This document shows positions 1 to 64,000 of a DNA stretch of 64,000 nucleotides, in pieces. The notes under the pieces are model-generated. The model made no database searches. It was given only the letters and a program-made list of their open reading frames with translations, and was not told the origin of the DNA. A program made the position numbers and the translations under genes. Positions within the stretch are counted from its first letter, which is position 1; every line of letters starts with the position of its first letter. Source of the DNA: Buxus sempervirens (Eukaryota > Streptophyta > Magnoliopsida > Buxales > Buxaceae); the NCBI GenBank assembly GCA_947561395.2, contig OX387190.1, forward strand, positions 40,536,392-40,600,391. Reading direction: 5' to 3'.

Positions 1-196
1 GGGCCTGGTTTGGGCCGGTCCGAAGTGGGCTCCACAGTTGGGCCCAGGGTGGTCTTGGTGGGCCCATCTGGGCCCATGGTCCAAAGATGGGCTTAAGATA
101 GCCCAAATTGTTTAAGAGACTGGTTCAAGTCGGTTCAGGTCGAATTAGGTTCAACCGGGCCAAATAAATTAGTTTTTAAGTTTACTTTATCGGATG

Positions 197-299
197 ACCG
201 TATTTGATGCACGGTCTGGTCAGAACCGTAAATTTAATACGTTTCAAGCCAGACCGTAGATCAACTACGGTCACGCCTAGACCGCTCTGAGTATACGGT
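197..299. repeat. Array of 19-nt palindromes with 28-bp phasing (cluster 1)
   Basis: Four dyads of the form ACCGTA-n7-TACGGT start at 197, 225, 253 and 281, exactly 28 bp apart, with 9-bp spacers. They are the same design as the array at 1121-1332 but with A/T instead of C/G at the outer arm base, and they are more diverged. The repeat at 253 has the cleanest arms. Confidence 0.8.
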
Positions 300-1096
300 T
301 TCTGGCCAATCTTGCTGTTTTGTGCCGATTTTGCTTGGGATCAACTTGGTTGGTCTTCTAAGAGCTCCGGCGCCGCCTGTGGTGGTTCTCAGCACTTTCA
401 TTTTACTGCATTTGCTCCATTTGCCTTCAAATCCTCCTTTTTTGTCTTCAATATCTTGCAAGGAAACAAAGTCTCCTTCTTCTTCATTTTGCTGGTTCCA
501 TCTTTTAGTTATTTTCAATGAAAAGGGAAGGAGGGATAAGGATTACAGGGGGTAAGTTTAAGAGGACACATCCCTCTTACATTGGTAAATGAAGTTCAAT
601 AAAACATGTTAGTGTCCATATCCTTTTTTCTTTGGCTTGTTCCACTTATCCATTATCTTTCTTTTTCATGAAGAGACTCTCGTTCACATAAGAGAATTCC
701 AGCAAAAGTGTAGCAAATGGGTTAGTAGCAAGGTAATGAAAATGAGAAAAATTGTTTAAATGAGACAATTCACGTTTATAAAAAAAAAAACTGTTAAAAG
801 CATTACCACACCGCTACTTCTTTGATTTGGTGATGTCTGGATTCTCCGAGAATTCCGGCAGCGCTTCCGCGTACTCCGGGATTCTTTAGAATGGTTTTGG
901 CAGAGGTTTGGCGGGTTCTTGATGTTCAAAGGATAAAAAAGAAGAGTTTAAATGGAATTTGGGCAGTATAAGGGTACTTTGGTCATTAGGATGGAGGCTG
1001 GCAGAGTGGAGGCAGGGCTTGGGCGTAAAAATGCCAAGGAAGGAGAGGGGGAGCAGCTAAGGGGGCTGGCTTGTTGAAATGAGGGGGGTGGCCTCT

Positions 1097-1106
1097 CTAT
1101 TTATAG
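1097..1106 (-). promoter_or_regulatory. TATA box of the LTR
   Basis: The minus strand reads CTATAAATAG followed by AGAGGCC, a strong plant TATA context. It lies just downstream (minus-strand direction) of the palindrome array at 1121-1332, so that array would sit in the proximal U3 promoter. Transcription would run toward position 1. Confidence 0.5.
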
Positions 1107-1120
1107 GCAAAATTTTCGTG

Positions 1121-1332
1121 CCCGTATTTGAAGTACGGGCGTGCCTTGCCCGTACTTCAAGTACGGGCGTGCCTTGCCCATAATTCAAATACGGGCGAAA
1201 AACGAATATTTGCAATTATCGCAGATTCGGCCGTACGGGACGCATGTCCCGCCGTACGGCGACGCGTGTCTTCTTCCAGAAGCTTGCCCGTATTTCAAAT
1301 ACGGGCATGCCCTGCCCGTAATTGAAATACGG
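1121..1332. repeat. Array of 19-nt palindromes with 28-bp phasing (cluster 2)
   Basis: Imperfect to perfect dyads of the form CCCGTA-n7-TACGGG start at 1121, 1149, 1177, 1287 and 1315. The steps are 28, 28, 110 and 28 bp. The copies at 1149 and 1287 have perfect 9-bp arms around one central base. The 9-bp spacers are also conserved (cgtgccttg twice, catgccctg once). Between 1196 and 1286 there is a related CCGTACGG/CGGGAC-GCAT-GTCCCG dyad cluster. Confidence 0.85.
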
Positions 1333-1915
1333 TCCAGCACGTTTTTAAAATGTTTGGATTTCAAACCTTTATTCAATTTGGTTTATTTAAAGATTTTTAT
1401 CCGATTTTTTTATTATTTTATTATAAAAACGAGATTCTTTTATTAAAATATTATAAAAAAATAAAGATATTTTTATTAAATGATTATTTTATTTATTTAA
1501 CTCATTTATTCTGCTTTTAGCTGCTGTTTTGCCACATGGGCAGTTTTCTTGAAACTTCAACTGCTCATAACTTTTCCGTCCGATGTCCGATTTCAGCAAA
1601 TTTGGTGTCGTTGGAATCAGCTCGGAACACACTATCCACTGGGATCAAATTAGGCAGTTGAATTGGGGTCGAGCAAAAAGTCAACTTTTGCTTCCCCAAA
1701 AGTTTGACCGGCTCATAACTTCCTCATTCGGACTCCGATTCTGGCAAACTTGGTTGCATTAGAACCGTGTCGAAATGCTCTTTTCAATGAGAGGAAGTTT
1801 GATGGCCAATTCTCTTTGGATCAAAAAGTCAAATTTTGGCCCCTTCAGGGTTTGACTTTTTAATTGAAATTTTCATTTTCTGCATTTTTTGGGGTGCAAA
1901 AATCAGGTGCTAACA

Positions 1916-2872
1916 GAGTGGTGAAAACAGAGATTGAGAAATCAGTTTTTAATCCTCCTTGTGAGCCGTTAAGATTCAATGAATCATCGCCTGAGCAATG
2001 AAAGATTGACAACTGATCAAAGAAGGACGATGATGTTATAGTTGGAGGAAACCACTGAAGACGATTGATATTGAGAATCTTGAAACCAAAACCTAAATTT
2101 ATTTTACAAACATGTCAAAATTGAAAGCTGACAATTACCATAAGAATCAACATAAAAAATGCCTTAAATACCTATTAAATTAGTTTGAACACAACAAAAT
2201 AGGCTTGGGTCTCAATCTAGATCTAAAGCCATTGAGTGTTTGAGAATGTTATAGTTTTGTTGGAGTGACAGCGTCGACGAAGAGCATCCAATGATGGCGT
2301 AGTTGCTTGTTGAAAATTAGAAGAAGAACGACCCAAGCTGATATTTGTCAGTTGCTATAACGGCTCCCGATTTTGACGTCTAACAGTATGAGAGATGGGG
2401 AAGACGATGGGTTGGAGTGGAGACGATTGAGGAGGGAACAGTTTAAGATGATTTAAGACAGGAAAGACAATTGTATTCTTAAATTAATTAACTTTAAGAA
2501 TGACTTTCAAGGACATTATGGATAAAGCAGATATGTTTTATTGGCGCGATTATCAAGGGACGTCTCGCTTTATGTACCGTAGAGATTGTGACGGTTAAGA
2601 GAGTATGTTTTCTTATATTTATCTCAACTTTGAAAGGACATAACTGTTGGAAGACGAGGGGATGATACAATGTTTGGTAGTGGACGGTTGTGAAAGTGGA
2701 TTGAAAATCAGAGAAAATATAGAGAAGATGAGGGATATTTTAGGAAAGCAAAAATGGACAAACATTAATTGGCTTCGTGCTTTTTATAGTAGTAAAGATA
2801 ATCCATAAAAAATCTCATTTTGTAGAAAAGGATCACTTTTTAAAATAATTAACCTACATGGTCATTTTTTTT
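1916..2872. other. Intergenic, no feature recognised
   Basis: No coding frame of useful length and no recognisable repeat. The composition is AT-rich with stop codons in all frames. Confidence 0.5.
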
Positions 2873-3279
2873 TTGGGTAAATTACACTTACCTCCCTTGA
2901 GGTATAACATAATTACACTTATCTCCCTTGGGGTTTCTGATATAACACTGTCACCCCTTGACGTTTATGTGTGGGTCACACTAACACCCCCTCACTACAT
3001 TTTCCGTATTAAAAAAATAAATAACTTTTGAATGTATGACTAAAAATTAATTTTCTAAATTAATATTTAGTCATACATTCACAAGTTATTTATTTTTTAA
3101 AATTAATTTTTAGTCATACATTCAAAAGTTATTTATTTTTTAATACGGAAAATGTAGTGAGGGGGTGTTAGTGTGACCCACACATAAACGTCAAGGGGTG
3201 ACAGTGTTATATCAGAAACCCCAAGGGAGGTAAGTGTAATTATGTCATACCTCAAGGGAGGTAAATGTAATTTGCCCAA
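2873..3279. mobile_element. Foldback MITE-like element with long inverted arms
   Basis: The left arm from 2873 (TTGGGTAAATTACACTTACC) is matched by an almost perfect reverse complement ending at 3279. The arms extend about 170-180 bp and include the CTCCCTTGAGGTAT motif, the TGTGTGGGTCACACTAACAC motif and the CCGTATTAAAAAAATAAATA motif. The centre holds an extra inverted copy of the inner arm sequence (about 3055-3100). It is flanked by T-runs, so a target-site duplication cannot be read. Long terminal inverted repeats without coding sequence fit a Mutator-like or foldback MITE. A degraded relative lies at 62205-62330. Confidence 0.8.
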
Positions 3280-3408
3280 TTTTTTTTTGCACACTTGTAT
3301 TCTAAGTAAGATATGCTTATATCCTACATAGGAAAGCTCATATCCTACATACAATGTGCTCGTGTCTCAAGTAGGCTGGACTAATGTGCTATGTAACTAC
3401 CATAAAGT

Positions 3409-4079
3409 TAGAGCTGGAAACGGGTCGGGTTGAACCCAATTAATGGCGGGTTGGAAAAACCCCAAATCGAACCCAACCCGCCAATCTGATTTTTTTTTTT
3501 TCGGCAAAAAATATGATTAGAAAAATTACATGATAATCATGTTCTCATTCTGGATTTGGAATTTGGATTTTACTAAAAAATTCATGTACTAGAACCATCT
3601 TTAAACATTAAAGACTTAAAGTTCTATCATTAGTAAAAAATATATGGATGTTCATTGGTCAGAAATCCAAGTTCAATTTAAGCATGCTAGCGTTACTAAT
3701 CCAAACCCATGCTGATTGTTAACCAAACCAATCGTCAGTTATACTTCTGTGGGCGTCGAAACTGATGCATCAATATTCAAGGATAATAAACCCACATTAT
3801 ATCGAGTTCTTTTTTATCAACTGAACTCATTAATAATAAACCCACATTTACGGTTCATCGGTTTGACGGTTGCCCTTTAAAATCTTAGTAAATGATTAAA
3901 TGGCTTAATCAAGTAACCCGTCGGGTTATCGGGTTATAATCGGGTTGACTCGATTACGGGTGGGTTGGAAAAAACCCAACCCGCATCCAACCCAATTAAT
4001 ATACGGATCAACCCAAACCCGTTTAAATCATGTCGTGTCGCGTTGACCCATTGGGTCGGGTTGCTTTTTGCCAGCTCTA
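3409..4079. mobile_element. Non-autonomous hAT-like MITE with intact 8-bp target duplication
   Basis: The 671-bp element begins TAGAGCTGG and ends CCAGCTCTA. It is flanked by the perfect 8-bp direct repeat CATAAAGT (3401-3408 and 4080-4087). The subterminal regions are rich in GGGTCGGGTT/AACCCAACCC motifs in opposite orientations and can fold back. An 8-bp duplication with short TAGRGCTG-type inverted termini is typical of hAT elements. There is no transposase frame. Confidence 0.85.
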
Positions 4080-4339
4080 CATAAAGTGATCCTAAAGGTT
4101 GATTATTTTTGGAAAGTGATCCTTTTTTGGAAATAAGTTTTTTGATGAGCTGTTTTTGTAAATATAGGTTAAAATTGACCCCTTTTTCATAATTTACCCT
4201 ATAAATAAATAATCAATTCCACATTGTCATTTTAAAGAGGTTTTTTTTTTAACACTATCATCTTTCATTTTACATATTGTGTTGCACAAAAATAGTTCCA
4301 TTGCAAAACACTAAATAGAGTGATTTCATAGAAATCTTT

Positions 4340-6371
4340 CCAATTACCATTTTGAAAATTATATACAATCAGTAAAATAAGAAGATTACGTAAATTCACG
4401 GCGGAACTTTCAACGTGTCAAATTCTAGTTTGGCCCTTTTATTATATGTCTCTTGGTACTTTTTAAACCGTTGATGTCGCTTACTCTCAAAATCACTGTT
4501 GAATGGGTTAACTTTGAATCACCGATAACGTAAATTAATCCACGGTGAGAAATTACTAAATGTATCTTAGTTCCATAGCTGGCACATACCAAATCGGACA
4601 TCTTTCTTCCGGTATTAATCCATTAGGGTAATACATGCCCCACCGGCGTAGAAATGCTCATAAATATTTTTTATGAGCATTTCTTTTAGGGCCAAAGTCC
4701 AGTTCAATGAAACCACCGGCTGGATGTATTTTGGGGTGCAGGCCTCTGTTCAAAAGGGACATCTATCAGCACGTTTCGCGCTGGTATTACTGATTGGCAC
4801 CAGATAAAATGGTGGGTCTACTTATAAAAATATCTGATCGTGTGGTTTGATTTGATAAGTAATGTTTGTATGGCATAACAAATTTAAAAAATAAAAAAAA
4901 AATGAAGGGATAATTTCAGCCAGAATCATAACAATTCCTTTGAATATTAGTACAGAATGATTATAGGATGGGACCTCTGCCTCCCGTTTCAAACCTCCAC
5001 GATCTCCACTTCAAGAAACGGTAACGCTTGATCTGGGATTCCAGAGAGGCCTTGGATGGGCTATGGAAGAAGACGCGGAGCCTCCTCTTTCTTGGAGCCT
5101 CCTCTGCCTTATCCCGTGCTTCTAATCCTCGCACTTGTGTCGGTATTTCTGGGCCTCTCATGGTACTGCTCCTTCGAGTCTGTGATGGAGGACGCGGTGG
5201 AGCAGAGGGGTTGGGCACTTATGGCCGCACCTATAATTCTACTCATCCTGGTGCAATGGTTATCTTCCATGGAGAACCGAGGGGACCACTTTTGCTTATC
5301 TCCATATGATCGATGCAGGAGGTCTCATCGGCCTCCTTCCGGCTGTGCCTCGCCCTGGGGCGTAGCTGCGCTCATCATCTTGTCACTGATCTTGCTCCAA
5401 TACCGATCTACCTTTTCGTGATAGCTGGTCTGTTAAGTTTAAGGATCTCTGTTCAGTTGGTCTTCTTGTTTCGTAGTCGTACACTAATCTATCTGTGTTG
5501 GTAAAGGTGACTGTATATTATACGTTTGTGTGTTGTTAAATTAATTTTGTTGCAAGTGATTCGTAATTAATTAGAGAAACTGGATCTGTGTATATCGCCT
5601 GTATGGGTAAATGATTTTTAGTGCACTTGAAAAGATTAGATGGATCTGGATTCTTGCTTTGTAATCTTGTCTTTGTATGAATTGGAAGTGACTCAGTTCT
5701 TCTTCTTCTTCTTTTTTTTCTAAATTAATTGAATTATTTGGCTTGTTAATTTTGGTTAATTCGCTAAAATTTGCCTCAACCTTTTTTTTTCTTCTCTTGG
5801 AACTCGGGGTATTACCAACTAATCCTGGGGCTTGTGCAGTCCCCCATCCCATGCAAATTCCATAATTACTAGGCCAAAGGCCTTGGGGTCCCCCAAGGAA
5901 TTGAACCTAAGAGAATTTGAAACTGAGACCTTAGAGAGAACATACCTTAAGGCCTCAACTTGGCTTCAACTTTGATGGCGTTTGAGTGCAAAGTTCAGCT
6001 AACCCTACCGACTTGAAAGATAGGTTATTGAAGTGGAACCGAGTTTACTCAACCTGAATATTGCTTAGCTAGAATTATGAGTTTGCATCACATCATGGAG
6101 AAATGGTCTGTTTCATAAGATGACTTTGCTTTAAACGTACTTTCAATATTTAAACTTTAAAGAACTATGAAAGAGCTTTAGAAATTCAAATCGTCTTTTG
6201 GTTTACAACGGCTTTTTAATTTAACTTTGGACACCCAAATGGGCATTCCAATTTCAGCATACACATTTGATCTCAGGTTAGTGCTTATGGCATTAGGGCT
6301 TAAAGTATTAATGAGAGCTGGTGGCCGGTGATGCATAGATTTAAAACCTGTTTTATTACGGGAGTCGTGGA
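4340..6371 (+). repeat. Segmental duplication, copy A (2.0 kb)
   Basis: The sequence from CCAATTACCATT near 4340 to TTACGGGAGTCGTGG near 6371 aligns by eye with 8894-10903, with small indels. The copies share the membrane-protein gene, its upstream region, and a long 3' flank that includes a stretch (about 5800-6010) looking like an older dispersed repeat. The copies are in the same orientation, 4.5 kb apart. Confidence 0.85.
5056..5421 (+). pseudogene. Small three-helix membrane protein, copy A (C-terminally truncated)
   Basis: Single-exon frame of 121 aa starting MGYGRRRG. Hydrophobic segments lie near residues 17-36, 51-68 and 99-116, with a Ser/Arg/Pro-rich loop before a conserved SSPWGVA-like motif (here ASPWGVA). 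I cannot assign a function; it looks like a plant-specific small membrane protein. Against copy B (9555-9947) it lacks 12 nt in the N-terminal part (GFTLN reduced) and has one extra T near the end (ACCTTTTCGTGA versus ACCTTTCGTGAT), which shifts the frame and removes the RDSWYV tail that B keeps and the third copy partly shares (SFHSKW). It may still be expressed as a shortened protein, so pseudogene is a judgement. Confidence 0.6.
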
Positions 6372-7818
6372 TTTAATCAACCCGACCCATTGCACCTCTA
6401 GTGCCAAGTGTACTAGTTTTTTTTTTCTACCAAAAAAAAGTCTACTTTATTAGTTCCTGCTTCAAAGAGCCATATTAAGGTCTGCCCGAGTGAGAAGAGA
6501 TAGATGCCTCCCTTCTAAATTGCTTATTATACAGGGAAGCGACGGGAACTAGGGTTTCGAGAGCGGGTTTTCTGGTGAGAGCGTCCTTTTGCAGCGTTTC
6601 CGACCGAAGGAAATTGGCAGGCCACGGTGGATCTGGTGGCTATGAGCGTGTAAAGAGAAAGGTCGTTTTTGTGCACAATTCGTATGGAGGAAGCAGCTGA
6701 TGAGGAAGACACGGATGATGTAGCTGATGAAGGCGGTTGGCGTCTGGTTGGTCCTGGAGGGATCACTCAGTATCGTCAACAAATCGTTCGTTCGCCTCCT
6801 TGGTTTAAAGTGTCGTTCATTCGACATCCTTTTTTGTGCGTCTTTTTTCAAGTGACCACTGTGAATAGAAACATGGTCGATTTGTGTTTGTTCATGTTCA
6901 TAGGTTGTTTTGTTCCAAGGAGCAGAACCTGGACAAGATCAATCAAGACAATAGGCCCCAGCGACTCGACCAGATTCTGGGTTAGCTTCGTAGGCTCGTA
7001 GCGTATGCGTGCCTCTTCATTTGAGACGTTTCTGTCTAGAAGCCCGCTCAACCAACCCAAATAAGAGCGGAAGTTCCGTATTAATATGGGCTTTTTAAAG
7101 CCTAAATTTTAGTTTGGGTTGGGTTTGGACTTGGTAGCAAAACCCTTCAAAAGCCAACCTAGAACACTTTACGTCTATATTTCTATGCAGGCCATGTTTT
7201 GATAAAATAAACTTGTATTTTTGTGAAGGTATGAAACTTTAAGCTTGCCTTGGAAGATATTCGTAATCTTTTAATTGAGCTTTTTATTTTTCTATGTTTG
7301 TGTTTAACATGTAGCTCTGTGATATATAGAAGTTTGATATATTGGCATGTTTATAAAATATTTTATTTTTTAAGCTTTCATCTCAGTAAATGTCATGTAT
7401 TTATAAAAAGTATTGTGTTAAATTAACTTATAAGTTATTTTTTGGCATAATAACTTTGCAAATAAAATTGATCTTCAAACCATACATCTATAAGAATAAG
7501 GGAATTAACCAATGAAATTGTTTTTAGAAAGATAAGGAAAAGTATAATTAGAGGTTGCTAAATGACCCTTAATGACTAATTTCTCATACAAGAGCCAATC
7601 TTATATTTTTGTACTTTGTAATGTCTTGAAATATACAATTAATTTAGGGTGGGAAAAACCTAGTCCCAATCCAAATTCAAAAATAACTTTTGGGTTTGGT
7701 TTGGGCACAATAAATTTGGGTTATTGGCAGGCCAGGTCGAGTTTGGGCTAACTACTTTTGAATTGGTGAGCCCGAACCCATCAAAATCTACTTTAGTGGC
7801 CCTAGTAACAGCTCCACC
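6372..7818. other. Intergenic, no gene supported
   Basis: Holds a 110-codon frame at 6669-7001 (acidic N-terminus EEAADEEDTDDVADEGGW) preceded by a leader-like GGGAACTAGGGTTTCGAG. It has no recognised homology and no clear splice partners. The remainder is AT-rich, with GGGTTTGGG-type repeats near 7090-7160 and 7640-7800. Confidence 0.4.
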
Positions 7819-8250
7819 TAGGGTTGTCAATGGGTCAAATAAAGATCCGAATTCGATCTGAATCCGACCCGATTATTCGAATATGGTACTACACATATTT
7901 GACCCAATAAAGATCTGACCGTTTATTTTGTATGTATATTATGTTTTTTTAGGCCTTTTAAAGTCTTTATATATAATAGTATGGAAGGAGTGGTTTCATA
8001 TAATATTTATTGATATTTGAATTGATATATCCTTATTTGATTCACTAACTTAAAGTTTATAAAATATTAATTTTTTTCCATATATAATTTAATCGGATTT
8101 GGATATCGAATAATTGGTTGGATTTGAATTCAGTATTAGATGTGAAAGATCCGTCGAATAATCGGTTCGAATTCAAATGTCGGTTTTTCTTATCGGATCG
8201 AATTCGGATCTTAACAGATTCGTACCGTATTCGACTCATCTACAGCCCTA
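7819..8250. mobile_element. hAT-like MITE, second family
   Basis: The element begins TAGGGTTGTCAATGGGTC and ends GACTCATCTACAGCCCTA, an 18-bp imperfect terminal inverted repeat. The flanks are GCTCCACC on the left and GCCTCCAC on the right, an imperfect 8-9 bp duplication. The interior has inverted GATCCGAATTCGATC/GATCGAATTCGGATC segments. There is no coding capacity. Termini of this form are common in plant hAT MITEs. Confidence 0.7.
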
Positions 8251-8449
8251 GCCTCCACCCACGAATAGTAATCCGACAACAGAAGGGAAACAAACTCAAC
8301 AAAGTGATTGCATTTATAGTGTTGACGTTAACCCAAACCTAATCCTTTTTTTTTTTTTGGTAGAAACCAAACCTAATCCTTACCTAAAATATAATATCTC
8401 GTGACATTAAATGTTTGGATTTAGCGGGACGTCACATTTTTTTTTTTTT

Positions 8450-8622
8450 GGGTGGAATAGAGGGACGTCACATTCACGGACAATTTTACTCTGGGTTTAG
8501 TTATTAAGATTGTTATCTTTCTAATTTTATTTTTTTGGGTGGAATAGCTGGACGTCACATTCACAGACAATTTTACTCTGGGTTTAGTTATTAAGATTGT
8601 TATCTTTCTAAATTTCAAACAA
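8450..8622 (+). repeat. Tandem duplication, 87-bp unit x 2
   Basis: GGGTGGAATAG followed by GGACGTCACATTCAC starts at 8450 and again at 8537. The two units continue in parallel to TTGTTATCTTTCTAA with few mismatches. A second small duplication (CAAATTCTCCAATT) follows at 8619-8662. Confidence 0.85.
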
Positions 8623-8893
8623 ATTCTCCAATTCGTTACCAAAAAAAAACAAATTCTCCAATTAACTCTTTTGCTTTACTTTTTGTTATTTTCAAAAATA
8701 AAAGGGAAAATTTCTCAATTAGGCCTAAACTAATTGTCTAATGATATGGTATGTTTAACTCTTCTTGTTTTGAAATAGTAACAAAGTAAACAGGTGAACG
8801 ATTGAAAACAAAGGCTTGATTCATGTCAAAAGGAAATGACTTGTTAGTGGTAGATGACAACACCAACTACTGGACAAGATGGGTTTTACGAAT

Positions 8894-10903
8894 CCAATTA
8901 CCATTGTGATAAATTATATACAATCAGTAAAATAAGAAGATTACTTAAATCCACGGTGGAACTTTCAACTTGTCAAATTCTAGTTTGGCCCTTTTATTCC
9001 GTTGATGTCGCTTAGTCTCAAAATCACTGTTGAATGGGTTAGTTCCATAGCTGGCACATACCAAATCGGACATCTTTCTTCCGGTATTAATCTATTAGGG
9101 TACCACATGCCCTACCCATGTAACAAAATTCTAATTTGCAAATATTTTTTTATCAGCATTCTTTCTAGAACCAAAATCCAGTAGTTTCAATGAAACTACC
9201 GGTTGGGATGTATTTCGGGGTGTAAGCCCCTGTTCAAAAAGGGCATCCATTCATACGTTTCGTGCTGGTGGTACCAGATGAAATGGTCTCATATTTTTAT
9301 GGGTCTACTTAAAAATTATTTTGTCGTGTGCTTTGATTTGGTTAGTTATATTTATACGGCATAACAAATTTATAAAATAGAAAAAAAAAATAGAGGAAGA
9401 ATTTTGACATAAATCATCAGCCCAGAAGGATCCTTTGAATATTATTAGAAATAGATAGATTATATGATGGGACCTCTGCCTCCCATTTCAAACGTCCACG
9501 GTCTCCGCTTCAAGAAACAGTAACGCTTGATCTGGGATTCCGGAGAGGCCTTGGATGGGCTACGGAAGAAGACGCGGAGTCTCCTCCTTCTTGGAGGGGT
9601 TCACGCTGAACCCTCTGCCTTATCCCGTGCTTCTAATCCTCGCGCTCGTGTCGGTATTTCTGGGCCTCTCATGGTACTGCTCCTTCGAGTCTATGCTGGA
9701 GGACGTGGAGGAGCAGATGGGTTGGGCACTTATGGCCGCACCTATAATTATACTCATCCTGGTGCAATGGTTATCTTCCATGGAGAACCGAGGGGACCTC
9801 TTTGGCTTATCTCCATATGATCGACGCAGGAGGTCTCATCGGCCTCCTTCCGGGGGTTCCTCGCCCTGGGGCGTAGCTGCGCTCATCATCTTGTCACTGA
9901 TCTTGCTCCAATACCAATCTACCTTTCGTGATAGCTGGTATGTTTAAGGATCTCTGTTCAGTTGGTCTTCGTGTTTCGTAGTCGTACACTGATCTATCTG
10001 TAAAGGTGACTGTATATTATATGTTTCTGTGTGTTGTTAAATTAATTTTGCTGCAAGTGATTCGTAATTAATTAGAGAAACTGGATCTGTGTATATCGCA
10101 TGTATGGGTAAATGATTTGTAGCGTACTTGAAAAGACAGATGGATCTGGGATTCGTGTTCCTAATCTTCGTTTGAATTGGAAGTGACTTAGTTCTTTTTC
10201 TTTTTTTTTCTAAAATTAATTAATTAAATCTAAGAAATTGAGGTATAGATGGATTATTTGGCTAGTTAATTTTCGTTTATTGGCTAAAATTTGCTTAAAC
10301 CCTTTTTTTTCTCTAGAACTTGGGGTATCGGGCCGACGAGCTTATGTGCACCAACTAATCCCTAAGGCTTGTGCAGTCCCCCATCCCACACAAATTGGGT
10401 AATTACAAGACCAAAGGATCTGGGGTGACCCCAAGGAATTGAACCTAAGAGAGTTCAAATTTGAGATTGGGAGCATACCTTCAGTCCTCAAGTTTGATGG
10501 CGTTTGAGTGCAAAGTTCAGCTAACCCAACCAACTTGGAAGAGAGGCAATTGATGAAGTGGAACCCACTTTACTCAACTGGAATATCGCTTAGATAGAAT
10601 TATGAGTTTGCAAACTTTGCATCATAGGCATCCTAGAGAAACTGTTTGTTTCATAAGATGGCTTTGCTTTAAACGTACTTTCGACGTTTAAAGTAAGAAC
10701 TTCGAAAGAGCTTAAGAAATTCAAATCGTCTTTTGGTTTACTACGGCTTTTAATTTAACTTTGGCACCCAAATGTGCATTCCAATTTCAGCACACACATT
10801 TGATCTCAGCTTAGTGCTTATGGCATTAGGGGTTAAAGTATTAATGAGAGCTGGTGGCCGGTGATGCATAGATTTAAAACCTGTTTTATTACGGGAGTCG
10901 TGG
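8894..10903 (+). repeat. Segmental duplication, copy B (2.0 kb)
   Basis: Direct copy of 4340-6371. It differs by small indels, for example a shorter flank around 9000-9050 and a slightly different 3' flank. Its right edge (TTACGGGAGTCGTGG) meets the unusual low-complexity insert at 10925-11284. Confidence 0.85.
9555..9947 (+). CDS. Small three-helix membrane protein, copy B (apparently intact)
   Basis: Single exon, 130 aa, function unknown. The N-terminus MGYGRRRG is basic. Hydrophobic segments lie near residues 21-40 (starting LPYPVLLILALV), 55-72 and 104-120. An Arg/Ser/Pro loop (about 86-101, YDRRRRSHRPPS) precedes the SSPWGVA motif at 102-108, which the diverged copy at 14104-14514 also has. 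The C-terminus ends QSTFRDSWYV. The start chosen is the ATG shared with copy A; an upstream in-frame alternative is not supported. Nothing in the neighbourhood indicates its role. Copy A has a short deletion and a frameshift relative to this one. Confidence 0.7.
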   Translation: MGYGRRRGVSSFLEGFTLNPLPYPVLLILALVSVFLGLSWYCSFESMLEDVEEQMGWALMAAPIIILILVQWLSSMENRGDLFGLSPYDRRRRSHRPPSGGSSPWGVAALIILSLILLQYQSTFRDSWYV

Positions 10904-10924
10904 TCCACATTTATAGTTGAGAAC

Positions 10925-11284
10925 AGCGTTTTTAGTTTCAGCGGCATGTTGAAAAATCGTTTTTTTTCAATTGTCGAAACGAATCGACACAAAAAATCGG
11001 TTTTAAAAAAATCGATCGATTTTTTCGGCGTGCCGAGCGAAACGTAGCAAAACTCACAAAAAATTGATTTTTTGCAATGAAGAGGAAAAACAATCGATTT
11101 TTTTAAATTTTATCAACGATTTTTTGGCGGCGTGCCGCCGAAAAATCGACAGAATAAAAAAAAATTTCAAATTTTTTCTAATTTTTTGTTTTTTTTAAAT
11201 TTTTTGGTGTTTCGCCGGCACACCATCGGCGTGCCGCCGGCGTGCCGTTTTTTCCGATGGGCGGCACCGATATTGTAATCCTTG
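10925..11284. mobile_element. Unclassified inserted element of AAAATCGAT / GGCGTGCCG palindromes
   Basis: About 360 bp of alternating A/T runs around ATCGAT cores and GC-rich dyads such as GGCGGCGTGCCGCC and CCGGCGTGCCG. It is flanked by the 9-bp direct repeat GTTGAGAAC (10916-10924 and 11285-11293), which suggests insertion with target duplication. No inverted termini and no coding frame are evident. It shares the 11-mer TGCCGGCGAAA (reverse complement at 11210-11220) with the foldback element at 25414-25677. Confidence 0.5.
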
Positions 11285-11293
11285 GTTGAGAAC

Positions 11294-11944
11294 CATAATT
11301 CTGGGGCTGTGATTGTGATTGCTTTAACATGGGTTTTACAATTATTTTCTCAAGCAATAAATGGGACAGAGAGCATCTATTTAATCGATGTTATTTGCCG
11401 TCTTAAATTTACGAATAAAGAGAGGAAGATGCATGATTGGCTACGTTCCAATAAATTGTTGGCCTACTTCTACCATCATAGCTAGCTTTACGTGTGGGTT
11501 AGGGACTTGGGAAATTATGTCATTGGTCAGCTGAATTTTAAGTCCTGTCTATTGTTTATAGGAATGAAATCGTTACAATGCTATACTATTGCTACGGCCG
11601 TGAGATGTTACTATGTAAAGCATCTCATGATTAGTCTTTTTTCATTTTTGTAAATATGTTAGGTGAGTCCTACTTGAAAAAACAATGCAGCATAGCATTA
11701 TAGACAATGTCATCCCTTGTTTACATTATTTTTCTGTTTTATTTTTGCTATTCATTTTTACAACATATATCAACAACATCTGTCACAGATCATGTAATGT
11801 AATTGATGTGTACATTACCAATGGGGACATACCTACAAAAGCAAAATGTATTTATATAATGAATAGCTTGTCTGAGTATAGAATTATTTTGGATATATAA
11901 ATTGCACAAACCTCTCCTTCAACAAATCGGAATTGAATCTCTTT
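11294..11944. other. Intergenic, no gene supported
   Basis: AT-rich; short frames only. The stretch from 11714 (CCCTTGTTTACATTATTTTT) is repeated at 12467. Confidence 0.5.
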
Positions 11945-12917
11945 TCATTTTTATAAGAAAGCAAAACTTAACTTTAAAATTTGATACTTGTAACGTTTAT
12001 CTTCCTTCTAGGATCTAACAATGAGGGTTATTAAGTGAATATGTTGAATTTATTTAAACTATTTTGTCCTTGTAAAGTTAATATTTTAAGTAAATAATAC
12101 TTAATCCTTATTAAAAATCTTCTAATAAAAAATGACATTTAACAAGATAAATTAATTTATGAATTTAAAACCTTTAATTATCACTTATTATCACTTATAG
12201 AAGGGTAATAAATATTAAAGAGGTGTACACGTCTGTGAATGACGTTGATGTGCATATTCTATACCCCACTCACCATTAATAGACCAGCCTACCCATTAAT
12301 AGACCAGCGTAGGCTGCAGCTGAAATGAGTTTTAAATTATTTTTTGTGGTGGATCAACTCAATGCATGATCAAGCATGTCTCGTATGCAATGACAGTTAT
12401 TTGAAATCCCTAATGAACCATGTCTAATAAAAGCAAGGATTCTAATTTCTAAGTTTTAAGTCGTGTCCCTTGTTTACATTATTTTTCTGTTTTATTTTTG
12501 CTATTCATTTTTATAACAAAGCTAAACTTACCTTCAAAATTTGATGCTTGTAATGTTTATCTCCCATTTTGGATCTAACAATTAGGGGTATTAAGTGAAT
12601 ATGTTGAATTTATTTAAATTATTTTATCCTTGTAAAGTTATATGAATTTAAAATTTTTAAATATCACTTATAGAAGGTTAATAAATATTAAAGAAGTGTA
12701 CACATCAGTGAATGACGCTGATGTGTATACCCCACTCACCATTAAACCAGTGGATTTTCTAACCTCTGCTCCAGCTGATATGAGTTTTAAATTATTTTTG
12801 TGGTGGATCAACTCAATGCGTGATCAACCATGTCACTTATGCAATGACAGTGATTCGGAATTCCTAATGAACCATGTCTGATAAAAGCAAGGATTCTAAT
12901 TTCTAAGTTTTGAATAC
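11945..12917 (+). repeat. Diverged tandem duplication, about 0.5-kb units
   Basis: Unit 1 (about 11945-12460) and unit 2 (about 12500-12917) share, in the same order, AAAATTTGATACTTGTAACG, the TTAAGTGAATATGTTGAATT block, a GTGTACAC...GTGAATGACG block, and a closing AATGAACCATGTCT-ATAAAAGCAAGG block. A separate fragment of the leading sequence is at 11714. Unit 1 also has a small internal duplication, CCCATTAATAGACCAGC, near 12290-12310. Confidence 0.75.
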
Positions 12918-12976
12918 CCAAAAAAAACCTAAAAATATTTACTGGTGATCAATTAACACCGGTCAATGGTCCTACT

Positions 12977-13498
12977 ATGGTTTTATGGAAGAAACCAATT
13001 ATTCCATTTGTTAAGATTAATTTTGACGGTGCTCTTAGGAAAGCAAATGGAAGGGCAGTGATTAGGGGTGTTGTTCATGATGGCCTTGGAAGATTCATGG
13101 CTGGTTTCGCTTCTGAAATTTTTGCATCATCTAGTTTTCAAGCTGAGTTTTTTGCTGCTTTGGAAGCTGAAAAAATGGCGAAAGCTCTGCAGGTAACCCA
13201 TGTCATCTTAGAAGGTGACTCTTCAAGTGTCATTGAAATTCTGAAATCCTCTATAATAGTTATTCCTTGGCGTATTAGAATTGATTTTGCTCACTTTAAG
13301 TTTCTATGTGATAGCTTTAGTTGTTTGAAATTCTCTCATGTATGATTGCCTTGCAAACTTTGCCTTGGACAAGTATTCTTGTATGTGGATGAAAGCTCCT
13401 CCTCATTATATCTCCTCGTTTCTGTTTGATGAGGCATGTGAGATTATTTACTATTGTCAATGAAGTGGAGTTTTCTTATAAAAAAAAAAAAAAAAAAG
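12977..13498 (+). mobile_element. LINE 3' end: RNase H-like domain and poly(A) tail
   Basis: The frame 12977-13345 encodes an RNase H-like fold of the plant retroelement type. The acidic residues sit in NFDGAL, AEFFAALEAE and EGDSSS, the expected D-E-D order. The conserved WKKP...KINFDGA opening is present. After 13345 the usual ending (about 13346-13450) continues out of frame, so the copy is frameshifted. It is followed by an A-run at 13480-13498. No reverse transcriptase precedes it, so this is a 5'-truncated, inactive copy of an RNase H-bearing L1-type LINE. A stand-alone plant RNase H-like pseudogene is the alternative. Confidence 0.75.
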
Positions 13499-14103
13499 GC
13501 AATTACTACTTACTAGTGGTAAAAGTTTTGTTACATATCTATGGTAAAACAATAATAAATACCACCGGTGAAGACCCTCGTCACGGACCGTAGCATGAAA
13601 TTGGATTTTAGTGATACGTTTTTTAAATAATTCAGATTTAGTTGGTCAAATTTTCATAATTTATTTTTAGTGACATTTTTTAAAATAATTGATAATCGAT
13701 ATAATTTTACTATTTACTAAGAATTTATTCCAAAAATGTCCTCAATAGACTTTGAAAACTTTTTTGCTTTATAAGTGAGGTTTGCAAGTCTTTTGAGGGC
13801 ATTTTTTTCAAAAAAACTCTTAATGAACATTAAAATCAATTATCAAGATTTGGTCGATGAATCTGAATTATTTTGAAAAACCAATTTTACCTTTTTCTTT
13901 AGTTACAGAAGAAATGTTTTCCATGAAAAGAGACGAGTCTAAAGTAACAAAACCCAGATAAAGATACCAAAAAGACGAACAAAAACAAAGTCGTTTGTTA
14001 CAAAAACTTAAATCCAGCCACTCTAACTTCACTACTACAATTATCTACAAACGGTGATAGTGAAAACTGTGAAATGAAGCTAGACGTATAAGATCTTACT
14101 TGA
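13499..14103. other. Intergenic, no feature recognised
   Basis: AT-rich; contains short diverged inverted segments around TTTAAATAATTCAGATTTAG (13620-13880) but no gene. Confidence 0.4.
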
Positions 14104-14514
14104 CTAACGTGAGCTCCAAAGAGGACGAAACCACTTTGAGTGGAAGGACGACTGGTACGAGATGAGGAATAGGAGCACCAGTACCAACAAAGCGACACCC
14201 CAGGGCGAGCTCCCCGCGCGATGAATCGAGCCATGTTCTGCACGTGAAGCCCTAACCACGAATCCTCCACTGATAGAGATGGAAAGTATGATGACGATCA
14301 AAAGCATGGGCAACAAGAAGAGGAATAGCTGGAAGCTGACCATGTGGCTGCGCATGCTAGACTTGTATTCTATGTAGTGGGAGAGGAACAGGAAGAGGAC
14401 GACGATGGCGAAGATGGTGAGCAACGGGAGTGGGGGTGCAGAGATGGAGGCCAGAGTCCGGCTCGTCCATCCTTGTTTCCATGCAGGGCCCCTCTCTCTA
14501 TACAACCAAGGCAT
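14104..14514 (-). CDS. Small three-helix membrane protein, diverged inverted paralogue
   Basis: Single exon, 136 aa, function unknown. Hydrophobic segments lie near residues 30-48, 61-83 and 104-120. The order is the same as in the copies at 5056 and 9555, and the same C-terminal block is present: SSPWGVALLVLVLLFLISYQ, then SSFHSKW. The rest has diverged, so this paralogue is much older than the A/B duplication and is in the opposite orientation. The start is the only upstream ATG that includes the first hydrophobic segment. The frame is open and uninterrupted, which suggests constraint. Confidence 0.65.
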   Translation of the reverse strand: MPWLYRERGPAWKQGWTSRTLASISAPPLPLLTIFAIVVLFLFLSHYIEYKSSMRSHMVSFQLFLFLLPMLLIVIILSISISGGFVVRASRAEHGSIHRAGSSPWGVALLVLVLLFLISYQSSFHSKWFRPLWSSR

Positions 14515-15092
14515 CTCGATTGCTTGTCTCTCCCACAGCGACCTCGCTCAATTAAGGAAGCTTTTTTTTTTTTTTTTTGGTAGTCCTCAATTAAGGAAGC
14601 TTTGTTTGATCGATGTAAGAATTGTATATAAAAGAAGTATAAAGAGAGTGGTTTGGCTTTAGCATAAATGCCTGGGCATGGATTCTTTATCTCTGGCCGA
14701 CTTTATCTTTTGTAATCATGCCCACTCAACCAAATGATTCCCGCACAAGTATTGAAGAGAAAATTAAGAAGAGAAACGAATATATTTATTATATTCTAAC
14801 AGAACACGGGTCACCAAGTAAAGCTTCAGCCGCAAGAGCTATCAATCGGTTCGGACCACTCCGTTGAACATACAGGGATTAATTTTACATCTTTGATCTT
14901 CCATTTGAAGCTTTAACCAGGTCGCATGAGCAGATTATTACCTCGCTTCTCAAAAATGTTTGTGAGACAGTGAGAGCCTTTTTAAGGAATTTTTCTCTTC
15001 TTTTGTTAGTTGGAAAATCAGTATCTAAACCGTAATGAACGTTTTGGCGGTTGCACCACTCAACCCATGGTCGAGTCATTTAAGGGTACCGT
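14515..15092. other. Intergenic, no gene supported
   Basis: T-run at 14563-14579 with the flanking sequence TCAATTAAGGAAGCTTT duplicated on both sides (14549 and 14586). No coding frame supported. Confidence 0.4.
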
Positions 15093-15590
15093 ATGGATGA
15101 TATATCCTCGACTCCGAAAATTAAGGTTGTCGTGGTTTTTGCGGTGGCAGCTGAGAAAGAGATTGACGCTTGGCGATCCCGTCTGTCAGCGCTACTTGTT
15201 TCAAATTTTGCGTGTCACGATGGAGCTGGTTGGTGTCTTAGCGAGGGTGAGAGGCGCTGCAAGTAAACCATCCAGCTGGTAGAACGCTGCGGAAGCCGAT
15301 CGAATTCAACTGCGTGATCGATGTTCCAATCAAAGATAATCAATTGCTCTGTTATTGGCACGTTCGAAGAAGACGATGGAAGCCGAAAGCGTGTAAAGAC
15401 GGTCGAAGATTTAAGCTCATCAGGCGCCATGAAGGCTCTGAGAAAGAGTAGGAATTGAAAGTTGAAACACAGTGGGGGAGCAGCTTGATCCAGTTGTTGA
15501 GAAACTGTCTCCTCTCTGTTAACGTCTCCGTCTCTGCTTCCTACGGATTCGGTATTAGCTGTTTCCGCGTACACGTAGTTTGCCAGTTGG
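15093..15590 (+). pseudogene. Unrecognised gene relic, frameshifted
   Basis: An ATG at 15093 opens a protein-like frame (DDISSTPKIKVVVFAVAAEK) that stops near 15264. A second frame from about 15290 reads LRKPIEFNCVIDVPIKDNQL and, after one in-frame stop, LIQLLRNCLLSVNVSVSASY then GFGISCFRVHVVCQLA up to about 15590. Codon-like composition across two frames with a stop and a shift suggests a decayed coding sequence without introns, possibly a retrocopy. I do not recognise the family. The minus-strand frame 15215-15574 is probably its shadow. Confidence 0.4.
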
Positions 15591-17336
15591 CACGATAATG
15601 AAAAGGGAAACTTGCTTTGGTACGTACCGCCCCCACTTTCTGCTGGCGGTGGCGCCCGGAAGCTTTTGATTTGAATGACGTCACAATTTCTTAAATAAAT
15701 ACATAATAATCCCTTATTAAAATTAATGACTTCATTAAATGTTTAATAAGGATTTTTAGTCAAGACACCTATCAGTGCGACTGGGCGATGAAAACATATC
15801 ACTTGACCCTTTCACTGAAAAATCTGTTGGTCCAACGACAATGTATATGTCCGCATCAGCTTCACATACCTATGTGGACATATACATTGTCATTGGACCA
15901 GCAAATCTTCTAGCCTACGGCTCCAATAAATTCCAAGTCCTGTGCGATGGCTACTAACAAATTATAAGGAACATATCATATGATTGAGGCCTCATCCTTA
16001 CGTCAACAAGAAGTCATGCAAACGTTTCAGTTGAAGTGGTCCGCATAATGATGCCTGAAATCATGTAGGTTTTTCCATATGCCATATGATAAATTATTTT
16101 TAACTTAATTCATTCCATATGCCAAACCCACTCATAAACCGATTGGGAACGGTAGGTTTTTCCAACTTAAAACATATTTTATAAATAAGTAAATAAATTA
16201 TTTCCTTTTCTTCTTCTTCTTCTTTTTGGGTTTTTTTTTCGACAAATGTTTTTATTTAATGAAAATAAAGGCTACAAGCTAGTGAGGAGGAGGCCTAGTA
16301 AGCCTTGCCCCTAAAAAACATAGTAACAAAGTTTAATTGTGATACAAATGACAATGGTAATTAAAATAGGATTGGGGAAGTGCTCTTAAAAATAATTTTG
16401 ATTCAATTATCCAATTCTTCGTAATTGATAATAAGTGATAATTTTTTCAAATAATTGGGAGTTAGTGTTTACAAAGACTTCCTTCCAAAACTACCCATAA
16501 ACGACTTATGATTATAAAGTACATTTTTGGAAGAAAGCCTTGGTGAACAAACTAGTTCCCAATTCATATTTAAAAAAAAATCACTTCTTGTCAATTAAGA
16601 ATAAGTGGATGACAGAACCCGAATTATATCTAGGAAGCACCCTAACAACCAATTTGAGTTTAGTTGAGGGAAAGCGGGTGGCTTTGGGGTCTGATTTTGG
16701 ATGATACCCAAAGAGTCCAATTTAATGTTTTACCGAGTCATGAGACTAATAGTAGTTGCTTTCAGTAAGATCCAAATCATCCAATCACTCAAATCCTGTC
16801 GCCCTCATCACACAAAATACGCACTCAAAGAAAGCCTTTCTGGCTTTCTCCATGTAAACCGTCTGCCTTGGTCAAATTCACAGTCTTACGTTTGACTAGA
16901 CTTTTCTGTCGTTTTGAGGGTTCAACACCCTTTCTCACTGCCTGCATTTGCTCAACCATGGAGATGTAGCTTACAAGTTACAACTGGCACCGCCAAAGTG
17001 ATCCTAGGGTTTTGTATCTACGCCGTCCGTGACTTGATAAAACTCTAAAACCATTTCCACGCGCCTTATCAGTTGTGGGCGACCATTAAGGCACATATCA
17101 AAGTTGCTCTAACAGCCACCGAGTAGTATCAGATGATACGACAAATAGCAAATTAAAATACAGTCCACACTTGAAACCAAAGGGAATTCGCAAATGAAAA
17201 ATCACCCGTGAAAATTTTTTTCACTTTTTCTGCAGAACTTCTGCACCCGCGACCTTTCTCTCGTTTCTTCCTCGAAAAAGGAAGAAAATAAATTTTTTAA
17301 AAAAGAGAGAGAGATAGGAAGTCTCCTCCTTTGACC
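15591..17336. other. Intergenic region upstream of the CDPK gene
   Basis: No gene supported. At 15826-15903 there is an inverted pair, TTGGTCCAACGACAATGTAT and its complement ending TTGGACCAGCAA, a short foldback. The last 150 bp before 17337 are CT-rich, as in a leader or core promoter. No clear TATA box was chosen. Confidence 0.4.
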
Positions 17337-17487
17337 ATGATCTCTTTCTTCTCGTCTTCCTCCCATCTGCTGCAACCCTTCCGTGTACCCTAATGATCTA
17401 TGTCTTCTTATTATATGATTCGAGAAACATTTGCTGGGTTTTTGATGGTTTTGTTCTCCGCTAACGTTGGAGGGTCTTCTGCAAATC

Positions 17488-17513
<26 letters not shown>
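17337..17513 (+). promoter_or_regulatory. CDPK 5' leader with three upstream ORFs
   Basis: Ahead of the main ATG (17488) there are three upstream ATGs if this stretch is transcribed unspliced: 17337-17393 (18 codons plus stop), 17393-17464 (23 codons plus stop, its ATG overlapping the first stop as TAATG), and 17400-17513, which overlaps the main start in another frame. This layout would lower initiation at the main ATG or require reinitiation. An unseen 5'UTR intron could remove them. Confidence 0.4.
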
Positions 17514-26968
<9,455 letters not shown>

Positions 26969-28656
26969 CAATTCTAAGGGACCATTGGAAGATTTAAAAA
27001 AGAGAGGAGTCAAGGCAGAAGAATGGCTAAAGTGATGCTCCATTTTGTGATCTTATTTTATGGAAGATTTCACCCAGGCCTAGACCCTTGGACCTAGGTG
27101 AAAATTTTGGTTATCAGTCAAATGGATTCCTGCAATTGTGTGAAGTATTATTAAAGTTAAAGTTTTGAAAGCTTCGGTGGGTCTCTCCTTGGATGTTGGA
27201 CCACGGTAAAAGTCTTTTCCCTTGTTTTTGTACATTACTTTGTTGTGGCAGGGCTTTGTTAGTCACTCCATGCAACTGTAGCCTCTGACCACAAATTTGT
27301 AGTTGAATATGGTGTAATGATAATTTATTTATCATGTTTATGTGCAAATTTATTTGAAATGCACAGCTTTTCTGCATCACAGAAATCTGTTAAGTACAGG
27401 GATTCATACTACCGCAGGAAAGAAGTATGCAGTCTAATCTGTGAAATGATTTAAAACATTATTTGAGAAGAGATTCAGAACTGGGAAATGAATGAAAGAA
27501 TAAAAGAAAAAGGAAATAAAAAATCAGAGATTGCTTAGAAATTCAAAACTTAAGTCTATATAACATTAACTTGCAAGCATGCGTGTCGTCAAATTATACA
27601 ACAATCCAGGTTTTGCAAAACGAATTTGAAATAAATAAATTAAAAATGATGATGATAAAGAAATTACCCAATTCTCTTTCTGGGTCAATTGGAATTGTGT
27701 GTTCCACTTGACCAAGTCGATTTATAAGTAACTTTTGTCAGTCAAAACAATTCATAAAACGAAGTAAATCGGAACGGAATTCTAGAACCCCAAATAAAGC
27801 CGTAACGCCTGCAGGAACGGATCCTCCATGCGGAACAGGCTTTGTAATTTTATATAACGTAAGACCTTCCACAATCCCCAATCCAGTCAATATGCAGTTT
27901 CGCACACCTAACAATTACAGAGAAACTACTGCCCAAAATATATGTACATTAAACATTGAAACTCTCATGTTTCGAAAACTAGAATACGTTCGTATGCTTG
28001 GGGCAGGCAAGGCTTATATTCTTTTTTGTTTTTTTTAAACATAATATTGGGCAACTAGGAAGGGACACTGTCCATTCATCGACCAAAATTGGAAGTTTAA
28101 AATGCTTTAGTAGAAACTGCACTAAGGAAAATGTTCCAACCATAATCAACCGACGAGCCATAGAATGTTTCTCCGTAGGTACCAGTTCAACTTCGTACCG
28201 GTCAAGAATTCACGCCATCAGAGCTGAATAGAAATTAATATGAGATAATTTTTTTATCAAAGTTCAAGCAGTTACAATTCTGTTACCATTATTAACTCAC
28301 CTGGTAAAATACCATCAAAAGATTATATAAGTATAGGATTTCAGCTTTGCTAGCCGTTGCCGTGAAAGCAAGGATGCACTCAGAAAATGGAAAGATTTAT
28401 GTTACATATTCCGGATTTTACCCACATTTCATTTATGAATATCATTATTCCAGCAATTTATGAGCCTAATTGGAATAGAAAGTAACCTCAACAAAATTAA
28501 TCAGAGAAAATGACCATAGAATTCCTTCTTAGGATGGGAAAACTGGGCAACAGTCACAACTCTTTTGAATTCAAATGCTAAAGGGTCGGTCAAATTATGC
28601 TCCCAACTTTTATTCTCCTTATATGCCTTCTTCGAAACAAGAACCACCAAGAATGA
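26969..28656. other. Convergent 3' flanks of CDPK and triosephosphate isomerase
   Basis: 1.7 kb between two stop codons facing each other. It must hold both 3'UTRs; no other gene seen. Confidence 0.7.
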
Positions 28657-39287
<10,631 letters not shown>

Positions 39288-39387
39288 TCCGACTTCAGCT
39301 ACCGCTGCTAGTAGCCTGCTACCACTGCTTCTCTTGGAGCTGCCCTCTATGGCCTCCTACCAGAAATGATGTAAGATAACAAAGTAT

Positions 39388-39397
39388 GACGTGTGGC
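39388..39397. promoter_or_regulatory. ACGT-core element upstream of TPI
   Basis: TGACGTGTGG combines a TGACG and an ACGTG core about 100 bp upstream of the TPI ATG; a GATAA I-box-like GTAAGATAAC lies at 39371-39380. Such pairs are common in light-responsive plastid-gene promoters, but function here is inference. Confidence 0.35.
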
Positions 39398-39545
39398 GCT
39401 ATATCATATGCCCTCAGATATTGTTACACCTAACGCGATTCAAATTGCCAATAAATAGAGTAACAATTAACACTTAACAGCCTCCTTACCAAGGAAAACC
39501 GGTGTTTCGGTTGTTGAAAAACAAAAAATCCTTTGTATTTTGAGC

Positions 39546-39667
39546 TTTCTAAATTTTAGGATAATGAAAGGATTCCTCTTCTCGTTAATAATGCCACGTC
39601 TTCTGACTTTTCTAAATTTTAGGATAATGAAAAGATTCCTCTTCTCACTATGCCACGTCTTCTAACT
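39546..39667. repeat. Tandem repeat carrying CCACGTC in the TPI upstream region
   Basis: Two units of about 60 bp: TTTCTAAATTTTAGGATAAT, then GATTCCTCTTCTC, then ATGCCACGTCTTCT (ends near 39604 and 39663). Each carries an ACGT core, 260-380 bp upstream of the TPI start codon. Confidence 0.8.
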
Positions 39668-40990
39668 TGCCAATACGAGGATATTGATTTTCTGGCCTGA
39701 GGCGCCTGGTACGGCTAGGGTTGCAATCAAGAGCAGTATACTTAGAAAGAAAAGATTCACGTTCGTGTGCACTTTGAGAGAGATGTCACGTAAAAACAAA
39801 TGTAGGAAAAAAATTGTAAAGTATATCATCCCGTATACTTCGTGCCTTTACAGCTGATAGTGGTTTTTTCTTTTTTTTTTTTTACTCTGATAGTGGATCA
39901 CTAACCCATTAACAATTCTATATGCTTTATTTGCTTGGTCAGTGGGTCCTACCAATTAGGTTCGCCGGCTTTAGCATCGTCGATGAGGACTCGCTGCTGG
40001 CCTGATTTTGGAACTTCCTCCAAACTTGGGTGATTTTTTGTTAGAATCTTGTTTCTTATATATGTATATATATTTTACTTACCAAAAATATTTTGCCTCC
40101 TTTTTTGGTTTTACCGCCTTCTGCAACGGTCATGTCTCAACAAAAAGTTGGCTGAAGAGACTAAGCATTCGTAACCGAATTTACAAAATGTGACGACAGT
40201 TTTCAAAACCATGAGATCATATTAACATTCGTTCCCTTCTGCAACGAACCGAAATAGAATACATTGCTTCAGTGGATTTTTCTATATTTCATCTGATCAA
40301 AATTCTGAAAGAAAAACAAATAAAAGAAAAGGAGATAATGACTTACTCCAATTGGAGATCGTCGTCCTCATGTTCCGTCCATTGAACCCACTGCGCGCGT
40401 CTTTTTCTCATGTTGTGCAGAATGGATGTCTGCGTGCCTGCCAATCTCAAGCAATTAAGACTCATCTGTTAATTTCTTTACATCCAAATAGCCGGAACAA
40501 GGAACATACAATGCGTGATGCAGCAGATGTAATGATCTCTGTATCCATGGCATAAATAAACTATTTAATTCCTGTTCTTCACATTGATGGAGAAATTTTT
40601 AATCAACAGATGAATTAGTTGAAGACCTTCCAGAAACGGAATAAAAGGATTCAATTAAGATGAAGACCTTCCAAACACTTCCATGTGCACCTGGGCACAG
40701 ACGAGAGGTTCTGAAGCCCACTACCATTTTCTCTTTCTATACAGGAAGAACGAATACTGATCTGCTATCTTGCAAGAGATATTTTTCGTTCAGTTATCTT
40801 ACAAGAGATTCGATCAGTTATCTTGCAAGAGATACTCAGTTAAACAGTCACCCGAACTTAATATCGCGCTCGATTGAGTGAAACTGCTTCAACATTTGTA
40901 AGCAGGGAAAAACCATTTGAAATGTTAGCAGCTGGAGACAATCGATCGGTTCTTGAAAACATGGTAATATCATCCTGAAATTCTGTTTCC
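39668..40990. other. Intergenic, TPI 5' flank to bHLH 3' flank
   Basis: No further gene supported. Contains the 3'UTR of the bHLH gene at its right side; a tandem GATCAGTTATCTTGCAAGAG-like motif repeats near 40755-40835. Confidence 0.5.
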
Positions 40991-43900
40991 TTAGACGTCA
41001 TCCTTGGGGCCATCACCCACACTGTTGGAGGAACTGTCCTGTCGACCTCGAGATGATGAACACCTACTTGAACAGCTCCCATTGACAGCACTTATTTCTT
41101 TCCTGCGTGATTGTTTTCCTTTCCTTTCTCCTGATGATGATTCCTACAAAACAGTCAAATTCAGTTCAATTTCTATCCTACTGTGGTGATAGTTGCTGCA
41201 GGGTCCAACAAACATGTTATCTTCCATACCCTACCAAAAACCTCACCTGCTCCGCTGTAGATCCAGGTGTTTTAAGTTCAAGCTCCGTTGCTACATCATT
41301 TGAATCATCACTTCTTTCAGCATTGCTGCCCCTCTGATGATCTGATGACTTGCTCTTGGAATTTTGTTTGCTGGATGTATGAGATTTGCTGGTTGGCTGT
41401 ACAAATGGAGATACATATTGGGTAGTTTGCTGTTCTACCTGAGGATTGGCAGAAGTTGAATATGGATAAGCTGAACAGGGATTAGTAATAGGCCCCATAT
41501 TCTGATTTCTAAAGAAGGGGTGATATGGTTGCAAAGAGGGATGCATGGGAATTGGCCCTGGCGGGACAGGTACTGGCAACGGAAAAGGATATGAGGGTGG
41601 GCCCATGACAACTGAAGGATCCATAGCAGCCCATGGAAACATAACCCTCAATCTTTGTTGATACTGACTGTTAAGGTTCTCTATATCAGATTTTAGAGAC
41701 ACCTTCTCTTCCCTGAGCTCATTCTTCTCCTGAGTCAACTGTTCGTGAATGAAAACAATTGATGAAATTGGAAATCAATTGCCCATAAATGTGAGAATTA
41801 TCCAAGAAGAAAACATCACCTCACGTGATTCTTCAGAGAGTTGAGCATACTCATCTTTTAGTCTGTTGACTTGTGCAGTCATATCCTTCAGCATTTGGAT
41901 TGTATCCATTAGGATGGTTGCTTTATCATTCTTGGGCCTATCAGGATCTGAATTTCAAATAGAAAACTTTGAAATGAAAAAGCAACAGCCTACGTATTAT
42001 CAGGCACAATATCAAATGAGAGGAGGGAGGGCACTCCGTATGAAAAATTCGTAGAGCAGCTCATATGTGAGAAATGAACACAATTAGATGATATCAACTG
42101 AAGATATCCTAGGTGCCAGCCAAGGAAAACTTAGTACCACCTTTGTAAGTACTTAAAATATAAAGCTTTTACATTTATTGAGACCATAACTATCCCATGG
42201 TAAACATCCATGATCTCCAAGCCTGTAACAGAGCTAATGACAATAATCTTGCAACTGATTAAGTAGATCAGCAGTTATTCTGATGTCATGAAGAGGATTG
42301 CAAACTTTTTAACCTGACCATGTTTGATATAATCGTGTGACAGATCTTAGTTAGAGTTAGACCTTGATTCTTTAGTAGCATTATTTAGGCAACAAAAACC
42401 TTCACATAAAATTTTTATGACAGTAAAAAGTAAGAGGGATAATGTTCTAACTGAACAATTATTCTTGTCTAGGCTTCCCGAGGATTTGTTGAATGACATG
42501 TCACCTTTTGCAGGTATGTCCCATGGTGCTTAATGGGAGACTTCAACATGATTGGATTGAGCAATGAGAAAACATGACAGGTTTGCATGCATAAATTCTC
42601 AATATTCAGTAAGGAACTAAAGATTTAGAGCTGACTGATCTTGAGTGGTGTAGAGTTAACTCGGTCTAGTCTACGGGACAACCTAATTTGCAATTGAGTG
42701 GATACAATTTTGGACTCAGCCTTTTGTGATTCCCACTTTCTGATTGTTCTACCAAGAATGGTGAATGTGTAGCTATCCCATAAAGCTTTTAGAGATAAGT
42801 TGAAGATTTAATGGCAAAAGATCAAGGTGTGAGGACGGGTTAGGCAGGTTTTAAATTCATAAAGACTGTTTTTAGGTTCCCAAAGGAAGAATCAAGCTGT
42901 GGAACAAGGAGGTGTTTACAAATATCAAAACAAAAAATCATAAAAAGAACAAAACTAAAATTTTGAAGAATGGAATTAATTGATAAAAAAGGAGGAATTG
43001 GGGGCTTTGAATCCAGGGGCTAACATGAGAAGAAGAGAACTTAAGGGTGATGCAAGTGGTGATAAATCCAAATGGTGATGCATATTCAGCAGAGGTATGG
43101 GGTGATTTAGCAACAATAGTTTCTGGGCTCACTGGTGGACACATGCATTCTTTGACATCATTCCATATGGTGCAACTAGAGGGCATTATCAAATCTTGTT
43201 TGAACGCTTTGTTCAAACATCTCTAAAAATTAACAGATATTGTCAAAAATGGGCTAGATTTCTATTTTTCTTTTTCACTCTACTCTTTGCGAGCTTTATA
43301 CTGATTTTCTATTTCTTTTTCATCCTTAATAAAAACTTATGCATGATTCACCCAAAGAGAGCAGTATCTATTTTCATACAAGGGTAAACATTTAGAAGGC
43401 ATGTAATTTTACCCAACGCATTTCCCAACTCCAGAAATTGCTCATTTAGTCTATCCCTCCTCAATTTCTCACGATCTGCCTTCTGAACTTTTCTTGCAGC
43501 GACGGAATCCTTTATTTCCCCCTCAAGCCTTTGGCTGCAAAAGAGAATAATATTAAAGTAAAAGAATCCATCAGTTAATAAAAATATAGTTGGTTGATAA
43601 TTCAAAGATTCAAGTCAGTTTCACATAGTTTGGTATGCCTAATATATCCCGTGGTAACAGTGTCAGACCTTGTGGCTTTCTTCCTAAAATTTTGCACTTT
43701 TTTTCCCATGCTCAACCATGTGGCATCGCTTGTTTCATGTCTATTCACAAATTCAAGATTCTGATATGATTTACAATAACTGCCACATTAATGTTATTAG
43801 CATTCCAAGAGTGACTTTTTCCAATTTCAAGAAATACCACCGCTTACAATTAATGGTGGCAAGATCTGAACCAACCTATAACCTGCCGAACAAATCCAGT

Positions 43901-46546
43901 GTTTATGCAGTTTAAGGTTCATTTTTTCAAGATAGGCTTTTCATTCGGCCAATGGACAATTTGTGTTTAAGTTTCCCATTTAAATCATTCAATAGGAGTG
44001 TATTCAATTATATATAATAGTGGCATATATTAATTAGCATGGAGAAATTGATGAAAATGTTGCACACAGAATTAGAACTGGTTGGCTCAAGAGGAGGGTT
44101 GATTTTAGGGTTTTGTATAATAAGTGTGTTCCACTTAAATTAAAAGGTAAGTTTTATAAGGCAACAATTAGGCCGGCTATGTTGTATGGCGCAGAATGTT
44201 GGGCGGCAAAGAATCAACAATATTCAAAATATGAGTTTTATTGAAATGAGGATGCTAAGATGGACTTGTGGAACTAAGAAAGACAAAATAAGAAATGAAG
44301 GAGAGTAGGTTAAGATGGTTTGATCGTGTAGAGCAGAGACCTCAGTAAAAAGGTGTAAGAGATATTGAAGGGCCTAAGCAAGTAAAAAAAAGACCTAAAA
44401 AGACATGGATGGAGTGTGTACAACAAAACCTACAAAAACGTAGACTAATTGAAGATATAATTTTCAATAGAGCGAGATGGAGAGACAAGATTATTGTTGC
44501 CGACTCCACTTTGGTGGGAATTGGCTTATGATGATGATGATATATTAATTAACATTCAATGCAAATATGTATAAAATGTTCAACAATTAGTTAAAATACA
44601 AAAGTTAAATGGGTCAAATAGAGGCCAAGGTTCAATTTTTGTTCTCTCAGATCTGCATTTGATATATCCCAATCTATGTAATAAATTGGGGGAGGAGGTT
44701 GTTTAGAGTGGGCTCACACTCATTAATATAGCTCCACGACTTTTAGAAGGCTTGGAGATCAAACTAAAAGTGGTTTAGGATTCCGATCACTGTGAAAGAA
44801 ACTAGAGGTCAATATGAACACATTGGTTTAGAAGGCACGAGAAAGAACCGCGAGGAACTCCGAAAAAAGGTCAATATGATTGTATCGGCAAACGTGACTT
44901 TCCTCTCATTAAAGTCAAGGTATCCATCTCAATGAGAGGTGATTGTGGTGGCCCTGACAAACACTCCCCAAGAGGCTTGGAAGTGGGCCGCAGCTTGTTG
45001 CAGAGCATATCTAGGGTCTCCTAGGTCATCAATGGCACGTCCAAGATAGTGCTAGGGATGGCGCTTGACAGCACTACACTTGGCTTGGGGCAAGAGGCTA
45101 CTAAGCTATATGGCCTGTGTGGTGCTATACCTTGAGTTCAAATATGCCCCAAGAGTGTCATGTGGCACAGGTGGCATGATAAAGGGACGACGCCTAGTCA
45201 GGACTAACTTGTGATGCTGATACTAGGCGCTAAGCGCCATATTGGCATGATATTTGTGCTACGAGATGCAAGTTACTTTGGATCGCTTGAGGGAATTGTG
45301 TAGACTACCAGGTCTCAATACATGACATAAGGAGCTCTTTGGGCTTCTTGGATATTCAATGTGCACGTTAAATATGTGTATCTCTGTGTGTGGGGCAGAT
45401 ATGAATGTCCAGCTTGTTTAAGGGGCCTTATGATACTATTGTGCGCTTGAGGGTGTCGTCAACAAATAAAACCTAATAAGTGGGGCGAGCACATGGTATG
45501 CTACTGTGAAGCAACTCATGAGTTGACCAAGGTATGCTTAGTGTATGACCCAAAGGCTAGCTGTATCCTGTTGCTACATCTTGTGGAGATTGAATAAAGG
45601 TTAGGAGCACCTAAATGGCAAGGCTGGCTGCTACATGAGGGCAACAATGCTGCATAGTCAATCCACTGCAAGGAAAAAGTTTTGAACAGTAACAATAGGG
45701 CAGACTAAAAACTCATCTACAACATCTCCTAGGGTTGTATATTTTTATCCAGCTATTTATCATTTCTCAACGAGAGCAGGTGAAGACTGAGAAGCTCCAT
45801 TTGCCCATGTGTCTGTAAGAGACGAGGTACTTTCAAACTCACACTTACAGAGGCGTATGATGAATTGTTATACAACTCTTAATTTCAATTTCATAGGAGA
45901 AAACCGGGCTTTTAGGTTATGTAAAAACCGAGTAATTGGTAATCTGACAAAAACGCTTTATACATATCATTGACTACACTCGAAAAGTTCCTGGTCCACT
46001 ACTCTACTTCTTGCGCTCACAATCTTACATCACATTTACGAAGGAACCCTTTGCCCGTTTAAACAGCCCCAATTAACTCCGTCTAATTTGATAAGAATTG
46101 GCATGTTGGGTCGTGCTGCAGAGTATATGTGACAACGTCCCAAATATATGAAATGGATGATAAAAAGAATGTTACATTATTCGGATAAAAATATAGAAAT
46201 AATGCAGAAAAGCGCGCTAAATTGTGATCTGTGAACTGAACCTACTCCAACTCGCGAAGTGAACACTTAATATGGAGAATTGTGGGTAACGAAAGATCAC
46301 TACACGGGCAATAATATATTCCGGAAATTTAATTAACGGGATAATAACATAACGATGAAAAGAAGATGAACAAATCAAAAAGAAAATAACAGAAACACGC
46401 AGAAAATCATCATTGATAAACCTCGATTCCGGCTGCGAGCTCTGCAATCGAGCGGAGTTCACACGTAGATCAGACGGAGACTGATGAAAATCCGTAACGA
46501 CTATATCTGCAGCTCGGCAGAAGTCCTCGGATCTCCACTGATCCAT
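40991..46546 (-). CDS. bHLH121: bHLH transcription factor, group IVb, bHLH121-like
   Basis: Nuclear DNA-binding regulator; the Arabidopsis protein it resembles acts high in the iron-deficiency response. Five exons, coding order: 46546-46422, 43534-43413, 41947-41820, 41738-41247, 41143-40991; 1020 nt, 339 aa, phases agree. The basic region and helix 1 read KVQKADREKLRRDRLNEQF (57-75), with E64 and R68 in the E-box-contact positions. The loop and helix 2 are DPDRPKNDKATILMDTIQML from 83, followed by a leucine/charged coiled coil (about 104-145) ending NLNSQYQQRLR. The C-terminal half is Pro-rich (PSYPFPLPVPVPPGPIPMHP) and contains SNDVATELELKTPGS, a block I associate with bHLH121. The final exon is Ser-rich and ends GPKDDV. 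Introns 1 and 2 carry LINE relics. It is divergent from the RING gene at 49274. Confidence 0.9.
42510..42930 (+). mobile_element. LINE endonuclease relic in bHLH intron 2
   Basis: Translation shows PWCLMGDFNMIGLSNE, the GDFN motif of the L1 endonuclease, followed by stop-ridden sequence still resembling the LTDLEW... and NGECVAIP-like blocks. Multiple stops, no open frame. Antisense to the host gene. Confidence 0.6.
44036..44545 (+). mobile_element. RTE-type LINE 3' end in bHLH intron 1
   Basis: Translation reads GEIDENVAHRIRTGWLKRR, PLKLKGKFYKATIRPAMLYG, then AECWAAKNQQ, with later frame changes (LRWFDRV, RPKKTW equivalents). This is the C-terminal part of plant RTE reverse transcriptases. 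It ends in the short repeat TGATGATGATGAT (44529-44541), the kind of simple tail RTE elements have instead of poly(A). It is 5'-truncated, decayed and antisense to the host gene. Confidence 0.75.
44640..45720. other. GC-richer intronic block, probable old repeat
   Basis: Composition is clearly less AT-rich than the rest of bHLH intron 1, with stop codons in all frames. It resembles LTR or leader sequence of an old element, but no termini or motifs were identified. Confidence 0.3.
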
Positions 46547-49273
46547 CTCCGCAACAAGACCTAGGGTTCGGTTTGTTCATCGATGGTTTGGGATATCTGA
46601 AATTAGCAAATCGCACAACGGACCTGAACCGGATAAAGGTTCTACGGTGCTTTTACGGATACCGCATCAGCAAGATTTTTTGGAAAATTACCACGTATAT
46701 CCTTTCTTAAAATAAATTGCAAAATGGGTTCACATTTTGAAATAAAGACGTTTTAGTCTATTTTTTTGTAAAAACAATAACATAACAGTCCTTTCTAACC
46801 ATTACAGATTTACAGGACCAAAAGACAAATTTGCCCCATAATTACTTAAAAACTTGTGAGTTGGGACATGAAGGTTTGCACTTTGCAGATGATATAAGTA
46901 AACAAATATTAAAAACAACTGATAATTATACAAGGCGTGTTTTACGTCACAAAGAGATACAAGTAAATAATCGTAACACACAATAGATAATTATATATAC
47001 CTGATGTAAGCATGGCCTCCATCGCACAGGACAAGATACAATTATACTACCATAGGATGCAAGCAATTACGACATGGGATGTAGGTGCTCTAGCCATTTT
47101 CACATGGGGCACGATTCAACTAACTAGAAGGGTGCACATGCAATACTTCGTTGGTATGGAAGGTAGTAGCAAAACCAATTGTTTGGTTTCAAAAGTTCTA
47201 TGGTACTTTTTCTATCCCGTTATTAGTAAAATTTTACTGTGCTGTGTAAGGATAAGTGTGGAAAGTTACATATGATGCTTGGCATGACTCCCAAGGGATT
47301 GCCTTGCGTTATATATAGTATAGATTAGAAGATATAATTCTTTGAATGTATATAACAATTCTTTAAACACGAGACAAAAGTCCACTTATTGTAAAGTAGA
47401 AAAGGATACAAGCAAATCTTTGTTAAGTGCAAGTAAGATAATAGCATGTTACCAACGCAACATTTATCAAAATAGATGCGAGTAAACAAGCAAGAGATAA
47501 AAATGTATGATACAAGAATGATCTACGACAAGACAAAAGGATAAAGATACAATTATTGCTTACATCCCTTGCAATGTTGGCCACGCTTGTATCATGCATA
47601 GTTATTGTTTGTATCCTACAATCGTTTTCGTGTATCAATTGTAAATCGGGGTTTTCTATTGCTCTGAATCAACTCTTTAAGCATATCAAGGGGTAAATTT
47701 GCCTTTTTCGATAGTATGTTCGTTGAGGATGACCATTACGTCTTTTATTATCTATAATTATTATAAAGCCAACCATAATTTTCTGGCTGACATTCACTTC
47801 CTAAATAGCTTTCTAATTCTTTTCAATTATACTCTAATACTTGGTTTGTTACGGTCATGTCATGTATCGTAAGTAGTTGTTTTAATTCTTTTGCTCTGAG
47901 ACTTGGTTTGTTACCACTACTATCCCTTTCTTCTTTTTAAAATAAACTATCTTTGATTCTTTCAAAATGCGAAACCATTCAATACTTGAAAAGAATAATG
48001 CAAAGTAATTTCTCCATTTTTTCCCTTTATTTTTTTATTTTAGTTATCTAACGAGAACAGGTATATTCCAACTTCGTAATGGGTTTTCAACTGAGGATCC
48101 ATATCCTCCCACAAACCAAAAATAAAAAAATAAAATAAAGAAAAGAAAAACAACTTGTATACGATGTGACAAAACAAGAAAAAGACGCATATGATGTGGA
48201 ATGGGAGGTTTTTATTTATTGTGTTTTTGATGACGTGGAACCTACCATAGGCAAGCCCCTATGGATCCACCCTAGAGGAGTAAACCCTAGATACATAAAC
48301 CTATCCTCAAGGCCTATGCATCATTTAAATTAGAGAGTAATTGCAAGAGATTTGAACCCGAGACGTTTGAATGTGCGGTTGAGTGCAAGAAAGGTGCAGT
48401 TGGTGTCATCCCATTTTAATGGGTAGTTTTGTCAGGAGATTTAATAACAATTGGTCAAGTAAATTATAATGAAATATCTTTATTGGTTAGCAAATCTCAA
48501 TCAAGAATATGCCCAGTTGCCTTTATAACCATACAGATGAATCACAAGAAATAATACTAATACATAGTTATTCTCATATCAGGGAGAAGTTTAACATTTT
48601 GAAAAAAGTCATAAAGCATACCAGTACGAATCGGGTTTTGTCTTTATTTAAGTATGTCACTTAAATAAAAAATGAATTGTCTAAAGAACAAGTTCCGGGT
48701 GTTTATTTTCATTTTAATTAATGACTTTGGGTATCTTTTAGAAAGATATACTGTTCGAGAATTAAATAATGGTCACTAGCTTTTACAAGTTCAAAAGTTT
48801 TTAACTCGAATTTATAACTAGAACGAGGAACTTTACTTTTTCAAATCCATATTTGCTACAAAGAATTTGACTGATGTTTATGTTTTCTAAGATTAAACTT
48901 ATTTTGAAATCATTTAAGTGAGGTTTTTTTTTTATTTATTTTATAAAATAGTTATATAAAAAGACGAAATATAATTAGAGACAAAGTTAGGGGGCAGAAT
49001 GAAAATTTCCCTTCATTTATTTATTTACCGTTTACCGTGTACCGGACTCTCAGCGACGCTTGCTTAGATACTTGGGTCGTATCTGAATCGAATATTTAAA
49101 TCCAATTTCTTCGTCTCAAATACAAGAATCGATTTGATTTAAAAATGCATCTGCTTTTCTCTGTTGTGTGTGTCTAGATTTCTTGAATCATCCCGATACG
49201 ATCGAATCCATCGATCGTTTGATTGCTCTCTGTCGAGACGTTCTCTTCTTTAGGTTTTTCGTTTCTTGAGCAT
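46547..49273. other. Divergent intergenic region, bHLH121-like / RING E3
   Basis: 2.7 kb holding both promoters. No further gene supported; 47012-47275 and 47423-47638 are chance frames. A stretch at 48225-48420 (ATTTGAACCCGAGACGTTTG) resembles dispersed repeats but was not classified. Confidence 0.6.
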
Positions 49274-52200
49274 ATGGGGAACTCCAAAGAGGCCTGTGAG
49301 GGAGCCAAAAGCGATGACGGAAACCCTAATTCTGGTCCGGAAGCGGAAGTCGACCCCAGTTTGGCTCCTTCTCGGCAGGCCTCTAGAACGCCTTTCACCA
49401 ATCTTAGTCAGGTTGACGCAGACCTCGCTCTCGCGAGGACCTTACAGGAGCAGGTGTCGTGAACAATTCTCTCGCTTACGCCTTAATTCTACGAACTTTT
49501 TTAGGTTTTTTTTTTTATAACACTCTTTCGTTACCATCCCCCACTTTTTCTTTTTCACAGGCCTTAAATCTTTCTCTCTCGCTTCCCTCTGTCCTCGTTT
49601 ATCGATCTCAATCTCTATACGTGTATCAGATACAGAGTATCCTTATAAGAATATCTCTTTTTAAAATTTTTTTTTGGTTGAACCAATTGGAGTGTTTTGG
49701 ACGTGGAATAGGAAAGAGCATATATGATGCTGAGGATGAGCGGCGAGGGGAGTAATTACGGAAGTTCGGAAGCGGGAAGCTATGCATACGAAGACGATGA
49801 TGATGATGCAGACGAGGATGATCATGCTGGTTCTGATGTCGATGAAGATGCATTTGATGTTCACGAGCATGCTGATGCCGTCAATAACCTCAGTATTGTA
49901 CTCGATCCTTCTGCCTTCTCAAGCGATGAGGCCTATGCAAGAGCTCTCCAAGATGCCGAAGAGAGAGACATGGCGGTTCGTTTGATGAGCCTTGCGGGGA
50001 TAAACGATTGTAAATGTTTTGATTTTGTTCTTTTAAAATTCTGCTTATTTTCACTCTCCACATTCCTTAAACATGCGACTGATCTAGGGTTATATCATGC
50101 TTGTTCTTGAAACAAAATTTTTTTTTTTAATTACAGGGGAAGCAGATGACGTGGAGGACCATGACGAGAACTCTCAGGTTAGAAACCAGAACAAGGAGTT
50201 GCTAATTCGTTTCCTTTTATTTCGATCCCTTTTTTTTTTTTTTACTCCTATCACAAATCTCGATCCAATTGATCACTTCTTTCAATAGGATCCTCGTAAA
50301 AAACTATTTTATTGTGTAATTTAATACCACTTGTTACCTTACTGCCCCTTTTTTGTTCATAATCTGGGACGTCCTTTCTTTGACTTGCATTGATTTATTT
50401 TATATTTAATTTAATATATTATGCATTTACCATTTGGTTTTAGGGTCTGTTGCTTAATAGATTTTCAGGATTTCGATTATTCTTCTACTGTTAAGGTATC
50501 TGAAGCCTTTGTTTTTCTGGATTTGCTAATTACTTTATGCAATTTAAGAAAACACTATTTCTTCTTGTTTTCGCATATGTGTGTGTATTGATTGCTACAC
50601 ATGGATTGTGTTAGCGAATGAACATGGGAGCTATAGCTCACATAATAACAATTTCTTATGGATGATATATGGTGCGACATTTTCAGTTGCTTTTCCAATT
50701 ATTGAAGACAAAGTTGTGTTTGCATTGCAAATCTGAGAACACAAGCTCCATTAGACTCTCTGTTGGCTGTTTGTAGAATATGTTTAAACATAACTTAATA
50801 AATTGAGGAAGTTTATTTTGTTTTATTATTCTAAGTTTTGAAAAGGTTTGTTGAACCATGAATTGAAATCTACCAACTTTGCAAATGCAAAAACACAAGC
50901 TCTGTTAGGCTTTTTCTTTTTTGTTTTTGGTAAAATATGTTTGATGATGATAATTGAATCAGGAGTTAGTAGAGGTAACCTAGAACCAAACCGTAGTATT
51001 GAATGATAGATCATATGGTTCATTATAATTTTGATAGAAGTAGGGCTTGCAAATTGAATATGAAGCTGATGGGGGTCACTTCAAATTGAACCGTAATTCT
51101 GAGTTTTAGATCGTAAGATTCATCATAATTTCAATAAAAGTAGGGTTTTGGGGTTTACGTTTTGGATGTCTTTGGAAAAGTTATATCTTTTTTCTTTTTG
51201 GCTTTTTAAACTAAGTGAACCATATTTCTTTATGTATGCATGTTTAGGCATTTTAAACTATGTTCATTGTAAAGGATTTAATTGAAAAGGAATGCATTTT
51301 ATAGGAAAATAAAACTGGTATTTTTATAGTGTTACGGAGACCAATCATCTGAACTATATGAGAAAAGCTTGCCAAACATTGCCGAAACACCTGAAATTAT
51401 GAGAAGCATGGATAGGGAAGGAAGTATACCGGGAAATAAGGTCGAAGGGGAAGTGGGTAAGGGTACTGAATGATTGGTTGATAGAGTAGAACCAGAGGGT
51501 TTGTGGGAGCGGTTTCAGAATTTTGGCAATGGGGTCATTGACTGGGTAGAGAATTCAAAGGGTTAGAGCATATTTTTTCGTAGAGCCTTAGTAAGCTATA
51601 GGGATAGGGCGGGAGGGAGGAGAGTAATTTCTTAATGAAGATAGTGCTTTGGAATATTACTGTAAGAAAAGAGCAACCAAGGAAATTGTTCCTGAATCAA
51701 TCTTGACATTGTAGTGATTGTAGAAACCAATAAATAAATAAACGTGAGGAGACTATGGGGTGATAGGGACTGGGAAGGAGAATTTTTTACCTTCTATAGG
51801 TTCAGTTCATGGTATCTTGATTATGGTGGATGCTAGGGTTTGAGAAGAGAGGAGGTTAAAAACAGCGTGTTTACACTGTTTATTAAGTTTACCTAATACC
51901 TATATTTGTGACTCGTTTCTTTGGTGGTTTAAGTGAACTTAGAGAGTTTAACCCATCTTCAAACTTTCCTAGGCTGGTAATTAAAGACTTCAATGTTCTG
52001 TATTCTCGTCAAAAACAAAAAAAAGTAGTGGAACCTTTGAAGTCACTATGAGTATGAGAAACTTTGTAGTTGGATTCTCAAGATTATGGATTCGTTAATT
52101 ACCCATTAAGGGGAGATCAATTCACATGGTATAATTTGCAGGAACTTTCTCTGTGCCCTAGGATTGGTGGAGTCTTAGCTTCAAATGGTTGGGATTCTTA

Positions 52201-55200
52201 TGTCCAATATGGTGATGCAGTTTTTGATACCCAGACCCATGTCGGAACATTGTCCTTGTGGGTGTTCAGTGGGATGGGTTCATTAGGATCCTCTTCTTCC
52301 ATATTGGAAAATATGTGCCTTACCCACCCAAATTTTGAGCAACTTATTAGGGGCTAGTGGAAGGAACTCATGGTTGGACGAGCTTCAAGTTCATGGGAAT
52401 ACTCTGAGGTTTTAAAAGCTAAACTCAAGCAATGGAATAAGGAGTGTTCCGGGATGGTTAATGAGAGGAAAAAAATTGTTGTTAACAGGGATAGGGGATT
52501 CTGATAGAATTAAGGGGTTTTGAGTGGAGAGAGAGATATTGGAGGCAGGCTTTTAAGGTGGAGCTTCTTGATGTTATTTGGATTTAGGAAGGAAGAAAAC
52601 TCTTGGAGGCAAGTGTAGGGTCAATGGCTCAAGGAGAGGACGAAAATGTGAAATTATTTCTCAAAATATTCTCAAGATGTAAAGGAGAGAATCTCGAGGT
52701 TAGTGCCAAATGATAGGGAAAGTGAAAACATTTGAAGAAATTGTTTAGGGGCTCACTGACTTTTACTCAACATTATATAGAGCAGAATGTGAGTATAAAT
52801 TCTTATTGAAGGAGGAAGAGGGATTTAGATTAGACCGGACTTTGAGTGAATGGGTGGCGAAACCCTTTGATGAGGAGGAAGTCAAAATTGTAGTGAATAA
52901 TTTGGATGGGAATAAAGCACCTGGTGCTCATGGTTTTACAATGGAATTTTTCAAAAGAATAGGAATGCAATAAAAATGTGCATGATGCAGGTATTGTTTG
53001 AATTTTTTTCATCTGGAGTAATCAATGAAGGCACAAATGTGAGCTTCCAAGCATTGATTTCCAAGAAGGTGGGGGCAGTGGAAATCAAAGATTTTAAGTT
53101 GATTAGCCTAATGACTAGCCTTTATAAGATCATTGCTAATGTTTTGTCCACTCGTATCAAGAAGGTGCTTCTGGTTTAGTCGCGAACCAATGTGCCTTTG
53201 TTTAAGGTCTCCAAATTCTGGAATGTGTAATGTAGCCAACTAATGTGTGGAATCCCGTATCTGATCTAGAGAACCAGGTTTTATTTGCAAATGGGACATA
53301 GAGAAGGCTTATGATTGAGTGGATCGGGAGTTTTTCGGTTTTGTTTTAAAATGGAAGAGCTTTCGGAATAGATGGAGGAGGTGGATTGAGGGTTGTGTGA
53401 CAAAAATTTAGTTATCTTTCGTCCTTAAATGGGTTGGTGTTAGGGCTTTTTCCTTCTTCTTGGGGCCTTCATCTGGGTGATTACCTATTGCCTTTCCCTT
53501 CATTCTAGTGGGAGATGTGTTGAGTTGGGTTTCCAATGTAGCTCTAAGGTAGAGGATTGTTTAGTGGTTTTTTACTTGGGTGTCTCATGTCCAGTTTGCG
53601 GACAATATTATTGTGTTTATGGAGAATATTATTGAGCAGGTAGACAATTTGAGGTGAATTCTTGAAATTATTTGAGCTGGTGTCTTGGCTTAGAGAATGT
53701 TTGGAAAAGAGCTTGGGAGTAGGTTTGAATGAGTACCGAGAAGAAGTTGGGAATATAGCTAGGAGATTAGGTTGTGCAGTTGGCCCTTGGCCTCTCTTTT
53801 ACTTGGGTCTCCCTTTAGGAGGTGCTCCTAGGTCTTTGTCCTTTTAAGAACTTGTGATTGAGAGAGGTTGACAGGTTGCTAGCAAGTTGGAAAAGGAATT
53901 CTCTCTCCTTTGGGGGGAGAATCACCCTTACTAATTGGCCCTGTCAAACCTTTTGGTATACTACATATCTGTTTTTGGGATGCCCAAGAAGGTTCTTAAC
54001 ATAATTGAGAAACTTCAGAGGTATTTTTTGTGGGAGGGTGGGGTGGGAGCTATAAAACTAACCATATATTGAAGTGGAATGATGTGTGCAGGAGTAGAGA
54101 GAAGTGAGATATTAATGTAGAAAACCTCTATGCCTTGAACTCCTTATTAACCAAATGGTTCTAGCATTTTTGCAATGAGAGGCATAGCTTAGGGCATCAA
54201 GTAATTGATAGTAGATATGGTCTTGCAAATAATGGGTGGGATGTTAGTGGGAGAGCTCGTATGATGGCACTTAGCCAGTTGAAATATGTTGTGGCCTTTG
54301 CTCATACTTTCTATACCCATGAACGTTTTTTTTTGTTTGTTTAAGGTATTCCATTCGATTTTGGCATGACCTTTGGTGGGGTCTTTTTTGCTTTATTTAA
54401 CTATTTTCACAAATTTCTTCATTTTGCCCAGTGTCTTGATGCTCACATTTGTGGTGTTTTACTCCATTTCCTTTTGGTTTGAATTGGATCCTTCCTATAA
54501 GGATGAAATCGCGTCTCTTAGAGTTTTCTTATCAGTAATCAAGAAAAATATTAATAGTGAAAGAAAGGACTTTTTTTATCAACCCTCCTTGCCCTAGCTT
54601 TGTATTTGGTGCCCGGAAGCTTCTGACTCCTCTAGTTGTTCTTTTTTGAATGGAGTGTCTATACCCTCATGATGCACCCTACTCGATTAGTCTCTTTGGG
54701 AACTTCTGGTTCGTCCTAAGATCAAAGTGTTTGTGTGGACTGGGTTGCTTTAACAAATAACCACGTCGATCATCTCCTAAATAGGAGGAAATAACTAAAT
54801 TTATCACCTAATGTTTTTATCTTATATATGTGCTAAGGAAGTCCGTTGATCATCGATTCATCCATTGTGATTTTGCTGGTGGAATATGGAGTTGGTTATT
54901 GAGGGTGATTGGCATATTTTGGGTAATGCCAAGGAAGATGGTTGAGCTGCTTTGTTAGTGGAGGTTTCCAGAGACATTTTTTATAAGTTACTGTTTCATG
55001 CAGTGTTGTGGTTTATATGGAAGGAGAGGAACAATAGACTTCTTTGTGATAGGAGTGTATGCAGAGAGGCGGTGATTGAATCCTTTAGGGTAGCGGTTGC
55101 TTCATGGACTATGAGATACCTTGAGTTTTGCCTTAATTTTCTTCTCTTAGATCCTTTAACAAATTACCCCTTTATTCTTCATAGTTGTGCCATTAGGTTT

Positions 55201-58200
55201 TCAAATTACATGTTCAAACTATCTTAATTCATTTTCCTCCATCTTATGTCTTATTTTGGCAAAGATAGATACTTTCATTCCTTATATTACCTTTTCTACT
55301 CTTCTTACATATCCTTCTCAACATCCTTGTGTTATCAACATTTATTGATGCATATAATGTTTTTTTTTATTGCTCAACATTTTGATCCAAATATTATAGC
55401 AGTTGTAATTGTTGTTTTTTTTTTAAAGATTTTCTCTCTAGTTTGAGTAAAACACATCGATCACATCACTCTTTATAAATGCCTCCCTGCTTGATCATCC
55501 AACTTTAATTTTGCATGTAATATCCTCATTAATGTTCCTCTCTTTTGAACGATCCAAGATAATAAAATTAATTGCTTTTAGTAGTCTCTTAATTCTCAAT
55601 TCTTAATGTTGCTTCATCTTATTTATTATTTTTGATAACTTTAAATTGTATTAGCTTAATTTGACTTATTTTAAAATCTTTTGGTGCTGAAGCATTCCTT
55701 CTTGACTCTAGTTTTGCTTTTTCTTTTTTTCCTCTCCCCATATGCTTAGGCAGTGCTTGGTTGGGATTCGAAATTTTGTTTTTTACCATTATCAGATTAT
55801 ATAATTCAGAATGTGTTACGTTTTGATTTTTGGGACGATTTAAAAATCCAGTTCTAAAGTTAACCTTATGATCAGAATCCATATTCAAGATTATTTTAGA
55901 ATTCTGGGTGAGATTCTTAATTTGGACTATGAGATTCCTAATTTGGATTATGACACAAATGGAAAAGGGAGGATAGAAGCTTTTTTTTAAAAGAGTTTAT
56001 GTACCTTTTGATCAATCTTTAACCAACTGAAGAATATCCAGGTTGGGTCAAGTTGGGCCAACAACCATTGAGTATGATCTAATCTGTCCCATTTTGCGTG
56101 GACCCAACAAGCTTCATTTGCCTTTTTATGCAATATACAATAGAATCTGAATACGATCCAACCTCTCATCCATGTGTTTCTATACACAAACTTGTTAATT
56201 GGTTAGATTTCCGTGGAGTACTAATGATTTTGAGGCTCTACCAAAATATACTTATTAAATTGATGGATTGAGAAATGCTAACTAGTGCGCCTCAATTTGT
56301 GTAACCTACTCAACTTGTTTATAATTTAATCTCATGAGCTATATAATAAATAACAAAACATATATATTTATTAATAAGTATATAGGATACAATGACCAAG
56401 TGGGTACAGAATCTCAACTCAAATTCAACCCACTTATTTTGAGGTTGAGATGCGGTTAACCGAAACCCCTTTTGTTGAAAACACAAACCTAAAATCTGCT
56501 TTTCTTATTTAAAATCTGCATTTCTCATCCTACTATATTTCATACCTATCTTTTTATTCTCAGAATTTTAAGTTTGTAGCGTTTATGCCGAATGGTACCA
56601 TAAAGGAAAGAAAAGACATTCTACCACACTTTTGATCTTACTCTCATGTGTTATTTTATTAGTCTTGTAAGCCTATAGACTAATTTCTCATCCTATTTCA
56701 TACCTTACCTTGTTAGAGACTCGGTAGATTTGTGCCAAGAAGTATAAACTAACCTCACAAAGGAAGGTCAAAAAAAAAGGAAAAAGGAAAAAGGAAAAAA
56801 AAAATAGAAAAAGGTTCCTACCACACTTCCCTACTAAGAGTCTCACAGATAGTTAAGCTTGGAATATCGTGGAAAATAAATAAGAAGTTTTGAAGTAGTG
56901 AATAAAGAGATGCAATAAGCTAGACATAAATTTCTGAATTTCTTGATGCGACTTTCATTTTTTTATGTTTTGAATGGAAAATGGGTAAGCCTTCATGATA
57001 TGAAATGGTGAATTTTTAAATTTTTGTTACTTATTTGAGTACATATGTAATTTTGTGTAGACCTTAGAGACTTGTCCGTGTCACTAGTTTAGCACTTGCA
57101 TGATTGCATATTAAACATACACCAAACAGATCCAAATGCAAGTGTTAGGTTGCATTTGTCATCCTAATCAAATCAAATGTTATTCTCTTCTTCTTCCTAC
57201 TAGCATTGGGTGGTGATTCAGTCATTATTGATTTTTATATGTGATTTGATCTGCTTGTCTGTCATTAGGCCTTGTTATTCATTATTTGATTACCATTCAA
57301 TTACTTCTCATATATTAATTGCTGCTGTTTGTATCCTTTTTCACTAAATTTGAGAGGTGGTTTCGTCATCAGTCATGATTGGATATGGTTTGAGTTGCTT
57401 ACCTGTTACTAGCAATGCCAATGTCTATTCTTGTTTATTCATGCTTTTGACGTCATCATTATCATGGACCATTGTACTTTAGAAGTTACATGACAGTGGG
57501 TTTTGGAGGAGGTCCTTTACTTTATGTGAGAATTGTCTGCAGCACATCAGAATATGATTGTAATCATCCATCTCATAATTCTTGGATTTTCAGGATACAT
57601 GGGAGGAGGTTGATCCAGATGAGTTATCATACGAGGTAGATCTAATATTTGGATATTTGAATCATCATTATAAGATTCAATGTGGAATACCTCATAGTGG
57701 TTGGTTTTATTATTTCAGGAGTTGGTTGCATTGGGTGAAGTAGTTGGAACTGAGAGCAGAGGACTTTCGGCAGATGCAATTGAATCTTTGCCTTCAGTCA
57801 CTTACAAAGCTCAAAGCAGTCAAGATGGGGACCAGTAAGCATATGCCTCTTTCTCAGATCTTTCAACTGATTGTGGTATCGTGATAAAACTGTCTGGACT
57901 TGTTTCAGGTGTGTTATTTGTCGGTTAGACTATGAAGATGAAGATAATCTGACTGTGCTTTCGTGTAAGCACTTGTACCATTCTGAGTGCCTGAAAAATT
58001 GGCTTCAAATTAATAAGGTATTCTTTGCAGCGATTAATGTTCTTAGTTTATTTCACTTAAAATATCATGATATTTTTAAAGTTCTTAGTAATGATTTTAA
58101 TTTCTTTCATATTGAGGGGTTTTATTCAGTGTTTTTCTTTTTGCGAAGATTTATACTTTTTTTTATCAAGCAAGTTATGGTCTAGAGTTTTTCAATACTG

Positions 58201-58891
58201 AGTTATGGTTAATGTCTCTTTCGTCTTATTAGGACTTAGGCTTAGATAGAAAGGATTTTGAATGTTGGTTTTTGTTTTACTAGTGTTTCTCGGATTGATT
58301 TTCTTCTATCATGGAATTTGAACTAATAAACTCAGATATAATAATTTACTGTTTGACGGAATTGTCATGTTTTTTGGTGTTTTTATATTTATTTTTACAT
58401 CTTTACTTTATATATTTTAATTTGACCGGGGATAAATATTTTCGGGATTCTTATTCATTATCTTCTCTTCTGGTTTGTAATAAATGATTGCATATTTCAG
58501 CAACAAGTTTTGATTAATTTTTTTATTCTGAGTTTTAGTTTTAATGATCAAGTATTTATGTCGAATAATTTAATGATTTTAGTACCCAAGCCAACGGCAT
58601 CTTGCTTGCAGAGACTTTCAGCTAGTCTCTGATAATGTGAAGTTGCAAGTACTAAATGTGGTATTAATGCACCATGCTGAGACACTCCAAAACTGGGTTT
58701 GCTGGCCTTTTAATGTGATCATCATCAATCACTGTTTAAAAATCTTGTCAGTGGCATCTTTAAATATAATTGTTTTCACGGAGAATGTTATATGTACCCA
58801 GAAACAGGCCTTAATTTCGTAGGACTTGTATTGTTACTTGCAGGTGTGTCCAGTGTGCAGTGCTGAGGTCTCCACTTCCCAAAATAGATAG
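49274..58891 (+). CDS. BBR: RING-H2 E3 ubiquitin ligase, BIG BROTHER-related-like
   Basis: Transfers ubiquitin from an E2 to substrate through a C-terminal RING-H2 domain. Seven exons: 49274-49453, 49712-50009, 50137-50177, 57594-57635, 57719-57834, 57909-58017, 58844-58891; 834 nt, 277 aa, phases agree. The protein starts MGNSKEACEG, then VDADLALARTLQEQERAYMM (48-67), then a strongly acidic stretch YEDDDDDADEDDHAG and AFSSDEAYARALQDAEERDM. The RING is C227, C230, C245, H247, H250, C253, C264, C267 (CVIC...SCKHLYHSEC...CPVC), a complete C3H2C3 set. The LQEQERAYMMLRM block and the ring match BBR (Arabidopsis At3g19910, from memory), a relative of the organ-size regulator BIG BROTHER. Intron 3 is 7.4 kb and contains a LINE relic. 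Confidence 0.92.
50178..51639 (+). other. BBR-like intron 3, proximal part
   Basis: AT-rich; contains a diverged direct repeat about 180 bp apart (CAAATCTGAGAACACAAGCTC near 50728 and CAAATGCAAAAACACAAGCT near 50882). About 51350-51640 may be the 5' region of the LINE that follows. Confidence 0.4.
51640..55210 (+). mobile_element. Decayed L1-type LINE in BBR-like intron 3
   Basis: A series of broken frames in the order of a plant L1 ORF2. The endonuclease start is near 51645 and its middle at 52070-52357 (YPLRGDQFTWYNLQ). The reverse transcriptase follows: NKAPGAHGFTMEFF at about 52913; KDFKLISLMTSLYKIIANVL at 53085-53140; CKWDIEKAYD near 53290; FADN, a degenerate FADD box, near 53600; and YLGLPLGG near 53800. 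A zinc-knuckle/RVT region, HAVLWFIWKERNNRLLCDR, is near 55000. Many stops and frameshifts make it inactive. It lies in the same orientation as the host gene and accounts for about half the intron. Confidence 0.85.
55211..57593 (+). other. BBR-like intron 3, distal part
   Basis: AT-rich with no gene. A purine-rich run of AAAAAGG units lies at 56770-56815. No further element was classified. Confidence 0.5.
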
Positions 58892-60309
58892 GGATAAGAG
58901 ACCACCACCATCTTTTAAGCTGTGGAGCGGGCGCACAAGTAGTCTTGCTTTGGTTACTCTGTGCCATCGTAATGGAAGACGTTAAAAAGTATGGCACTCG
59001 CGTATTTGTATTCTTGCCCTTGCGCAAGTTATGCCTTCCAGAATGGTTTACTTAGTTGTTGTTACTATGTTTATAAAATGGAAAGTACAAAACTGCTCGA
59101 CATTTTGAAGTGAATTTATGTTAATGGGGAAAATTTTATTAATGATCCAGTTGTCGGATGGTGGATGGTTAGACGCTTAAATCTGTCGTGAATCCCTAAC
59201 CCAAATTATGTGAAAGGGAGATGTCTATCCTGCTAAGGTTTCTATGTGATGTAACCAAGCAGATCGACTTGTCATCGGCATCCTGAGACCCGCTACTTCA
59301 CTATAGGTCTCATGTAAGTTGGAAGATTAGAAGCGAAAAACGAACAAATCAAAACATGCAGCAAAATCTCAAATTATTTCGTAGCTAGTTCGCTTACAGG
59401 ACTGTACATTAGCAGCAAATCTACTTCTAAGCCACCCTGGCATTCATGTGGCAGACGACACTGCGGGTTTAAGCATGTCAACAGGCCAAGTTAGCTCAAG
59501 CTTAAGCTTGGCTCTGGTGCTCGGTACATGGGCAATTTCTCTCAACGAGTTTTACTCGAGCTTTGGTAGGCTTGGTTGGTTCAAATGGTAATCTTGCTTC
59601 TGGGTTTTCTTGATATCTCGGATTCACATCACCTCCAATACCAGAAGCTCTTCAAAATGAAGCTCTTAACCCACATTGGAAGATTGAGAACAGAAAGTTA
59701 CTACCGTATAACCTAGCTTCAGTCTGGATTTCACACAGTTAATGAGGGAAGCTAGCAAATCAAGCAGCCGATTATTTAGCAACTTTTTCTATTAATGAAT
59801 TCTCTTATAGATGGCTGCGTACGCCACCATCTTTTCTACTTGTAGCTGTGTAAAAGATCGTTCAACGATTAGAACGTAGAATCTTTAGTTATTAATCTTT
59901 TTAGCCAAAAAAGAAAAAAAAGAGGTATAAATTTTCTTTTCTTACGAAGTACACGTAAAAGTGACTATTTCTTTTTTGGCAAGCAGCAGGTATTTGTATT
60001 GATATCTCAAGTGGTTATAAGAGAATATTATGAGTGGTTAACCATTAATTCTGTCCTGCAAATAAATTTTAGCTAATTGAATTTGATCGGATGCTGGATT
60101 ATCCCACAGTTGCGATTTTTTACAGTTGGAATGTAGCATTAAAATTTTATGTTTATATTTGACTCTCTCCTCTCTCCTTTCTCCTATGGTAGACCAAACG
60201 GAAGGCTTAATCAACTGTTTTTTTCAAAAACTGTAAGGTTCGAATCTGACCAGAACACAACTCATTTGTTAAATCTCAAGTTATCTTGTAAAGTGATCTT
60301 GCTTTAATT
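58892..60309. other. 3' flank of the RING gene and intergenic
   Basis: Includes the 3'UTR; no other gene. A B-box-like GGTTCGAATCT at 60238 is not accompanied by a convincing tRNA or SINE structure. Confidence 0.5.
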
Positions 60310-60530
60310 GATACGTGGAAGAAGCTTACACTCAGTCTCACCATGGATTGCAATATTTCCATGGAAAGAGAACTCTTCCAACTTGAACTAAACAAGATTC
60401 TGGAGTTATTTCTCTCGAAAGAGAACTCTTGCTCCAGCTTGAACTATACAAGATTCTGGAGTCGATTTTTTCGTTGAAGGAGAATCCTGCTCTATTAAGG
60501 ATTTCAATTTCATCTCCTGATTAATTCAAA
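60310..60530 (+). repeat. Fragment of the duplicated 5' region of the gene at 63134
   Basis: ACGTGGAAGAAGCTTACACTCAGTC near 60313 parallels AACGTGGCGGAAGCTTACAGTCGAGC near 62585. GAAGGAGAATCCTGCTCTATTAAGGATTTC near 60475 parallels the sequence near 62993. It also contains an internal tandem of about 66 bp (GAGAACTCTT...ACAAGATTCTGGAGT, twice). The homology stops at ATCTCC, next to the start of the copia element. Confidence 0.6.
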
Positions 60531-62090
60531 CACTCCAACAGGTTTTAGTAGTCCCAACGTGGGAAGGATTTTAGTGTTTTTAAGGTTAGTGTCTTATCTT
60601 TAATATTTAAGTTTTAGTGTCATTAGGATTATTAAAGTGGAGAACGTGAGTGGAGAACGTGGGTTTCTAGTGTTTTGTCTTCTAGTGTGATTAGGAATCT
60701 CTTTTAGGAGTCTAAGAAGTGGTCTACATGGAGTCTGGTTCTAGGTCTTGTTTCTTATAAATACATATACAAAGAATGTGATTTTATAAATGAAGAATAG
60801 AATGTTGGTTGCTCTCTCCTCTCTTTTGTGTGTGTTGGGTTCTTTTGTGAGAATATTTTAATTGCAGGTTGATTTATTTGGTTCTAATAATTGGTATCGG
60901 AGTGAGGTTTGAAGAAAAGAAATCATGGCAAGGATGATGAATAATGTAAGTGGATTCCAACAGAATGTTCCTATATTTAATAATAGTAATTATCAATTTT
61001 GGTGCATTAAGATGAAAACTTTGTTCATCTCGTATGATTTATGGGATTTGGTTAAGAATGGGTATGAAGAACCTGTTGATCAAGAAAAGTTGAATATAGC
61101 CTAACGTAATGAATTGAAGGATAAACAAAAGAAGGATGCAAAGGCTCTCTATATTATCCAACAAGCTTTGGATGACACGATATTCCTAAGAATAATAGCA
61201 GCAACCAGATCAAAAGAGGCATAGGATATCCTAAAAGAGGAGTACGTATCCAGGTACGTTGAAAGTGATTACTATAAAATTATAGACTCTTTGTCGTAGT
61301 TTTGAAAATTTATCTATGAAAAATTCAAAGTCAATTCAAAATTTTCTCTTGAGTTAGTTCAATTGTGAATCAAATTAGATCATATGGAGAGGAATTAATT
61401 GATTAGAAAATTGTTGAAAAAGTGTTACGAAGCCTTCCTTCTAAGTATGATCATGTAGTTGCAGCCATAAAAGAATCAAAAGATTTATCCACATATTTTG
61501 TGAATGAACTAATGGGTTCTTTATTAGCAGATGAGTAGCGTTTGAACAAGAATGTAGAAGATTCATTGGAGCAAGCTCTTTAGACAATAGTTGATTGGGA
61601 AAAGAGATCTGATGCTTTGGAAGAGGACATAACGTAAGAGGTCATGGAAATAAATTTAAAGGAAGAGACAAAGGTCAGTTTTATGATAATCAGAGGAATT
61701 CTAATGAAGGTAACAATGCTTCCACATCCTTGTATTGTTCAATTTGCAAAAGAACAAATCATGTTGATAAGGACTGTTATTATAGAAGCAATCCAAATAA
61801 TAGACCTTTGCAATGCTACAAGTGTAAAAGGTATGGTCACATTACAAAGTATTGTTACCAAAATTTTGGGGAAGAAGCAAATTTTCATGAAAAAGAGGAA
61901 GTAGAAAAGGATAAAACTGAGGAGATATTACTTTTATTTTCAAAAATTGATGTTAATGTCCCTTCTTTTTTTGTTTTCTACTTCATATCCCTCCCTTGTG
62001 AACAAAGGTTATTAATATTTGAATATATTTTAACGGACTTACCCTTCTTTAAGTACAAAAGTATAAGATTTTATGATGTTTTATAAATTA
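60531..62090 (+). mobile_element. Truncated Ty1/copia retrotransposon (LTR, PBS, gag)
   Basis: A 5' LTR-like stretch (about 60531-60890) is followed by TGGTATCGGAGT (60892-60903), 10 of 12 matches to the initiator-tRNA-Met primer binding site of copia elements. Gag opens at 60925 (MARMMNNVSGFQQNVPIFNN, then YQFWCIKMKTL) and has in-frame stops from about 61102. Two CX2CX4HX4C zinc knuckles remain (61735-61860: CSICKRTNHVDKDC and CYKCKRYGHITKYC). Protease, integrase, reverse transcriptase and the 3' LTR are absent, so the copy is dead. Confidence 0.85.
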
Positions 62091-62204
62091 AAAATAACTT
62101 TTTAAGGTTGAAAAGTTTTAATAATCTATTTTAAAATCATGGGTGATTTTATTTTTTAAATTTTAAAATTTTATTATTACAAGTAAAAAATTGATAAAGG
62201 AAAA

Positions 62205-62330
62205 GTAGTCAGATTATATTTTATAAATTTAACAAGGAGGTAAGAGTCATTTCAGAAACCTCAGGGGAGGTATGCGTAGTTGTTGTAAATCATAAAAGAG
62301 ATAAGTGTAATTTACTAAAAAAAACAACAA
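62205..62330. mobile_element. Degraded terminus of the 2873-3279 foldback family
   Basis: TTCAGAAACCTCAGGGGAGG...AAGTGTAATTTACT parallels the right arm of the element at 2873-3279 (ATCAGAAACCCCAAGGGAGG...AATGTAATTTGCCC) in the same order, but only one arm is present. Confidence 0.6.
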
Positions 62331-62584
62331 CAACAACTAGCAAATATACTCTCTGCACACTATATATTGGCTATCAAATAACATTCCAAAAAAGGGGTAT
62401 CAACATCAGATCCCAAATATTTCCGGTAAATAACTTGCCAAAATGACGGACACTTTTAATCTTTTCAGAAAACAAATAAGATTCTCTTCCAATTTCCAAG
62501 TTCCAACCGGACTTGAACTCTGCCAAAAGGCCCAAAACACGACCCGTTGGTAATGGGTCGAGTCGGCTCTAGTTATCTCATATA

Positions 62585-62962
62585 AACGTGGCGGAAGCTT
62601 ACAGTCGAGCCATCCTAAGAGAACCCCTGCTTCTTCAACTCCAACAAGGACTCTGTTCTGCTCTCAAAATCCATTCCTCTGCTCATCCCCACCGAGGACG
62701 GTGTAGTTCTTATCCAACGTTTCCTTTGCAAATCCACTAGTTCTTTTTAACGAGATTAGAGAAGCAGGCGTTCGATGAAATAGAAGGTGAACAGCGACGC
62801 CACACAACCCTCCCACGGTCCCACCATCTCTTGAACGGGGCCGAGATCCAGGTTGTCCACATCCTTAGCGAACTCCCTGCGCTTATCGCTTCGTCGGACC
62901 GTTGATCACGTTTTCCGCCCGTTTGGGGTTCTAAAGAAGGCGATCCGCAATCGAAATATACA
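62585..62962 (+). pseudogene. Decayed duplicate of the gene at 63134
   Basis: Around 62840-62960 one frame reads AEIQVVHILSELPALIASSD, a stop, then SRFPPVWGSK. This parallels LEMEVAEILLSLPEHVAESE...STMFVWGAKGRRSA in the intact gene. The upstream sequence is also similar (ATCCATTCCTCTGCTCATCC versus AATTCATCCCTCTGCTCACC). The in-frame stop and the frame loss after the WG motif mark it as a relic. The two copies are adjacent, so tandem duplication is the simplest origin. Confidence 0.6.
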
Positions 62963-63133
62963 ACACTCTGTTCAGGAGTGGATTTTTCCGTCCAAGGAGA
63001 ATCCTATTCTATTAAGGATTTGAATTCCATCTCCAACTTGGACTCTACAATACTCTGTTTCTGATATAAATTCATCCCTCTGCTCACCTTATATATAACT
63101 TCTCCTCTTCTGCAACTCTACCTGCTTTTAATA

Positions 63134-63863
63134 ATGTCATCAAAGCAAGTGGACTACCACCAATTCAGCCCTCTGGAGATGGAGGTTGCCGAAATCCTTC
63201 TGAGTCTCCCTGAGCATGTCGCTGAGTCGGAGCGTCGATTAAGTACAATGTTCGTTTGGGGTGCTAAAGGACGACGATCCGCCCTCGACTCGCCTCCAAC
63301 CCCTCTTCCCGTTTCATCTTCTCAACCTCATTCGTCTTCGACGCAATCTTCCGTGCATCCGGACGGCGTGAGACCCACCGGCGAGGTGGCGCCTTCTCAC
63401 GGGCGGAAGAAAAAGGTAATTATGGCGCGTCCGTTTCTTTTTTATTTTATTTTAATCTTTTTATTATCTCTACTTTCGTTCTCTTTTTAATTTAATTTTA
63501 CTTTTTTGATCATGCATGTCTCGGTCTTTTCGTTTTTCTCGTGGGCTTTATTCGATTAATCTTCTTCTATCGTTCTTGGTCTTATAGCTGTGCAAGTCAA
63601 GTTTAGAAGCAGAATTCAGAGTAACGTGTTCTGCTCCCACCCAAGAGCCGCAGCTTCCCATCGAAATCATTAATCATCCACCACCACCCACCGGTCCGAC
63701 GATCCACGTAACGGAAATCTTGGAGAATGGTGAAAGGTATCCATCATTGGCGCCTGAGGTTGAATTGAATATGGGGACTTGTCCGAACCCACCGAGCATC
63801 CCTGATCTCAACCTTCTACTAGAGAAGAGTTTTATGGAGATTGAGGATTTAAGTCTGAATTAA
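63134..63863 (+). CDS. Uncharacterised two-exon protein with C-terminal DLNL (EAR-like) motif
   Basis: Exons 63134-63415 and 63588-63863; 558 nt, 185 aa, phase 0 junction with GT-AG sites. Residues 12-33 hold a conserved-looking LEMEVAEILLSLPEHVAESE segment, followed by FVWGAKGRRSALD (40-52), also seen in the decayed neighbour. Residues 53-90 are Ser/Pro-rich and low in complexity. RKKK at 91-94 may be a nuclear signal. Exon 2 is Pro-rich and ends SIPDLNLLLEKSFMEIEDLS; DLNL fits the EAR class of repression motifs that recruit TOPLESS-type co-repressors. A nuclear repressor or adaptor role is inference. The start is the first ATG of the open frame. I recall similar plant proteins without a name. 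Confidence 0.7.
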
Positions 63864-63955
63864 ACGCTTACTGCTCTAGCAAGGAAGAGAAGGATTTAGA
63901 TTATTAGAGCGTCAAGAACGCTGCGAAAGCTAGTAGCAAATGATTGGATTTTTTT

Positions 63956-63975
63956 TTTGTATATATATATATATC
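63956..63975. repeat. (TA)n microsatellite
   Basis: TA dinucleotide run between T-runs in the 3' flank of the last gene. Confidence 0.8.
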
Positions 63976-64000
63976 TTTTTTTATTTTTTTAATTTCTCTA

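Follow-up and report, generated by a model that had tools for sequence, protein, structure and literature searches.

The palindromic array and its host LTR

The stretch of DNA analysed here (the window; 64,000 nucleotides of Buxus sempervirens, C12:40536392-40600391, from a genome of 676.5 Mb) begins inside a solo LTR of a family referred to as family A. The 5' end of this LTR lies at window position 1915 (TGTTAGCACC), and its 3' end (GGTGCGCACA) lies 567 bp beyond the left window edge. Both ends and the 5-bp TSD CACTC on both sides were read from the sequence, and the extent of the LTR was obtained by comparing the conserved stretch with other loci. The features of the LTR are given in Table 1.

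Table 1. Features of the family A solo LTR at the left end of the window.
Feature	Position in window	Strand	Remarks
Solo LTR, family A, 2,482 bp, TGTTAGCACC...GGTGCGCACA	1..1915 in window	-	C12:40535825-40538306
U3 array, five CCCGTA-N7-TACGGG dyads (two with one mismatch)	1121..1333	-	
Compact CCGTACGG palindromes, two, inside the 110-bp gap	1230..1260	.	
TATA box CTATAAATAG	1097..1106	-	809 bp from LTR start
Second 28-bp-phased array, same LTR	198..298	-	four dyads, CCGTA starts 198, 226, 254, 282; 0-2 mismatches

The original prediction for this DNA, namely five palindromic dyads in 28-bp phase with one 110-bp gap, ending about 15 bp before a TATA box, describes a real array in the U3 of the LTR. 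The dyads are present on the minus strand at 1121-1139, 1149-1167, 1177-1195, 1287-1305, and 1315-1333, with measured steps of 28, 28, 110, and 28 bp, and the minus-strand distance to the TATA box is 14 bp. Three of the five are exact, while the third (1177-1195) has the left arm CCCATA and the fifth (1315-1333) the end TACGGT, one mismatch each. One of the two compact palindromes of the 110-bp gap is missing in some copies of the LTR, together with a 10-bp deletion. Chance, part of the alternative named at the outset, is excluded by the four exact occurrences of CCGTA-N7-TACGG at 901-1420 of the window against 0 in 2,000 dinucleotide shuffles. The arrays are not confined to U3, as had been proposed for checking: a second array lies about 800 bp downstream of the TATA box in the same LTR and recurs across family A copies, and family B carries arrays in its leader.

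Further along the window, positions 2873-3279 show near-perfect self-complementarity (92.7% over 410 columns), as of a fold-back or MITE-like element. Positions 4567-5495 and 9039-10000 form a direct duplication with 85% identity; both copies contain an ORF encoding a small hydrophobic protein, and a third ORF of similar appearance lies at 14104-14547 on the minus strand.

Copies of family A

Homologues of the family A LTR were found in ten dyad loci (L007, L008, L010, L012 (twice), L014, L015, L016, L020, L023, and L024), and the set was enlarged by 20 copies from the 40 scored matches of a DNA search. Across the aligned copies the TATA box reads TATAAATAG in all 32 and CTATAAATAG in 31 of 32. 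The PBS TGGCGACTCTGCTGGGRAC, also given as TGGCGACTCTGCTGGG, follows the LTR in both families A and B; it stands 2-3 bp after the LTR in L013, L017, and L023 and occurs with one mismatch in L022. Genome-wide, the exact PBS occurs 2,479 times, against 0 for the reversed control. The TG..CA ends, the TSD CACTC, and the PBS beside the LTR are as expected of Ty3/gypsy elements on the LTR side.

None of the scanned ORFs of A elements carried a gag or pol domain. One of them (L007:7210-7938) matched DUF7745 with 37.6 bits over a cut-off of 26 and scored 34.5 for PMD, just below the cut-off of 34.9. PMD ORFs, most of them free of stops and about 575 and 590 aa long, are paired about 3.4 kb apart genome-wide, with at least 12 pairs counted by eye (for example C4:42315242 with C4:42318696, C8:6756466 with C8:6759891, and C12:20508698 with C12:20512122). 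These pairs look like a young TE family with two PMD genes. Within the covered part of C1, three of three high-scoring PMD hits were separated from exact PBS sites by more than 60 kb.

Abundance, spacer length and pitch

CCCGTA-N7-TACGGG occurs at 12,309 places in the genome, against 24 for the reversed pattern. With spacers of 0-30 pooled, 12,806 matches stand against 1,703 of the reversed control, 96% of the matches having the N7 spacer; the N6 version occurs 12 times (reversed control 8). In the A and B arrays examined, the core between exact pentamers with a gap of 3-12 was exactly 7 in 187 of 187 pairs and, with one mismatch per half-site permitted, in 273 of 285. Between exact pentamers the linker measures 10 or 11, except for a 13-bp gap that stems from the compact palindromes of the A U3. 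The core is thus fixed at 7 while the linker varies, and the dyad is therefore the rigid unit.

Phased triples (CCGTA-N7-TACGG-N{9,13}-CCGTA) were counted 12,130 times in forward and 12,103 times in reverse orientation, against 2 and 7, and among the matches listed the linker was 11 save for five with 10. Start-to-start steps in the A U3 were 28 (87 times), 27 (once), and larger in 32 cases, which correspond to the central gap or to lost units. The second array of A had steps of 28, 27, and 29 bp in 68, 18, and 1 cases, respectively, and the B U3 steps of 28 and 27 bp in 21 and 4. All 12 steps between CCGTA dyads in the three B leaders read were 28 bp.

Family B and the lineage of the elements

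Inspected by homology, all 38 dyad places examined (from the first 50 distinct places listed) lay in elements of family A or B. The LTR of family B measures 1.8 kb (L013:4503-6316), with the TATA box at L013:4915 and four U3 dyads at about 105-205 bp from the LTR start. Its second array, five dyads in exact 28-bp steps, occupies part of the untranslated leader that separates the PBS from gag (L013:7545-7673). At L019:4426-4460 an A-like LTR seems to be inserted beside a B-family dyad, a possible hint of insertion near palindromes.

Retrotrans_gag (PF03732) was identified in ORFs of L015, L018, L022, and L023 and RVT_1 (PF00078) in L023:3242-4258, these domains belonging to B-type or host-element coding sequence. 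The lineage is therefore Ty3/gypsy. The RT motif of the elements presumably resembles that of Tat/Ogre, and membership of this clade is likely, judging from the large size and the PMD-like ORF in one A element. The available text on Ogre elements (PMC6317226, 2019, in part) matches in the Ty3/gypsy coding domains, in large size, and in so far as one A element has a PMD-like ORF, PMD being given as present in 57% of Ogre elements; it defines the Tat/Ogre clade by an additional archaeal-type RNase H (aRH), whereas the likeness here is in other features. The whole word "palindrom" occurs 0 times in the main text of that paper, in which the form "palindromic" may still occur.

Families C and D and the shared skeleton

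A sample that is independent of the dyads was provided by the 17 exact PBS sites in C1:0-8.139 Mb, so that the family counts refer to part of one chromosome of one genome. Arrays were carried by 16 of the 17 elements: six CCGTA, nine of family C, and one of family D. In the six CCGTA cases, exact triples of this motif lie within the element's own LTR. Among ten elements without an exact CCGTA triple, a CCGTA array was found in none; eight of them belong to family C, one (L055) to family D, and one (L053) is without an array. The PBS site at 3411503 has exact C dyads 2.1 kb upstream and was hence counted as C. Eight further short U3 pieces comprised six of C, one of A, and one that fell outside the U3.

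The sister family C, with a different motif and a 39-bp period at the same two places, is the main new result of this study. Its LTR starts with TGTAGACACCCCAAATTGCAC in copies whose start is intact and covered; the 3' end of the LTR is near-identical, the PBS is unchanged, and a TATA box is present. Four dyads of the type GTATCCGG-N9-CCGGATAC at 39 bp precede this box. All 14 C U3s had four dyads (at up to 5 mismatches), with 39-bp steps in 41 of 42 cases and one step of 38. The two C leaders read have four dyads each, again of the C motif in 39-bp steps, and no CCGTA dyads. B and C agree at 75% over 602 aligned columns of the leader just upstream of the arrays (L066 against L013), and in the LTR they align over 34 bp at the start, at 68% over 332 columns in the TATA-box region, and at 69% over 574 columns at the 3' end. 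The sequence around the arrays is homologous, and therefore different codes occupy the same two places.

Genome-wide, GTATCCGG-N{0,30}-CCGGATAC gave 20,703 matches against 2. Among the matches listed (50 distinct places) the spacer was 9 in 48 and 22 in two, the latter overlapping neighbouring dyads. All five C elements that could be followed have a third array, which follows the 5' U3 array by 14.9-15.7 kb and precedes the 3' one by 4.7-5.7 kb, and about 20 kb separate the array of one LTR from that of the other. Both arms are changed together in some C dyads, giving TATCCGA..TCGGATA in L054 and L009 and TAACCGG..CCGGTTA in both C leaders.

Some further observations concern family C. Several dyads at L009:2966-3083 and L054:106-245 share the symmetric change TATCCGA..TCGGATA, as if the half-site evolved in concert. 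Two C dyads 39 bp apart are located internally, just before a C 3' LTR (L012:927-990; C1:4535926-4535989), where an antisense accessory gene could have its promoter; the ORFs in L012:1-1000 were uninformative by eye. Seven exact PBS at steps of about 15.32 kb (15318-15327) in C1:8477724-8569659 form tandem LTR-element units, and the U3 sampled from them (L061) is of family C.

The D array (L055) consists of unevenly phased dyads of the type AACCGC-N9-GCGGTT. Written out, CCGTA-N7-TACGG, CCGG-N9-CCGG, and CCGC-N9-GCGG all equal CCG-N11-CGG, the form shared by families A-D. When gaps k of 0-30 in CCG-Nk-CGG were compared, k = 11 was the top gap in each of the A-D array sets tested, with counts of 13 in B U3, 10 in B leader, 14 in C U3, 8 in C leader, and 5 in D U3, and of 4 and 3 in the U3 and second arrays of the window. 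In 82.1 kb of background, k = 11 occurred 0 times and the other gaps 0-5 times. Inverted CCG triplets that keep a distance of 14 bp while their neighbours change look like the mark of one type of dimeric DNA-binding domain whose specificity has diversified.

Conservation of the half-sites

Half-sites are conserved and cores are free, as expected of protein sites. Identities of pentamer, core, linker, and flank were 0.879, 0.715, 0.607, and 0.628 in the second array of A (n = 26) and 0.921, 0.571, 0.555, and 0.592 in the B U3 (n = 8), respectively. The corresponding values were 0.963, 0.834, 0.872, and 0.900 in the A U3 (n = 32), and half-sites, cores, linkers, and flanks of C (n = 15) reached 0.963, 0.710, 0.755, and 0.891; in these two U3s the flanks are well conserved too, so that half-sites stand out little from flanks and clearly only from cores and linkers. 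With only three B leaders, the identities were 92% for pentamers, 72% for cores, 86% for linkers, and 76% for flanks, and the linkers (0.857) were about as conserved as the outer bases (0.867).

These values bear on the idea that the arrays have no function, their 28- and 39-bp units having been multiplied by slippage and carried along on amplifying elements. Slippage does occur, as exact deletions of 28-bp units in L016 and L012b indicate, and the copies within a family share descent. Against this stand the CpG-containing half-sites, which are 88-96% identical where cores and linkers reach 56-87% (A second array, B U3, A U3, and C U3), the presence of the same motif in two separated arrays of each family, and the CCG-N11-CGG common to four families with differing dyads. 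Arrays free of function are thus highly improbable.

Over 196 unique dyads the half-site has the consensus R-M-C-C-G-T-A. Directly before CCGTA stands A in 96, C in 94, T in 6, and G in 0, so that 190 of 196 have A or C there. Core positions 1, 4, and 7 hold next to no information. This letter pattern, together with the near-empty core positions, speaks for letters being read in double-stranded DNA rather than for pairing. Among arm changes, A-to-G at position five of the half-site is the most frequent, with 23 cases in 5' arms and 31 in 3' arms.

Arm covariation had been proposed as a check, and here the outcome was divided: the outer arm bases do covary, but weakly, as the half-sites vary largely independently. 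The odds ratio is 2.7 without the A U3 (49, 27 and 18, 27 in the two rows of the table) and 4.8 with it, uncorrected for relatedness. Such covariation would suit arrays that act as RNA, forming hairpins in the genomic RNA (U3 at its 3' end, the second array in the leader) for packaging, stability, or silencing small RNAs. Strong predicted folds (z of -10.2 for U3 and -6.7 for the second array), symmetric double changes in some C dyads, and an excess of C-to-T in the 5' arm (18) over G-to-A in the 3' arm (6), the direction expected of wobble, point the same way, and both array places should be transcribed to judge from the TATA box. Small RNAs are in excess over palindrome clusters of maize Sirevirus elements (Bousios et al. 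2016, as cited in the excerpted PMC10760457). Across all arm transitions, however, wobble-compatible changes (59) show no clear preference over incompatible ones (50), and T-to-C at the first 3'-arm base (31) exceeds A-to-G at its partner (23), which is the opposite direction. It is the letters that are conserved rather than the pairing, as the lack of G before CCGTA illustrates, and the outer pair is mismatched in 45 of the 121 dyads outside the A U3 that have A/C and T/G there. Strict phase between separate hairpins would also be left unexplained. Given the lack of a clear net wobble preference, a role as RNA is rated as unlikely.

For binding to double-stranded DNA, LBD and SPL factors might be considered as leads. 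A known host factor of another kind, a NAC dimer of the JUB1/ATAF1 type that would make the LTR a stress-responsive promoter, is very unlikely. Some NAC sites are bipartite with half-sites CGT[AG]..[CT]ACG, the JUB1 site being TGCCGT-7n-ACG (PMC4844398, Table 1, in excerpt), and the commonest arm change would be tolerable for a reader of CGT[AG]. By our count, however, CGTN and NACG are 5-6 nt apart in the ATAF1, ORS1, and JUB1 sites excerpted from that paper, compared with an almost invariant 7 here, and the family C half-sites GTATCCGG are not NAC-like. PMD proteins were likewise rejected as the binder: the Arabidopsis "DOWN" motif CATGCAGTTT of the MORC1 promoter, as given in the available portions of PMC9899485 and PMC7156037, is unlike the half-sites here, and the three PMD hits compared on C1 lie far from exact PBS sites.

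Relation to known systems

To our knowledge, descriptions of palindrome clusters in plant LTRs date back to 2010, and we know of no identified binder. No published account of the present arrays was found in the literature searched, which was available in part and covers few subscription papers. The closest published case consists of the palindromic repeated motifs (RM) in the LTRs of Sirevirus elements of the Ty1/copia superfamily (Bousios et al. 2010, PMC2829016, in excerpt). There, likewise, several palindromes, nearly all CGG-CCG, are clustered shortly upstream of the LTR TATA box, many elements have a further cluster upstream of ENV, the motif is element-specific, and the Citrus RM AATCCGGCTWRCCGGATT has the half-site ATCCGG, as in family C. 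By our count the gap in the excerpted motifs is N6 in the Citrus RM and N7 in OPIE-2, whereas the dyads here are longer, with CCG-N11-CGG. Unlike what that excerpt describes, the present arrays keep a strict 28- or 39-bp pitch and have a second array downstream in the LTR or the leader. An identity with Sirevirus elements was rejected: CGG-CCG palindromes upstream of the TATA box were found, but in place of a Ty1/copia polyprotein the B-type coding sequence has gypsy-type gag (PF03732) and RT (RVT_1).

A second point of comparison is offered by the VANC target motifs of the Arabidopsis VANDAL DNA transposons, short motifs that form dense arrays in non-coding parts (PMC5735166, 2017, in part). 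These motifs also differ between related families, and they are read by an element-encoded anti-silencing protein, for which co-evolution has been proposed. As described in the same excerpted paper, VANC21 motifs are arrayed in a single orientation and not as dyads, and they belong to a DNA transposon, whereas the present elements are LTR retrotransposons.

Proposed function and significance

The dyads are probably double-stranded DNA sites for a dimeric, sequence-specific factor, the arrays serving cooperative cis-regulation with a specificity that differs by family. The putative site would consist of two CCG triplets in inverted orientation with exactly 11 bp between them (CCG-N11-CGG), the neighbouring bases being set by the family, namely RMCCGTA in A and B, GTATCCGG in C, and AACCG in D. 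Four or five such dyads at a nearly fixed pitch (28, sometimes 27 bp, in A and B; 39 bp in C) would make up a cooperative cis-regulatory array. The two array places, upstream of the LTR TATA box and downstream either within the LTR, as in A, or in the leader ahead of gag, as in B and C, suggest that the factor probably controls element transcription, either as an activator or as an anti-silencer. Both arrays switch motif and pitch together between the sister families, which suggests that each family probably has its own version of the factor. Such a family-specific factor may be host- or element-encoded.

More tentatively, and with less likelihood than not, the elements may encode or partner with a family-specific regulator that recognises CCG-N11-CGG and co-evolves with the dyads. 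The arrays in promoter and leader and, in C, some 5 kb ahead of the array in the 3' LTR might then form an autoregulatory or anti-silencing circuit, a counterpart of VANC in which motif and pitch would separate sister families.

One genome thus holds about 33,000 matches to two alternative codes with a shared CCG-N11-CGG skeleton. The N6 and N8 spacers and the motif of the sister family are built-in controls, which makes the binder findable. Factor-site co-evolution of retrotransposons thereby becomes testable, and if the factor is element-encoded, sequence-specific anti-silencing or autoregulation would extend from DNA transposons to LTR retrotransposons.
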